Assembly (NCBI GenBank): GCA_944388755.1
Contig: CALXJY010000006.1
Span: forward strand, 1 to 56,679
Source of the DNA: an uncultured Clostridia bacterium
GTDB lineage: Bacteria; Bacillota; Clostridia; TANB77; CAG-508
DNA length: 56,679 bases
Reading direction: 5' to 3'
Below the pieces are notes generated by a model. The model was not told the DNA's origin. It did no database searches and saw nothing but the letters and a program-made list of their open reading frames with translations. Of the stretch, positions 1 through 56,679 are shown piece after piece. Position 1 is the first letter of the stretch; every line of letters starts with the position of its first letter. Made by a program: the position numbers and the translations under genes.

Positions 1-2
1 TA

Positions 3-77
3 TATCTTGAAGGGAGTTTTGTCTACTACATAGCTAAAGCCTTCGTTACTACCGGCAAGCCGGAAGTATATTTATAA
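3..77 (+). CDS. C-terminal end of a protein, truncated by window edge
   Basis: An open frame runs from the window edge to a TAA at 75-77 and encodes 24 residues ending AKAFVTTGKPEVYL. Codon use (gcc, acc, ggc, ccg) is richer in G+C than in the neighbouring genes, and there is no competing gene here. The family cannot be recognised from so short a tail. The reading frame is an inference from its openness and protein-like composition. Confidence 0.45.
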   Translation, partial: YLEGSFVYYIAKAFVTTGKPEVYL

Positions 78-83
78 TAAAAA

Positions 84-116
84 TGCACACAATTTTCTAA
101 ATGAAAATTGGTGCAA
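84..116. repeat. Small hairpin related to the 17.98 kb element
   Basis: An imperfect inverted repeat opens with GCACACAATTTTC and closes with GAAAATTGGTGC, separated by TAAAT. Read on the minus strand it resembles the hairpins at 17976-18010 and 4855-4884, which share terminal GCAC/GTGC and inner AATTT/AAATT arms. It could also act as a weak terminator for the gene ending at 77, but there is no clear T-run. Confidence 0.4.
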
Positions 117-165
117 GATAAATTATAAAATATAAAATTACTACAAATATGTTTTTTGTTATATA

Positions 166-591
166 CTAATCATCAATTGGTATATATTTTTTATTTTGAA
201 GTTCTTTTTTCTCCTCTTTTTTAGGAACTTCTATGCTTAAAGTACCATTTTTAAATGATGCTTTTATATCATCTTCTTTTATGTCATCTCCTACATAGAA
301 GCTTCTTGAACATTCTCCCATAAATCTTTCTTTTCTAACATATTTGCCTTCTTCCTTTTCATCTTTGTTATGACTTGTTTTTGCATTAATAATTAAGTAT
401 CCATTATTAATTTCAATTTTTATGTCATCTTTTTCATATCCAGGTAAGTCAATATCAACTATATACTTATCTTTCTTTTCTTTAATATCTGTTTTCATCA
501 ATTTGCTTTCTCTCTCTCCTGTAAAAAATGGATCTGAAAACATTTGATCCCATAAATCAAAATCACTTCTTTTTCTTGGTAACATCATCAT
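166..591 (-). CDS. hsp20: Hsp20/alpha-crystallin small heat-shock protein
   Basis: This is an ATP-independent holdase of 141 residues that keeps unfolding cytosolic proteins soluble. The alpha-crystallin domain covers roughly residues 32-130 and contains the typical stretch DIDLPGYEKDDIKIEI. The C-terminus carries the I-x-I oligomerisation motif as YIPIDD. I chose the ATG at 591 because AGGAG at 601-605 lies 9 nt upstream; a TTG at 600 would abut that site. Two further ATG codons follow directly, so the start may vary by one or two residues. A CIRCE element overlaps the upstream promoter, so heat induction through HrcA is likely. Confidence 0.93.
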   Translation of the reverse strand: MMMLPRKRSDFDLWDQMFSDPFFTGERESKLMKTDIKEKKDKYIVDIDLPGYEKDDIKIEINNGYLIINAKTSHNKDEKEEGKYVRKERFMGECSRSFYVGDDIKEDDIKASFKNGTLSIEVPKKEEKKELQNKKYIPIDD

Positions 592-677
592 AAAAATCAA
601 CTCCTATCTTTAAAATTATGTGTTGACACGATATTGTTAGCACATAGTAAAAAGTTCTTTTTCTTTTTACAATATAT

Positions 678-719
678 ATTATATACTTATTTTTAGCAAT
701 GTCAATAGTAAAGTGCTAA
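678..719 (-). promoter_or_regulatory. Sigma-A promoter with overlapping CIRCE operator for hsp20
   Basis: Read on the minus strand, TTAGCACTT, nine bases, then CATTGCTAA (719 to 693) matches the CIRCE consensus TTAGCACTC-N9-GAGTGCTAA at 15 of 18 arm positions with exact spacing. The -35 TTGACA (705-700) starts inside the spacer and the -10 TATAAT (683-678) follows after 16 nt. HrcA bound here would cover the -35 box. A lone half site, TTAGCAC at 637-643, lies downstream without a partner. Confidence 0.85.
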
Positions 720-756
720 GTTTCACATAAAATTCACATAATGTTCATAAGAAAAG

Positions 757-837
757 TGTGCATTTCGCTTCGCGAATATGCACAGCCCAAGGTAACTTAA
801 CCTTGTTGTATAGTCAAAATCTTTGATTTTTCCTATA
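757..837 (-). repeat. 81-bp dispersed repeat, inverted copy of 49037-49117
   Basis: The reverse complement of this interval matches 49037-49117 at 80 of 81 positions. The repeat contains a hairpin built from GTGCAT and TTCGC arms around GAA, plus a conserved stretch beginning ACAACAAGGTTAAGTTACC. It sits between hsp20 and the Dps gene. No open frame is conserved in it. The copy extends a little further here: the sequence at 747-756 matches the bases after the extra hairpin at 49118-49152. Confidence 0.88.
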
Positions 838-853
838 TAATAAAAGAGTTTAT

Positions 854-1294
854 TTAACATTTGCTACTTTGTTTTAACATCCATAGTTTTTTCATATAGT
901 CAGAAATAAAACTATCCATCATACTAGATGTAAAGTAACTATTGTTTTTATCTGCTAATTCTTTTATTTTATTTGATTCTTGCAACAATTTTGTATAGTC
1001 TTCTACTAAAATTTCAAATATTGCTTTTGAGCCAATTTTTTCGTTTTTAGCTTCTTTAATTCCTGTATTTGCTATATAATCCTTTAATGTTCCTAAAGGT
1101 TGATATCCTAGCATAAGAATATGCTCTGCCAATTCATCTATTTGTTGATTTAAGTCATCATAATATTCTTCCAATTTTTCATGTATTATGAAAAAATCCT
1201 TTCCTTCAATATTCCAATGATAGTTTTGTAATTTTCTGTAAAATACGGCTAAATCACATAACATTTTGTTTAAGTTATTAATTATTTCTTCCAT
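854..1294 (-). CDS. dps: Dps-like ferritin, DNA-protecting iron-storage protein
   Basis: Dps proteins form 12-subunit cages that oxidise Fe(II), usually with hydrogen peroxide, and so protect DNA. The 146-residue length is typical. The N-terminal helix pair carries the family signature, with LQNYHWNIEG supplying the ferroxidase His and YDDLNQQIDELAEHI supplying the acidic ligands. The expected terminal helix KKLWML is present. AGGAGG sits just ahead of the ATG. The gene stands alone downstream of hsp20's promoter region, with an 81-bp dispersed repeat directly after it. No PerR box was recognised. Confidence 0.9.
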   Translation of the reverse strand: MEEIINNLNKMLCDLAVFYRKLQNYHWNIEGKDFFIIHEKLEEYYDDLNQQIDELAEHILMLGYQPLGTLKDYIANTGIKEAKNEKIGSKAIFEILVEDYTKLLQESNKIKELADKNNSYFTSSMMDSFISDYMKKLWMLKQSSKC

Positions 1295-1348
1295 AACTTC
1301 CTCCTTAAATTTAATTTATATGATTTTACCCTATATTTTAGTTTTTAT

Positions 1349-2413
1349 TCAATTTCTATTTAATTTTGTGTTATATTCTACCTGTGCTTTGCCATTTTCA
1401 TATTTTATGTTCATAATTCCTCCATTTACAATCGCCATTTGTGGCGCAACGTGCCCAATATCTGCATTTACTATTATTGGTACATTTAAGTCCCCTATGG
1501 CTTCTATTACTGCTTGTTCAAATGTGGTTCCATAATCTGTTCTAAAAAATAAAGGTCTTCCAAATATTATTCCTTTTATATTATTAAAATATCCACTATT
1601 TTTCATTTGCCATAATGTTCTTGTGAGTTCAGGACTAGATGTTTCGAAACACTCTAAATGCCATATAATTCCGTCATCTTTATATTTTTCTATAAAATTT
1701 TTTATATTATCATATTTTGTTGCAAAAAACATTTTTATAACATCTAAGTTTCCTCCTAACATTCTGCCTTGTATCTCAACTTTTTTATTTTTTGTTATGC
1801 ATTTCCAATTATTTTTTTCTGTTAATTCATATCCCATATTTATATTTTCTTTTTCTTTTTCTTCTTGATTTGCAAATTCTTCCTCCATATTTAAATTTAC
1901 TTTTTCGCATCTATCAAATGATTCTTGAATTACGTCTTTTCCTGATGCTATTTTCAATGCATCTTTTAAATTTCTATATAATGGTTTCATTGCATAGCTT
2001 TTTATTGTATCACATTGGATTGATGGAATTTCTAAAACTGTATTAAATAAGAATTCTAAAGTGCTTATATCAGAATATCCTTGCATCCATTTAGGTTCTA
2101 ATTGATCGATTTTCTTTAAATCCATGTATTCTAGTATTTCCATCAAATAGTCTCCTCCTGTTGCGAAAATAATTAGTTTGACATCTTTATTTTCCAGTAA
2201 TTCCATTAATTCTTTTGCTCGTTGTTTAGCATCACTACTTCTTCCTTTATAATTTTTTCTAACACTTTCTGTTTCTATTACATTATATCCCATTTCTTTT
2301 AATTGCTTTATTGCTTCATCTAATCTTTTTTGTTTTATTTCTTTATTTATTCCACCTGATGGTGCTGTTATACCTATAGTATCACCTATGCACAAGTTTT
2401 GTGGATATTTCAT
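1349..2413 (-). CDS. Peptidase S66 family, LD-carboxypeptidase/MccF-like
   Basis: S66 serine peptidases cleave the L,D-bond of recycled muropeptides (LdcA) or microcin C-type conjugates (MccF). The chain is 354 residues from the ATG at 2413, which is preceded by AAAGGA at 7 nt; an in-frame upstream ATG lacks this. Ser114 in MQGYSDIS is the expected nucleophile, with the Glu of HLECFETSSPE and the His of ADIGHVAPQ completing the triad. There is no signal peptide, so it is cytosolic. The insertion between residues 190 and 220 and the LECFETS motif are closer to the MccF branch than to E. coli LdcA, so the substrate is open. Confidence 0.85.
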   Translation of the reverse strand: MKYPQNLCIGDTIGITAPSGGINKEIKQKRLDEAIKQLKEMGYNVIETESVRKNYKGRSSDAKQRAKELMELLENKDVKLIIFATGGDYLMEILEYMDLKKIDQLEPKWMQGYSDISTLEFLFNTVLEIPSIQCDTIKSYAMKPLYRNLKDALKIASGKDVIQESFDRCEKVNLNMEEEFANQEEKEKENINMGYELTEKNNWKCITKNKKVEIQGRMLGGNLDVIKMFFATKYDNIKNFIEKYKDDGIIWHLECFETSSPELTRTLWQMKNSGYFNNIKGIIFGRPLFFRTDYGTTFEQAVIEAIGDLNVPIIVNADIGHVAPQMAIVNGGIMNIKYENGKAQVEYNTKLNRN

Positions 2414-2497
2414 ATTACCAATCCTTTCTTTTTTTTGCAATTTTATCATAAGTTTGCATATAATACAATAAGAAATTAAATGGAGGGGCTAATTTTA

Positions 2498-3151
2498 ATG
2501 TTTGAAGTTAAAACAAATGTGATTGAAAATAATATATTTTATAAAAAAACTCTTATTGTAAAGTATAGAATTGAATATCCTCACATAGTTTTTAAAGGTT
2601 TTAATTACAATATTAATAAATTTAATAATTTTAATCAATTAAATGCTATGGAGCTAAAATTATATGCTGAAAAAGATTTATATGAAGATGCTAAAAATGT
2701 TTACGATTATAACATATCTAACAATATACCATTTTTCCCATATGAACTTGTTTATAATTATAATATAACATACAATAAAAAACCTATTATTAGTTTATAT
2801 TTTGATCAATACATATATTCTAGTGGTGCACATGGTTCGACTGTAAGAACATCTCAAACTTGGAATTTAAATACTGGTATGCAGATTTCTCTATCTTCTT
2901 TGTTTAATAATAATTGTTGTTATGTTATATTAATTTTAAAAGAAATTTTACATCAAATAGAAACTCAGACTGAGAATGGTACCAACTTTTATTTTGAAAA
3001 TTATGCTAAACTTGTTATTGAGAATTTTAATTTTGATCAATTTTATTTAGATAATAATACTATTGCAATTTATTTTCAACAATACGATATTGCACCATAT
3101 TCAAGTGGAATACCTGTTTTTTTAATATATATGGAAAATTTGTTTAACTAG
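2498..3151 (+). CDS. DUF4163/DUF3298 (PdaC/RsiV-type) domain protein
   Basis: The protein has 217 residues from the ATG at 2498; GGAGGGG at 2482-2488 is its ribosome site, and the earlier ATG at 2480 overlaps it. The first half resembles DUF4163. The second half contains DUF3298 hallmarks: YSSGAHGSTVRTSQTWN, then a region ending AIYFQQYDIAPYSSG. In RsiV and PdaC this pair of domains is extracytoplasmic and binds lysozyme or glycan. Here there is no signal peptide or membrane anchor, so location and function are unclear. Read alone, convergent with lexA. Confidence 0.75.
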   Translation: MFEVKTNVIENNIFYKKTLIVKYRIEYPHIVFKGFNYNINKFNNFNQLNAMELKLYAEKDLYEDAKNVYDYNISNNIPFFPYELVYNYNITYNKKPIISLYFDQYIYSSGAHGSTVRTSQTWNLNTGMQISLSSLFNNNCCYVILILKEILHQIETQTENGTNFYFENYAKLVIENFNFDQFYLDNNTIAIYFQQYDIAPYSSGIPVFLIYMENLFN

Positions 3152-3330
3152 GATTTTGTTCTTAATATTATATTTATGATAAAAATTATATATTTTTAAA
3201 AATTTGCACTTTTAATTTGTGTATAAAATTCATGATTAAATAAATCTGCTTCATTTTACTAACTTAAAATTGTCCTAGAATAAATTAACAGACATTCAAA
3301 GAAAAAAAATTATAATTTATATTATTATCT

Positions 3331-3370
3331 GTTACCTATTAGCATATTCTAATAGGTAACAGCATTTTTT
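3331..3370 (+). terminator. Intrinsic terminator between DUF3298 gene and lexA
   Basis: A perfect 12-bp stem, GTTACCTATTAG with its complement, closes a six-base loop and is followed by AGCATTTTTT. It lies 180 nt after the plus-strand gene and 100 nt after the end of the convergent lexA gene, so it may serve both. The rest of the 3152-3470 gap holds nothing recognisable. Confidence 0.75.
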
Positions 3371-3470
3371 ATTAGCATTATAAAAAATATTGTCAAAGTA
3401 ATATTAAACAGTATTAAAAACTTTTTTTCTTATTATATTGTAATTAATAATTTTAATATGAACTTTTAAA

Positions 3471-4121
3471 TTACATTTTTCTGAATACCCCTGCAACTCT
3501 TCCTAATATTTGACAGTCAGGTACTATTATTGGTTCCATTGTACTATTTTCTGGTTGTAAGCGTATGTGATCTTTTTCTTTATAGAATGTTTTTACAGTA
3601 GCCTCATCTTCTATTAATGCTACTACAATTTGGCCATTGTCTGCTGTATTTTGTTTTTTTACTAAGATATAGTCTCCATCTAAAATACCGGCTTCAATCA
3701 TACTTTCTCCTCTTACTGTTAGCATAAAACATTCTGAGTTCCCAACAAAATCAATTGGTATAGGAAAAGTATCTGTTACATTTTCAACAGCTAGTATTGG
3801 CATACCTGCTGTTATTTTTCCTACTACAGGTACTTCTACTAATTCTTTTTGAGTGTAAAAATCTTTGCTTGATGTCTTTTTTTCTTCTCCTCCACTTCCT
3901 TTTAATAAACGTAGAGTTCTTCCTTTTTTGTCTTTTTTCTTAATATATCCTTTTTTTTCTAATCTTTCTAAATATCCATGTACTGTTGCTGTTGAGCTTA
4001 ATCCAACAGCTTCACCAATTTCTCTTACTGATGGTGGGTATCCATCTGTCATTATTTGTTTTTCAATAAATTTTAGTATTCCTTTTTCTCTTTTATTTAA
4101 CTCTTCCTTTTTTCTTGGCAT
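3471..4121 (-). CDS. lexA: LexA repressor, SOS response
   Basis: LexA represses DNA-repair genes and cleaves itself when stimulated by RecA filaments. The 216-residue chain has an N-terminal winged helix (residues 5-70, [15 protein letters not shown]) and a C-terminal S24 peptidase domain. The cleavage bond is Ala105-Gly106 (ITAGMP), the nucleophile Ser140 (RGESMI) and the general base Lys177 (ATVKTF). The ATG at 4121 follows GGAG at a good distance; an upstream GTG overlaps that site. A sigma-A promoter and a LexA-box-like palindrome lie directly upstream, consistent with autoregulation. Confidence 0.97.
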
Positions 4122-4151
4122 TTTTACCACTCCATTCTCAACTTTTTTTAT

Positions 4152-4190
4152 ATAATATCATACAAACAAAAGAATGTCAAACAAAAGTTT
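4152..4190 (-). promoter_or_regulatory. lexA promoter with candidate operator
   Basis: Read leftwards, TTGACA (4180-4175), 17 nt and TATTAT (4157-4152) form a sigma-A promoter. The palindrome AAACAAAAGTTT at 4179-4190 abuts and slightly overlaps the -35. It has the layout of the Firmicutes LexA box GAAC-N4-GTTC, but with A and T at the outer positions. The promoter is well supported; the operator assignment is an inference. Confidence 0.7.
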
Positions 4191-4300
4191 TAATTTTTAT
4201 TAAGATTTTTTTAAATTTTTATAAAACGTAGATTTTTATAAGTTGATATGTTATAATTAATTTAGATTTTAAATAATTTACAAAGGGGATTAATTAATTT

Positions 4301-4837
4301 ATGCAAGATTTAATTAACAAAATTTATGAAGATACATATTTTATAGATATTGTTTCAGATATTATTAAGAATAAAACTGTTTTACAAATGAAAAATTATA
4401 GACAACATTATGAGACAACTTGCTTTGATCATTGTTTAGTAGCATCTTATTATTGTTATAAATATTGCAAAAAACACAATTTAGATTATATTTCTTGTGC
4501 TAGAGCAGCAATGTTACATGATTTATTTTTATATGATTGGCGAAAAAGAATAAATGGTCGTAAAGGTCTACATGCTTTTACACATCCTAAAACTGCTTAT
4601 GAAAATGCCAATAAACTTTTTATTTTAAATGATAAAGAAAAAGATATAATTTTAAAGCATATGTGGCCAATTAATATTTTTGAAATGCCAAAATATAGAG
4701 AAAGCTTTGTTTTAACGATTATTGATAAAAGGTGTGCTATAAGTGAGGCTATTTATCAAATGCGTAAACAATATAGTCAAAAACGAGCATTTAGATTTTT
4801 GTATATTTTTTTAAGTTTTCTTATATTAAAAATATAA
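4301..4837 (+). CDS. HD-domain phosphohydrolase
   Basis: This is a 178-residue HD-superfamily protein, presumably a cytosolic metal-dependent phosphohydrolase. Metal-ligand motifs occur in order: the His in CFDHCLVAS, the HD pair in AAMLHDLFLYDW, a His in AFTHPKTA, a His in ILKHMWPI, then IIDKRCAISE. The best ribosome site, AAAGGGG, is 12 nt from the ATG, which is long but has no better alternative. The C-terminus ends in a hydrophobic run (FLYIFLSFLILKI). It stands alone between lexA and the rplS operon. Substrate unknown. Confidence 0.8.
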   Translation: MQDLINKIYEDTYFIDIVSDIIKNKTVLQMKNYRQHYETTCFDHCLVASYYCYKYCKKHNLDYISCARAAMLHDLFLYDWRKRINGRKGLHAFTHPKTAYENANKLFILNDKEKDIILKHMWPINIFEMPKYRESFVLTIIDKRCAISEAIYQMRKQYSQKRAFRFLYIFLSFLILKI

Positions 4838-4854
4838 AGAATACTTTTATAAGA

Positions 4855-4920
4855 ATAAATTTATGTAATAAATTTGTGTGCAACGTGTTTTAATCTATTA
4901 GAAAAGTTCTAATAGATTAA
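4855..4920. repeat. Hairpin repeat, short form
   Basis: An AT-rich lead (AAATTTATGTAATAAATTT, then GTGTGCAACGTGTTT) is followed by a perfect 14-bp hairpin: TTAATCTATTAGAA, AAG, and its complement (4890-4920). Lead and left arm closely match 17983-18028, where the same arms enclose about 80 extra bases. Lying after the HD gene and before the rplS terminator, it may also help end transcription. Confidence 0.7.
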
Positions 4921-4921
4921 T

Positions 4922-4958
4922 AAAAAATCCAACCTTGTGAAATATAGTTGGATTTTTT
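4922..4958 (-). terminator. Terminator of the ylxM-rplS operon
   Basis: AAAAAATCCAAC and GTTGGATTTTTT form a perfect 12-bp stem around a 13-base loop, with runs of A and T on both sides. It lies 6 nt beyond the rplS stop codon. Its symmetry would let it work in both directions, including for the convergent HD gene. Confidence 0.88.
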
Positions 4959-4964
4959 ATTTAT

Positions 4965-5483
4965 CTATTCTGCTTTTTTGTCTGTTTCTTTAACTGTTTC
5001 TACTTTTTCTTCTTTAACTGTGTCCACAACTTCTTGTGTTTCTACATTTTCAGTTTCAACAGCTGGTTTTTCTTCAGGAGCTTCACTTACTTCTTCTACT
5101 AAATCTTCTTTTAATACTATTTCTTTGTCTTCTATTCTAGCGCCAATTTGTTCTTTAGTTTTAGCTGATTTACCTACTCTGTCTCTTAAATAGTATAATT
5201 TAGCACGTCTAGCTTTTCCTACTCTTACTAGTTCAACTTTTTCTACTAATGGAGAATGTACTAAAAATGTTTTTTCTACTCCTACTCCATAAGATGTTTT
5301 TCTAACTGTAAAAGTTTGATTTACTCCTCCACCTTGTACTTTAATAATTGTTCCTTCAAAAACTTGGATTCTTTCTTTATTTCCTTCTTTAATTCTAACA
5401 TGTACTTTAACTGTATTTCCAACTTTTAGTTCAGGAATTTTACTTTTTAATTGTTCATGTTCTATTGATTTTATAATATCCAT
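4965..5483 (-). CDS. rplS: Ribosomal protein bL19 with acidic C-terminal tail
   Basis: bL19 sits at the interface of the 30S and 50S subunits. Residues 1-115 are a complete L19, with [20 protein letters not shown] and [21 protein letters not shown]19 normally stops there; this chain continues to residue 172 with a tail dominated by Glu, Val, Lys and Thr, predicted to be disordered. The gene is last in the ffh/rpsP/trmD operon, starting one base after the trmD stop region. The tail uses the same AT-rich codons as the core and is in frame, so it looks genuine. Confidence 0.95.
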
Positions 5484-5484
5484 T

Positions 5485-6246
5485 TTAGAATTCTACCTCC
5501 TTTTTATTTTTGAGCGGTGTATTTTTATCTACACTTCTTTTTATTTTTTCTAAATATTCTTGTTCATCTTTAGATAATTTATATTTTTTAAGTAAATCAG
5601 GTCTTTTTAAAAAAGTTACTTTTATTGATTGCTGTTTTCTCCAATCTGAAATATTTTTATGATGCCCAGATAATAATACTTGTGGCACTTCTTTCCCTTC
5701 AAATATTTCAGGTCTTGTATATTGAGGATATTCAAGTAAACCTTGTGAAAATGTTTCTTCTTTAATAGATTCTTGTGTTAAAACATTTTCAACATATCTA
5801 CTTACACTATCTATTAAAACCATTGCTGGTAATTCCCCACCTGTTAGCACATAATCTCCTATAGATATTTCTTCATCCACAATCTTGTCTATTACTCTTT
5901 GATCAATACCTTCATAATGTCCACATAAAATAATAATATGTTCTTGCTTTGATAATTCCACTACTTTTTCTTGATTTAGTGTTTTTCCTTGTGGTGACAT
6001 GTAAATGACTTTGGCATTTTTAGCTTCTATAGACTTATAAGCTCTATATACAACATCTGGCATTATAACCATTCCGGCTCCTCCACCATATGGTGTATCA
6101 TCAACTTTTTTGTGCTTATTATTTGAAAAATCTCTGATATTTACAGTATTTATTTTTATAAGATTTTTTTCTTGTGCTTTTCCCAATATGCTTTGTTTTG
6201 TTGTTACAAACATTTCTGGAAATAGTGTTAAAACATCAAATTGCAT
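5485..6246 (-). CDS. trmD: tRNA (guanine-N1-)-methyltransferase
   Basis: TrmD methylates G37 next to the anticodon of tRNAs reading CNN and GG-type codons, preventing +1 frameshifting. The 253-residue protein has the SPOUT trefoil-knot motifs: [32 protein letters not shown] and [17 protein letters not shown] good ribosome site (AAAGGAG) precedes the ATG. It overlaps neither neighbour but is only 1 nt from rplS and 11 nt from rimM, showing operon organisation. Confidence 0.97.
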
Positions 6247-6257
6247 TTTTTTCTCCT

Positions 6258-6770
6258 TTACACATCTTGTAAACCTTTTGGCAATTTTACTATTATTTTA
6301 TTTTCTTCTAGACAAATTTGTTTTATAACATCTTCTATAGCAGGTAATAAAATTTGCTTTCCTATTTCATTTTTTACAACATATATATCATTACTACCTG
6401 TATTATATATATCTTCTAGTATTCCAAGCAATTTTCCCGTTTCTGTATAAACCCTGCTTTGTAGTAAATCAGCTATATAATATCTACCTTCTTCAAGTGG
6501 TATAGCATCTTTACGTTCTATTTTTAAAATTCCATTACGTAATTTTTCTGCTTCTTCTACAGTGTTTATATCTGTAAATTTTATTAATACCATATTTTTA
6601 TGATATTTAACTTCTTGGATTTCATATTGCTTTTTTTTATGGTTTATATCAATATACGTTTTTTTTAAATTATCAAATCTTGTAATATCATCTGTATAAG
6701 GGATAACCTTTACCATGCCCTTAATCCCAAATGTATTTACTATTTGACCAATTTCAAAATATTCTTGCAT
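6258..6770 (-). CDS. rimM: 16S rRNA processing protein RimM
   Basis: RimM helps mature the 3' head domain of the 30S subunit with S19. The 170-residue chain has the N-terminal RimM barrel (FEIGQIVNTFGIKGMVKV) and a C-terminal PRC-barrel ending VKLPKGLQDV. I chose the ATG at 6770, 6 nt after AGGAG; the in-frame TTG at 6776 touches that site. It lies between khpA and trmD, the usual order in this operon. Confidence 0.96.
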   Translation of the reverse strand: MQEYFEIGQIVNTFGIKGMVKVIPYTDDITRFDNLKKTYIDINHKKKQYEIQEVKYHKNMVLIKFTDINTVEEAEKLRNGILKIERKDAIPLEEGRYYIADLLQSRVYTETGKLLGILEDIYNTGSNDIYVVKNEIGKQILLPAIEDVIKQICLEENKIIVKLPKGLQDV

Positions 6771-6783
6771 AAACAACTCCTAT

Positions 6784-7020
6784 TTAGTCTTCTACAAATT
6801 CTACTTCTACTTTTTTTCTTTCTTTTGCACCTACAGATTTCATAACAGTTCTTATTGATTTTGCAATCTTTCCTTGTCTACCTATAACTTTTCCCATGTC
6901 ATCTTTTGCTACTTTAACTTGTATTAAAACCTCTTTTTCATTTTTTGCTGTTTCAATGATTTCTATTGCTTCTTGGTTATCTACAAGATGTTTTATAATG
7001 GTTTCTAAGATATTCTTCAT
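6784..7020 (-). CDS. khpA: KH-domain RNA-binding protein KhpA (YlqC)
   Basis: A 78-residue single KH-domain protein; KhpA works with KhpB as an RNA-binding pair linked to cell elongation in Gram-positive bacteria. The KH core is seen in VKVAKDDMGKVIGRQGKIAK, including the GxxG loop as GRQG. It has a strong ribosome site (AGGAGGAATAGGGT) and stands between rpsP and rimM, the conserved position of ylqC. Confidence 0.94.
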   Translation of the reverse strand: MKNILETIIKHLVDNQEAIEIIETAKNEKEVLIQVKVAKDDMGKVIGRQGKIAKSIRTVMKSVGAKERKKVEVEFVED

Positions 7021-7032
7021 ACCCTATTCCTC

Positions 7033-7266
7033 CTATTTTGCATTAGCTATTAAAGCCTTAACAGTGTCTGTTGGTTTAGCACCATTTTTAATCCATTTTT
7101 CTACTTTTTCTTTGTCTAATACTATAGTAGCAGGATCTGTCATTGGATTATATGTTCCTATTTTTTCTATAATTTTACCATCTCTTGGGCTTCTTGAATC
7201 AGCAACAACGATATGATAAAAAGGTGCTTTTTTCTTTCCTTCTCTTTGTAATCTTATTTTTACCAT
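7033..7266 (-). CDS. rpsP: Ribosomal protein bS16
   Basis: bS16 is an early-binding protein of the 30S subunit. The 77-residue product starts [19 protein letters not shown] and contains [20 protein letters not shown], both diagnostic. The ATG at 7266 follows AGGAGGTGAATAGT; a longer in-frame extension to 7293 would place the ribosome site inside the gene. About 100 nt separate it from ffh; a separate promoter there is possible but not clear. Confidence 0.97.
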
Positions 7267-7369
7267 ACTATTCACCTCCTTAGACTTGGACAAAGACTTC
7301 TTATATAATATTTTAGATTATTTTTACTTTTTAGGCTAAAAATATATAAATTTTTATATAAGTCTTGTA

Positions 7370-8722
7370 TTAAAATTTTAATTTTTTTAATGTGTTTTCA
7401 TCAATACTATTCATCAATTTTTTCATTCCACCTTTGTTACTTTTTAATTGCTTCATCATTTTTTGTGTCATTTCAAAAGATTTTATGAATTTATTAATTT
7501 CTTGTACTGATGTTCCACTTCCTTTAGCAATTCTTTGTCTACGACTTCCATTTAATATTTTTATGTTTCGTTTTTCCTGTGTCGTCATAGAACATATAAT
7601 TGCCTCTATTTTTTCAAATTCTTTGTCATCTACTTTTAAATCTTTTATTCTATTCATACCTGGAATCATTTTTAGCAATGACGAAAAAGATCCCATTTTT
7701 TTTACTTGTCTTAGTTGTGCTAAATAGTCATCTAGATCGAGCTCTTTTTTTCTCATTTGTTTTTCCAGTTTTTCTGCTTGTTCTAAGTCAAAACTTTCTT
7801 CTGCTTTTTCTATCACAGATAGTATATCTCCCATACCTAGTATTCTTTGTGCCATCCTATCTGGGTGAAATACTTCTAAATCGCTTAATTTTTCTCCTGT
7901 TGCTGCAAATTTAATTGGTTTTCCTGTAACTTTTTTTACTGATAATGCTGCACCACCACGAGTATCACCATCTAGTTTTGTAAGTATTATTCCATCTATT
8001 CCAACCTCTTTGTTAAATGTATCTGCAACATTAACTGCTTCTTGTCCTGTCATTGAGTCTACAACTAATAAAATTTCATGTGGTTTTACTGATGATTTCA
8101 CATTTTTTAATTCTTGCATTAATTCTTCATCAATTTGTAGACGTCCTGCAGTATCTAGTATAATTACATCATTTAATTTTGATATTGCTATGTTTATTGC
8201 TTGTTTTGCTATATGTACTACATCTTTTGATTGTTCATTACTAAATACTGGTATATTTAATTGTTTTCCAACTACTTGTAATTGTTTTATGGCTGCTGGT
8301 CTATATATATCACATGCTACTAATAATGGTTTTTTACCTTGTTTTCTAAATAAATTTGCAAGTTTACCTGCTGTTGTTGTTTTTCCTGAGCCTTGAAGTC
8401 CCACTAGCATTATTATTGTAGGTGGATTTGGTGTAAAATCAACTCTGCTCTCTACACCTCCTAATAGTTCTACTAATTCGTCTTTTACTATTTTAACTAC
8501 TTGTTGTCCAGGTGTTAATGATTTTAATACATCTTGACCTAATGCTTTCTCTTGAATTGTATTAATAAATTCTTTTACTATTTTATAGTTTACATCTGCT
8601 TCAAGCAAAGCAAGCCTTACTTCTCTTAGCATTTCTTTTAAGTCTGATTCTGTTATTCTTGCTTTTCCCCTCATTTTTCTTGTTATTTCTTGCAGACGAC
8701 TAGATAATCCTTCAAAAGCCAT
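7370..8722 (-). CDS. ffh: Signal recognition particle GTPase Ffh
   Basis: Ffh binds signal sequences of nascent membrane and secreted proteins and docks on FtsY. The 450-residue chain has the N domain, the G domain (GLQGSGKTT near residue 107, LDTAGRLQIDEEL, ILTKLDGDTRGG) and a methionine-rich M domain, with SRRQRIAKGSGTSVQEIN as the RNA-binding helix-turn-helix. A good ribosome site is present. It follows ylxM, its usual operon partner, by 53 nt. Confidence 0.98.
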   Translation of the reverse strand: MAFEGLSSRLQEITRKMRGKARITESDLKEMLREVRLALLEADVNYKIVKEFINTIQEKALGQDVLKSLTPGQQVVKIVKDELVELLGGVESRVDFTPNPPTIIMLVGLQGSGKTTTAGKLANLFRKQGKKPLLVACDIYRPAAIKQLQVVGKQLNIPVFSNEQSKDVVHIAKQAINIAISKLNDVIILDTAGRLQIDEELMQELKNVKSSVKPHEILLVVDSMTGQEAVNVADTFNKEVGIDGIILTKLDGDTRGGAALSVKKVTGKPIKFAATGEKLSDLEVFHPDRMAQRILGMGDILSVIEKAEESFDLEQAEKLEKQMRKKELDLDDYLAQLRQVKKMGSFSSLLKMIPGMNRIKDLKVDDKEFEKIEAIICSMTTQEKRNIKILNGSRRQRIAKGSGTSVQEINKFIKSFEMTQKMMKQLKSNKGGMKKLMNSIDENTLKKLKF

Positions 8723-8775
8723 ATTTATTCTCCTTTGCTTTTTTAGATATTTACTTTAATTTACTAATTTTGTAT

Positions 8776-9154
8776 TTAAAGTAAGCAATTTAATTCTTTT
8801 TTTACATCTTCCAAGATATGTGCTATTTTTTTATCTGAATATTCTTTTTGTATTTTACTTATTTCTAGTAAAGCTTTATTTATTTTCTTTTCTTGTTTTA
8901 ATGTCCTTTCCATAAATGTAAGCTTTTCTTCGTACTGGAAAAGTTTTTTCTCTCCTTTCTTTATTATATCTCTTACTGCTTGTCTTGTTATATTGTTATT
9001 TTCTGCTATTTCAGATAGAGATAAATCATTATTGCAGTAATCATTTATGAATTCATATTGTTTTCCGAGTTAGTAGTTTTCCATAATATTCACATAATAA
9101 GCTCATTGTTATTTTATTTTGTAATTCATTATTCTCTTCTTTTTTTTCACTCAT
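8776..9154 (-). pseudogene. ylxM: ylxM, SRP-associated helix-turn-helix protein, frameshifted
   Basis: YlxM family proteins bind near Ffh and regulate the SRP pathway. From the ATG at 9154 the frame reads MSEKKEENNELQNKITMSLL, then CEYYGKLLTRKTI and stops. One base less restores KQYEFINDYCNNDLSLSEIA, ITRQAVRDIIKKGEKKLFQY and an end at 8776, which is the full YlxM pattern. The extra base is either an A in the run at 9061-9064 or the C in ACTCGGAA just before it. Position upstream of ffh supports identity. A real mutation or an assembly error could explain it. Confidence 0.85.
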
Positions 9155-9270
9155 AAATTTTTACCTCTTTTTTTGTAATGCAAATATACTTTACACTATA
9201 TTTTTAGTTTTGTCAAGTGTTTTTTGAAATATCATCTATTTTTTTTGATTTTTTGTAGTTATAATTTTGA

Positions 9271-9948
9271 TTAAGATACCTCTTTTGCATTAGAATATAT
9301 TTCTTTTAATTTTGAATCAGGATAATATTTATCAAAAAATATGTCAATCTCTCCTTTAGGTTGTATGTTTTTTCTTCTCTCTAAGTGTCTTATTCCGGCT
9401 AAACCTGAAATAGTAATATCAAATATAATAAATATGGCACATAAGACTGTAATAATTTTAAAAGTTTTATATTTATATCCAATATCTAATTTATTTATAT
9501 GTGGAAGTATATATTTTATAAACAATATTCCTCCAATGCCCCAATATATACAATGTAATAAGCTTGTCCTACCATTTATGTTTAATGGTAGATTTTTATA
9601 ATCCCAAGATATAGTTCCAAACCAGGTTTCTTGCATGTAAGAAAATACATATTCTATTATTCCTCCTAGTAACATCGTTATAAAAAATATCTTTGTATAA
9701 TTCTTCTTTTTTATGTTTGAAATAACTAAATAATATGCTACAAGCCCTACACCATATACTTGTATAAATGGTCCAAACAATAGTCCTTGCCTTGATACGT
9801 AATGGTTATTTTGCACTAATCCTACAATTGTTTCAATAATATATCCTAAAACACTACCAATTATAAATATCCAAAAAATTTTTGTAATTTTTTGGAGTAT
9901 TCCTTGTTTATCTGTTTCTATAATGTTTAGACTTTCTACTTTTTTCAT
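9271..9948 (-). CDS. CmpB-type putative ABC transporter membrane protein (PF06541-like)
   Basis: The 225-residue integral membrane protein has about five hydrophobic segments. It contains motifs typical of the family once called putative ABC-transporter type IV: GYIIETI, SRQGLLFGPFIQVYGVG, GGIIEYVFSYMQETWFG and WDYKNLPLNINGR. No ATPase partner is adjacent, and the biochemical role of the family is not established. It stands alone between larC and ylxM, with its own ribosome site (GAGGTG). Confidence 0.75.
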   Translation of the reverse strand: MKKVESLNIIETDKQGILQKITKIFWIFIIGSVLGYIIETIVGLVQNNHYVSRQGLLFGPFIQVYGVGLVAYYLVISNIKKKNYTKIFFITMLLGGIIEYVFSYMQETWFGTISWDYKNLPLNINGRTSLLHCIYWGIGGILFIKYILPHINKLDIGYKYKTFKIITVLCAIFIIFDITISGLAGIRHLERRKNIQPKGEIDIFFDKYYPDSKLKEIYSNAKEVS

Positions 9949-10052
9949 TTTTTACACCTCAAAATTATTATAATATTAGTTTCTTATAATTATTTTGAGT
10001 CTTTCTTAATTTTCTATGAATTTTATTTTCATTTGTAATTTTCTTTCGGTAT

Positions 10053-11261
10053 TTAGATATTTTTAAATTCTTCTAACTTATATAATTCTTTTAAAGGAAT
10101 ATTATTTTTTTCAGCTAGTTCTTTTATACTCTCATATTCAGGATAAATATATATTTTGCCATTACTTGTTACTTTTTTTGCTTTTAATTTACCATATTTA
10201 GTATCTATTTCTATTAATTCTCTTTCAAGTTCTGTACGAAATTCAAAGCAATACCTAATTCCTATTGTTGTAGTTTCTCTAAACATTATATTTTGTAATT
10301 TGTATATATCTTCTTTTTTACAAGCAACTGTTAATTTATACGCTGGTCTTCCTTTTTTCATAAAAATTGGTGTGTAAAATACGTCTAATGCTCCGTTTTG
10401 AAATAATTTTTCACAAGTATATCCTAATATTTCTCCAGAGCAGTCATCTACATTTGTTTCCATTATAACAAAATTTTCATTTGGTTTTTCCATATCTCCA
10501 TAATATACTTTTAATATATTCGGAATTTTTAAATCTTTATAACCTGCTCCCCAACCTATTTTTTCTGTTGTCATTACAGGTAAAGTTGTAAATTCATCTG
10601 CAAGTTCTGCTATAATTGCTGCACCTGTTGGTGTAACTAATTCTGTATCAACATCTATTTGTCTAAATTTAACACTTGCTCCTGCAAAAATTTCACTTGT
10701 TGCAGGTACTGGAACTGACATAATTCCATGGGCACATTCTATAAAGCCATATCCGTCATTTACAACACTAGAAATAATCTTATTTGGATTTATCTTCTTA
10801 ATTAAAATTGCTGTTCCTACAATATCTACAATTGAATCTATTGCTCCTACTTCGTGAAAATGTACTTCATTTAATGGTTTATTATGAACTTTACTTTCTG
10901 CTTTTGCTACTCTTAAAAATATTCTTTTTGCTAAATTTTTTACATCATCATTTAAAGAACTTTCATCAATTATTTTATTAACATCATCTAAATTTCTATG
11001 CTCGTGATGATGGTGTTCGTGGTAATGCTCATGTTCTTCATGTTCATGGTCGTGATGATGTTCGTGTTCTAAAATTACATCAACATAAGTACCTGTTATT
11101 CCGTTTTTTACTTTTTTAGAAATTTCTATTTTATAACCATCAACATTTAATTTTTTTAATTCATTTATCAAGTAATTATTATCACCTATTATTTCTGTTA
11201 ATGCTCCAAGTGCCATGTTTCCACTAATACCACTTGAACAGTCAAAGTATAATATTTTCAA
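10053..11261 (-). CDS. larC: LarC, nickel insertion protein for nickel-pincer cofactor
   Basis: LarC inserts nickel into the pyridinium-dithiocarboxylate precursor to make the NPN cofactor of LarA-type racemases. The 402-residue chain starts ILYFDCSSGISGNMALGAL and includes AHGIMSVPVPATSEIF and FVIMETNVDDCSGEILGY. Residues 65-90 are a histidine-rich stretch suited to nickel binding. The frame is continuous, unlike the Lactobacillus gene, where LarC1 and LarC2 are joined by frameshifting. It starts with TTG at 11261, seven bases after AGGGGG, and lies 1 nt beyond the DUF362 stop. No larA, larB or larE is in this window. Confidence 0.92.
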   Translation of the reverse strand: MKILYFDCSSGISGNMALGALTEIIGDNNYLINELKKLNVDGYKIEISKKVKNGITGTYVDVILEHEHHHDHEHEEHEHYHEHHHHEHRNLDDVNKIIDESSLNDDVKNLAKRIFLRVAKAESKVHNKPLNEVHFHEVGAIDSIVDIVGTAILIKKINPNKIISSVVNDGYGFIECAHGIMSVPVPATSEIFAGASVKFRQIDVDTELVTPTGAAIIAELADEFTTLPVMTTEKIGWGAGYKDLKIPNILKVYYGDMEKPNENFVIMETNVDDCSGEILGYTCEKLFQNGALDVFYTPIFMKKGRPAYKLTVACKKEDIYKLQNIMFRETTTIGIRYCFEFRTELERELIEIDTKYGKLKAKKVTSNGKIYIYPEYESIKELAEKNNIPLKELYKLEEFKNI

Positions 11262-11262
11262 A

Positions 11263-12147
11263 TTAATCCCCCTTTATTAATTCATATTCTCTTGTTCCAA
11301 TTCCTAGTTCTGTTGCTGCTTCTACTGTATGAACACCATGTAAAGATTCTATTCTTTTTATTAAAATGTCTTTTCCTGGATCTTCTGAATTATACACAAG
11401 ATCTAAACAAGCCTGGTCTATTGCAACTGGATCTAATGATGCTAAAATTCCTATATCTTTCATACATGGTAGCGATGCATTTCCATCACAATCACAGTCT
11501 TTTGATATATTTTTCATAACATTTATAAATGCTATATTTCCTTTAAAATAGTTTACGACTGATTCTGCTGCATCTGCCATTGCCTCTAAAAATCTGTCTT
11601 GTTCTGGCAAATTGTCAAATAATTTAGTTTGGTCATCTGTTGCTCCAGCAGTATGAATTAAAGTTTTTCCTGCTGATGAACCACATCCTATAGATAATTG
11701 TTTTAATGCTCCACCATAACCTCCCATTGCGTGTCCTTTAAAATGTGACAATACAAGCATTGAATCATAATTTTCTAAATTTTTTCCAACATAATTTTTC
11801 TTTAAAACTTTTCCATTTGGAATATCTAATACCAAATCAGGTCCTTCTCTATCTAATAAATCAAAATTAAAATATTTGTCCCATTCATGTTCTTTGATAA
11901 GTTGTAAATGTTTTTCTGTATGGTTTCTTGCTCCCTCATATGCTGTATTACATTCTACAACTGTTCCCTTAACATAATCAACCATATCTTTTACAAATTC
12001 TGGTCTTAAATAATTTTGGTTTCCTTTTTCTCCTGAATGCATTTTTACTGCAACTTTTCCTGGTAATTCTTTACCTAGTGTTTTAAACATTTTTACAATA
12101 TTTTTTGGTGTGATTTCCTTACTAAAATAAACTTTTGATTTTTCCAT
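11263..12147 (-). CDS. DUF362 family protein
   Basis: The 294-residue protein begins MEKSKVYFSKEITPKNIVK; AAGGAGG precedes the ATG at 12147. Landmarks of DUF362 include GKVAVKMHSGEKGN, VLSHFKGHAMGGYGGALKQL and ASLDPVAIDQACLDLV. Many members carry a 4Fe-4S ferredoxin insert; this one has only a short Cys cluster (KDCDCDGNASLPC), which could still bind metal. The biochemical function of the family is unsettled. Coupling to larC (1-nt gap) and following a flavodoxin suggests a redox or metal-related task. No signal peptide. Confidence 0.8.
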   Translation of the reverse strand: MEKSKVYFSKEITPKNIVKMFKTLGKELPGKVAVKMHSGEKGNQNYLRPEFVKDMVDYVKGTVVECNTAYEGARNHTEKHLQLIKEHEWDKYFNFDLLDREGPDLVLDIPNGKVLKKNYVGKNLENYDSMLVLSHFKGHAMGGYGGALKQLSIGCGSSAGKTLIHTAGATDDQTKLFDNLPEQDRFLEAMADAAESVVNYFKGNIAFINVMKNISKDCDCDGNASLPCMKDIGILASLDPVAIDQACLDLVYNSEDPGKDILIKRIESLHGVHTVEAATELGIGTREYELIKGD

Positions 12148-12167
12148 AATCAATTCCTCCTTAAAAA

Positions 12168-12635
12168 TTAATTTATCCAATTTGTTAAATCTTCGTCATT
12201 TTCTCTTCCTGTTAATCTTTTTCCCTCTTTCCAATTATAGCTTGGATATGTTTTTCTTAAATCATTTTCAGCATAACTCATACCTGAACCACCTGAAGTA
12301 CAAAATGGTATTAATGTTTTTCCTGTAAAATCTTTGCTTTCAATAAAAGTATTTACAATTGTTGGGCAGACTCCCCACCAAATAGGAAATCCTATTAAAA
12401 TAGTGTCATAACTACTTATATCTAAACTATTTTCTTTCATTTTTGGTCTAAAAGTTTTATTCTGCATCTCGATTGATGACCTACTTTGTTTATTTGTCCA
12501 GTCTAAATCTTCTGATGTATATTTTTGTATTGGCTCAATTTCAAATAAATCCCCATTAACTGCTTTTGCAATTTTTTCTGCAACTCTTTTTGTGACACCA
12601 CTTGCTGAAAAGTAACTTACTAAAACTTTGCTCAT
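12168..12635 (-). CDS. Soluble flavodoxin
   Basis: A 155-residue flavodoxin-fold protein that should bind FMN and carry electrons in the cytosol. The phosphate loop is SYFSASGVTKRVAEKIAKA and the flavin-contacting loops are IGFPIWWGVCPTIV and PFCTSGGSGMSYAENDLRK. These are typical of the longer Flavodoxin_4 family, which often accompanies quinone or azo-type reductases. It is followed 20 nt later by the DUF362 gene. The same fold occurs in the membrane-anchored protein at 13604-14320. Confidence 0.88.
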   Translation of the reverse strand: MSKVLVSYFSASGVTKRVAEKIAKAVNGDLFEIEPIQKYTSEDLDWTNKQSRSSIEMQNKTFRPKMKENSLDISSYDTILIGFPIWWGVCPTIVNTFIESKDFTGKTLIPFCTSGGSGMSYAENDLRKTYPSYNWKEGKRLTGRENDEDLTNWIN

Positions 12636-12663
12636 TATAAATTCCCCCCATCTTAAAATAGAA

Positions 12664-12960
12664 TTAATTTTCCTTTTCTACAAATTGCTCTACTCTCATA
12701 CGAAGATGATATTTATCTCTTAATTTTGCTATTTCTTTCATCATAGGAGATTTATGATGTTCATCTAATGCTTCCTTGCTTTCCCATCTATCTATTAAAA
12801 GGAGTGTTTCTGGATCATCCATTGGAAAGAAATAGTTATATCTTAAATTTCCTTTTTCAGCTCTTACTCTACCTACTATTCCACTTGAAACCATTTCTTC
12901 TGCAAATTCTTTAGCTGTTCCATTTTCTCCTGTATAATATATATTAATTGTTAAACTCAT
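12664..12960 (-). CDS. ABM-domain (antibiotic biosynthesis monooxygenase) protein
   Basis: The 98-residue protein has the short ferredoxin-like ABM fold: MSLTINIYYTGENGTAKEFA, then YNYFFPMDDPETLLLIDRWE and DEHHKSPMMKEIAKLRDKYH. The ATG at 12960 follows GAGGGATTTAAT; a longer frame to 13011 overlaps the preceding gene. ABM proteins include quinol monooxygenases and haem-degrading enzymes as well as members with no known reaction. Its place among flavin and haem genes fits a small-molecule redox role, which is an inference. Confidence 0.8.
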   Translation of the reverse strand: MSLTINIYYTGENGTAKEFAEEMVSSGIVGRVRAEKGNLRYNYFFPMDDPETLLLIDRWESKEALDEHHKSPMMKEIAKLRDKYHLRMRVEQFVEKEN

Positions 12961-12976
12961 ATTAAATCCCTCTTTT

Positions 12977-13579
12977 CTAATTAACTTTTTCGATAGTAAC
13001 TTCAAAATCATTATTCATATTTTCAAATATTTCTGTTCCACTTTCTATAGTTCCTAATTTATATAAGGAATTTGAATACCTAAAATCTTTATAAAACACT
13101 GATATATTTCCCCAAGGGGCATAATATGCAAAATCTCCTGTTTCTGGAGTATAACCAGAAGGTTGTCCTTCTGTACTTAGTTCATTTGGCAAGGTTGCAA
13201 TTTTTTCCGTACTATTAAAATCTTCAAATGTTAGTGTTAAAGGTAGCATTTCTAAAAAATCTCGACTTGCTTGATTATCTTCTAACTTTACAAATACTTC
13301 TTCATTTCCATTTACAGTTAATTTAATTCTTACATTTTCCAAAATTTCTTCATCTCCTTGAATTTGTGTATTTTGCTCTGTGCTTTCATTGTTGTTTTCT
13401 GTATTATTTTCTATACTACCAGTTAATAAATTTTGAGTATTTACATTTTGTTTTTCTCTTTGAATTAATATATCTTCTTGCCTTCCGAAATTATATACTA
13501 TTAAACCTATTATAATACCAACGATAATTACTACTAAAATTATTGCTATTGATACTGTTTTCTTATTTATTCTTTTCAT
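12977..13579 (-). CDS. Membrane-anchored cyclophilin-like domain protein
   Basis: Residues 8-29 form one transmembrane helix. A 45-residue linker rich in Asn, Gln and Glu follows, then a cyclophilin-like barrel from about residue 82: IKLTVNGNEEVFVKLEDN, LPLTLTFEDFN, GQPSGYTPETGDFAYYAPWG. This family usually occurs beside flavodoxins and reductases and has no proven isomerase activity. The anchor and linker mirror those of the flavodoxin at 13604-14320 and the fragment at 16301-16612. With Lys and Arg before the helix, the domain is predicted to face outside. Confidence 0.82.
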   Translation of the reverse strand: MKRINKKTVSIAIILVVIIVGIIIGLIVYNFGRQEDILIQREKQNVNTQNLLTGSIENNTENNNESTEQNTQIQGDEEILENVRIKLTVNGNEEVFVKLEDNQASRDFLEMLPLTLTFEDFNSTEKIATLPNELSTEGQPSGYTPETGDFAYYAPWGNISVFYKDFRYSNSLYKLGTIESGTEIFENMNNDFEVTIEKVN

Positions 13580-13603
13580 ACTTTATTACTTCCTTATTAC
13601 CTA

Positions 13604-14320
13604 TTAAAAACCAATTTGAGATAACCAATTATTTACTGTGCTTTGTGAATTTCTGCTACTACTTCCACTTACTGCTAGTCCTTCTGTTACTGTTGCATTT
13701 GGTTCTTCATTTTGTATTGTTCGTGGTGTCCCAGAAAGTCCTGATCCTCCTGATGTGCAGAATGGTGCTATTGTTTTTCCTGATAAATCATACTCATCTA
13801 AAAATGAATATATAATCATTGGCATATCTCCCCACCAATTTGGATAACCTAAGAAAATTGTGTCATATTCATCAATATTATCAATTTGAGTAGCAATTTC
13901 TGGTCTTGCATCATTTCTTTGTTCTTCTTGTGCTACATCTAATAATGTATTATAGTCATCTATATATGCATTTACTGGCTCTAATTTTATAATATCTCCA
14001 CCTACTGCTTCATGTATGAAATGTGCAACATTTTCAGTATTTCCTGTGTGTGAAAAATATACAACTAATGTTCTTCCTGTTTCTTCTATTTGTGGTTCTT
14101 CGTTTGTAACTTCATTTGAGTTTGACACAGCATTTTGATTCATATTATTTTCATCTCCTGCATTTTCTAAATTTGTAGAATTTTGTTCTACATTATTTCT
14201 TGTTTTGTTTGTATTTGCCAATTCTTGATTATTATTATTTGAAGTAACCATATAAGCTATTATTCCTAATATTGCAAGTATTATTATTGCAACAATTAAA
14301 ACTACTATTTTTTTATTCAT
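13604..14320 (-). CDS. Membrane-anchored flavodoxin
   Basis: The N-terminus is a single helix (MNKKIVVLIVAIIILAILG). An Asn/Glu-rich linker runs to about residue 82, then comes a complete flavodoxin domain: VVYFSHTGNTENVAHFIHEA, FLGYPNWWGDMPMIIYSF and PFCTSGGSGLSGTPR. Flavodoxins are normally cytosolic; the positive N-terminus ahead of the helix predicts that this one lies outside the membrane. It would then need exported FMN and an electron donor in the membrane, for which the nearby DUF4405 protein is a candidate. Topology is inferred, not seen. Confidence 0.85.
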   Translation of the reverse strand: MNKKIVVLIVAIIILAILGIIAYMVTSNNNNQELANTNKTRNNVEQNSTNLENAGDENNMNQNAVSNSNEVTNEEPQIEETGRTLVVYFSHTGNTENVAHFIHEAVGGDIIKLEPVNAYIDDYNTLLDVAQEEQRNDARPEIATQIDNIDEYDTIFLGYPNWWGDMPMIIYSFLDEYDLSGKTIAPFCTSGGSGLSGTPRTIQNEEPNATVTEGLAVSGSSSRNSQSTVNNWLSQIGF

Positions 14321-14333
14321 CCTATTTTTCCTC

Positions 14334-14759
14334 CTAACCTAACTTATTGTATTCCTCATCAGTAACTTCTTCACACCACTCATTTTTTGTATCTTCTCCT
14401 GGTACTTCTATTGCAATATGTGAAAACCAACTGTCTTTTTTTGCGCCGTGCCAATGTTTTACATTTGCAGGAATTACTATTACTTTTCCTGGCTCTAAAC
14501 TTACTGCTTCTTTTCCTTCTTCTTGATACCAGCCATGACCTGCTGTGCATATTAAAATTTGTCCTCCATTTTTACTTGCGTGATGTATATGCCAATTATT
14601 TCTACAGCCTGGCTCAAATGTTACATTTGCTAAAAATATTGGACTTGTATTATCTACTAATGGATTTAGATAACTATTTCCTACAAAATACTTAGCAAAC
14701 GCATCATTTGGATTACCCTTTCCGAACATATTTACTTTTTCAAATTCTTTTTCTTCCAT
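14334..14759 (-). CDS. Cupin-domain protein
   Basis: A 141-residue single-domain cupin. Metal-binding motif one contains NWHIHHASKNGGQ (His57, His59 and a downstream Gln), and motif two contains PANVKHWHG (His102 or His104). Cupins of this type accompany carboxymuconolactone decarboxylase-like proteins, as here, where the CMD gene is 34 nt upstream. The reaction is not known. A good AAAGGAG site precedes the ATG. Confidence 0.88.
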   Translation of the reverse strand: MEEKEFEKVNMFGKGNPNDAFAKYFVGNSYLNPLVDNTSPIFLANVTFEPGCRNNWHIHHASKNGGQILICTAGHGWYQEEGKEAVSLEPGKVIVIPANVKHWHGAKKDSWFSHIAIEVPGEDTKNEWCEEVTDEEYNKLG

Positions 14760-14792
14760 AATCTACATTCTCCTTTTCTTATTTTAAATTTT

Positions 14793-15539
14793 TTATTCTG
14801 GTATTACTTGATTGATACAACTAATTGCATTTAAACTTCTTGGATAACCTATATAAGGCAAAAGTGCTGTTACTGTATTTAATAATGTTTGCTTATCATT
14901 TCCCACATTTACATTTCCTACAATATGCCCTTTTACTTGTGGCTCACAACCACCTTGTGATATTAGTATTGAAAATGTAATTAACTCTCTTTTTTTAACA
15001 TCTAAACCATTTCTTGTATAGAAATCACCAAAACAGTTATCTGATAAGAATTTTTGTATATGCACTTGATTCTTTGGAGAATTTTTATAATTGTTATCTA
15101 TTGTTTCTCCAAATATTGATTTTTGTACTTCTAGTCCTTTATCAAATCTATCTTCTATTGTAGTTGTTCCTTGCTTTTCTAATGGTAATTCAATTCCTCT
15201 TTCTTTAAAAATTCTATTTGTAGGTTCTAATAAATCTAAAACTTTTAAAATACCAACATAAGGAACTGATTGATATAGAATTTCTTTAATTTCAACTGGT
15301 GATACTCCGACATTTAATGCTGAATTTACAAATACTTCATACATCTTTTTTGTTTGTGTAGCAATAGTTGCTGCTAGTATTACCATTTGTCTTGTTCTTT
15401 TATCCAAATTGTCTTGTTCTTGTGCTTCATCTAGAGCAAAATTTAAAACAATTTCTTTTAGTTCCTCATCTTCCTTACTAAATTCAATATTTTTAAATAA
15501 TTCTTCGTAATTTTCAATTGCTTTTTTTGTAACACTCAT
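14793..15539 (-). CDS. Carboxymuconolactone decarboxylase family protein, two domains
   Basis: The 248-residue protein consists of two tandem CMD/AhpD-like helical domains (about residues 30-115 and 140-240). The second has QGGCEPQVKGHIVGNVNVG, with a single Cys where peroxidase-type AhpD proteins have a CxxC pair; the first lacks Cys at that site. Classical AhpD chemistry is therefore unlikely. Paralogues are found with cupins and flavodoxins in anaerobes, as in this cluster. The ATG follows AAAGGAGG. Confidence 0.87.
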   Translation of the reverse strand: MSVTKKAIENYEELFKNIEFSKEDEELKEIVLNFALDEAQEQDNLDKRTRQMVILAATIATQTKKMYEVFVNSALNVGVSPVEIKEILYQSVPYVGILKVLDLLEPTNRIFKERGIELPLEKQGTTTIEDRFDKGLEVQKSIFGETIDNNYKNSPKNQVHIQKFLSDNCFGDFYTRNGLDVKKRELITFSILISQGGCEPQVKGHIVGNVNVGNDKQTLLNTVTALLPYIGYPRSLNAISCINQVIPE

Positions 15540-15543
15540 TGTT

Positions 15544-16317
15544 TTAAACCTCCTTTACATTATTTTTATTTTTTACCTTCTTTATCAAATTGAAGATAAT
15601 ATAAATAATAAGTGAAATTGCAAGTAAAATTGCTATATATTTTAAATAAAATGATCTTGTACTTTGTTCATAGTCAAAAAACTTAAAGTCTACCAATAAA
15701 AACATTTCTTCCCATAATCGTAATGATATAAATGAATATATACCAAAACATATTAAAAGTAATAATATAAAATAATATACATATTCAAATGTACTATTTT
15801 TCATTTTTGTATTTAATTCATTCATTATTCCTGTTATATGAAGTCCTACATGAATTGCCATTAGCACAAATCCCCACGAAGTCGAAATCATGTGCAAACT
15901 TCTTCCAAACATAGTTGTTTTAATATTTAAAAATTCAAATACATCTGATGAAATCATTATTCCACTTATCATCATTCCTATCATTGCTATAAACAGCAAA
16001 AGATTTATAACAATGTGGAATATCCTTTGAAAATTGTGTTTTCCCTTAAATATGCTCTTATACCATTTTATATTTAAAATATTATGTATGATAAATAATA
16101 CAAATGTTATTGTTCCTAGTATTTCGTGAACTGTATTATCTGTATTGTCTGCATTTCTTACCACTCTAAAACCTATATTATTCATCTTTTGAGTTGGTGT
16201 TGTTGAAGCTCTATATGCTGACCTTAAATGTTTTGCATAATCATTCCAACTTCCACCTCTATTCACTTTTAATGTCCCAGTTTCTGCTCCAGTAGGGTTA
16301 TTAGTATTTTTCTCCAT
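15544..16317 (-). CDS. SUMF1-like tail fused to DUF4405 haem membrane domain
   Basis: Residues 1-55 are the end of a formylglycine-generating-enzyme-like (SUMF1) domain: NRGGSWNDYAKHLRSAYRAS and MNNIGFRVVRNA. From residue 60 there are about five transmembrane helices with the DUF4405 pattern: VHEILG, FIIHNILN, GRSLHMISTSW and MAIHVGLHITGI, where the His residues are likely haem b ligands. DUF4405 proteins are associated with electron transfer across the membrane. The two active-site Cys of true FGE are absent. There is no proper ribosome site before this ATG. The frame is best read as the second half of a broken gene whose first half is 16301-16612. Confidence 0.75.
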   Translation of the reverse strand: MEKNTNNPTGAETGTLKVNRGGSWNDYAKHLRSAYRASTTPTQKMNNIGFRVVRNADNTDNTVHEILGTITFVLFIIHNILNIKWYKSIFKGKHNFQRIFHIVINLLLFIAMIGMMISGIMISSDVFEFLNIKTTMFGRSLHMISTSWGFVLMAIHVGLHITGIMNELNTKMKNSTFEYVYYFILLLLICFGIYSFISLRLWEEMFLLVDFKFFDYEQSTRSFYLKYIAILLAISLIIYIIFNLIKKVKNKNNVKEV

Positions 16318-16612
16318 ACTCTTTTTGGCTTACTTCTGTCGCTGAAATATAAAAGTCATTTACTGTAACTTCGTGTTGTACTTCATCTGTTTCTCTTTGC
16401 ATTTCATCTTCTAGACTTCCCATTTGGAAAGTATCACCATTAATTAGTATCATGCCATTGGTCTGTTGTACATTTGAATTATTATTCTGTACTTGGCTTA
16501 TATTGTTATTGTTGTTTTCATTATCATTTTGTAAATATATTGCAAATACAATACCAGCAATTACAATAAAAATAATTATTGCAATTATTAATGCGATTAC
16601 TTTTTTATTCAT
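16301..16612 (-). pseudogene. N-terminal half of the broken SUMF1-DUF4405 gene
   Basis: The 103-residue frame has a strong ribosome site (TTTGGAGG), a membrane anchor (MNKKVIALIIAIIIFIVIAG), an Asn/Gln linker, and then the start of a SUMF1 domain: MILINGDTFQMGS, VTVNDFYISATEVSQKEYG. It stops just as the domain begins. The end of the domain continues in another frame at 16317. The two frames overlap, so about 170 central codons of the usual SUMF1 domain are missing and the frame has also changed. The original product was presumably anchor, SUMF1 domain and DUF4405 in one chain. Confidence 0.78.
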
Positions 16613-16657
16613 AATCTTCCCTCCAAATATATATTTTTTAAATTTTAAAAACTAAAA

Positions 16658-17191
16658 TTATTTAATTTTTTTGCCTAACTCATACGCTTCTTTATAAAAA
16701 TGTTCTGGTATCATACCTACTGTGCCACAACCCTTTCCTATAATCATACCTTCATCTTTATAATTCATATAATTTACTAATTTTTTATAATGTACAATTA
16801 ATGGTTCTACTGTGGAATTATCTGTATTCCAACAAGTCATTATATAAGCTGTTTTTAATCTTTTTCTACTTATTCTACCTGTTCGTGAATAAAATCTATC
16901 AATAGTCGCTTTTAAGGTAGCTGTCATAGCAAAATAGTATACTGGTGTTGCAAATACTAACATATCTGCATCTTCTATATTATCTAAAATTTTTATCATA
17001 TCATCTTGAAATACACAGTCGCCATCCATACCACAATGGTTACAACCAATACAAGGATGAATATTTAAGTGTGCTGTATCAAACCTTACAATTTCATTTC
17101 CGTTTTCTTTTGCACCTTTTATAAATTCATCTACTAATGTATTAGATGTTCCGTGTAAATTATAACTTCCTGTTAATATCACTATTTTCAT
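16658..17191 (-). CDS. NAD(P)H-dependent FMN reductase / flavodoxin-like oxidoreductase
   Basis: A 177-residue flavodoxin-fold reductase: LTGSYNLHGTSNTLVDEF (phosphate loop) and ATPVYYFAMTATLKATIDRF (flavin loop). The short CIGCNHCGMDGDC motif between them is common in iron-sulfur flavoproteins and related reductases, and it could bind metal or form disulfides. It is probably a cytosolic donor of reducing power for the cluster. It is the first gene after the TetR regulator, 22 nt away, with an ACAGGAGG site. Confidence 0.87.
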   Translation of the reverse strand: MKIVILTGSYNLHGTSNTLVDEFIKGAKENGNEIVRFDTAHLNIHPCIGCNHCGMDGDCVFQDDMIKILDNIEDADMLVFATPVYYFAMTATLKATIDRFYSRTGRISRKRLKTAYIMTCWNTDNSTVEPLIVHYKKLVNYMNYKDEGMIIGKGCGTVGMIPEHFYKEAYELGKKIK

Positions 17192-17213
17192 TGTTTCAAA
17201 CCTCCTGTAAAAT

Positions 17214-17825
17214 TTATTTTAATAATTTTAATAATCCATTATAAGTAATTTCATATATAGTTTGGAACTTAAACGGTACTTTTGCTTTTTCCATTGCTTC
17301 CTTTTGTTTTTCTGTTACTTCAGCATAAGGGTATATGCCATACATAAATGGGAAAAATGAAAATATGAATTTGTCTTTTTCCTCTTCTGACATATCTTTA
17401 AAAAATTTATCAATACATTTTCTTACCATTTCTACTGATCTACCATAAGCTGTTTTAAATTTTATTAATTCTTCTATTCTACTGTTTTCTTCCATATCAT
17501 ACATATTCATTGAAAGTAACTTTAATAGATTTTTTCTTTTTTCTATGGTTTTGGCTAATTTATCAGCAAAACTTTCTTTTGTTAGTTCTTCATTTTTACT
17601 ATACAATTCCTCTAAATCTTTTATCCAGTTTTCATATTCTTTTTTAAAAAGTGCTAAAAATATTTCTTCTTTTGTTTGGAAATAATAGTATATAGAAGTT
17701 CTTGAAAACTTTCCTTGCTCTCCAATTCCTTTTATTGTAATGTCTTTAAAACTTGTTTCTTTATAAAGTTCCTCACAAGCCTTAATAATTTCTTCTTTCT
17801 TATCTTCTCCTATTTCACTATTCAT
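17214..17825 (-). CDS. TetR-family regulator
   Basis: A 203-residue regulator with the N-terminal TetR helix-turn-helix (DITIKGIGEQGKFSRTSIYY, YFQTKEEIFLALF) and a helical ligand-binding C-terminus. It is first in the leftward redox cluster and has an AAAAGGAGG site. Two matching 15-bp palindromes at 17842-17856 and 17882-17896 flank its promoter, strong evidence for autoregulation and control of the cluster. The inducer is unknown; a quinone, nitro compound or other electrophile would fit the neighbours. Confidence 0.92.
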   Translation of the reverse strand: MNSEIGEDKKEEIIKACEELYKETSFKDITIKGIGEQGKFSRTSIYYYFQTKEEIFLALFKKEYENWIKDLEELYSKNEELTKESFADKLAKTIEKRKNLLKLLSMNMYDMEENSRIEELIKFKTAYGRSVEMVRKCIDKFFKDMSEEEKDKFIFSFFPFMYGIYPYAEVTEKQKEAMEKAKVPFKFQTIYEITYNGLLKLLK

Positions 17826-17841
17826 TTTTTGCCTCCTTTTT

Positions 17842-17896
17842 TCGACATTATGTCAACTTCCATCTATTATATATCACTTTTTTGACATCATGTCAA
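17842..17896 (-). promoter_or_regulatory. TetR promoter with two palindromic operators
   Basis: TTGACATCATGTCAA (17882-17896) is a perfect 7-1-7 palindrome. TCGACATTATGTCAA (17842-17856) matches it at 13 of 15 positions. The centres are 40 bp apart, about four helical turns, so two dimers could bind one face. Read leftwards, the distal palindrome contains the -35 TTGACA and the -10 lies at 17866-17873 (TATAAT at 19 nt or TATATA at 17 nt). The proximal palindrome covers the transcription start region. Confidence 0.85.
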
Positions 17897-17915
17897 TAGG
17901 TTTTTAGAATAAATC

Positions 17916-17964
17916 GGAAAGCCTTATAATTTTGCAATAATTTAACTTTTCTCTTTGGCTTTCC
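17916..17964. repeat. GGAAAGCC hairpin repeat, copy 1
   Basis: GGAAAGCC and GGCTTTCC close a loop of 33 bases. The whole 49-bp unit resembles 47500-47547, including the loop. Both copies sit next to members of the TCTATTAG hairpin family. It could terminate transcription arriving from the ABC-F side only weakly, since no clean T-run follows. Confidence 0.7.
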
Positions 17965-17975
17965 GCTATTTTGTT

Positions 17976-18120
17976 TTGCACCAAATTTATGAAATAAATT
18001 TTTGTGCAACATGTTTTATCTATTAGAAAAGTCAGCATGACTTTCTTTTGAAAATAAAATCTTATTTACACTTTGAGTTGCGCAACTTAAAGTTTCATGG
18101 TATTTCCTAATAGATAAAAA
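17976..18120. repeat. Compound hairpin element, long form
   Basis: After a GCACCAAATTT/AAATTTTTGTGC hairpin comes a perfect 13-bp outer stem, TTTTATCTATTAG (18014-18026) with its complement at 18107-18119. Enclosed are two smaller hairpins: AAAGTC-AGCAT-GACTTT, and a second around AGTTGCGCAACT. The DNA or RNA could fold into a branched shape. The same lead and outer stem at 4855-4920 enclose only three bases. It contains no reading frame of note and fills the gap between the TetR promoter and the ABC-F gene. Confidence 0.72.
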
Positions 18121-18170
18121 AAGACAAATGATTCTTATCATCTGCCTTATTTCTTGTAATTTATCATACA

Positions 18171-19655
18171 CTATCTTTCTAATTTTATATTTTTCGTTGC
18201 TACTTTTTCTATAAAAATCTCATCGTGTTCCACAAAAATTAGCGTAGGTTTATATTTCAAAATTGCATCTTCAATTTGTTCTCTCGTTAATATATCAATA
18301 AAATTCAAAGGCTCATCCCAAATATAGATGTTAGCTTGTTCTGATATACTTTTTGCAATTAAAACTTTTTTCTTTTGACCTTCACTCATATCTTCTATAT
18401 TGGTATCAAAGTCAGATTTTGATAATCCCATTTTTACTAGCATTGCTTTAAAAATGCTTTCATCTATTTCATTTTTATACACAAATTCTTTTAAATTTCC
18501 ATTTAAATATTCTGTACTTTGAGAAACATAAGATATTTTTATATTGTTTACAACATTTATTTCTCCATCGTATTGTATATTTTGACCTAAAATAAGTTTT
18601 AAAACACTTGATTTACCAATACCATTTTTCCCTACTATTGCAATTCTATCTCCATTATTTACTTCAAAGGAAATAGGCTTAAATATTAATTCATTATTAT
18701 ACTTTATTTGTAATTTATTTACTGAAATTAATGGTGTCTTATTACTTGTTAATGGAATAATTTTTAGTGTATCATTTCTATCTATATTTTTTAATAAATT
18801 AGTCTTTTCATTTATTGCTTTTTGTATTCTTTGTTCCATAACCTTTGATTTTTTCATCATTTTAGCTGATTTATGTCCTAAATAACCTCTGTCTATTGTT
18901 TTCTCCGAATTATTTGTTTTATATTTTGACCTTTCAACTTCATTAGACCATTTTGCAGTATTTCGTGATGCAACTTCTAATTTATTTATATCTTTACTTA
19001 ATTTTTCGTTTTGTACCATTTCAAAATTATCTTTTCTTTCTTTATTTACTTTCCAAGATGAAAAATTTCCTTTTTGTATTTCAATATTAGTATTATTTAT
19101 AGAAATAATATGGTCTACAATTTTGTCTAAAAAAATTCTATCATGAGAAACTACTATAAATCCTTTTTTTCTATCTAAATAGTTAATTAAATTATTCCTC
19201 GTTTCTATATCCAAATGGCTTGTTGGCTCATCTATAAGTAAAAAGTTATTGCCTTTTAAGAATAAACTTATTAAAAGTATTTTTACTTGTTCTCCACCAC
19301 TTAACAAATTAAAATTCCTATAAAGAATTTCTGCATCTGTGTTTAATAAATTTAATTCTTTTATAATTTCCCAATCTTGAACATTTGGAGCTAAATCATT
19401 TACAATTTCTATTGTCAACTTTTCCTTATCTTTAACTTCAAACGGAAAATAATCGACATCCACACTTTTTGATATTGTTCCTTTATATTCATATTTACCT
19501 TGTAATAAATTCAGAAATGTTGTTTTACCTTTTCCATTTCTGCCTATTAACCCTAACTTCCAATCTGTATCTATATTAAATGTTACATTTTCAAATATAT
19601 TGTTATAACTTCCATCATATCCAAATGTTAAATTATTTATACTTATTAATGACAT
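18171..19655 (-). CDS. ABC-F ribosomal protection protein, Lsa/CplR type
   Basis: ABC-F proteins bind the ribosomal E site and dislodge drugs; the Lsa group acts on lincosamides, streptogramin A and pleuromutilins. The 494-residue length and the start SLISINNLTFGYDG match that group. Two ATPase domains are present: GLIGRNGKGKTT and LLSGGEQ with LLIDEPTSHLD; then IVGKNGIGKSS and DMSEGQKKK with IWDEPLNFID. The basic helical linker lies around residues 190-300. There is no membrane domain. Drug resistance is an inference from family; other ABC-F roles are possible. The second signature (MSEGQ) departs from LSGGQ. Confidence 0.85.
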   Translation of the reverse strand: MSLISINNLTFGYDGSYNNIFENVTFNIDTDWKLGLIGRNGKGKTTFLNLLQGKYEYKGTISKSVDVDYFPFEVKDKEKLTIEIVNDLAPNVQDWEIIKELNLLNTDAEILYRNFNLLSGGEQVKILLISLFLKGNNFLLIDEPTSHLDIETRNNLINYLDRKKGFIVVSHDRIFLDKIVDHIISINNTNIEIQKGNFSSWKVNKERKDNFEMVQNEKLSKDINKLEVASRNTAKWSNEVERSKYKTNNSEKTIDRGYLGHKSAKMMKKSKVMEQRIQKAINEKTNLLKNIDRNDTLKIIPLTSNKTPLISVNKLQIKYNNELIFKPISFEVNNGDRIAIVGKNGIGKSSVLKLILGQNIQYDGEINVVNNIKISYVSQSTEYLNGNLKEFVYKNEIDESIFKAMLVKMGLSKSDFDTNIEDMSEGQKKKVLIAKSISEQANIYIWDEPLNFIDILTREQIEDAILKYKPTLIFVEHDEIFIEKVATKNIKLER

Positions 19656-19703
19656 TATTTCTCCTAATTTTATACATTCGTTTATATTCTGTAACCATTG
19701 ATA

Positions 19704-19808
19704 TTACTGATTTTTACCACAGCAATTTTTGTATTTCTTCCCACTTCCACATGAATTAGAATACTTTGTATTATATATATTTACAATATTTTTGGTATTA
19801 TTAATATT
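19704..19808 (-). pseudogene. Remnant ending in a SEC-C zinc motif
   Basis: A frame with no start codon after the preceding stop at 19809-19811 ends in [16 protein letters not shown]. This is a SEC-C zinc-binding motif like the end of SecA ([16 protein letters not shown] at 23.6 kb), with one Cys of the CxC pair replaced by Ser. It is too short to be a gene and looks like the decayed tail of a SEC-C protein. It lies in the 345-bp gap upstream of the ABC-F gene. Confidence 0.6.
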
Positions 19809-19897
19809 TCAATATTTATAAGGACAAAGTAAGTTTTACATTTATAATATTTATATTATTTACTTTATTATAAGTATTTGTTTTCTGTGAACAAATC

Positions 19898-19912
19898 GTG
19901 GACATTGTCCAC
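19898..19912. promoter_or_regulatory. 15-bp perfect palindrome, operator-like
   Basis: GTGGACATTGTCCAC is a 7-1-7 palindrome of the same size as the TetR operators at 17.85 kb but with a different sequence. It lies about 240 bp upstream of the ABC-F start and 90 bp beyond the 20002-20190 frame. No promoter could be placed with confidence beside it. Binding protein unknown. Confidence 0.4.
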
Positions 19913-20001
19913 ATCCGTTTACTAAGATTAATCCATATTATTGGTAAAAATTATTTATTATTTTCTTACCACTTATATTATATAGCACTTATTAATATTA
20001 A

Positions 20002-20190
20002 TCAAGTTGATAAAAAAATTTTACCTAAAACTTCGTTAATATTTAAAACTCTAGAATATATCATAAAAAGAATATAATATATGTAATAAATTATCCTATT
20101 CTTGTCTTTAATAACAATGATTCTTCCGATAATTCTAATTTCGTTTTTTCTTCCTAATATATATAATATTCTATTATGAATTAGAATCAT
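20002..20190 (-). CDS. Possible small protein coupled to the HAD gene
   Basis: A 62-codon frame starts in an ATGA overlap with the stop of the HAD gene, a common coupling signal. The product is almost only Ile, Tyr, Arg, Asn and Lys (IIGRIIVIKDKNRIIYYIYY) and matches no family I know. AT-rich DNA often gives such frames by chance, so it may not be expressed. Confidence 0.25.
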   Translation of the reverse strand: MILIHNRILYILGRKNEIRIIGRIIVIKDKNRIIYYIYYILFMIYSRVLNINEVLGKIFLST

Positions 20191-20799
20191 ATTTCTATAT
20201 TTAGTAATTCACTTATATCTTTAATTTTCTTATAATATTTATCACAATTTCCAAATCCATACTCTGCCCATATAAAGGGTAGTTCATTTTTTATAGCAGA
20301 CTCATAGTCTTTTTGAGTATCCCCAACATATATAGCCTTTAGTATATTATTTCTTTTTAGGACACTATTTATATTTTCATATTTGGTCATTCCTGTATTA
20401 CCAGAACATTCAAAATCCTTGAAAAATTCTTGCAATGAATAATGTTCTATAAATGACTCTATATAACCTGCCTGACAGTTACTTACAATATATAAATCAT
20501 ATTTATTCACTAATTTTTTTATTGTTTTTTATTGTATTTTTATAAATATGACCGCCATTTTCTTTTAAATAATCATTTTCTTTTTCTTGACATTTTGTAA
20601 TAAATTCATTTCCATCTTTATTATTGCCTTTAAATAAGTATTCTATAATTTCTCTTTTAGTAAGTCCCATTATATTTTTTATTTGTTCTTTGCTAATATT
20701 TAATCCATATTCCATTGCAATTTTATTCCAAATCTTTTCTACTTCTACTGTAGTATCCCATAATGTTCCATCTAAATCAAATAATATTGAATTTTTCAA
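20187..20799 (-). pseudogene. HAD-superfamily phosphatase (phosphoglycolate phosphatase-like), frameshifted
   Basis: The first frame has the HAD motif I (ILFDLDGTLWDT) and a helical cap. It runs to YKNTIKNNKKISE and stops. The second frame, overlapping it, gives KYDLYIVSNCQAGYIESF (motif II) and AIYVGDTQKDYESAIKN (motif IV). Removing one A from the run of six at 20525-20530 joins them as YKNTIKTIKKLVNKYDLY, an ordinary HAD sequence of about 200 residues. It directly follows the Nudix gene. A real mutation or a homopolymer error would look the same. Confidence 0.88.
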
Positions 20800-20810
20800 T
20801 TTTTAATCTC

Positions 20811-21302
20811 CTAATTTAATTTTAAAAATTCCAAGCAATCTCTAAAAAATTCTGTATGGCTTTCTGAAAATTGCCCATTTTCTATTAATTTTTCAATTTC
20901 TTGTTTCGATGCCCATTTTACATCCTCTAATTCATCTTCTTGAATTTTTATTTTATCTATATTTATGTTCTCTTTTAAATAATAAATATCTACAAAATCA
21001 TCTTCTGTTTTTAAAGTTTTAAATAATATGATATTATTTTCTATTACATTAATTCCTAATTCTTCTTTAATTTCTGTTATAATCCCTTGTTTACTTGTTT
21101 CTCCTGAAACTGGATGTCCTCCTGTTGTAGCCCATTTTCCATCTTTTTTTGCAACTCTTTTTTGTATTAAAAATTCATTTTTATCATTTTGTATAAATAC
21201 AACGACCGTAATATAATATCTTCCTTTAGGCACTTCTTGACCTTTGTAAATTGTTTCTCCTGTCAAAATCTTATTTTCATCATATAAATCTCTTTTCTCC
21301 AT
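20811..21302 (-). CDS. Nudix hydrolase
   Basis: A 163-residue Nudix protein that should hydrolyse a nucleoside-diphosphate derivative. The Nudix box GHPVSGETSKQGIITEIKEE fits GX5EX7REUXEEXGU except that Thr replaces the usual Arg; the three metal-binding Glu are kept. The N-terminus (EKRDLYDENKILTGETIYKG) resembles the branch related to isopentenyl-diphosphate isomerase-like Nudix proteins. I chose the ATG at 21302, 9 nt after AGGAG, over the TTG at 21308. Grouped with the HAD phosphatase and a glycosyltransferase. Confidence 0.88.
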   Translation of the reverse strand: MEKRDLYDENKILTGETIYKGQEVPKGRYYITVVVFIQNDKNEFLIQKRVAKKDGKWATTGGHPVSGETSKQGIITEIKEELGINVIENNIILFKTLKTEDDFVDIYYLKENINIDKIKIQEDELEDVKWASKQEIEKLIENGQFSESHTEFFRDCLEFLKLN

Positions 21303-21329
21303 TATCAAAAACTCCTTATAAAATTTGTT

Positions 21330-22472
21330 TTATTTTATCACATTTATATATGCATTTTCAAATCTTTCCATATTATATTGTTCTTGCCATCGTTCGTTTG
21401 GTAATTTTCTTTTAAATTCATCATAATTATTTATCACATACAACAACTTATTTTTTAATTCTTCAACACAATTTTTAAATATATAATTATTATCATTGCC
21501 TTTTGCTATCTCATTAAAAGTAGGTATATCATTTAATATAGTAAATATTCCTAAAGATAAAGATTCTAATGCTGAATATCCAAAACTTTCTGATTTGCTA
21601 GGAAGTACACAAACATCTGCAATTTTATATACTTCTGACATATAATCAAATCTTATTATTTTTATATCTACATTATTCTCTTTTGCTTTAGTTGTTAATG
21701 AATCTACAAATTTTTCATATTGTTTATCTAAACCAGTATAAATTATTTCAAATTTTGCCTTATCTTCATTGTTCATTAAACAACAAGCCTCAAGTAGTAA
21801 TTGAGGTTGTTTTTGTTTAGGCTCTAATCTGCTAGGGACAATTATTTTTAATTTTTCATCATTCAAATTATATTGTGTATTAATTTCGTTTTTGGTTTTA
21901 ATTGTTTCCAATCTCGTTACATCAATTGCGTGTGGAATAAAATTTACAGAGCAATCTGTTAATTTGCTATATTCATTTGCATAAAATTCTGATGGTGCAA
22001 CAAATTTAGTTAGTTCATTATCTTTATACTTTTTCATTATTTCAAGTACTTTTTTATAAGACTTTTCACCCCAAGCTAATTTATATTCAAATGGATTCGT
22101 ATGTATAGTAAAAATTCTTTTCTTGTTTGTCCAAGCCTCTAAGAATAATAATGAATTTAATTGTATAAAATCATACTTCCTCATATCTATTTTGTTTTCA
22201 AGTTGTTTTGCTAAATTAGTATATGATTTATTCGTTTCAAAATTTCCAAATGCCTTTTGTACTATATATTCATCTGCCTCCCCTTCCATATTAAATAAGT
22301 TTATATTTATATAATTAACTCCATCTTCTTTATGAGATTTTCCAGAAAACATAAATACATCAACTTGATTATTATTTTTGGCAAAAGACCTTGCTAAATC
22401 CATTACAAATCTTTCTGTTCCACCTATAGCTTTTCTAGATATCGCCCAAGTATTTACTATCGCTATTTTCAT
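21330..22472 (-). CDS. GT4-family glycosyltransferase
   Basis: A retaining GT-B glycosyltransferase of 380 residues from the ATG at 22472: KIAIVNTWAISRKAIGGTER (acceptor-domain glycine loop), FIPHAIDV, IIVPSRLEPKQKQPQLLLEA, and CVLPSKSESFGYSALESLSL, the nucleotide-sugar EX7E region. The frame is open upstream to 22583, but those 37 residues look unlike a glycosyltransferase and overlap another fragment, so the internal start is preferred even though its ribosome site (AAAGAGAG) is weak. Sugar and acceptor are unknown. Confidence 0.83.
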   Translation of the reverse strand: MKIAIVNTWAISRKAIGGTERFVMDLARSFAKNNNQVDVFMFSGKSHKEDGVNYININLFNMEGEADEYIVQKAFGNFETNKSYTNLAKQLENKIDMRKYDFIQLNSLLFLEAWTNKKRIFTIHTNPFEYKLAWGEKSYKKVLEIMKKYKDNELTKFVAPSEFYANEYSKLTDCSVNFIPHAIDVTRLETIKTKNEINTQYNLNDEKLKIIVPSRLEPKQKQPQLLLEACCLMNNEDKAKFEIIYTGLDKQYEKFVDSLTTKAKENNVDIKIIRFDYMSEVYKIADVCVLPSKSESFGYSALESLSLGIFTILNDIPTFNEIAKGNDNNYIFKNCVEELKNKLLYVINNYDEFKRKLPNERWQEQYNMERFENAYINVIK

Positions 22473-22557
22473 TTTTAATAACACACTCTCTTTCTTTTTT
22501 ATTAGATAATCCTGTTTCTTTATTATAATCGACTCGTATTCTGTCTTTAAAGTTGTT

Positions 22558-22680
22558 CTATTTATTTCTTCCATAATATGCATTTTCTATAATACTTATA
22601 TAATTCTTTTCTGAATTTCTTTGTGAATATTTATATGCTCTATCACTTAAAATTGTATATGTCTTTTCATCAATATTCAT
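22558..22680 (-). pseudogene. Short fragment, possible C-terminal remnant of another glycosyltransferase
   Basis: A 40-codon frame beginning MNIDEKTYTILSDRAYKYSQ overlaps the stop of the broken integrase at its ATG. The DRAYKYSQRNS segment resembles the C-terminal helix of GT4 enzymes (of the kind AxxYSxxxSW), but the match is short. It probably marks the junction of a deletion that removed the rest of both genes. Confidence 0.35.
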
Positions 22681-23433
22681 TTTCCTTCAGTTTTGGTTGT
22701 TCCTAAAGACCATCTTCCTTTTTCATCTTTTAATTTTGAATATACAGTTTTATTTATCCTTATTAACCTATTTTTTAAATCAATATCATTCCAGGTTAGA
22801 GCAAATACTTCTCCTGTTCTCATTCCCGTATAACATGCTGTTAAAAATGAATAAGTAAATGTTGTATTATTTTGAAATCTTAATAATATTCTTTCAACTT
22901 CTTCTTTGGTATAAATATGTTTTATTCTGTTTTTTTAACTCAAATGATAAAACTCTTGGAATTTGCAAATCGCATGCTGGATTGTTTTTTATAAAGCCAA
23001 AATAATTAGTAGCATCTCTTAATGAACTCTTAATTACTTTTTGATAATTTCTTAAAGATTCTTTTGATTCTGATTTTTGATATAACTTTAGTAATGTTTG
23101 ATTTAATATATAAGGTGTTAAATTGCAAAGCTTATACTTTCCAATTATCTTTTTTATGGAGTCAAATGATTCTGAATATCTTTTAGCAGTCGAATATTTA
23201 TAGTTTATCTCGAAGTATTCTTTCATCCAATAATCTAAATAATCTGCATAAGACATTTGTGATTCCTTTTTTATTCCACCATTAATATATTCATTATAAG
23301 CTTTCTGCCCTGCTATATATGCTTCATTTTTTGTCTTAAATCCAGATTTAGTTATAGATTTCCTTTTTCCATTAACCTTTGCAATTTCAAACTGATATTG
23401 ATATACTTTTCCTCTTTTTCTAATATTAATCAT
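22677..23433 (-). pseudogene. Tyrosine recombinase (phage/ICE integrase), frameshifted and truncated
   Basis: The N-terminal part has an AP2-like arm-binding domain (MINIRKRGKVYQYQFEIAKV) and the SAM-like core-binding domain (SYADYLDYWMKEYFEI). The frame shifts at the run of four T at 22920-22923: one base less joins LKKQNK to HIYTKEEVERILLRF. The catalytic domain then holds only the first catalytic Arg (CYTGMRTGEVFALTWNDID) and ends at GTTKTEGK. The HxxR, HxxW/H and Tyr motifs are missing, so it cannot be active. No attachment sites were found. Confidence 0.88.
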
Positions 23434-23467
23434 TTTTAATCACCCTTTCTTTTTTTATTTTTGTAAA

Positions 23468-23511
23468 ACAAAAAAAGAAGTGTCAACATATTTTCAATGT
23501 TTCAACTTCTT
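23468..23511 (-). terminator. secA terminator
   Basis: AAGAAGT (23475-23481) pairs with ACTTCTT (23505-23511), and inside an internal loop AACAT pairs with ATGTT. On the minus strand a run of T follows (23475-23468). It is 100 nt past the secA stop and ahead of the integrase remnant. Confidence 0.6.
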
Positions 23512-23609
23512 TATTTTCAATACTTCTTGTCCACATTCTTAGATTTTTGTTGACAAATTGTATTTTTAATTTTATTTTTGATATTGCTAAAAGCCTTTAA
23601 ATTGGCTAT

Positions 23610-26363
23610 TTAACTGTTCTTTCCACAACAGTTCTTATACTTTTTACCCGAACCACATGGGCAAGGATCATTTCTGCCTATTTTTGGTCCTTCATTTCTA
23701 ACAGTCTGATTTTGATTAATGTTAATTGCACCTTCACCATCAACACTTTTAATAGCTTCTAAAGCTGCACCTGTTATTCTAGCAGTTTCTTGACGTCTAA
23801 CTTCCCCTTGTTTTCTAATATTCATCAGTATTTTTACAACATCATATTTTATATTTGATGTCATTTCTTCAAACATGTCCATACCTTCCATTCTGTATTT
23901 CACAACTGGATCTTGTTGACCATATGCACGTAAGCCTATACCATCTTTAAGTTCTTCCATACTATCTATATGGTTCATCCATTTTTCATCAACAACCTTT
24001 AAAAGTATAACTCTTTCTAGTTCTCTCATTTGCTCTTCGCCAATATCTGCTTCTTTTTCTGCATATTTTTCTAATGCTAATTTTTTTAATTCTTCTTTTA
24101 CTTTTTCAGGATTTTTTTCGTTTTGTTTTAAAAATTCTGTCATTTCAATAGATAAATTATTTTTTATTTCATTATCTAATGATTCTATTTCTAAATGTGT
24201 ATGACCATGTTCATCTCCTGATATATATGTGTCTACAATTTCGTCTGATACACTATTTATCATATTTGTCATATTTTCTTTTAGATTTTCTCCATCAAGT
24301 ACTTCTCGCCTTTGTTTATATATAATTTCCCTTTGCACATTATTTACATCATCGTATTTTAATACATTTTTACGTGTTGCAAAATTTCTACCTTCTACTT
24401 TCTTTTGGGCATTTTCAACTGCTTTTGAAATCATTCTTGCTTCTATTGGCATATTTTCATCTGCACCTAATGTGTTATATACTTTTGTAATTGTGTTTCC
24501 TCCAAAAATTTTCATTAAATCATCATCAAGTGCTATATAAAATTTGGATTCTCCTGGATCTCCTTGACGTCCACTACGACCTCTTAATTGGTTATCTATT
24601 CTTCTTGATTCATGTCTTTCTGTACCAATTATTTTTAATCCTCCTGCTTCAATTACTTTTTGTTTTTCTTCTTTAATATCTTCATCATATTTTGTAACTA
24701 ATTCTTTAAATTGTTCTCTTGCTCTTAGAATGTCTTGATCATCTGTTTCATAATATGTGTTTGATTCTTCTATTAAATTTGCAGGTACTTTTTTTCTTGC
24801 CATTTCTTCTTTTGCTAGATATTCACTGTTACCTCCAAGCATAATATCTGTACCACGTCCGGCCATATTTGTTGCTATTGTAACAGCTCCAAATTTACCA
24901 GCCTGTGCAACAATCATTGCTTCTTTTTCATGTGATTTTGCATTTAATACTTCATGTGGTATTCTTTCTTTTTGTAATAATTTACTTAGTTTTTCTGATT
25001 TTTCAATTGAAACTGTACCTATTAAAACTGGTTGTCCTTTTTTGTGACTTTCTTTTACACTTTCAACTACAGCTCTAAATTTTGCATTTTCATTTTTATA
25101 TATAACATCATTTTCATCTTTACGTATCATTGGCTTATTTGTAGGAATAGATATTACATCTAAATTATATATTTCTTCAAATTCTGCTTCTTCTGTCATA
25201 GCTGTACCTGTCATACCTGCTAATTTTCCATACATTCTAAAATAATTTTGGAAAGTAATTGTTGCAAGTGTTTTAGATTCATCAGCTATTTTTACATGTT
25301 CTTTTGCTTCTATTGCTTGATGTAAACCATTATTATATCTTCTTCCATACATAATACGTCCTGTAAATTCATCTACAATTAATACTTCTCCATTTTTTAC
25401 AATATAATCTATATCTTTTTTCATAACTCCATGTGCACGTAATGCTTGGTTTACATGATGAACTAAACTTGAATTTTCTAAGTCATTGAAGTTATCTAAT
25501 TTAAAATATTCTTCTGCTTTTTTTATACCTTTTTGTGTTAATGATGCAGATTTTGCTTTTAAGTCTACTATATAGTCATATTTTTCATTATCTTCTGCTT
25601 GGTCAAAATCTTTTACATCTTCTTCTACAATTACTTTTGGTTCTAACCTTTTAACAAAATCTTCTGCCTTTTTATATAAATCTGATGACTCATTTGCTCT
25701 ACCTGAAATTATAAGTGGTGTACGAGCTTCATCAATTAAAATACTATCAATTTCGTCTACTATTGCATAATGTAATTCACGTTGTACTAATTGATTTTTA
25801 TAAATTACCATATTATCTCTTAAATAGTCAAATCCAAATTCATTGTTTGTACCATATGTTACATCTGCTGAATATGCTTTTTGTTTTTGAGCAGGTTCCA
25901 TTCCTGCAATAACAAGTCCTACAGAAAGTCCAAGGAATTTATATAATTTTCCCATCCATTCACTATCTCTTTTTGCTAGGTAATCATTAACTGTAACCAC
26001 ATGTACTCCTTTTCCTTCTAAGGCATTTAAATAAACTGGAAGTGTTGCTACAAGTGTTTTTCCTTCACCAGTTTTCATCTCTGCAATTCTTCCTTGATGT
26101 AATATTATTCCACCTATTAATTGTACATCAAAATGCCTTAATCCTAAAGTTCTTTTAGATGCTTCTCTTACAACTGCAAATGCTTCTGGTAATATATCAT
26201 CTAGAGTTTTTCCCTCTTTTAATTTATTTTTAAAATAATCTGTTTTTGCTCTTAATTCACTATCACTTAATTTAGAAATCTCTTCTTCTAAACTATTTAT
26301 TTGTTTTACTATAGGCATTACCCTTTTAACTTCCTTTTCGCTATATGATTTAAATAGTTTCAT
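23610..26363 (-). CDS. secA: Preprotein translocase ATPase SecA
   Basis: SecA pushes secretory proteins through SecYEG. The 917-residue chain has nucleotide-binding domain 1 with [20 protein letters not shown] near residue 100 and the DEAD-type [18 protein letters not shown], the preprotein cross-linking domain, nucleotide-binding domain 2 with [15 protein letters not shown] and [11 protein letters not shown], and the C-terminal zinc tail [17 protein letters not shown]. Length and tail are standard for housekeeping SecA. A GGGAGGA site precedes the ATG. It is a single gene, divergent from the next. Confidence 0.99.
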
Positions 26364-26504
26364 TTTTAAATACTTCCTCCCACGTTCTTTTTTTCTTTGT
26401 TACTATATCACTAAAATTAAAATTTAGCAATAGTTTTTAGTGTAATATTTTTATTATAACAGCATAAATTCTATTAAAGTATTATTTTAAAGTGAGGAAT
26501 TTAT

Positions 26505-27056
26505 ATGTTTGTTTATAATATAAAAGTAAATGGTAGCAAAATTTTTAAAATCTTTTTTACAGCTGTTGTAGCTTTGGTTACCTGTATTTTATGTTTTGTT
26601 ATTTTTAGAATTTTTAGTGGTGCTGATTTAGATAGTTCAACTTTGTCAGGGTGTGTTAAACAAAATGGGGTATATCAGATTAGCCCTAATAATTATACAA
26701 ATGTGTTAAAAGCTGTTCATGATGATATTGATCCCTATGTTGGAACTAAAATTTCATTTACAGGTTATGTGTATAGACTTTTGGATTTTAGTGATTCTCA
26801 GTTTGTTTTAGCTAGAGATATGGTTATTTCTTCTGATTTTCAGACTGTTGTAGTTGGTTTTTTGTGTGAGGCTAAAAATGCTAGTAATTTTTCTGATAAT
26901 TCCTGGGTAGAAATAACCGGCGAAATTATAAAAGGTGATTACCATGGTGATATGCCAATTATTAAAATTACAGATATTAAAAATTGTGATAAACCTAATG
27001 AAGAATTGGTTTATCCTCCTGATGAGACATATATCCCTGTTGATGGTAAGACTTAG
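26505..27056 (+). CDS. TIGR03943/DUF1980-like membrane-anchored protein
   Basis: The 183-residue protein has one N-terminal transmembrane helix (residues 15-38, FFTAVVALVTCILCFVIFRI). An extracytoplasmic beta-rich domain follows, with FTGYVYRLLDFSDSQFVLAR, VVGFLCEAKNASNFSDNSWV and EITGEIIKGDYHGDMPIIKI. This pattern matches the C-terminal half of the YcgQ/TIGR03943 proteins, partners of YcgR-type permeases (DUF318); no such permease is nearby. Function is unknown. GAGGAA site before the ATG. Confidence 0.65.
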   Translation: MFVYNIKVNGSKIFKIFFTAVVALVTCILCFVIFRIFSGADLDSSTLSGCVKQNGVYQISPNNYTNVLKAVHDDIDPYVGTKISFTGYVYRLLDFSDSQFVLARDMVISSDFQTVVVGFLCEAKNASNFSDNSWVEITGEIIKGDYHGDMPIIKITDIKNCDKPNEELVYPPDETYIPVDGKT

Positions 27057-27066
27057 TCAAAATTTT

Positions 27067-27096
27067 AAGGAGTTATCAATACTATGATAGCTCCTT
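27067..27096 (+). terminator. Terminator after the TIGR03943-like gene
   Basis: AAGGAGTTATCA and TGATAGCTCCTT form a 12-bp stem with one G-T pair around ATACTA. The following T-run is poor (TTTATAAT), so efficiency is uncertain. It begins 10 nt after the stop. Confidence 0.6.
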
Positions 27097-27162
27097 TATA
27101 ATATTTAATTTTCTTTTATTTAAAGAATATATTTTTAGTCATTATTTATTCATAACCTAACT

Positions 27163-28365
27163 CTACTCACCTGGTTGCTTTTCTTCCTTATTTTCAGTAT
27201 CATTTTTGTTAATATCTTGTTTAATATCACCTTCTAATTCTCTAGTTAATTTGCTCCTAAAATCATCTAATATTTCTGTAAAAGCTTCATTTGTTGGTCT
27301 ACCTGCATCTTGTACTGCTTTTAAAGAAGTTACTACTTCTAATACATTGCTAGTTAATACTCTTGCTGTTTCAACGTCAATGGCACTTCCACTAGAAATT
27401 TTTTGAACTTTTTCAATTGCTTGTTTAGATCGTTCACTCTCTGTTCTTAACATTTCATTCATTCTATCTACAAATTGATTATGTATATCTACTGCCTGTA
27501 TCAAAGAATCATTAGCTTCAGCTGTTACAACTATTCCTTTTAATTCTGGTAGTAAACTTGATAAATCTTGATCATAATCACTTGCAAGTTCTTCATTATG
27601 TTGAGCTAATAATCTTGACATTATTGCTTTAGTTGCTGCATTTATGGTTATACCTCTACAATTATCTATTTTCCTATCGATTTTCTTTTCTACTCCAACT
27701 AGTTGTAAACTTTGGTCTATTTGTAACAAGGTTTTTTCTGTAAATTCAGTTTTTTGTGTTCTTTCTTCTTGTAATTTTCTTGCTACTTCTTGTAAGGCAA
27801 TAATCTGATATTGTGTATTAGCATATTGCTCTGCTGAATTTTGGGCCATAATTTCTAATTTTCCTGCATTAGTTCTTAATTCATTTCTTATATTTTCTAA
27901 TTTTTCTTGAATTACATCTATGTTTGTTAAAACTTTTGTCCTTCTATATCTTTCACCTGATAATATTCGTTTTGGTTTATCTTTTAGGCTTCTTAAAGCT
28001 GTTAAAGGTGATTTTTTCAATAAATCTATGAATTTTTCTCCTTCAGGTTCACTATTTTCGTCTATCGACATCATTAATTCAGTAAACATTTCTTCTATAC
28101 TTATATCATGTGTTCTTAATGTTCCTATTAATATATCTAACTCTTTGTATATTTTTTCTGTTTCTTCTTTTCCGAATTCATCTATTGTTTGGGTATTATG
28201 TATGTCAATTGTTGAAATGTATTCATCAACTATTCTCTTTCCTTCTTCAGATAATTCTGAATAAGATGGTATTTTTGTTGTTAGTGTTGACATTTGTGCA
28301 TTTACTTGTTCTTTTAAATTTGTCATTAGATTAGTATTATCATTCTTTGTTTTTAATTTATTCAT
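27163..28365 (-). CDS. TelA-family (toxic anion resistance) protein
   Basis: A 400-residue, almost entirely helical cytosolic protein. The middle and C-terminus (ALQEVARKLQEERTQKTEFT, GVEKKIDRKIDNCRGITINA, DSLIQAVDIHNQFVDRMNEM, GRPTNEAFTEILDDF) fit the TelA/KlaA family of long helical proteins associated with tellurite or cell-envelope stress. The actual activity of the family is not settled. The tail is acidic and disordered. Its ATG overlaps the stop of the upstream 652-residue gene by four bases, so the two are made together. Confidence 0.65.
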   Translation of the reverse strand: MNKLKTKNDNTNLMTNLKEQVNAQMSTLTTKIPSYSELSEEGKRIVDEYISTIDIHNTQTIDEFGKEETEKIYKELDILIGTLRTHDISIEEMFTELMMSIDENSEPEGEKFIDLLKKSPLTALRSLKDKPKRILSGERYRRTKVLTNIDVIQEKLENIRNELRTNAGKLEIMAQNSAEQYANTQYQIIALQEVARKLQEERTQKTEFTEKTLLQIDQSLQLVGVEKKIDRKIDNCRGITINAATKAIMSRLLAQHNEELASDYDQDLSSLLPELKGIVVTAEANDSLIQAVDIHNQFVDRMNEMLRTESERSKQAIEKVQKISSGSAIDVETARVLTSNVLEVVTSLKAVQDAGRPTNEAFTEILDDFRSKLTRELEGDIKQDINKNDTENKEEKQPGE

Positions 28366-30320
28366 TCTCTTTCATTCCCTTCTTCTCTTTCCATAATTTC
28401 TTGTATTTCTTCTTTTGTTAAAATTTTTGTCTTTTTATAATCAATTGGTAAATCTGATATGTCATCTAAATTTACAAATATCTCAAATTCTAATTTACTT
28501 CCATAATGTGAACCATATTTTTTTACATCTATACCCAAATCCCTGCAATCCTCCTGATACTCTTTCCATAATGGTTGTAAATCGTATTTATGATAACTTT
28601 TCTTTTTACGAATGCAATCATACATATTTCTTTCTTCTTTTGGTTCTATTTCATATTTTTTTGGTATTTGGGGTAAATATACTTCAGCACTATCAGTATT
28701 CATATCTTCTAATGGTAATAACTTCCATACATTATATCTATATCTGATGTCTAGGTTATTATAAACAAATTTAATTTTTGATAATAGATTTCTCGTTTCT
28801 TCTAATGTAAGTTGTCCATTTATGTTTTTAAACTCTTTTAATTCTTTTAATAAATTTTCTTTTTCTTGTCTATCATATTCATTATCCCCATTATTCATCT
28901 TATTTTTAACTAAGAATATAGCTATGTCTATATCATTAGATGTAATTCCTTCTCTTTTTATTTTATCTTCTATAATTTGCTGATTTTCTTCTTCATCACA
29001 TATTTTTTGTTTTTTACTGTAAAATTTTACTTTTGAACTTTTTTTCACTTTTCTTTTATTTAATAAATCAATTATATAATTAGGTATTTCAGCTTCACGT
29101 TCATCAATTTCATAAAAAGTTTTTCCTTTTAAATCGTCAATGTAATCATATAATAATCCTTCAAAATCTATCTTGCAATATTTTCCTTCTTTTCTTTTTT
29201 TCTTTCCTATATATTTTTCTTCTATATTTTCTTTAAATTCTTTTAAATCTTTTACTCTATGATAAATTATTTCTACACATTTTTGTCCATCATTAACTAT
29301 TATTTGTCTAGATTTAAATCCAAACTTTTTGTATATGTTTTCACATTCTACAATGCTTATATTTTCATCTGTTATTATACTTTTAAGTACTGCTCTTAAT
29401 AAAGAAAAATTAACTTTATTAGTTTTTAATGTTACCAAACCATTTCTTATATAGCTTTGCATGCCATATTTCCAGTAGTCTAAATCTTTATATTGGAGTT
29501 CTGGTAAATACAACACTTCTTTAAATGGGTCATTAGCTATGTTACATAAATGTGCATTAAAGATTTTTGCTTTTACTAAATTAATATAATAGCATGAGTT
29601 TTCTTCCATATCAATTATTATTAATCTTTCTAATAAATTTTTATCTTTTAATATTTTTTCTTCCTCTACTTCTAATATTTCATCTTTTACTGGAAATATT
29701 CTATTTGCAGTTCTTAATAATTGCTTTTTTTCTTCTAATTGTTTTATAAAACACACTTTTTCTTCTTGACTGTCATATTGCATTAAAGTAGTCGTTTTTT
29801 GCTTATTTCCATATATTAGATGTTCTACTTGATTTCTCCATAAAACATTAAACTTTAATATACTTATATTTCTATGTAATCTCTCTATTTCTTTTTTGCT
29901 GATATATGGACTATATAAATTAAGTACTTGTTTTAATATTTTTATATGTTCGATTTCTTGTTCTAAATTATTAAAATCTTGATAATTTTTTGATTCATAT
30001 ATATAATGTATATTCCTTTCTATTATTTTTTCACAATTTTGAACTGTATTATAGATATATTTGTCAATATTTAATTCTACTTTAGCAATTTCTTTAATAA
30101 TTATATCTTCAACTTTTCTATATTTTTCATATTGTTCTGTTTCGATAAGTTTATTGTACATCTGATAATATTGTTCTTTTATCACATTTAAAGATTTAAT
30201 TTCTCTAGCTTTAGAACTATAAAATAACATATTACATATTAAATATAACTTATCAATTTTTTGTATCATTATTTTAGCTTTTATATCTAATAGTTCTTTT
30301 GTTAATACTTTATTATTCAT
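28362..30320 (-). CDS. 652-residue protein of unknown family, coupled to TelA-like gene
   Basis: I do not recognise this protein. It is cytosolic by composition, rich in Lys, Glu and Ile. It begins with long helices of coiled-coil character (residues 1-215), then a mixed region containing YYINLVKAKIFNAHLCNIAN and FGFKSRQIIVNDGQKCVEII. A basic segment around residues 375-440 has KKKRKEGKYC and LLNKRKVKKSSKVKF, and the last 100 residues include YDLQPLWKEYQEDCRDLGID. No Walker, HTH or nuclease motif is evident. AGGAG precedes the ATG. The ATGA overlap with the TelA-like gene implies joint function. Confidence 0.85.
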   Translation of the reverse strand: MNNKVLTKELLDIKAKIMIQKIDKLYLICNMLFYSSKAREIKSLNVIKEQYYQMYNKLIETEQYEKYRKVEDIIIKEIAKVELNIDKYIYNTVQNCEKIIERNIHYIYESKNYQDFNNLEQEIEHIKILKQVLNLYSPYISKKEIERLHRNISILKFNVLWRNQVEHLIYGNKQKTTTLMQYDSQEEKVCFIKQLEEKKQLLRTANRIFPVKDEILEVEEEKILKDKNLLERLIIIDMEENSCYYINLVKAKIFNAHLCNIANDPFKEVLYLPELQYKDLDYWKYGMQSYIRNGLVTLKTNKVNFSLLRAVLKSIITDENISIVECENIYKKFGFKSRQIIVNDGQKCVEIIYHRVKDLKEFKENIEEKYIGKKKRKEGKYCKIDFEGLLYDYIDDLKGKTFYEIDEREAEIPNYIIDLLNKRKVKKSSKVKFYSKKQKICDEEENQQIIEDKIKREGITSNDIDIAIFLVKNKMNNGDNEYDRQEKENLLKELKEFKNINGQLTLEETRNLLSKIKFVYNNLDIRYRYNVWKLLPLEDMNTDSAEVYLPQIPKKYEIEPKEERNMYDCIRKKKSYHKYDLQPLWKEYQEDCRDLGIDVKKYGSHYGSKLEFEIFVNLDDISDLPIDYKKTKILTKEEIQEIMEREEGNERE

Positions 30321-30459
30321 ATTTTTAACTCCTGATATTTTTTTATATAAAGCTTATGCAATTATATCACTTTTATATTATTTTGTAAATATATTATGTC
30401 TATTTTTATCTTTTCGTATCTGTTAAGTAATATGTAGCAAAGTCCTTTACTTCTTAGGC

Positions 30460-30487
30460 AAAATATGATACAATTGTATCATATTTT
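30460..30487 (+). promoter_or_regulatory. 28-bp perfect palindrome in the guaA leader
   Basis: AAAATATGATACAA and its exact reverse complement abut at 30473/30474, ending just before the ribosome site GGAGG of guaA. It could be a repressor operator or, as RNA, a hairpin beside the ribosome site. A purine riboswitch fold is not present. TATGAT at 30464-30469 could serve as a -10, but I see no good -35. Confidence 0.55.
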
Positions 30488-30503
30488 ATTTGGAGGTAAA
30501 AGT

Positions 30504-32042
30504 ATGGAAAAAAATGAAACAATCCTAATTTTGGACTTTGGTGGACAATATAATCAATTAATAGCTCGTAGAGTTCGTGAATGTAATGTATATTCTGAGG
30601 TTGTGCCTTTTAATATTTCTTTAGAAAAAATTAAAGAGAAAAATCCAAAAGGCATTATTTTTACTGGAGGACCAGCAAGTGTATATGGAGACGATTCCCC
30701 TAAATGTGATCCTGAAATCTTCAATTTGGGAATTCCAGTTTTAGGAATTTGCTATGGTATGCAATTAATGACACATATATTAGGCGGAAATGTAGCAAAA
30801 GCAGGAAAAAGAGAATATGGAACAACAAATGTTATAATAGATAATACTTCTTTACTATTCCAAGGTTTTGGTTCTACAAATGGATTTTTAATGAGTCATA
30901 CTGATTTCGTGGAATCTGTTCCTAAAGGATTTACAAACATTGGGAAAACATCATCTTGTCCAAATGCTGCGATGGAAAATAAAGATAAAAAACTTTATGG
31001 TATTCAATTTCATCCTGAGGTAAATAATTCAATAAATGGTACATTAGTTATTAAAAACTTTTTATATAATATATGTAATTGTTCAGGAGATTGGACAATG
31101 TCATCTTTTGTTGAAGATAGTATTAAAACTTTAAAAGAAAAAATTGGAGATAAAAAGGTTCTATGTGCGTTATCTGGTGGTGTAGATTCTTCTGTGGCTG
31201 CTGTATTAATAAGTAAAGCTGCTGGAAATAATTTAACATGTATATTTTTAGATCATGGGCTTTTACGTAAAAATGAAGGTGATGAAGTAGAAAAAGTATT
31301 TAAAGAACAATTTGATATAAATCTAATTCGAGTAAATTGTCAAGATAGGTTTTTATCAAAGTTAGCAGGAGTAACAGATCCTGAACAGAAAAGAAAAATT
31401 ATTGGTGAAGAATTTATTCGTGTATTTGAGGAAGAGGCTAAAAAAATTGGAGCAGTTGACTTTTTAGTACAAGGTACAATTTATCCAGATGTAATTGAAA
31501 GTGGTCTTGGTAAAAGTTCTGTAATAAAAAGTCATCATAATGTTGGTGGACTACCTGAGCATGTAGATTTTAAAGAAATAATTGAACCTCTAAGAAATTT
31601 ATTTAAAGATGAAGTTCGTAAAACAGGTTTAGAGCTTGGAATTCCTGAAAACTTAGTATTTAGGCAACCTTTCCCTGGTCCAGGTCTTGCAATTCGTGTA
31701 ATTGGAGATATTACAAATGATAAATTAGATATTCTAAAAGAGGCAGATAGTATCTTTAGAGAAGAAATTGCAAATGCTGGTTTACACAAATCTATCAATC
31801 AATATTTTGCAGTTTTGACAAACTTAAAATCTGTGGGAGTTATGGGTGATGAAAGAACTTATGACTATACAATTGCTTTACGTGCTGTAGAAACTACAGA
31901 TTTTATGACAGGTGTGTGGAGTAAAATCCCTTATGATGTTTTAGAAAAAGTATCTTCTAGGATTGTTAATGAAGTTAACCATGTTAATCGTGTGGTTTAT
32001 GATATAACATCTAAGCCACCTGCAACAATTGAGTGGGAGTAG
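30504..32042 (+). CDS. guaA: GMP synthase (glutamine-hydrolysing)
   Basis: GuaA converts XMP to GMP with ATP and glutamine. The 512-residue chain has the class I glutamine amidotransferase domain (Cys83 in [11 protein letters not shown], and QFHPEV supplying His and Glu), the ATP-pyrophosphatase domain ([13 protein letters not shown]) and the C-terminal dimerisation domain ending [14 protein letters not shown]. The ATG at 30504 follows TTTGGAGG; a longer frame to 30465 would run through the palindromic leader. Single gene with a strong terminator. Confidence 0.98.
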
Positions 32043-32121
32043 TACATATATTAATTTATATGAATAATTATAAGATACTGTTTTTATATTATTCTTATAT
32101 TAATAGGTAAATAAAATCTTA

Positions 32122-32161
32122 AAAAATAGATCTGATTTTAGCTAAAATCAGATCTATTTTT
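32122..32161. terminator. Bidirectional terminator between guaA and the YtvI-like gene
   Basis: A perfect 40-bp palindrome built from AAAAATAGATCTGATTTTAG and its complement, with A and T runs at the ends. It serves both convergent genes and ends 4 nt from the permease stop. Confidence 0.92.
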
Positions 32162-32164
32162 AAC

Positions 32165-33262
32165 CTAATCTTTTCCTAATATTGTTTTCATAACTCCTCC
32201 ATCTATTAAAGTTCCAAAAACATTTTTTAAAATTATTAACACAATTGGTCCTATAAGCATTCCCATAATCCCTATAAATTTGAAGCCTGTATACATAGCA
32301 ATTAGTGTAAAAATTGGATGAACACCTATATTTTTGCTTACTAGTCTAGGTTCTAATAGTTGTCTTACAATAGACATTATTATTAATAATATTATTATTG
32401 CTATTCCTAAATTTAAATCTCCATTTATTCCACATATAATAGCCCATGGTATCATTACAGTACCTGATCCAAGTATTGGTAGGGCATCTACAAATCCTAT
32501 CCCTAGTGCAATAAGCAATGGAAATTCTATTGCAAAACCTGTAAATTTAAGTATATATAAACCTATTAAAGATATTACAAAAGAGACTAAAATAAGTGTT
32601 GCTTCAGCCTTTAAATACCCACCTAGTGTTTTTACTAAGTCTCTAAAATGATTACCTACTCTCATAACCCATGTTCTAGGCAAATGATGTTCAATTAAAT
32701 CTATTATATAAATTTTATCAACACACATTAAATATAATGCAATAACAGTAATTGAAACATAAATTGCTATCTCAGGTATTGCTGTTACTATATCTATTAA
32801 TCCATTTAAAAAATTTCTTATCCAATTAGATACAGTATCTAAAATATCCCCTGTAGAATTTTGCAGTACTGTATTTAATTCGTTTGGTAATTTGATTTTT
32901 TCTAAATTAGAATTATTTAAAAAACCTTGAAATATTGAATATGTTTTTTCAATATAGCTGTTTAAATCATCCAATAAATTTGAAGCTTCTGAAAACAATG
33001 TAATTATTATCCAGGCTAATGTTCCTACTATTATTAATGATACTATTATAAATATTATTATTGAACTTGCTCTTCTTGTAAGTTTTGTCTTTTTCATAAT
33101 CCATTTAATTATTGGCTCAATAATTAAATAAATAATAAATGCTATTAGAAAAGGCATATAAAAAATTGATAATTTAAATGCTGCCCATAATCCAATTAAT
33201 ATTAAGATTACATATATAACTTTTTTTAAAACTCTTGTCCAATAGGACATATCTATAATCAT
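32165..33262 (-). CDS. AI-2E/YtvI-like membrane permease
   Basis: The 365-residue polytopic protein of the AI-2E (PerM/UPF0118) family has about eight hydrophobic segments. A central soluble loop of about 70 residues (SNLLDDLNSYIEKTYSIFQG) is typical, and later segments include VDALPILGSGTVMIPWAI, VRQLLEPRLVSKNIGVHPI and MLIGPIVLIIL. YtvI members are linked to sporulation in Bacillus and related species. The first ATG would overlap the TTGGAG ribosome site, so the ATG at 33262 is used. Transported molecule unknown. Confidence 0.85.
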   Translation of the reverse strand: MIIDMSYWTRVLKKVIYVILILIGLWAAFKLSIFYMPFLIAFIIYLIIEPIIKWIMKKTKLTRRASSIIIFIIVSLIIVGTLAWIIITLFSEASNLLDDLNSYIEKTYSIFQGFLNNSNLEKIKLPNELNTVLQNSTGDILDTVSNWIRNFLNGLIDIVTAIPEIAIYVSITVIALYLMCVDKIYIIDLIEHHLPRTWVMRVGNHFRDLVKTLGGYLKAEATLILVSFVISLIGLYILKFTGFAIEFPLLIALGIGFVDALPILGSGTVMIPWAIICGINGDLNLGIAIIILLIIMSIVRQLLEPRLVSKNIGVHPIFTLIAMYTGFKFIGIMGMLIGPIVLIILKNVFGTLIDGGVMKTILGKD

Positions 33263-33315
33263 ATTAAACTCCAAAATATCGTAATTATTCCAATTTCTTT
33301 AATTTATTATATGCA

Positions 33316-33343
33316 AAATAAGGCGAAAATATCCGCCTTATTT
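33316..33343 (-). terminator. Terminator of the CBS-domain gene
   Basis: AAATAAGGCG and CGCCTTATTT form a perfect 10-bp stem around an eight-base loop. It lies 50 nt beyond the CBS gene's stop, and upstream of the YtvI-like gene's start, so it separates the two leftward genes. Confidence 0.8.
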
Positions 33344-33393
33344 GTAAGTTGCATATATTGCAATTTTGAATAACTGTAATTTTACTTAAGCAA

Positions 33394-33831
33394 TTATTCA
33401 TTTGTTTTACATTCACATATATTTTCTAAAGTTTTAGCTATTTCATGTTCTCCTATTTTTGAACCATTATGACATAAATCTCCTAAAGTCAATATTCCTA
33501 TAACATGATTATTGTTATCACAAACTGGCAATCTTTTTATTTGTTTTTCAGACATTTTTATTTCTGCTTTGTTTATTTCATCATTTTCTGAGCAAGTACA
33601 TACATTACAAGTCATAACATCACTAACTGGTGTAGTATTATTATCTTTGTTACATGCAACAGCTCTTAGTAAAATGTCTCTATCTGTTACTATTCCACAT
33701 AAACAATTATTATCATCACAAACTGGAATTGAACCTATATGATTTTGGTTCATTAATTTTGCAACATCACTTATTGTAGTATTTGGTTTAACACAACAAA
33801 CACTATTTGTCATACAATCTTTTACCTTCAT
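33394..33831 (-). CDS. CBS-domain pair protein
   Basis: The 145-residue protein consists of two CBS motifs: KVKDCMTNSVCCVKPNTTIS with GSIPVCDDNNCLCGIVTDRD, and VSDVMTCNVCTCSENDE with RLPVCDNNNHVIGILTLGDL. Such pairs sense adenine nucleotides. It is unusually rich in Cys (13 residues, including a C-x-C pair ending ICECKTNE), which may give redox or metal sensitivity. I used the ATG at 33831, after AAAGGTGG. Single gene. Confidence 0.9.
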   Translation of the reverse strand: MKVKDCMTNSVCCVKPNTTISDVAKLMNQNHIGSIPVCDDNNCLCGIVTDRDILLRAVACNKDNNTTPVSDVMTCNVCTCSENDEINKAEIKMSEKQIKRLPVCDNNNHVIGILTLGDLCHNGSKIGEHEIAKTLENICECKTNE

Positions 33832-33994
33832 TATTTTTACCACCTTTCAATTAATCTCATTATTATTTTTTGTTTTTTTTTTATTTTTTATTCTATATTA
33901 TTTTTGTCATTATAGTAGTTTTTTACAGTTTTGGAATTTTTTTAAAAAAAGTGGATATAATTTTTATATAAAATATTTAATTGGAGGTTATAAT

Positions 33995-34177
33995 ATGGAT
34001 TTGAAAAGAGTTCACTATATTTTGGATAATAAGGAAAAATCAGATATTTTTTATAATGAGAGACCTGTTTGGATTCAAGGTGTAAATCAGCATGTTGCAA
34101 AAGTTGGTTTTATTGATAATTTTGAAGAAAAAGATGTATATATTGAAGATTTATATGAGAAAAATCTATATAATTAA
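33995..34177 (+). CDS. sspH: Small acid-soluble spore protein, H type
   Basis: The 60-residue protein fits the SspH family: MDLKRVHYILDNKEKSDIFY, then ERPVWIQGVNQHVAKVGF and EEKDVYIEDLYEK. H-type SASPs are packed into the forespore core. The pattern is an N-terminal helix, a variable NxxxPVWI centre and an acidic xxVxVxxL end. TTGGAGG precedes the ATG. A forespore promoter (sigma-G or sigma-F) could not be placed with confidence. It supports a spore-forming host. Confidence 0.88.
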   Translation: MDLKRVHYILDNKEKSDIFYNERPVWIQGVNQHVAKVGFIDNFEEKDVYIEDLYEKNLYN

Positions 34178-34234
34178 CTTAAATATTATTTGTAGTCTTT
34201 AAATTTACTTATATCATTTTTTTATTTTAGATTA

Positions 34235-34260
34235 CTGAAATATTTTTCAAAATATTTCAG
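34235..34260. terminator. Inverted repeat after sspH
   Basis: CTGAAATATTTT and AAAATATTTCAG form a perfect 12-bp stem with a two-base loop. It lies 58 nt past sspH and just before the tRNA-Trp promoter. There is no T-run on the plus side, so it may act only weakly as a terminator. Confidence 0.45.
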
Positions 34261-34268
34261 TTAATCTA

Positions 34269-34297
34269 TTGAAAAAGAAAAAAAAATGTGCTAATAT
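34269..34297 (+). promoter_or_regulatory. Sigma-A promoter of tRNA-Trp
   Basis: TTGAAA (34269-34274), a 17-nt spacer and TAATAT (34292-34297) place transcription start near 34304, about 13 nt ahead of the mature tRNA. Confidence 0.7.
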
Positions 34298-34316
34298 ATA
34301 AAAGTACTTATGTGAT

Positions 34317-34391
34317 AGGGGTATAGTGTTAATGGTAGCACATCGGTCTCCAAAACCGCCTGTGAGGGTTCGAGTCCTTCTACCCCTGCCA
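34317..34391 (+). tRNA. tRNA-Trp (anticodon CCA)
   Basis: The 75-nt sequence folds into a cloverleaf. The acceptor stem AGGGGTA pairs with TACCCCT, discriminator G and an encoded CCA. The anticodon loop CTCCAAA gives CCA. The T arm AGGGTTCGAGTCCTT contains the TTCGA loop. It may be co-transcribed with the peptidase gene 20 nt downstream. Confidence 0.97.
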
Positions 34392-34411
34392 AGTACTATT
34401 TTTTTAAGCAG

Positions 34412-35008
34412 GTGATTATTATACAAAAGCTTTTTGCAAAAATATGCTTCATGTTTATTTTATTTCTTATATTTATTTCAATTTTTTTTATTCCAATAAT
34501 TCAATGTAATGATATAAATCAAGATGTAAATAATGGTGAAATTATTAATTTAGATCCAAACAAATATGGGTTTATTTGGCCAATACCTGGATATACTAAA
34601 ATTAGTTCACCATATGGAAAAAGACAAGCACCAACTGGAGGAGCTTCTAGTTTTCATTATGGTTGTGATATTCCTGCTCCACAGGGGACTAAGTTAATTG
34701 CAATCCATGATGGTGAAATAACTTTTACAAATTTCCTAGGTGCAGGTGGTTTTACAATCACTCTTTCTTTTGATAATTATAAAGTTACATATTGCCATGT
34801 TGATTCAAATTTTATTGTTTCTGTTGGAGATATTGTTAAACAAGGGCAAGTTATAGGTTATGTTGGTCCTAAAAATGTTTATAATGTTCCATGGAATCCA
34901 TATAAGGATAGCAATGGTAATCCTACAAATGGTGCAACTACAGGCTGTCATTTGCATATTGGTTTTAGGGTTGATGATAAATATCAAGATCCGATGACAT
35001 TTTTTTAG
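34412..35008 (+). CDS. M23 (LytM-type) peptidase, membrane or secreted
   Basis: The N-terminal hydrophobic segment (residues 8-31) is a signal peptide or anchor, so the enzyme acts on peptidoglycan outside the cell. The LytM zinc site is complete: His82 and Asp86 in SFHYGCDIPAPQGT, and His180 and His182 in GCHLHIGF. The gene opens with GTG at 34412 or possibly a non-standard ATT/ATA codon shortly after, because the only ribosome-like site (AGCAGGTGA) overlaps the GTG. The first ATG is 12 codons in. The start is therefore uncertain. Confidence 0.87.
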   Translation: MIIIQKLFAKICFMFILFLIFISIFFIPIIQCNDINQDVNNGEIINLDPNKYGFIWPIPGYTKISSPYGKRQAPTGGASSFHYGCDIPAPQGTKLIAIHDGEITFTNFLGAGGFTITLSFDNYKVTYCHVDSNFIVSVGDIVKQGQVIGYVGPKNVYNVPWNPYKDSNGNPTNGATTGCHLHIGFRVDDKYQDPMTFF

Positions 35009-35088
35009 TGCATTAAAAATCCCCATTTAAAACCGTTCTGTATGGATTATTTTCCATTTACAACTATTTTAAATGGGAGTATATTAAA

Positions 35089-35577
35089 TTACATATCATC
35101 TTCATTGTCTTCACTTTCGTCGTCATTTTCTTCTTCATCACATCCGCTACAAGATGAGCACTCTCCATGACATCCTTGTATCTCATCATCTAATTCACCT
35201 GACCAGTCAAGCTCGATTATGTTATTACATTCTGGGCATTGTACTTCAGTCTTGTTTTCATCTACATCTATTACAAATTCATAATTACAATATGGGCAAA
35301 CAATCTCAAAATCAAACCCATCATCTGAATATATGTCTTTTTCTATGTTTTCTACAATGGTTTCAATTTTTTCTAGTCTATTTTCTAATTCTTTGTGCTT
35401 TTTTTCTAAATTTTCTACTTCTGATTCCTTATAATTCATTATATGATCCATTTGATTTAAAACTGCATTCAAAAAGTCGGCAAATCTTAGTTTAATATAT
35501 TCAAGATCTTCTTTATTTTTTATATTTTTTTCAATATCTTCCAAAAAACTTGTATAATTATCTTTTAATACACCCAT
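35089..35577 (-). CDS. CD1247-type protein with coiled coil and zinc ribbon
   Basis: A 162-residue cytosolic protein. Residues 1-95 are helical with a coiled coil (NYKESEVENLEKKHKELENR), matching the CD1247 N-terminal domain known only from Clostridia. A zinc ribbon follows, with CPYCNYEF and CPECNNII as the Cys pairs, then an acidic Cys-rich tail (CHGECSSCSGCDEEEN). Its neighbour efp is conserved in this position. No function is established. The ATG at 35577 follows AAAGGT. Confidence 0.78.
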   Translation of the reverse strand: MGVLKDNYTSFLEDIEKNIKNKEDLEYIKLRFADFLNAVLNQMDHIMNYKESEVENLEKKHKELENRLEKIETIVENIEKDIYSDDGFDFEIVCPYCNYEFVIDVDENKTEVQCPECNNIIELDWSGELDDEIQGCHGECSSCSGCDEEENDDESEDNEDDM

Positions 35578-35599
35578 TTGCAATCTACCTTTCTAAAAC

Positions 35600-36166
35600 T
35601 TACACTCTTTCCATGTATTCACATGTACGTGTATCTATTTTTAATACATCACCAATATTTACAAATAGTGGTACTTGCAATTCTAATCCTGTTTCTAATT
35701 TTGCTGGTTTTCCTGAAGTTGTTGTTGTATTTCCACTAAATCCTGGTTCTGTATATGTAACTTCCAATTCAACAAATGTTGGTGGTTCTACTGCAAATAT
35801 GTTACCTTTATATGAAAGTATTGTTACTTCCATATTTTCTTTTAAGTATTTTAAACAATCTCCTAATTGATCTTCATTTAATGGAATTTGGTCATATGTT
35901 ACATTATCCATAAAATAATATAATCCACCATCATTATATAAGTATTGCATAACTTTTTTTTCTATTTCTGCTCCAGGAAATTTATCTGATGGATTAAATG
36001 TTTTTTCAAGTGTTGCACCTGTTATAACATTTTTTAATTTTGTTCTAACAAATGCAGACCCCTTACCTGGTTTTACATGTTGAAATTCAACTACTCTAAA
36101 TACATTTCCTTCCATTTCAAATGTTGTTCCATTTCTAAAATCTCCTGCTGAGTAAACTCCTGCCAT
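35600..36166 (-). CDS. efp: Translation elongation factor P
   Basis: EF-P relieves ribosome stalling at polyproline. The 188-residue chain starts [20 protein letters not shown]; the conserved loop is [18 protein letters not shown], where Lys35 is the residue that can be modified. The three-barrel structure ends [18 protein letters not shown] strong AAAGGAG site precedes the ATG at 36166; the frame is open 12 codons further upstream but without a ribosome site. Confidence 0.97.
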
Positions 36167-36238
36167 ATTTATTTCTCCTTTCAAAATTCTTATTACTTGC
36201 ATATTTTACTACAAAATCGCTTAAAAATCAATACTTTT

Positions 36239-37297
36239 TTAAATTACAATATAATTTTTCTCAGAATTGGTTAAATTTATACATCCAAATTTTGTAATTT
36301 GTACTGTATCTTCTATTCTTACTCCAAATTTTCCTGGTACATAGATTCCCGGTTCATCTGTAACTACCATATTTTCTTTTAATAATGTATCATTTTTATA
36401 ACTTATATATGGTGGTTCATGTATTTCTAATCCTACTCCATGACCTAAACTATGTATTAAATCATAATTGTGTAATCTAAAATCATTTTCTACCATTTTA
36501 CTTACTAATCTTGTACTCATTCCATCTTTATAATCTTTTAGTGTTTGTATTTGATTTTTCAAAACTAGGTCATATATTGGTTTTACTTCTTCTAATATTT
36601 TTCCAACAAAAAATGTTCTTGTCATGTCTGAACAATATCCATTTACTTTGCAACCCATGTCAATTGTAATAATATCTTCATTTTGAATCTTTCTATTTGT
36701 AGGTACTGCATGTGGTTTTGATGTATTTTCTCCTGAAGCAACAATTGTTTCAAAAGATATCCCATCTGCATATTTATTATAATAGTCCTCTATTTCTTTT
36801 GCAATTTGCTTTTCTGTCATTCCAGGTTTTATATATTTCAAAATATATTTAAAGCAATCATCTGTAATATTACATGCTTTAGTTATATTATGCATTTCTT
36901 CTTCATCTTTTATCATTCTTTGTTTTTCTATTATATATTCTGTTTCTACTAAATTATTTATCTTGTATTTGTGCATATATTCTTTATACATTGCATATGT
37001 TACGTAATGCTCTTCAAATCCTACATTTTCACAAAACATAAAAAAATTTTCATAGTCATCTTTTGATACATCATTAATATCATATACTATTATTTCATCA
37101 AAAAGTGTTAATATACTATGTACGTGTTCTATATATCTTCCATCTGTAATATATATATTTTCTTTTCGTGTAAGTAATAATGTTCCTTCTGCTTCAATAT
37201 TTGTTAAATATCTTATATTTATTGGGTTTGATATTATTATTCCTTGCATATCTAAACTATTCATTTTATTTCTTAACCATTGTAATTTTGGGTTCAT
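36239..37297 (-). CDS. pepQ: M24 Xaa-Pro aminopeptidase
   Basis: A 352-residue pita-bread metallopeptidase that splits X-Pro peptides. The N-terminal creatinase-like domain is followed by the M24 domain. Metal ligands appear in ITIDMGCKVNGYCSDMTRTF (two Asp), HSLGHGVGLEIHE (His), TDEPGIY (Glu) and VRIEDT (Glu). It lies upstream of efp, the usual clostridial arrangement. AAAGGAG site before the ATG. PepP and PepQ cannot be told apart from sequence alone. Confidence 0.93.
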   Translation of the reverse strand: MNPKLQWLRNKMNSLDMQGIIISNPINIRYLTNIEAEGTLLLTRKENIYITDGRYIEHVHSILTLFDEIIVYDINDVSKDDYENFFMFCENVGFEEHYVTYAMYKEYMHKYKINNLVETEYIIEKQRMIKDEEEMHNITKACNITDDCFKYILKYIKPGMTEKQIAKEIEDYYNKYADGISFETIVASGENTSKPHAVPTNRKIQNEDIITIDMGCKVNGYCSDMTRTFFVGKILEEVKPIYDLVLKNQIQTLKDYKDGMSTRLVSKMVENDFRLHNYDLIHSLGHGVGLEIHEPPYISYKNDTLLKENMVVTDEPGIYVPGKFGVRIEDTVQITKFGCINLTNSEKNYIVI

Positions 37298-37316
37298 GCT
37301 TTGCTCCTTTTAAAAA

Positions 37317-38069
37317 TTAATTTCTATATAAACCTAAAGTAAAAATCTGCATTAAAATAGCTTTTATTGTTTCAAATGGTACATACATACTTATAAATGT
37401 TCCTAATACTATAAAAGGTCCAAATGGGATATATTCATTCGATTTTTTTATTCTTGTTATAAGCAATAAAATACTTAATACTGCTCCTATTAAAAATGAT
37501 AATAAAGTTATAATGATTATATTAGATAAACCAAATAATAGCCCTAATGCTCCCATTAGTTTGACATCACCAAATCCCATTGCTTCTTTGCCATATATAA
37601 ACCCACCAATAACTGTGATTAGTAAGAATATTCCTGCTCCTGTAAACATTCCAAGTACTAAATTTATACTTATTGCTACATCTGAAAGTCCATATAAAAA
37701 TGCAAATATTAGCCCTATTTCAAATAAGAGTAAATTTAATCTGTTTGGTATTATTTGATGTTTATAATCAATAATAAATGCTGATATTAGTATTGGTGTA
37801 ATTATTAGGTATTTAATTAAATCTAAATTTGCAATTAATGTAGTTTTTATCCCACAAAAATATATTAAAGTTACATAGATTATAGCTATTAAAAATATCA
37901 ATATATAATGTGGTCTAAATTTCATTTTATTTTCTCTAAAAAAATCTTTAGAAATTACTTTTTTGTATTCTGGTAATCTTTCGTTTGCCCAACCTACTAT
38001 TTGAGCTATAAAAATTGATGCTATTACTGCTATTGCATAATATATTATGTGTATATCATTTATGTACAT
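37317..38069 (-). CDS. A24-family prepilin peptidase, peptidase domain only
   Basis: The 250-residue membrane protein has about seven helices. The two catalytic Asp are Asp101 (AFIIDYKHQIIPN) and Asp168 in the GxGD motif (AMGFGDVKLMGALGLLFG). The Cys-rich methyltransferase domain of full PilD/TadV-type enzymes is absent. It should cleave type IV pilin-like leaders, yet no pilus gene is in the window. Good AGGAGG site; 20 nt upstream of pepQ and 22 nt downstream of yqeG. Confidence 0.9.
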   Translation of the reverse strand: MYINDIHIIYYAIAVIASIFIAQIVGWANERLPEYKKVISKDFFRENKMKFRPHYILIFLIAIIYVTLIYFCGIKTTLIANLDLIKYLIITPILISAFIIDYKHQIIPNRLNLLLFEIGLIFAFLYGLSDVAISINLVLGMFTGAGIFLLITVIGGFIYGKEAMGFGDVKLMGALGLLFGLSNIIIITLLSFLIGAVLSILLLITRIKKSNEYIPFGPFIVLGTFISMYVPFETIKAILMQIFTLGLYRN

Positions 38070-38091
38070 ATTTTTCCTCCAATTATTTTCT

Positions 38092-38589
38092 TTAGCGTTC
38101 TTCTCTGTCTATCATTTTTTGTTTTATTTTATTTTCTATAGGTCTTTTCCATGCTGTATACCAATAATCTTTTTCATTTATTGGTTCTATTAAAATTGTA
38201 TGCATATTGCATCTATTTCCTCCCAAAATATCTGTAAATACTTGGTCTCCCACTACTGCTATATTTTGAGGTTCTATGTTTAGTTTTTTTCGTATTTTTT
38301 CAAATCCTATTTTTAATGGTTTCATACCAAAATATCTATATGGTATATCTAATATTCCTGCTACTTTCTCGACTTTTCTACGTTTATTTGTGTTTGATAA
38401 TATATATAATCTTATATTTTGTAATTTTACATTTTCTACCCATTTAATGATATTTGGGGAAAGCTGTTGTGTATAGTCAATTAAAGTATTGTCTACATCT
38501 AAAATAACGACTTTTATATTGTTTTTTACTAGATATTCAATTGGAATTTCTTCTACTTTTTTAAAATATGCTTTTGGGCTTATATCCAA
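38092..38589 (-). CDS. yqeG: YqeG-family HAD phosphatase
   Basis: The 165-residue class IIIA HAD phosphatase has motif I KVVILDVDNTLIDY, motif II LYILSNTNKR and motif IV IAVVGDQVFTDILGGNRC. It starts with TTG at 38589, 9 nt after AAGGGG. YqeG is conserved next to shikimate, pepQ and efp genes in Firmicutes; substrate not established. First gene of the leftward yqeG-A24-pepQ-efp-CD1247 group. Confidence 0.92.
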   Translation of the reverse strand: MDISPKAYFKKVEEIPIEYLVKNNIKVVILDVDNTLIDYTQQLSPNIIKWVENVKLQNIRLYILSNTNKRRKVEKVAGILDIPYRYFGMKPLKIGFEKIRKKLNIEPQNIAVVGDQVFTDILGGNRCNMHTILIEPINEKDYWYTAWKRPIENKIKQKMIDREER

Positions 38590-38729
38590 TTTTCTTTTCC
38601 CCTTTCTTTTGCTAAGTTATTTTTCTTTATATTATATTATCTTTTTAAAAAAATCAATACTTAAATTTAAAAAGATATATAAAATGTTACAATTCACTTG
38701 CAATTTTACAAGTGAACTGTATCATAAGA

Positions 38730-41171
38730 TTATTTTCTAAGTTCTGCTCCAACATCTTTCTCTAATTCTGAAACAATTCCCTCCATCACTTTATTTACTT
38801 CTTCATCTAATAATGTTTTATTTTTATCTCTAAATATAAGTGCATATGCAACACTTTTCTTGTTTTTTCCTAAAACTTCTTCATTTCTATATATATCAAA
38901 TAATTCTTTAGATTCAAGCAATTTTTTAGCTTTTTTTGTAATTATCTTTTCTATTTGACCAACTTCTATATTTTCGTCTACAATAATCGCAATATCTCTT
39001 TCTACAGCTGGATATTTTGGTATTTCTACATATTTTTTACTATTTCTTGCATATTTTGTTACTTTTGTTATATTTAATTCTGCTAAATAAACTTTTTTGT
39101 TAATTTCATAGTTATCTAATACTTTTGGATGTGCTTCACCAATTGTTGCTATAATATCTTTTCCAATTTTTATATTTGCACATCTGCCTGGGTGATAAGA
39201 CATATTATTTTTTTCTTTTTCTATATCATATCTATTTACAGAAATTTGTTGTAATATATTTTCTATTAATCCTTTTACTATATAAAAGTCTAAATTTTCT
39301 CCATACATTCCAATTGTTAAGATTTTTTCTTCTTCAGGCACTTCTCCTTTTTCAATGTTTTTATTGATATTTTGGTATCTTCTTGAAATGTCAAATAATT
39401 TTGCTTCTTTATTTTTCTTATTAATATTTGTTGTAATAGTTGATAACATACTTGGGATTGTAGATGGTCTCATATATTTATAATCATCATTTAATGGATT
39501 TTTTATACATATTGCTAGTTTTTTTAGTTCTTCTGAAATATTAGCTTTATCTAATTCTTTTTCATTTATAAATCCATATGTGTAGATTTCAGATAGTCCA
39601 TTATTTTGTAATGTTTCTAAAATTTTATCTTCTATTTTTTGTTCTTTGTTTTTTACTCCTAGTGTTGTTTCTGCTTTTATCAAAGTAGTATCTAGTTTAT
39701 CATATCCATAAAATCTTGCAATTTCTTCTGCTAAGTCTGCCATTTGTTCTATATCTTGTCTAAAATATGGTATAATTGCTATATCATCTTCAATTTTTAT
39801 TTCTAATCTTTCTAAAATATTTATCATTTCTTTTTTACTTAAATTGGTACCTAATAATTTATTGATCTTTTCAGGTTCCAATTTTATTTTATTTATTTTT
39901 TGTTTTGTAGGATATCTATCTATTTTTCCTTTAATTTCTTCTCCTGCGCCTAACATTTCTACCAATTGTACTGCTCTATTTACAGCTCTTAGTGCATTTT
40001 CAGGAGACAATCCTTTTTCAAATCTTGATGAACTTTCTGTTCTTAATCCGACTTTTTTTGCTGTTTTTCTTACACTTCCTCCATAGAATACTGCTGATTC
40101 AAAAACTACTGTTTTTGTATCTTTTTCTATTTCTGAATTTAGCCCACCCATAACACCTGCAATTGCAACAGGCTTTTTATCGTCTGCAATAACTAAATCA
40201 TTTTCATCTAGTATTCTTTCTGTCTCGTCTAATGTTACTATTTTTTCTCCATTTTTAGCTCTTCTTACTGTTATATGTCTTCCTTCAATAGACTCAATAT
40301 CAAATGCATGCATTGGTTGCCCCATTTCAAGCATTACATAATTTGTAATATCTACTATATTGTTAATACTTCTCATACCACATGCTTTTAGTCTTTTAAC
40401 CATCCATTTTGGAGATGGTCCTATTTTTACGTTTTTTACCATTCTTGCTATATATCTATAACATAAATCAGGTGCTTCAATATCTACTTTTAATCCTTCT
40501 ATTTCATCTTTGTCTTCAATTTTTTTTGATTTTTCATCTATATCTTTTCTAGGATTTTTGAAATCTGTGTTTAGTGCAACTGCTGTTTCTCTTCCTAGTC
40601 CTTCAATTGATAGACAATCAGGTCTATTAGGTGTAATTTCAAAATCTATAACTTCTTCTTTTAAATCTAAAACTTTTACTATATCTTCTCCTAAATGCTC
40701 CTCTAGATTTGTATTTGCTAAAACTTTAATTTTGTCTTTTCTTTCTAAAATCATAATTCCATCTTCAATTTGATTTTGATATTCATTTACGTCTATATTT
40801 AACTCCCCAACAGAACACATCATTCCGCAGGATTCTACACCTCTAAGCATCCCGGTTTTTATGTTTTTTCCATTTGGTAGCTCTGCTCCATTTTTTGCAA
40901 TTGGCACAATATCTCCGACTTCAATATTAGGCGCTCCTGTTACAATTTGCAATATTTCTTTTCCTATATCAACTTTTGTAACTAATAGATGATCTGAGTC
41001 TTCATGTTTTTTTATTTCTAAAATTTTACCAACAACAACATTTTTTATATCATTACCTCTTAAATCTATTGTTTCTACTTTTTGACCAGCCATAGTCAAA
41101 ATATCACCTAATTTTAGTGTATCTACATCTATATTAGCATATTCTTCTAACCATTCTCTACTTGCTTTCAT
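38730..41171 (-). CDS. pheT: Phenylalanyl-tRNA synthetase beta chain
   Basis: The 813-residue subunit carries the tRNA-binding OB domain (near residues 40-150, KKHEDSDHLLVTKVDIG), the B3/B4 editing domain (EITPNRPDCLSIEGLGRE), the B5 domain and the C-terminal FDX-ACB anticodon-binding domain (FDIYRNEEVLGKNKKSVAYA). AGGAG lies 8 nt before the ATG at 41171. It follows pheS by 36 nt and shares its T-box control. Confidence 0.98.
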   Translation of the reverse strand: MKASREWLEEYANIDVDTLKLGDILTMAGQKVETIDLRGNDIKNVVVGKILEIKKHEDSDHLLVTKVDIGKEILQIVTGAPNIEVGDIVPIAKNGAELPNGKNIKTGMLRGVESCGMMCSVGELNIDVNEYQNQIEDGIMILERKDKIKVLANTNLEEHLGEDIVKVLDLKEEVIDFEITPNRPDCLSIEGLGRETAVALNTDFKNPRKDIDEKSKKIEDKDEIEGLKVDIEAPDLCYRYIARMVKNVKIGPSPKWMVKRLKACGMRSINNIVDITNYVMLEMGQPMHAFDIESIEGRHITVRRAKNGEKIVTLDETERILDENDLVIADDKKPVAIAGVMGGLNSEIEKDTKTVVFESAVFYGGSVRKTAKKVGLRTESSSRFEKGLSPENALRAVNRAVQLVEMLGAGEEIKGKIDRYPTKQKINKIKLEPEKINKLLGTNLSKKEMINILERLEIKIEDDIAIIPYFRQDIEQMADLAEEIARFYGYDKLDTTLIKAETTLGVKNKEQKIEDKILETLQNNGLSEIYTYGFINEKELDKANISEELKKLAICIKNPLNDDYKYMRPSTIPSMLSTITTNINKKNKEAKLFDISRRYQNINKNIEKGEVPEEEKILTIGMYGENLDFYIVKGLIENILQQISVNRYDIEKEKNNMSYHPGRCANIKIGKDIIATIGEAHPKVLDNYEINKKVYLAELNITKVTKYARNSKKYVEIPKYPAVERDIAIIVDENIEVGQIEKIITKKAKKLLESKELFDIYRNEEVLGKNKKSVAYALIFRDKNKTLLDEEVNKVMEGIVSELEKDVGAELRK

Positions 41172-41207
41172 CTTCTTCACTCCTCTATATTATTTTTTGA
41201 TATAAGT

Positions 41208-42227
41208 TTAAAATTGCTTTAAAAATCTAACATCATTTTCATATAATAGTCTTAAATCTTCTATTCCAAATTTTGCCATAGCAATTCTTTCTACTCCAAA
41301 GCCAAATGCAAATCCTGAATATTCATTTGGATCTATTCCACAATTTCTTAATACATTAGGATGTACCATACCACAACCTAATAATTCAATCCATCCTTCT
41401 CCCTTACATACTTTGCAACCTTTTCCTCCACATACAAAACATGATACATCTGCTTCTGCTGATGGTTCTGTAAATGGGAAATGATGTGGTCTAAATCTTA
41501 TTTTAGTATTTTCTCCAAGACATTTTTTTGCAAACATTTCTAATGTTCCTTTTAAATCTGTCATTGATATATTTTTATCTACCACTAGTCCTTCTACCTG
41601 ATGGAATACGGGTGAATGTGTTGCATCTACTGCATCTGAACGATATACTGCTCCTGGACATATTATTTTTATTGGAGGTTTTTGTTTTTCCATTACCCTT
41701 GCTTGAACCGGTGATGTTTGGCTTCTTAAGATTATGTCATCTGTAATATAAAATGTGTCTTGTAAATCTCTTGATGGATGATCTTCTGGAGCATTTAGTT
41801 GGTCAAAGTTATAAAATGTTTTTTCTACTTCAGGTCCATCTGCTATTTGGTAGCCCATTCCTAAAAATATTTCTTCAACCTCTTTTATTATTTGTGTAAT
41901 TGGGTGTATTGAGCCTAATTCGGTTTTTTTACTTGGCTCTGTTACATCTATGTTTTCTGTTTCTAATCTTTTTTGTAATTCTTCTGATTTTAGTTTTTCT
42001 TCTTTTTTATTAAACTCTTCTTCTAAAATGTCTCTAACTTCATTTACAAGTTTTCCTATTATTGGCCTTTCGTCATTAGAAAGTTTTCCCATTCCTCTTA
42101 ATACTTGTGTTAATTCACCTTTTTTTCCTAGGTATTTTACTTTGATTTCTTGTAATACTTTTAAATCTTCTGCTTTTTCAATCTCTTTCATTGAATTTTT
42201 TTTGATTTCTTCAATTTGTTCTTTCAT
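41208..42227 (-). CDS. pheS: Phenylalanyl-tRNA synthetase alpha chain
   Basis: The 339-residue catalytic subunit has an N-terminal coiled coil and the class II core: motif 2 [18 protein letters not shown] and motif 3 [29 protein letters not shown] Cys cluster ([12 protein letters not shown]) is also present, as in many Firmicutes PheS. The ATG at 42227 follows AAAGGAGAATTAGC. The T-box leader is directly upstream. Confidence 0.98.
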
Positions 42228-42244
42228 GCTAATTCTCCTTTCTT

Positions 42245-42530
42245 TTTTATTATGCAACAAAAAATCCATTTAATCCTGTTATATAGGACGAAATGGATTT
42301 TATATTCGTGGTACCACCTATTTTTATTAGTATATATTATAACTAACCTCATTACAGCTTTAACGGGCTTACCCGCTTTCTCCTACTTTCATTTTCAGAG
42401 AATGACCAAAAAAGTGAAATTTCAATTAATTATTACAAAATGGCTTCCAGCCTTGACCATTTTCTCTTGTTTGTAATTTTTAATTAATTTACTTTGCTTT
42501 TTTATTGGTTTAACTATATTGTTATCTATT
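42245..42530 (-). promoter_or_regulatory. T-box riboswitch for pheST
   Basis: Read leftwards, the T-box sequence AGGTGGTACCACG (42319-42307) precedes a strong terminator, AAATCCATTT pairing with AAATGGATTT and a T-run (42302-42259). Stem I lies upstream, around 42400-42500. In its 3' side, GAAATTTCAC offers UUC as the specifier codon, which pairs with tRNA-Phe and fits the downstream genes. Uncharged tRNA-Phe would stabilise the antiterminator. The 5' end is approximate; the promoter was not placed. Confidence 0.93.
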
Positions 42531-42571
42531 TTACCACATAGTCTTTAATTTGGCAATAGATTTTTTAATTT

Positions 42572-45118
42572 TTACGTAACCTCTCTTCTAATTGTTTCAA
42601 TAATGTTTTGATTATTGCTTTTTCTTATAGCATATCTCATAGTTATAAATATAATTGCAAATACAAATATTATGCATATTCCAATGCTTATAAATGGGAT
42701 TTTATACCCACTCTGATATATATTTGCTGTTTGTGTATATATTAAATAAGAAAGCAATATTCCTACAGGTAAACCAAATAGTAGTGCTTTTAATCCATAA
42801 AATAAACTTTCATATCTTATCATTTTCTTAAATTGTTTGTCAGTCATTCCTATAGATTTTAATATTGCAAATTCTCTGTTTCTTAGAGACATATTTGTTG
42901 TTATTGTATTAAATATATTTGTAATTCCTATAATTGATATTACAATTATAAATCCATATAAGAAAATAGATATAACTAATACTATATTATTTTGTGCTTT
43001 TACTTCTGCTTCTATGTTATATATATTGTTTATATTTGACTTGTCTATATCAGAAATTTGTTCTTGTAATTTTTCGGTATTATTAGCCTTTAGATATAAA
43101 TTTCCTACTGTGTAGTCAAATTTTTCTATCATAGCGTCTGAAACAATTAGAGTTGGATATTGTGATGTCTTTAGTAAATCCCCCATTGGTAGTTTATCTG
43201 TTATTTTTATTATTTCTAAATTTCCTGAACCAACTTCTACTTCATAACCTGTATGTAAATCATATTTTTTCTGAATATATGAAATATTGTCTCCTTCATT
43301 AAAATCTGTCATTCTATATTCTACTCTTTTTACCCCATCTTTTCCTTCTTCGTATAAATATTTTATGTTGGTATCATATAATATTGCCTTTTCATTTGCT
43401 TCATCATATGTTAATCCTAATTCTTTTAAATAATTATTATATGCTTCTTCTCCTATTGCATATATGGCTATACTATTTACCATGTTATAACTTTCTAAAT
43501 GTTCTTTTGTTATGTGATTTTTATCTATTTCTAATATAGCACTTTTTTCCAATACGTAATTTTCTATTCCATTAAGATTTGTAATTTTTTCAAAATAATC
43601 TAATCTCTCTTTATTTGTTTGTTTTGATGAACTTACATACATGTTATAATCTCTTTTTACATATTGTGTTGAACTTACATCAAATACATTACTTACTATT
43701 GATTGCATTGATAAAAATAGCACTATACTTAAAAATATTGAAAAGATTGTAGTTCTGTATTTTTTCTTACTCCTTTTAAAATTTTTACTTGCTATTTCTC
43801 CTTCAATTCCAAATAACTTTTTAGTTAATTTTGAAGTATGTAACTTTCTTGATTTAATTTTAATATCATTTGAGCTTCTAATTGCATCAATTGGTGAAAT
43901 TCTGCTTGCTCTTATTGCTGGTTTTATTGCAGATAATATAATCATTATAAAAGATGTTAATATTGCAATACTAATAGGTATTATAGATATTACTAATTTC
44001 AAATTAAAATTATCTATTATTTCTACTCCTCCACTTGTAAGCAAATTATTTACAATAAATAGTACTATTCCTATAGCTAATATTCCAATAATAATTCCGA
44101 GTGGTATACTTATTAATACATAAATTATACTCTCAAATAAAACACTTTTTCTAAGCTGTTTTGTTGTGGCTCCAATACTTGCTAAAATTCCTAATTCTCT
44201 TGTTTTTTCTGTTAAAGAAATATTAAAACTATTTCTTATTACAAATATAGATGTGAACATAATTATAGCAATTACAATACAAGCTAAAAATATTATATAT
44301 TCATTTGTTCTGCTACTTTTAAAAACTCCTAAAAATTGCAACAATGAATCATTTGTTATTACTTTTGAATTATTAAATATTAAATGTTTTTTTAATTCTG
44401 TTTGTACTTCATAAGTGTCTTTTGGTTTTTTTAACAAAATTGTAACATCTATTGGTTTTCCTAAGTCTATATTTTCTAGTTTAGTTATTAATGTATATCC
44501 TGGTGCAGAATATTCCTCAAAATTTGGTCTTTCCATTATCCCTACAATTGTGTATTCTTTTGTTTTTTCAACTTCAATTTTTTCATTTTCTATATTGTAT
44601 GGATTATTTTGACTTAAACTTTCTCCATTAAGTGTGCGTTTTCCTATATCTAATGTTATTTTATCTCCAATTTTCCAATTTTGTCCTCCATTAGTAATTA
44701 CATGTTCAGGAATAATTATTTCATTTTCATTTCTTGGTAAACTACCTTCTTTTAATATTACACCTCTATTTTTTAACGAGGTTTCGTCAAAACTTTCTAT
44801 GTATACATATGGTTTATAATCATTTGCACTATTTTCTAAATTTGCATATCCTATTTCTTGTGATTTAGCTATACTTTTTACTTTATCATTTTGGACTAGT
44901 AAATCTTCGATTTGTTTTTCTGTTGTATTTTTAAAATATATATAATAATTTCCATTTTTCTTTTTTTCTCTTTCAACCATAGCACTTTGAAAGCTTGATA
45001 CAAAAGTTGTTACTGCACATATTAAAGCAACTGAAAGTGCAATTCCTATAATTGTTACTATTGTTCTTTTTTTATTTAATTTTAGATTTTTTATTGTTAT
45101 ATTATTTAAAACTTTCAT
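42572..45118 (-). CDS. FtsX/MacB-type ABC transporter permease
   Basis: The 848-residue permease begins MKVLNNITIKNLKLNKKRT with an N-terminal helix, a large extracytoplasmic domain (residues 50-265), three helices with ARASRISPIDAIRSSNDIK after them, a second large domain (480-720) and three more helices with TNMSLRNREFAILKSIGM. This is the layout of permeases that export or sense peptides and lipoproteins, including the bacitracin/lantibiotic group. The ATG at 45118 is 11 nt after GAGAGGA. It pairs with the ATPase 24 nt upstream. Confidence 0.9.
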   Translation of the reverse strand: MKVLNNITIKNLKLNKKRTIVTIIGIALSVALICAVTTFVSSFQSAMVEREKKKNGNYYIYFKNTTEKQIEDLLVQNDKVKSIAKSQEIGYANLENSANDYKPYVYIESFDETSLKNRGVILKEGSLPRNENEIIIPEHVITNGGQNWKIGDKITLDIGKRTLNGESLSQNNPYNIENEKIEVEKTKEYTIVGIMERPNFEEYSAPGYTLITKLENIDLGKPIDVTILLKKPKDTYEVQTELKKHLIFNNSKVITNDSLLQFLGVFKSSRTNEYIIFLACIVIAIIMFTSIFVIRNSFNISLTEKTRELGILASIGATTKQLRKSVLFESIIYVLISIPLGIIIGILAIGIVLFIVNNLLTSGGVEIIDNFNLKLVISIIPISIAILTSFIMIILSAIKPAIRASRISPIDAIRSSNDIKIKSRKLHTSKLTKKLFGIEGEIASKNFKRSKKKYRTTIFSIFLSIVLFLSMQSIVSNVFDVSSTQYVKRDYNMYVSSSKQTNKERLDYFEKITNLNGIENYVLEKSAILEIDKNHITKEHLESYNMVNSIAIYAIGEEAYNNYLKELGLTYDEANEKAILYDTNIKYLYEEGKDGVKRVEYRMTDFNEGDNISYIQKKYDLHTGYEVEVGSGNLEIIKITDKLPMGDLLKTSQYPTLIVSDAMIEKFDYTVGNLYLKANNTEKLQEQISDIDKSNINNIYNIEAEVKAQNNIVLVISIFLYGFIIVISIIGITNIFNTITTNMSLRNREFAILKSIGMTDKQFKKMIRYESLFYGLKALLFGLPVGILLSYLIYTQTANIYQSGYKIPFISIGICIIFVFAIIFITMRYAIRKSNNQNIIETIRREVT

Positions 45119-45141
45119 CTTTAAAAAATTCCTCTCCAATT

Positions 45142-45801
45142 CTAAATTTTACCATCTTGTATAGTAATTATTCTATCTGCTTGTTTTGCTATATTTTCGT
45201 CATGTGTAATTAGTAAAATTGTTTGATTATATTTTTTATTAGAATTTTTTAATAAGTCTATAATTTCTTTTGATGCTTTACTATCTAAATTTCCTGTTGG
45301 TTCATCTGCTAATATTATAGATGGGTTATTAATTAAGGCTCTTCCTATTGCTACTCTTTGTTGTTGTCCTCCTGAAAGTTCATTTGGTAAATGCTCTTTT
45401 CTGTTTTCTAACCCTAGCATTTGTATAATTTCATTTAATCTTTTTTCATCTACTTTTTTACCTTCTAAATCACATGGTAATGTTATGTTTTCCTTTACAT
45501 TTAAAATTGGAATTAAGTTGTAAAATTGATAAATTAGTCCTATTTCGTTTCTTCTGAAAATTGCTATTTCATCTTTTGATAGACTATATATATCTTTTCC
45601 GTTTATATATACCTTTCCACTTGATGGTTTATCTACTCCTCCTATTAGATGTAATAATGTTGATTTTCCACTGCCTGAGGCTCCAACAATTGCAATAAAT
45701 TCTCCTTTGTTTACACTAAAAGATATATTGTCTAATGCTTTTACCTCTGTATCTTTTTTTCCATATGTTTTAGTTAAATTTTCAACTCTTAATATTTCCA
45801 T
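45142..45801 (-). CDS. MacB/BceA-type ABC transporter ATPase
   Basis: The 219-residue nucleotide-binding protein has Walker A GASGSGKST, Q-loop YQFYNLIPILNV, signature NELSGGQQQRVAIGRAL, Walker B IILADEPTGNLDSK and a switch His (LLITHDENIA). It powers the permease encoded next. Two ATGs are possible, 45813 or 45801; I chose the second because the first touches AGGAAGGA, though spacing for the second is long. No two-component system typical of Bce modules is adjacent. Confidence 0.94.
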   Translation of the reverse strand: MEILRVENLTKTYGKKDTEVKALDNISFSVNKGEFIAIVGASGSGKSTLLHLIGGVDKPSSGKVYINGKDIYSLSKDEIAIFRRNEIGLIYQFYNLIPILNVKENITLPCDLEGKKVDEKRLNEIIQMLGLENRKEHLPNELSGGQQQRVAIGRALINNPSIILADEPTGNLDSKASKEIIDLLKNSNKKYNQTILLITHDENIAKQADRIITIQDGKI

Positions 45802-46177
45802 ATTTAATTTCATTCCTTCCTAGAGGCACAAATCTAGTTGGAAAAAATTGTAATTATTTTTCAACCTTCTCTTTCCCCTTTTTATTGTAATTTTTTATAT
45901 TATTTATTATACTAATATATTGATTAATTTACAATAAATTTTTTCTTAATTTTTCGTTAAAATATTATAGCTTACCTATATAACATCAGTTTTTTAAAAG
46001 AGTTATATATTATATTGAATAAATTTGAAGTTTGATTGAAGTTTATTTAGAATTTTTTAGAAAATTTTACGGAAAGTGTTCAATATGAACTATTATAAGA
46101 TATTAAATCTACTAAAAAGTTATTTTTATATTTATAAAGCATATATTTTACTAAGTTTATTTTATTTGGAGGTCATT

Positions 46178-47431
46178 ATGAAATTTTTTAAATCTTCTAT
46201 TTGTTTAATTTTAATCTTAATTTTCTGTCTGATAAATTTAGTACTACCTTTTAATCTAGTATTAGGGTTTGATGATTCATCTTCTTACATATGGTCTAGA
46301 GGTTCTTCTGATTCTATTTTAACAAGTAGTGAAGTTTCTACAGAAAATAATGAAAATTCGCTTAATTTAGAATGTGGTTCTGCAATTTTAATTGAACAAA
46401 AAACCGGTCAAATTTTATACAGTCATAATATACATGAACAACTGCGCCCCGCTTCTGTTACTAAAGTTATGAGTATTTTACTTATTATGGAAGCTATTTC
46501 GAACCAAAAAATTTCCTTAACAGATATGGTTCCTTGTTCTGAAAATGCGAGTTCTATGGGTGGATCACAAATATGGCTTGATCCTAGAGAAACATTATCT
46601 GTTGATGATATGCTAAAAGCTATTTGTGTAAACTCTGCAAATGACTGTGTTGTTGCAATGGCTGAATTTATTGCAGGTTCTGAGGAAGCTTTTGTTCAGA
46701 TGATGAACGATAAAGCAAAAGAACTTGGTATGAATGATACATGTTTTAAAAATTGTCATGGTTTAGATGAAGATGGTCATGTCACTTCTAGTTATGATAT
46801 TGCTTTAATGTCAAGAGAACTTTTAAATAAATATCCTGATGTTACAAAATATACTACAATTTGGATGGATACATTGCGTGATGGAAAGTCTCAACTTTCT
46901 AATACAAATAAATTAATAAAAAATTATAAAGGTGCTACAGGTTTAAAAACTGGTTCCACTTCTCTTGCTTTATATAATTTATCTGCAAGTGCTACTCGTG
47001 ATAATTTATCTTTAATTGCTGTTATTATGAAAGCTCCTTCAACAAAAGTAAGGTTTAATGAGGCTCAAAAATTGTTAGATTATGGTTTTGGTAACTTTAC
47101 TTTTAAAAGCTTTGGAAATAAAGGCGATGTTATTAAAACTATTGATATTAAAAAAGGTTCTAAAAAACAAATCGACATTGTTTTAGAAAATGATAGTGGT
47201 GCTTTAATTGAAAAAGGTAAAGATACTGATATATCTCAAGAAATCGTTCTAAATGAAAATATTTCTGTACCAATTCTTGCTGGTCAAAAATTGGGTGAAG
47301 CTAAATTTGTTATAGATGGAAATGTAATTGCTAGTGTTAATTTAGTTGCCAATAGTGATATAGACAAATTGGGTTTATTCAGTATTTGTAAAACTGTAAT
47401 TTATAAATGGATTGATCTATTGAGAAAATAG
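46178..47431 (+). CDS. D-alanyl-D-alanine carboxypeptidase, S11 family
   Basis: This enzyme trims the terminal D-Ala of peptidoglycan stems outside the cell. The 417-residue chain has a signal peptide (residues 1-30), then the penicillin-binding motifs Ser93-x-x-Lys96 (PASVTKVM), Ser153-Ala-Asn155 (VNSANDC) and Lys257-Thr-Gly (GLKTGST). A beta-rich PBP5-like C-terminal domain and a terminal helix (YKWIDLLRK) follow. The start at 46178 has TTTGGAGGTCATT ahead of it; the open frame to 46076 adds 34 residues without a ribosome site. It resembles DacF, which acts during sporulation, but DacA is also possible. The 45802-46177 gap is AT-rich with no gene seen. Confidence 0.93.
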   Translation: MKFFKSSICLILILIFCLINLVLPFNLVLGFDDSSSYIWSRGSSDSILTSSEVSTENNENSLNLECGSAILIEQKTGQILYSHNIHEQLRPASVTKVMSILLIMEAISNQKISLTDMVPCSENASSMGGSQIWLDPRETLSVDDMLKAICVNSANDCVVAMAEFIAGSEEAFVQMMNDKAKELGMNDTCFKNCHGLDEDGHVTSSYDIALMSRELLNKYPDVTKYTTIWMDTLRDGKSQLSNTNKLIKNYKGATGLKTGSTSLALYNLSASATRDNLSLIAVIMKAPSTKVRFNEAQKLLDYGFGNFTFKSFGNKGDVIKTIDIKKGSKKQIDIVLENDSGALIEKGKDTDISQEIVLNENISVPILAGQKLGEAKFVIDGNVIASVNLVANSDIDKLGLFSICKTVIYKWIDLLRK

Positions 47432-47455
47432 CTTTTTGTAAAATTGTGTATTTTC

Positions 47456-47548
47456 TCTATTAGAAAATTAAATATTATTTTATTAATAGATAATAAATAG
47501 GAAAGCCTTAAAATTTACAATATTTTAATCATTTTCTTTGGCTTTCCT
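47456..47548. repeat. Compound repeat: TCTATTAG hairpin plus GGAAAGCC hairpin copy 2
   Basis: TCTATTA and TAATAGA (47456-47490) enclose 21 bases, a diverged form of the family at 4890 and 18014. Directly after comes GGAAAGCC...GGCTTTCC (47500-47547), closely resembling 17916-17964. The second hairpin is followed by TATTTTTTC and probably terminates the carboxypeptidase gene. The order of the two units is opposite to that at 17.9-18.1 kb. Confidence 0.7.
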
Positions 47549-47598
47549 ATTTTTTCAATTTTTTTATTTTATCATAATAACATTTTTCTGTATAATTC

Positions 47599-47627
47599 TT
47601 GAACATCTTTTCATTTCATGTTATACT
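47599..47627 (+). promoter_or_regulatory. smpB promoter
   Basis: TTGAAC (47599-47604), 17 nt, TATACT (47622-47627) form a clear sigma-A promoter about 95 nt ahead of the smpB start. Confidence 0.7.
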
Positions 47628-47721
47628 TTATGTATATTTAGAAAACTGAGTCTTAATGGATAAAAAATAATATACTTTTTTAGTACTAAAATTTTATGTT
47701 TTGGAAGGAATATGATTAAAT

Positions 47722-48165
47722 ATGAATATAAAATCAATTTGTAAAAACCCTACTGCATATCATAATTATATAATTGAAGATAAATTTGAGGCTGGTATTG
47801 TATTAAGTGGTACAGAAATTAAATCAATACGACAAAATAAGGTTAATTTAAAAGATTCCTATGCCATTATAAGACATGGAGAGGTATATGTAATTGGTAT
47901 GCATATTAGTCCATATGACCATGGAAATATTTTTAATAAAGATCCATTACGTGATAGAAAGTTATTACTGCAAAAACGTGAAATAAACAAATTGGTGGGT
48001 TTAGTTAGTCAAAAAGGATATAGTCTAGTTCCTATTAGTCTATATTTTAAAGGAAGTTTAGTTAAGCTGGAACTTGGTGTTGGTAAAGGTAAAAAACTTT
48101 ATGATAAAAGACAGGATATTATAAAAAGAGATGTAGAAAGACAAATTCGAAGAGACTTTAAATAA
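47722..48165 (+). CDS. smpB: SsrA-binding protein SmpB
   Basis: SmpB carries tmRNA to stalled ribosomes for trans-translation. The 147-residue protein has the OB-fold core [20 protein letters not shown] and [20 protein letters not shown]. The basic C-terminal tail [20 protein letters not shown] mimics mRNA in the decoding site. GGAAGGA site upstream. No tmRNA gene (ssrA) was seen in the window. Confidence 0.98.
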
Positions 48166-48321
48166 TTTTATATAAGGTCTCGGTTTTTCGCATTGTCTTT
48201 TTAGTTATCATACAATACGGTAATAGTAACAAATTTTCTGACATAATTGCTTTTTTTTTCTGTTTTTATTATAATATATATATGATTAGATATAATATAT
48301 AAAAAGAAAGGGTGATTTATA

Positions 48322-49008
48322 ATGGATGATTTTAACAATGAAGTTATTATTGATACTGATTCTCAAAATAAGATTTTTGGTAAAACATTTTTTTGGATGT
48401 TTTTAGGTCTTTTAGGTACAGCTATAATTTCTGCCTACACATATTATTCAGGTTTATGTTTTAATTTGATAGCTGATGGATATTGGGGTGGTATTCTTAT
48501 TTTAGAATTACTTGTTGTTATATTATTTAGTTTATTTTTTAGAAAACTTTCTCCTGTAGCTGTCGGTATTTTGTATTTTTGTTATTCAATGATTAATGGT
48601 GTTACTTTAAGTACTATATTTGCTATTTTTGAATTAAATTCAATTATATATCTATTTATAATCTCTAGTTTGATTTTTGCAGTTTTAGGTTTTATTGGTT
48701 ACAAAACAAATAGAGATTTGAGTAAATTTGGAACTTATTTAACGGTATTTTTAATTGCAGGTCTTATTTTAAGTATAATCAATTTATTTTTTGTAAAGAG
48801 TGCTGGTTTTGATTTGCTTCTTGATTGGGTCATACTTTTAGTTTTTTTTGGAGTTACTGTTTATGATATAAATAAAATTAAAGAATTACAGTTAGATACA
48901 TCATTAAATTCTGATAAAATACACATTTATTGTGCTATGCAATTATATTTAGATTTTATCAATATTTTTATACGTATTTTGTCTATATTTGGAAAAAGGA
49001 GAGATTAA
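48322..49008 (+). CDS. Bax inhibitor-1 (YbhL/TMBIM) family membrane protein
   Basis: The 228-residue protein has seven hydrophobic helices and the family end motifs: VILLVFFGVTVYDINKIKEL, and AMQLYLDFINIFIRILSIFG. BI-1 proteins form pH-dependent calcium leak channels; the bacterial role is poorly defined. AAAGAAAGGGTG precedes the ATG. The terminator overlaps the stop codon. It is read rightwards after smpB, probably from its own promoter. Confidence 0.92.
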   Translation: MDDFNNEVIIDTDSQNKIFGKTFFWMFLGLLGTAIISAYTYYSGLCFNLIADGYWGGILILELLVVILFSLFFRKLSPVAVGILYFCYSMINGVTLSTIFAIFELNSIIYLFIISSLIFAVLGFIGYKTNRDLSKFGTYLTVFLIAGLILSIINLFFVKSAGFDLLLDWVILLVFFGVTVYDINKIKELQLDTSLNSDKIHIYCAMQLYLDFINIFIRILSIFGKRRD

Positions 49009-49031
49009 AAAGGAGGAGTATCCTCCTTTTT
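49007..49031 (+). terminator. Terminator of the BI-1 gene
   Basis: AAAAAGGAGGA, GTA, TCCTCCTTTTT form a perfect 11-bp stem with a T-run, beginning inside the stop codon. Confidence 0.92.
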
Positions 49032-49036
49032 AATTG

Positions 49037-49117
49037 TATAGGAAAAATCGAAGATTTTGACTATACAACAAGGTTAAGTTACCTTGGGCTGTGCATATTC
49101 GCGAAGCGAAATGCACA
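49037..49117 (+). repeat. 81-bp dispersed repeat, copy 2
   Basis: 80 of 81 positions match the reverse complement of 757-837. The 3' part folds as GTGCAT-a-TTCGC-GAA-GCGAA-ATGCAC. It lies directly after the BI-1 terminator. No conserved reading frame. Confidence 0.9.
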
Positions 49118-49222
49118 TGTGTGCATCGAAAGCTTTGCTTTCGCTAACGCACACTTTTCTTATATACAACAAGATTAAGTTTCTTTAGGCTGTGAATATT
49201 TACAAATCACAATGCATAGTTG
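49118..49222 (+). repeat. Extra hairpin and degenerate third copy of the repeat
   Basis: Bases 49118-49152 form a nested hairpin (GTGTGC...GCACAC around CGAAAGC-TTT-GCTTTCG). From 49160 a diverged copy follows: TATACAACAAGATTAAGTTT, then CTTTAGGCTGTGAATATTT. It differs from copy 2 mainly by point changes and keeps the start of the hairpin. Together they form a small tandem array between the BI-1 gene and rdgB. Confidence 0.72.
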
Positions 49223-49226
49223 TGAC

Positions 49227-49853
49227 TTATTTAATTCCTTTGTTTTTTAATTTTTCTATTAAGTCTTTAACTGCTAAATCTCTATGATTATGTGTTTCTT
49301 CATATGTTTTTTCACTTAAATCACTTAATGGTTTGTTAAATCCATTTGGTATAAATATTGGCTGATATTCTAGTCCACCTAAAGTTCCCATTTTTTTTGC
49401 CACTGTTCCTTTACATTCTCCTCTAGCAACTATGATTTCTCCATTAGGTATAATAGCAGTTAGTACACATACAAATTTGCATTTTCTATCTTCTTCATTT
49501 TCGAATCTTTTCATTTTATTTAATACTTTTTCTAACAGTTGTACTTGTGTAGCATTTTCTCCTGCATATCTAGCTGAATATACTCCAGGTTCCCCATTTA
49601 ATTTTTCTATACATAATCCTGCATCATCTGTTATTATTACTTTATTTAATATATCGTTTTTGTCACAAAATTTTTTTATTGCTACTGCCTTTATCTTTGA
49701 GTTTTCTTCAAATGTTTTTCCATCTTCTATTATTTTTTCAGAGAAACCTATATCTCGTAATGTATATATTTCAGCATTTATATCATTATCTTTTAGGATT
49801 TTCTTCATTGCAATGACTTTGTTTTTATTACTTGTTCCATATATTATTTTCAT
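49227..49853 (-). CDS. rdgB: XTP/dITP pyrophosphatase (RdgB/HAM1)
   Basis: It removes non-canonical purine nucleotides (XTP, ITP) from the pool. The 208-residue protein begins MKIIYGTSNKNKVIAMKKIL and contains VIITDDAGLCIEKLNGEPGV and YSARYAGENA, both diagnostic. It ends with SDLSEKTYEETHNHRDLAVK, as usual. The ATG at 49853 is 9 nt after AGGA; the ATG at 49862 nearly touches that site. Downstream of argS, 110 nt apart. Confidence 0.96.
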   Translation of the reverse strand: MKIIYGTSNKNKVIAMKKILKDNDINAEIYTLRDIGFSEKIIEDGKTFEENSKIKAVAIKKFCDKNDILNKVIITDDAGLCIEKLNGEPGVYSARYAGENATQVQLLEKVLNKMKRFENEEDRKCKFVCVLTAIIPNGEIIVARGECKGTVAKKMGTLGGLEYQPIFIPNGFNKPLSDLSEKTYEETHNHRDLAVKDLIEKLKNKGIK

Positions 49854-49879
49854 TTTTCTCATATCCTGTACAATCTATT

Positions 49880-49910
49880 TAGGTTTTTATAAAGGATACC
49901 TATAAACCTA
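49880..49910. repeat. Inverted repeat between argS and rdgB
   Basis: AGGTTTTTATA and TATAAACCT pair with a one-base bulge around AAGGATACC. A related hairpin with the same ACCTATAAACCT core lies at 51911-51931 on the other side of argS. It may be an argS terminator or a processing site. Confidence 0.4.
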
Positions 49911-49962
49911 TTTATATTTTTTTGAAAATATTTTAAGTGACACTCATTCTGCCTAATTTTAA

Positions 49963-51759
49963 TTACATCTTTTTTGGTGCTTTAAATCCTAGTAAATTAA
50001 TGCCAGTTTCAAATATCCTTTTTAGTAATGTTAATAATGATATATTTGATTCTAGTTTATCTGATTCTCCTTGTAATATTTTTACTTTTTGATAATAACT
50101 ATTAAATATATTTGCAATCTCATACAAATATACGCATATTTTTGATGGTGCATTTTCTAAATAGCTTTCTTCTAAAACTTGGTTAAATTTTGCTATTTTT
50201 AATAAAATCTGTTTTTCTATATCTTCTGTTGGTTCTAATATTTTATTTTCTTTTACACTACTTGTTTCATAAAATTTATTTAAAATTGATTTTATTCTAA
50301 CTAGTGTATATAATATATATGGTCCTGTTTTTCCATCAAAAGATGTAAATTTATCTATGTCAAATATGTAGTCCTTTGATATTTGATTAGATAAGTCAGC
50401 ATATTTTAGAGCTGAAAGTCCAACAATTTCAGAAATCTCTCTTTTTTCTTTTTCTTCTATTTCTTTTGTTTCATTCATTTTTTCATATACTTTTTCATTT
50501 ATTTCTTTTATTAAAGTCTCAAGTCTCATTACACCGCCATTTCTTGTTTTAAATGGTTTTCCATCTTTTCCATTCATTGTTCCAAATCCTAGAAATGTTA
50601 ATTTTGCATCTTCATCAATTATTTTTGATTTTCTTGCACATCTAAATACTTGTATAAAATGAAGTTCCTGTCTTTTATCTACAACATATATAATTTCGTT
50701 TGGGTCAAAATCTATTTGTCTTTGCATTATTGTAGCTAAATCTGTTGTTTGATAACATGATACTCCTCCTGTTTTTAAAACCATACATGGATTTATTTCT
50801 GTTGTATCTGTTGGTTCTTGTACATCTACCACCATTGCCCCATTACTTTCATATAAAATTCCTAATTTTTGCATTTTTTCTACCATTTGTTTGACATATT
50901 TTTGTGAATCACTTTCTCCTAACCATAGATCAAATTCTACATCTAATTTTCTATAGTTTTCTTTCAAATCTTTTACAGATATTTCTACAATTTTCTTCCA
51001 TAAATCATAATATCCTTTTTTCTTTTCTTGCAAATATGCTGTATTTTTTCTTGCATTTTCTTTGAATTCATTTGCTTTTTCTTTTTCTTCTTCTGTTGCA
51101 TTATCACTTACTTTTGTCTTACTACTAGCACATGGATATATTTCTTCTAAATCTGATACTGTAAATAGTGATTCTTTTGGATATTCTCCGTCAAAGTTTT
51201 CATTAAAATATGGCCAATCAGGATGTCTAAATTTTAACTCTTCTATTACTAGACCCATTTGAAGTCCCCAGTCTCCTAAATGTACATCTCCTATTACTTT
51301 GTTATCAAAAAATTTATGAATTCTTTTTATACTTTCTCCTATAATTGCTGGTCTTAAATGTCCAACATGTAATGGTTTTGCTACATTAGGTCCTCCATAG
51401 TCAATCACAACTGTTTTTTCTTTTTCCATGTTGCAACCAAATTTTTCTTCATTTATTATTTGATTACAATAGTTTGTTACAAATTCTTTTGAAACATCTA
51501 TATTTATAAATCCTGGTTTTACTACTTCTATTTTTTCAAATTCTTTATTATTTTTACATTTTTCTACTACTTCTTCTGCTATTATAAATGGTGCTTTTTT
51601 ATATTGTTTTGCTGCCATTAGTGCACCATCACATTGAAATTCACATAAGTCTGGTCTATTTGAATTTATAACTTTTCCATATTCTTTGTTATATCCACAT
51701 TCTTCAAATGCTTTTTCAATTTTTTCTTGTAATATTAAAATAAAATTTTTCAATCTCAT
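49963..51759 (-). CDS. argS: Arginyl-tRNA synthetase
   Basis: A class I synthetase of 598 residues. The N-terminal Add-1 domain (EKAFEECGYNKEYGKVINSN) recognises the tRNA elbow. The HIGH motif is HVGH in AKPLHVGHLRPAIIGESIKR. The KMSKS site is replaced by GKPFKTRNGG, as in many bacterial ArgRS. The DALR anticodon-binding domain is C-terminal (YLYEIANIFNSYYQKVKILQ). AAGGAATGTGA precedes the ATG. No T-box leader was found. Confidence 0.97.
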   Translation of the reverse strand: MRLKNFILILQEKIEKAFEECGYNKEYGKVINSNRPDLCEFQCDGALMAAKQYKKAPFIIAEEVVEKCKNNKEFEKIEVVKPGFINIDVSKEFVTNYCNQIINEEKFGCNMEKEKTVVIDYGGPNVAKPLHVGHLRPAIIGESIKRIHKFFDNKVIGDVHLGDWGLQMGLVIEELKFRHPDWPYFNENFDGEYPKESLFTVSDLEEIYPCASSKTKVSDNATEEEKEKANEFKENARKNTAYLQEKKKGYYDLWKKIVEISVKDLKENYRKLDVEFDLWLGESDSQKYVKQMVEKMQKLGILYESNGAMVVDVQEPTDTTEINPCMVLKTGGVSCYQTTDLATIMQRQIDFDPNEIIYVVDKRQELHFIQVFRCARKSKIIDEDAKLTFLGFGTMNGKDGKPFKTRNGGVMRLETLIKEINEKVYEKMNETKEIEEKEKREISEIVGLSALKYADLSNQISKDYIFDIDKFTSFDGKTGPYILYTLVRIKSILNKFYETSSVKENKILEPTEDIEKQILLKIAKFNQVLEESYLENAPSKICVYLYEIANIFNSYYQKVKILQGESDKLESNISLLTLLKRIFETGINLLGFKAPKKM

Positions 51760-51910
51760 TCACATTCCTTGCATAGTTTATTTAGGTTTTTTATAAAATA
51801 TTTTTGGAAATTTTAATATCATTTTGAGTTTCCATAATTTTTTACTTTAATTCTATATTAATAAAATTCTTTTATTTATTATACATATTAGAAATGTTAA
51901 TATATTCTTT

Positions 51911-51931
51911 AAGGTTTTACCTATAAACCTT
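51911..51931. repeat. Inverted repeat upstream of argS
   Basis: AAGGTTT and AAACCTT enclose TACCTAT. It shares the core ACCTATAAACCT with 49880-49910. The rest of the 51760-52085 gap is AT-rich and contains the terminator at 52007 but no gene. Confidence 0.4.
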
Positions 51932-52006
51932 ATTTTTATAATATAAGATTACATGTTGTCATTTCATATTTGTTAGGATATTTTCTTTATTATTTATATC
52001 ATAAAA

Positions 52007-52034
52007 TTGCTGTAAATACAAGTATTTACAGCAA
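52007..52034 (-). terminator. Terminator of the ABC-2 transporter operon
   Basis: TTGCTGTAAATAC and GTATTTACAGCAA form a 13-bp stem with a very short loop, about 50 nt past the permease stop. On the minus strand it is followed by AATTTTATG, a modest T-run. Confidence 0.7.
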
Positions 52035-52085
52035 TAATCTGAAAGTTCTGAATTTTGAATTTAACAGATACTTGGTGTTTTTTAA

Positions 52086-53546
52086 TTATATATTTTTTAT
52101 ATTTTTCTTTTTAAATATTATAAATGTTGGTATTATCATTATAAAGAAATATATTATGCAAATAAATAGTGAAAATATTGGTGTTAATCCTTCCATTAGT
52201 GGCATACTTCCAAATAAATATTGGCTGAAGTCCCAATTTAATGTTACAAAATATTTTAAGAATCCTATGTTATATTGTATAGCAAGCTGATTTATTATAG
52301 TCGTTCCCATATAACCAAGTAATGGTATAACTATTGCTACTGGTGAATTTGTAAAAATTGTGCTTAATGCAAAAGATAATGTTGCTAATAGTATTATAAT
52401 TGGTAGTTGTGAAATTATTTGTATTCCCAAATATACAAATATATTTAATTCTTGTAACACATTTGTATTATAATTATATTCTAGTATAGGTATTGATAAA
52501 CTATCTAGTCCAAATATTATTCCTCCAACAATTAATTCCATTCCTAATATTGCAACAATTGAAAATGCTATCATTATTAGTACTGTTATAAATTTTGATA
52601 ATAATATTTTGGTTCTACTATGTGGTTTTATTAATAATAATTTTATTGTTCCTTTATTAAATTCTTCGCTTACAATTGTTCCTGCTATCATTACACTTAT
52701 TACTATTATAAATAAACCAAATTCGTTAAAGAAACGTGAAAGTATTCCCCTTAAATCATTTCCTTTGTTTATGTCTACATGGTTTTCTATTATATATTTG
52801 CTGATTTCTTTTTCTTTTATGCTTGTTTTATAATTTTTTTCTTCCTGATATGTTAATTTTTTATCTGATGTTTCTGTTTGTGCTATAATATAACTTTGTT
52901 CTTGGTAATTTGCTAGTGCATTATTCATAAAATCATTTCCATATTTTATATTCTCTTCCACCCTATATTTTGCTACTTCTACATCAATTTCTGCTGTTTT
53001 CATTTCTGATTTTATTTCTTCTAATCTTTGTTTGTCTTCAGTCGTATTTTTTTCTTCTTCTAATTTTTTTAGTTTTTCTTCCGATTTTTGTAATTCTTCA
53101 TTTGCAAAATATTTCCAATCATCATTTTTTAGTCTATTTAATAAATTATTTATTTGTTCATTTATCTTATTTGCTTGTTCTTCATTTTTTTCTGCTCCAT
53201 ATAAGTATGTGTTTCTTTCATTTATATAGCTTTCTATTGTAGATGAAATTATTTGTATTTGCCAATCATCACTATTATATTGTTTCATAATGTCGCTTAC
53301 ATCTACTACTGTTTTGTATTCTATATACATTTTTGTATCACTTGGTTTGTTTGGATCTAAATTATTTATTGCTTCTTTTGCATACTGGATATATCCATCA
53401 CTATAATATGTATAGCTTGTATTATTATAAAAATATTTATATATACAGTTTGATAAAATTACAAATGCAAGTGTTACCAATAATATTATATATATAGACT
53501 TTTTCTTAAATATTTTGGTTAATTCATTTTTTACTAAATTATTCAA
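52086..53546 (-). CDS. ABC-2 type transporter permease with coiled-coil insert
   Basis: The 486-residue permease has one helix near the N-terminus (residues 18-37) and five or six at the C-terminus, with the ABC-2 motifs GTIVSEEFNKGTIKLLLIKP and IILLATLSFALSTIFTNSPV. Between helix 1 and helix 2 lies a 220-residue extracytoplasmic loop with a strong coiled coil (EELQKSEEKLKKLEEEKNTT). Similar loops occur in exporters of peptides and lipids. Its start overlaps the end of the ATPase gene by 8 nt, so the two form one transporter. Confidence 0.88.
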   Translation of the reverse strand: MNNLVKNELTKIFKKKSIYIILLVTLAFVILSNCIYKYFYNNTSYTYYSDGYIQYAKEAINNLDPNKPSDTKMYIEYKTVVDVSDIMKQYNSDDWQIQIISSTIESYINERNTYLYGAEKNEEQANKINEQINNLLNRLKNDDWKYFANEELQKSEEKLKKLEEEKNTTEDKQRLEEIKSEMKTAEIDVEVAKYRVEENIKYGNDFMNNALANYQEQSYIIAQTETSDKKLTYQEEKNYKTSIKEKEISKYIIENHVDINKGNDLRGILSRFFNEFGLFIIVISVMIAGTIVSEEFNKGTIKLLLIKPHSRTKILLSKFITVLIMIAFSIVAILGMELIVGGIIFGLDSLSIPILEYNYNTNVLQELNIFVYLGIQIISQLPIIILLATLSFALSTIFTNSPVAIVIPLLGYMGTTIINQLAIQYNIGFLKYFVTLNWDFSQYLFGSMPLMEGLTPIFSLFICIIYFFIMIIPTFIIFKKKNIKNI

Positions 53547-54448
53547 TTATATTACCTCCCGTTTTTTCAAAAAATGCATCTTCTAATGATTTTTCTTCTT
53601 TTTTTACTTCATAGATATTGATATTACTTTTTACTAATAATTGTATTATTTTTGGTATTTCTTCTTTTTTTGCTTCTATTTTAAATTTGCTTATATCTAT
53701 TATTATTGCATTTGGTAATATTTCTTTTATTTTTTCTGTATTACTTATTTCAAATATATTATAATTTTTTTCTGTTTCTCTTTTTATTTCTGCTATTCCA
53801 CTGGTTTCTACAATTTCTCCATTTTTTATTATGCATATTTTATTACATAGGTTATCTAGTTCTGCTAAATTGTGACTTGATATTAATATTGCCATTTTTT
53901 CTTTTTTTGCTAAATTGATTAATAGCTCTCTCATTTCTTTAATTCCTTCTGGGTCTAGTCCATTTGTAGGTTCGTCTAAAATTAATAAATTTGGTTTATG
54001 TATTATTGCTTGTGCTATTCCCAATCTTTGTCTCATTCCGAAGTGAGTATTTAGATACTTTATCTTTAATTCGATTTTCTAATTTTACTAGTTTTACTAC
54101 TTCATTTATTCTTGTTTCGTCTATTCCTTTGTACATTTTTGTGATTAATTTTAGGTTGTCATATCCTGATAAATACATATATAAATCTGGATTTTCTACT
54201 ATTGCGCCTACTTTACTAATTGCTTTTGTAAACTCTTTCTCTATATCATGTCCATTTATTTCTACTTTTCCTTCAGTTATACTTTGTAATCCCAATATTA
54301 ATTTTATTGTTGTTGTTTTTCCTGCTCCATTTGGTCCTATAAATCCCAATATATCTCCACTGTTTAACTCAAATGAGACATTTTTTAGAATTTGTTTTTT
54401 GCCAAATTTTTTGTACAAATTTTGGCATTTTAAAATTTGCTCTAACAT
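53539..54448 (-). pseudogene. ABC transporter ATPase, frameshifted at the signature motif
   Basis: The first frame has Walker [16 protein letters not shown] and Q-loop region [16 protein letters not shown], and ends ...[15 protein letters not shown]. The second begins [20 protein letters not shown] and has Walker B with DEPTNGLDPEG and the switch His (SSHNLAE). Deleting one base at 54040 (the extra C in CTTCGGAATG on the coding strand) gives [14 protein letters not shown], the standard variant of LSGGQ for this subfamily. Intact it would be a 303-residue DrrA-like ATPase. The coupled permease is intact, so an assembly error is worth ruling out. Confidence 0.9.
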
Positions 54449-54595
54449 TTTTTATCCTCCTTTTTCTTTTATTTTAGTTTATCATATATGTATATAAAAT
54501 AGTATTTATTTTTTCTTAATTTTATATGAATTTTTCTTGTATATTTTGTTTTTTTATGTTAATATTTATATATTAAATGTTTAGGAGGGTTCATT

Positions 54596-54748
54596 ATGAA
54601 CAGACAGCAAAGAAGACACAAACATCATCCGCTTCTTCCAATGTTAAATGTATCTAAAAAACGGATTTTAGATACGGAAAAAACTAAGACTTTTTCACAT
54701 GCTAAGGGATACCCTAGTAGAAGAAGAGGAAAATGGAAAGTAATTTAA
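54596..54748 (+). CDS. 50-residue basic protein, unknown
   Basis: A short frame with an excellent ribosome site (AGGAGGG, 6 nt before the ATG) and its own terminator encodes MNRQQRRHKHHPLLPMLNVS, then KKRILDTEKTKTFSHAKGYP and ends SRRRGKWKVI. It is strongly basic (about one third Lys, Arg and His), with no Cys and no hydrophobic helix, so it may bind nucleic acid or the ribosome. I do not recognise a family. Codons with ccg, cgg and acg are less AT-biased than in neighbouring genes. Confidence 0.72.
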   Translation: MNRQQRRHKHHPLLPMLNVSKKRILDTEKTKTFSHAKGYPSRRRGKWKVI

Positions 54749-54756
54749 AGCCTTTA

Positions 54757-54786
54757 AAAAAAGAGAGTTCAATGACTCTCTTTTTT
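54757..54786. terminator. Bidirectional terminator between small gene and HD gene
   Basis: AAAAAAGAGAGT and ACTCTCTTTTTT form a perfect 12-bp stem around TCAATG. It lies 8 nt after the small gene's stop and 2 nt from the convergent HD gene's stop. Confidence 0.92.
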
Positions 54787-54788
54787 AT

Positions 54789-55562
54789 CTAATTGCATTT
54801 ACTGTCTACATATTCTTTTGCACATTTTCTAATTTCTTCCATTTTTTGCTTTGTGTCTTTGTTTTTATATTCTATTCTGTCTATTAAAATATCTATATAA
54901 TTATTTCCTTTTACATATCGTAATGATATATTAAAATTTAAATCAAATATAAATGCAATAACACATATCCAATAATCAATAATTGTTTTTCTATCTTTTA
55001 ATTTTATAGGCTTGTGTTCCATAAAGTCTTTATATACTTTGTCACTTATTGTTTCGTAATTTATTGTTTTACTATTATATATTCTTGGGAATATATTTTC
55101 AAATTTATCTTCTTGTTTGACTCTGAAATTGTCAAGCTTGTCTGCGTCTCTGATTATTTTGCAATGTAGTAATTCTATTTCGGTTAAGTTATCCTCAATT
55201 TTTAATTTGTTATGGTTGTATATTGCTTTCTCTATTATTTTATCATATTGTTCTTCCTTTATAAATTGTCTTATTAGATTATCTTTAAACAATATTTTTA
55301 CACCAAATTCTGCATGTTCTATTCTTTTGTCACTAAAGTCTTCAAATTGTTTTATTTGTTCAAATCTTCCTATATCATGCAATAAAGCTATTATTTTGGC
55401 AAGTTCTATATTTTCCTTGTCTAATCCTAAATTTGTAGCTATATATTCGCTCATTTTTACTGTTTCATATGTATGTTTTACTTTTAGCGCAATACATCCG
55501 TCACTTGTGTTATAATTTTTTAAGTATTCTTTTAATGCTTTTTTTGCTAGTTCAAAATCCAT
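54789..55562 (-). CDS. HD-domain phosphohydrolase
   Basis: The 257-residue protein has the HD-domain ligands in order: His in KVKHTYETVKMSEY, HD in IIALLHDIGRFEQ, His pair region RIEHAEFG and YNHNKLK, and Asp in KIIRDADKLDNFRV. It is cytosolic and lacks GGDEF or RelA-type partner domains. Closest in feel to small HDIG metal-dependent phosphohydrolases, with no established substrate. Single gene; the region 55563-55783 holds nothing I can identify. Confidence 0.88.
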   Translation of the reverse strand: MDFELAKKALKEYLKNYNTSDGCIALKVKHTYETVKMSEYIATNLGLDKENIELAKIIALLHDIGRFEQIKQFEDFSDKRIEHAEFGVKILFKDNLIRQFIKEEQYDKIIEKAIYNHNKLKIEDNLTEIELLHCKIIRDADKLDNFRVKQEDKFENIFPRIYNSKTINYETISDKVYKDFMEHKPIKLKDRKTIIDYWICVIAFIFDLNFNISLRYVKGNNYIDILIDRIEYKNKDTKQKMEEIRKCAKEYVDSKCN

Positions 55563-55783
55563 TTTTTGTCCCTGCTTTCATAAATATTTGTCATATAAGT
55601 TATTACTATTATATAATAGCATATATTTTTTGATTTTTCAATATTTATGCGAATAAATATTTGGATGAATTTTACAACTTAAAACTGTTATTTTTTATAG
55701 GTAAAAAGCTTTAAACTTTTAAAAATTTTGCAGTGTATTTTAATTAATAACAACAATATTTATTGTTTTTTAATCTCATTTCC

Positions 55784-56056
55784 TTATCTTTCCTCATTAA
55801 TTGCATAATTTCTGACTTTTTTCATATCCATTTCTAGTAATGGATTTAAGTAACTTCTTTTTGGGTTATTTAATTTTTTTAGTTCTTCTATTGCATTTTC
55901 TTTTTTTAAAAAATGTAATGTTTTAAATTCTCTTTCTAAGTTATTTTCTTTTAAATATTTATAATAACTTTCAAAATATTTTCTCACTTCTTCTGCTGTC
56001 ATTTTTTCTCCAACTATATCTTTCTTGTCAATTCCTCCACCTGTTACTTGTAACAT
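55784..56056 (-). CDS. Small protein of unknown function beside the rrn operon
   Basis: The frame runs 90 codons from the ATG at 56056, but that codon has no ribosome site. GGAG lies 5 nt before an internal ATG at 56002, which gives 72 residues starting MTAEEVRKYFESYYKYLKEN. The protein looks helical and charged (REFKTLHFLKKENAIEEL, EMDMKKVRNYAINEE). The upstream part, LQVTGGGIDKKDIVGEK, also looks protein-like, so the longer form is possible. No family recognised. It lies 25 nt downstream of the rrn terminator. Confidence 0.6.
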   Translation of the reverse strand: MLQVTGGGIDKKDIVGEKMTAEEVRKYFESYYKYLKENNLEREFKTLHFLKKENAIEELKKLNNPKRSYLNPLLEMDMKKVRNYAINEER

Positions 56057-56080
56057 GGTTGGTTTTCAATATTTTTGGTC

Positions 56081-56108
56081 AAAAAAAGACCGTTTCCTTT
56101 GAAACGGT
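56081..56108 (-). terminator. Terminator of the ribosomal RNA operon
   Basis: ACCGTTTC and GAAACGGT form an 8-bp stem around CTTT; on the minus strand seven T follow. It lies 87 nt after tRNA-Asn. The stem can be extended by A-T pairs. Confidence 0.88.
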
Positions 56109-56194
56109 TTAAAGTTTTTGTGTTCATCAAACTTTTTATAATCTTGAAATCAAGTTATATCAAGGTTTTCAAAAAGTTCGACGAAAACTCTTTA

Positions 56195-56270
56195 TGGCTC
56201 CTCTTGTTGGACTCGAACCAACGACCTATCGGTTAACAGCCGAGCGCTCTACCAACTGAGCTAAAGAGGA
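56195..56270 (-). tRNA. tRNA-Asn (anticodon GTT)
   Basis: The 76-nt cloverleaf has the acceptor stem TCCTCTT pairing with AAGAGGA, discriminator G and an encoded CCA. The anticodon loop CTGTTAA gives GTT, and the T loop contains GGTTCGAGTCC. It follows 5S rRNA by about 14 nt in the same operon. Confidence 0.97.
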
Positions 56271-56283
56271 ATTTATATTAAAT

Positions 56284-56397
56284 TTGGCAACAACCTATCT
56301 TCCCAGCAGGGTAACCCGCAAGTATTTTCGGCACATTTAGGCTTGACTTCTGTGTTCGGGATGGGAACAGGTATTACCCTAAATGTCATCGTCACCA
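56284..56397 (-). rRNA. rrf: 5S ribosomal RNA
   Basis: Read leftwards, the sequence begins GGTGACGATGACATTTAGGG and contains the conserved core CACCTGTTCCCATCCCGAAC in the form ACCTGTTCCCATCCCGAACA, then AGAAGTCAAGC and GCCGAAAATACTTG. It ends pairing GGCAAC with the 5' region. Ends are estimated to within a few bases. Confidence 0.94.
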
Positions 56398-56578
56398 AAA
56401 AATTATAGACTTTTTAATGTTCTTCTTTGTACTTTGTTATTATACTATATTAAATATAATATTGCAAGTACTTTTTAATATTTTTATTAATTATTTTATA
56501 ATTTACTATTTAAAGCACACTCAAAAATACATAGATGAATATTTTGTAGTTTTAGGTCCATTTCCACAAAATTATAGT

Positions 56579-56679
56579 GGTTAAGCCCTCGATTTATTAG
56601 TTTTGGTCAGCTTAATATATCACTATACTTACACCTCCAACCTATCTACCATGTCGTCTTCATGGAATCTTACTACCTT
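56579..56679 (-). rRNA. rrl: 23S ribosomal RNA, 3' end (truncated by window)
   Basis: Only the last 100 or so bases are in the window. Read leftwards they include GGTAGATAGGTTGGAGGTGT, AGCTGACCAAAACTAATAAA and TCGAGGGCTTAACC, the conserved 23S terminus in Firmicutes. The 180-nt spacer to 5S (56398-56578) contains no tRNA. Confidence 0.94.

Follow-up and report, generated by a model that had tools for sequence, protein, structure and literature searches.

Could a membrane cytochrome and a flavodoxin held outside the cell form an electron-transfer chain in an uncultured Clostridia bacterium? The question is raised by a cluster of genes in the 56,679-nucleotide stretch of DNA that we analysed, hereafter the window. 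A preliminary description had proposed that closely spaced leftward genes build such a system, with three membrane-anchored proteins and a DUF4405 haem protein as the electron donor. Much of the architecture is recovered here, with two exceptions in the genome as assembled: the third anchored protein is a remnant, and the cytochrome gene next to it is broken.

The gene run and its broken cytochrome gene

The cluster itself is confirmed: 12 leftward ORFs form a single run from LarC up to TetR, with spacings of -35 to 45 bases, and Pfam recognises LarC, DUF362, two Flavodoxin_4, ABM, Cyclophil_like2, cupin, CMD and DUF4405 domains (Table 1). The starts of the ABM and DUF362 genes probably lie at 12960 and 12147, rather than at 13011 and 12180, since homologues start there. 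LarC is probably a bystander; none of the 28 DUF4405 loci that we compared has one within 6.5 kb. The product of 16658-17191, initially called a flavin reductase, reaches FMN reductase models only below their NCBIfam cut-offs, and from its cysteine motif we read it as a putative iron-sulphur flavoprotein. A promoter scan stayed at shuffle level (57 found, 54.4 expected).

Table 1. Features of the gene run, in window positions
Feature	Position	Strand	Basis
TetR-family regulator, head of run	17214..17825	-	NCBIfam TetR models, below cut-off
Cytosolic flavoprotein with Cx2Cx2Cx5C	16658..17191	-	FMN reductase matches under NCBIfam cut-offs
Remnant: anchor and first part of FGE-like domain	16301..16612	-	PF03781 positions 2-49 of 255
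Remnant: last part of FGE-like domain, in frame with DUF4405	16144..16317	-	PF03781 positions 204-255, alignment
Deletion junction 1, ~458 bases missing vs L063	16309..16310	-	blastn window vs L063 (8816 to 9274)
Deletion junction 2, ~632 bases missing vs L063	16129..16143	-	blastn (9441 to 10073), alignment
DUF4405 membrane cytochrome, helices 2-6 of 6	15544..16143	-	PF14358 E 6.7e-13, alignment with relatives
Two-domain CMD protein	14793..15539	-	PF02627 E 6.2e-26
Cupin	14334..14759	-	PF07883; nearest named model mandelonitrile lyase NF049940, 120 of 140 bits, below cut-off
Anchored Flavodoxin_4, without flavinylation insert	13604..14320	-	PF12682 E 5.1e-31
Anchored cyclophilin-like domain protein	12977..13579	-	PF18050 E 2.7e-38; model near TM1367 1zx8
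ABM-domain protein, revised start	12664..12960	-	PF03992; starts of homologues
Cytosolic Flavodoxin_4	12168..12635	-	PF12682 E 1.1e-65; N-terminal helix absent
DUF362 protein, revised start	11263..12147	-	PF04015; homologue start in L056
LarC	10053..11261	-	PF01969, TIGR00299

The third anchored protein of the preliminary description, which had overlooked both the FGE-like domain and its break, does not survive scrutiny. Pfam splits PF03781 over two ORFs in different frames, the first fifth of the domain lying in 16301-16612 and the last fifth opening the DUF4405 ORF 15544-16317; a free-standing protein consisting of an anchor and positions 2-49 of a 255-position domain was therefore rejected. 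Relatives carry the intact form, an anchored fusion of an FGE-like domain with a flavodoxin, followed by a six-helix DUF4405 gene; the intact fusion is present in genomes G009, L062, L063 and L083. By blastn, the first junction falls at the identical place whether the window is compared with L062, L071 or L083, and relative to L063 the second junction has lost the flavodoxin domain together with the DUF4405 start and helix 1. Two deletions thus appear, in the genome as assembled, to have removed the start and first helix of the cytochrome and a second, FGE-like-fused flavodoxin. The window DUF4405 gene has neither ribosome-binding site nor start nor first helix, so the chain may not work in this genome; the window copy may be an inactive deletion derivative, the intact chain belonging to relatives.

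An assembly chimera, masking a real strain with intact FGE-like-flavodoxin and DUF4405 genes, would give the same picture and is in our view unlikely. It would fit the absence of the window's own 257-residue ORF from the 120 listed of 452 homologues, although that ORF may be hidden in a 90% cluster; the window's flavodoxin and cyclophilin-like proteins, by contrast, do appear among the listed homologues. Against a chimera, the window shares just a few bases at the junctions with both parent sequences (as these are found in relatives), what is left of DUF4405 continues the reading frame of the FGE-like tail without a stop, and other deletions or frame changes have hit the same gene in L059, L061, L064 and L067.

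Five histidines (H30, H44, H108, H122 and H126) are invariant in 38 DUF4405 sequences and all are kept in the window, and a structure model of the intact homologue P0121 has six helices. We infer two stacked haems, held by an H-X13-H pattern in helices 2 and 4; haem b binding was shown for a DUF4405 protein by Huang et al. 2024 (PMC11334425). Foldseek returned no match to the DUF4405 model at E <= 0.001, and the Foldseek/VIA-align ranking consists of ion channels and helix bundles with tied scores, cytochrome b6f (7r0w) standing at rank 50.

Anchored flavodoxins and their linkage to DUF4405

Two of the proteins do share the layout originally proposed, a positive start, one helix, an Asn/Gln/Glu-rich linker and a soluble domain: the flavodoxin 13604-14320 and the cyclophilin-like protein 12977-13579. 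The former scores 107.7 bits against PF12682 (cut-off 24), its nearest solved structures being 4j8p, 4ici and 3klb. For the latter, AlphaFold predicts an N-terminal helix over residues 6-52, low confidence over 38-76 and, from about residue 84 on, a confidently modelled domain. An N-terminal hydrophobic anchor is present in 119 of the 120 best of 6624 flavodoxin homologues, where N-terminal classes were assigned by a home-made rule based on hydropathy and lipoboxes rather than by SignalP or DeepTMHMM. In L049 and L081 a lipobox replaces the anchor of the flavodoxin (one 358-residue flavodoxin of L081 was classed as soluble owing to an upstream frame extension, and carries a lipobox-like stretch), and this replacement fixes the side of the membrane. 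On these predictions the anchored flavodoxin thus likely lies on the outer side of the membrane.

Is an ordinary, TetR-controlled redox-stress operon, with flavodoxins tethered at the cytosolic face, a sufficient explanation? The neighbours recorded in the window and at the related loci, among them CMD, cupin and ABM proteins, a flavin reductase and an aldo/keto reductase, are common in operons of that sort. Yet the helix has positive residues before it and the linker after it, orthologues with a lipobox exist, and in L078 the flavodoxin comes after a seventh helix that is itself preceded by a strongly positive loop; we consider a cytosolic location very improbable. The extracytoplasmic placement first proposed therefore stands as a prediction, but, contrary to what was supposed, it is not unusual, such flavodoxins having already been published (PMC11334425).

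The expected co-occurrence with DUF4405 is frequent but not obligate. An anchored, lipobox or fused Flavodoxin_4 lies within 6.5 kb at 21 of the 28 DUF4405 loci; these were picked out by two peptide patterns, so that distant DUF4405 proteins are missed. Extracytoplasmic Flavodoxin_4 also stands beside DUF4405 in all seven fetched regions that hold one, four genomes being common to the two sets (G001, G009, G027 and G052 are taken as the same genomes as L067, L071, L064 and L074). Within 6.5 kb, 20 of the 28 loci have a cyclophilin-like gene with an anchor or lipobox, 20 a TetR-like gene and 17 a homologue of the 16658-17191 flavoprotein. In seven of the eight other fetched regions an anchored or lipobox flavodoxin occurs without DUF4405, hence the linkage is not obligate. 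G011 has a weak match to DUF4405, and the N-terminus of the G022 flavodoxin is ambiguous. A joint loss of the two genes is not general either: where only DUF4405 fragments remain (L072, L082 and L086) no anchored flavodoxin is kept, but G015 and the window retain theirs next to a broken DUF4405, so that the flavodoxin may have other donors.

These exceptions bear on another reading, in which the anchored flavodoxin and cyclophilin-like protein are an outside reductase and a binding protein that draw electrons from free extracellular flavin, while DUF4405 serves another function, such as metal reduction. The flavodoxins without DUF4405, those beside broken DUF4405 genes, and L080, where a full DUF4405 has no flavodoxin within 6.5 kb (10 kb were read on each side), all speak for it. 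It accounts less well for the anchored, lipobox or fused flavodoxin found at 21 of the 25 loci whose DUF4405 frame has at least 200 residues (L085, whose gene is broken by masked bases, being treated as full length), or for L078, where DUF4405 and flavodoxin form a single protein with an extra helix between them. We regard it as rather unlikely.

A proposed electron chain without covalent flavin

The window flavodoxin lacks the insert after strand 1 that carries the Ser/Thr flavinylation motif. Neither insert nor motif is present in 23 anchored flavodoxins from 19 loci (24 before a spurious transmembrane call, L085 7235-7777, was excluded; insert status was read by eye from the listed rows, and every row went through the motif regex). 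Insert and flavinylation-like motif occur together in only four proteins, those of L078 and L081, both ApbE-positive genomes. ApbE (PF02424) has no match in the whole window genome, nor in 54 of the 55 genomes of the relatives search; among the 28 related genomes, five have a match and 23 do not. No ApbE match is found in 17 of the 19 genomes with insert-less anchored flavodoxins, and in two Brachyspira genomes the flavodoxins are plain although ApbE is present.

Genes for candidate donors and for haem supply were also sought. UbiA is not found in the window's own genome and occurs in two of 22 relatives, which does not support quinol as the donor in this lineage; with no NQR2/RnfD in the own genome, an Rnf/Nqr donor there is not supported either. 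Ferrochelatase is likewise not found in the own genome and is present in one of the 22 relatives (22 of the 28 genomes were searched for these two genes, all but L072, L076, L077, L082, L085 and L086). As the genomes are mostly MAGs, these absences, that of ApbE included, may be gaps.

We are evenly divided over whether the TetR-headed cluster encodes a chain from DUF4405 to an anchored outside flavodoxin with non-covalent FMN, of which the window holds a derivative broken by two deletions. Electrons would start at the cytosolic flavoprotein rather than at quinol, as UbiA was not found; DUF4405, loaded with haem taken up from outside, as ferrochelatase was not found, would carry them across the membrane to the anchored flavodoxin, which would bind its FMN non-covalently; the substrate could be held by the cyclophilin-like domain or by the FGE-like one. 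More doubtful, and put forward tentatively, is the generalisation to haem-auxotrophic, quinone-free gut bacteria, in which DUF4405 with scavenged haem would feed outside, non-covalent-FMN flavodoxins tethered to cyclophilin-like or lectin-fold (FGE-like) substrate-holding domains, with need of neither ApbE nor quinone. If outside flavodoxins do function without insert or ApbE, the covalent bond would be dispensable, or the flavin borrowed from the surroundings. A conserved membrane cytochrome in genomes with no UbiA or ferrochelatase match would suggest that haem is scavenged to export electrons. For testing the chain, single proteins are available in the fusions of flavodoxin with an FGE-like domain or with DUF4405.

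Comparison with known systems

Our literature search found no paper on the operon genes together, on cyclophilin-like protein, flavodoxin and operon, or on PF18050. The closest solved fold to the 12977-13579 model is the atypical cyclophilin TM1367 (1zx8); a PDB sequence search returned nothing at E 0.1. The protein here is anchored and adjoins or is fused with flavodoxins. In the intact fusion, the FGE-like domain resembles FGE/SUMF1 and T. denticola TvpA (2y3c) by sequence, but is anchored, fused to a flavodoxin and without a cysteine at the aligned stretch that we take to be the FGE active site; a role for this domain, as seen in an intact relative, as a sulfatase-activating enzyme was rejected for that reason.

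With the MsrQ-type and PepSY-type haem donors, as far as these are described in PMC11334425 and PMC8238504, DUF4405 shares a six-helix membrane architecture, paired histidines and a proposed outside partner that would receive its electrons. It belongs to a different family, and MsrQ is described as quinone-binding, whereas UbiA turned up in just two of the 22 genomes searched.

The nearest precedent is the system of Huang, Meheust, Barquera and Light 2024 (PMC11334425), who linked DUF4405 to extracytosolic, ApbE-flavinylated Flavodoxin_4. DUF4405 as electron donor to a flavodoxin, suggested for the window from the sequence, is thus already published; gene neighbourhood and the L078 fusion agree with it, though the window copy, as assembled, is broken. 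Common to both systems are a DUF4405 gene adjoining an extracytosolic (here predicted) Flavodoxin_4, the conserved histidines and the proposed electron route out of the membrane. The partners here are FGE-like-flavodoxin and cyclophilin-like proteins, which a text search of PMC11334425 did not find. In that paper ApbE bonding is proposed to stop flavin loss outside the cell, whereas no ApbE match was found in the window genome and its flavodoxin lacks the insert carrying the flavinylation motif. What appears to be new, judging from the genes, is a variant of the DUF4405/Flavodoxin_4 chain that would dispense with the covalent flavin step.

Layout of the cluster and its broken gene

The cluster is a run of 12 leftward ORFs, from TetR to LarC, with inter-ORF gaps of -35 to 45 bases, in an assembly of 1.52 Mb and 64 contigs (completeness 97.7%, contamination 1.6%). 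Pfam supports LarC, DUF362, two Flavodoxin_4, ABM, Cyclophil_like2, cupin, CMD and DUF4405. The preliminary description was right about the domains and the leftward run, but it overlooked pieces of an FGE-like domain (PF03781, FGE-sulfatase). LarC is probably a bystander, since none was seen within 6.5 kb of DUF4405 at the 28 DUF4405 loci (L handles) found by scanning one genome per species; DUF362 does so at five.

Features of the window
Feature	Position	Strand	Remarks
TetR	17214-17825	leftward	first ORF of the run
Flavoprotein	16658-17191	leftward	cytosolic
ORF 16301-16612	16301-16612	leftward	anchor, then FGE-sulfatase profile positions 2-49 of 255 (Pfam)
ORF 15544-16317	15544-16317	leftward	FGE-sulfatase profile positions 204-255, then DUF4405 (Pfam)
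LarC	10053-11261	leftward	last ORF of the run; Pfam
T-box leader	42281-42514	minus	scores over the Rfam gathering score
rRNA operon end	56198-56679	minus	partial 23S, 5S, tRNA

Judged from sequence, ORFs 16301-16612 and 15544-16317 are best read as both ends of one gene that has lost its middle. The former had been counted as a third anchored protein with a soluble domain of its own, which was not borne out. Alignment of the window with loci L062, L063, L071 and L083 is interrupted at 16310 and again at 16129-16143, where about 458 and about 632 bases, respectively, are missing with L063 as reference. The second deletion took the fused flavodoxin, together with the start and first helix of DUF4405. 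No Shine-Dalgarno-like stretch precedes the ATG at 16317; one is present at 9 of the 11 other listed starts (weak for the cyclophilin-like gene), the two others, ABM and DUF362, being doubtful starts.

The DUF4405 copy in the window, as assembled, is damaged. It keeps all invariant histidines, and the dN/dS of its remaining part against five relatives (0.15-0.22) is close to that between intact relatives (0.16-0.24, six pairs), so that either the event is recent or the remaining product is still useful. Alternatively, the break may be an assembly chimera. As to a genuine deletion, the same gene is hit by other losses or frame changes in L059, L061, L064 and L067, and this locus seems prone to loss.

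Close relatives show many differing deletions and fusions in the FGE-like-flavodoxin gene and its neighbours, at short shared sequences (window 16144-16317; L059 9621-9953; L064 8925-9980; L067 8114-8419; homologues P0002, P0012 and P0118). In L059, a 110-residue ORF is pieced together from three cluster genes. Among the database matches listed, flavodoxin and cyclophilin-like domains occur together in P0002, P0012, P0013 and P0118, which by their sequences look like products of in-frame losses.

Intact arrangement in relatives

A search of 55 genomes (the window's own and 54 relatives, G handles) matched the DUF4405 ORF in 9 and the anchored flavodoxin in 33, some through the anchor alone. 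Fifteen regions from relatives were fetched for neighbourhood reading. Seven hold DUF4405 (G001, G009, G015, G027, G032, G041, G052), all with an anchored or lipobox flavodoxin close by; seven of the remaining eight hold such a flavodoxin without DUF4405, so that the link is not obligate. G009 encodes a 490-residue anchor-FGE-like-flavodoxin protein with a complete DUF4405 gene directly downstream. The same arrangement occurs in G027, with the FGE-like domain partly missing (351 residues), and in G001, with the fusion protein in two frames; in G015 DUF4405 itself is split in two. The flavodoxins of G041 begin with lipobox sequences (LCAC, LVAC), which places their flavodoxin domain outside.

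The 28 loci come from records named Clostridia, Bacilli, Erysipelotrichaceae, Muribaculaceae, Ruminococcus flavefaciens, Candidatus Pelethosoma, Clostridium sp. and Brachyspira. Linkage was expected to be conserved in other genomes, and at most loci it is: a Flavodoxin_4 that is anchored, has a lipobox or is part of a fusion occurs no more than 6.5 kb from DUF4405 at 21 of 28 loci (21/25 for DUF4405 frames of at least 200 residues, 0/3 for fragments), and an anchored or lipobox cyclophilin-like gene at 20. Chance linkage would be about 3% if a 1.5 Mb genome has some three anchored flavodoxins, which is a rough guess. There are four exceptions with a full-length DUF4405: three are near a contig end (L059, L076, L077) and one, L080, is not.

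FGE-like-flavodoxin fusions of 484-498 residues adjoin DUF4405 in L062, L063, L071, L083, L084 and L085. In the Brachyspira loci (L084 8363-9832, L085 8362-9831) the fused flavodoxin has no insert and ApbE, the flavin-bonding enzyme, is elsewhere in the genome. L078 (5735-7165) has a single 476-residue frame in which an additional helix and a linker connect DUF4405 to Flavodoxin_4. The L078 record is named Muribaculaceae, but in its DUF4405, flavodoxin and cyclophilin-like genes it is similar to L081, a R. flavefaciens MAG of the same project, so a binning error is possible. L081 itself (7045-8577) encodes an anchored 510-residue protein with cyclophilin-like, flavodoxin and cyclophilin-like domains, next to an ApbE-like ORF and single-domain versions that have a lipobox.

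The cyclophilin-like model, confident from residue 84 onward, has its nearest matches in TM1367, AF2241 and the Pictet-Spenglerase KslB; the FGE-like domain most resembles T. denticola TvpA and has no cysteines at the aligned FGE site. Both look like binding domains. They may hold a substrate for the flavodoxin, an idea backed by their occurrence fused to it.

Haem, quinone and electron supply

In the model of homologue P0121, DUF4405 forms six long helices, at a mean pLDDT of 89. Two histidine pairs are invariant in 38 DUF4405 sequences, H30/H44 (helix 2) and H108/H122 (helix 4); the 14-residue spacing of both pairs fits two stacked haems. No ferrochelatase was matched in the window's genome or in 21 of 22 genomes with the system (8/14 controls matched), and no UbiA in the window's genome or in 20 of 22 (14/14 controls), although gaps in MAGs can look like absence. 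NQR2/RnfD had no match in the window's genome either. Since most genomes keeping DUF4405 (22 searched of the L059-L084 set, plus G000) match neither ferrochelatase nor UbiA, they look, from gene content, like haem auxotrophs without a quinone of their own. Haem for DUF4405 would then be taken up, and cytosolic cluster flavoproteins would pass electrons into it; candidate donors are the flavoprotein at 16658-17191, the cytosolic flavodoxin and the flavin reductase, the last found at 16 of the 28 loci.

Relation to known systems

In the available portion of Huang et al. (PMC11334425), a DUF4405 protein is shown to bind haem b, DUF4405 genes cluster with those of Flavodoxin_4 and ApbE, and ApbE attaches flavin to Flavodoxin_4 that carries an insert following strand 1, with signs of flavinylation in extracytosolic and not cytosolic flavodoxins. 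Rows read by eye show neither insert nor motif in 23 anchored flavodoxins of 19 loci; both occur in only four proteins, from L078 and L081. ApbE was found in 5 of the 28 locus genomes (L076, L078, L081, L084, L085), thus in the genomes of both insert-bearing loci and of 2 of the 19 plain ones. It had no match in the genome of the window or in 54 of the 55 genomes of the relatives search. Among solved structures, 4j8p, 4ici and 3klb come closest to the flavodoxin of the window, the last serving as non-covalent reference in that portion of PMC11334425.

We found no description of this cluster arrangement in the literature searched, whose coverage leaves out most subscription journals; DUF4405 appears there in 8 papers, and alongside flavodoxin in 4. 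PMC5898192, as far as its available text goes, names a secretion-system protein from archaea that is anchored in the membrane and has a flavodoxin-like domain outside the cell; it is of a different family. The proposal of an outside flavodoxin served by DUF4405 as membrane electron donor is sound but not new, its kind being already published. Compared with the system of Huang et al., as available, ours is of the same kind without the covalent step: what is new is an ApbE-free variant with telling fusions, which probably lacks quinone and uses scavenged haem.
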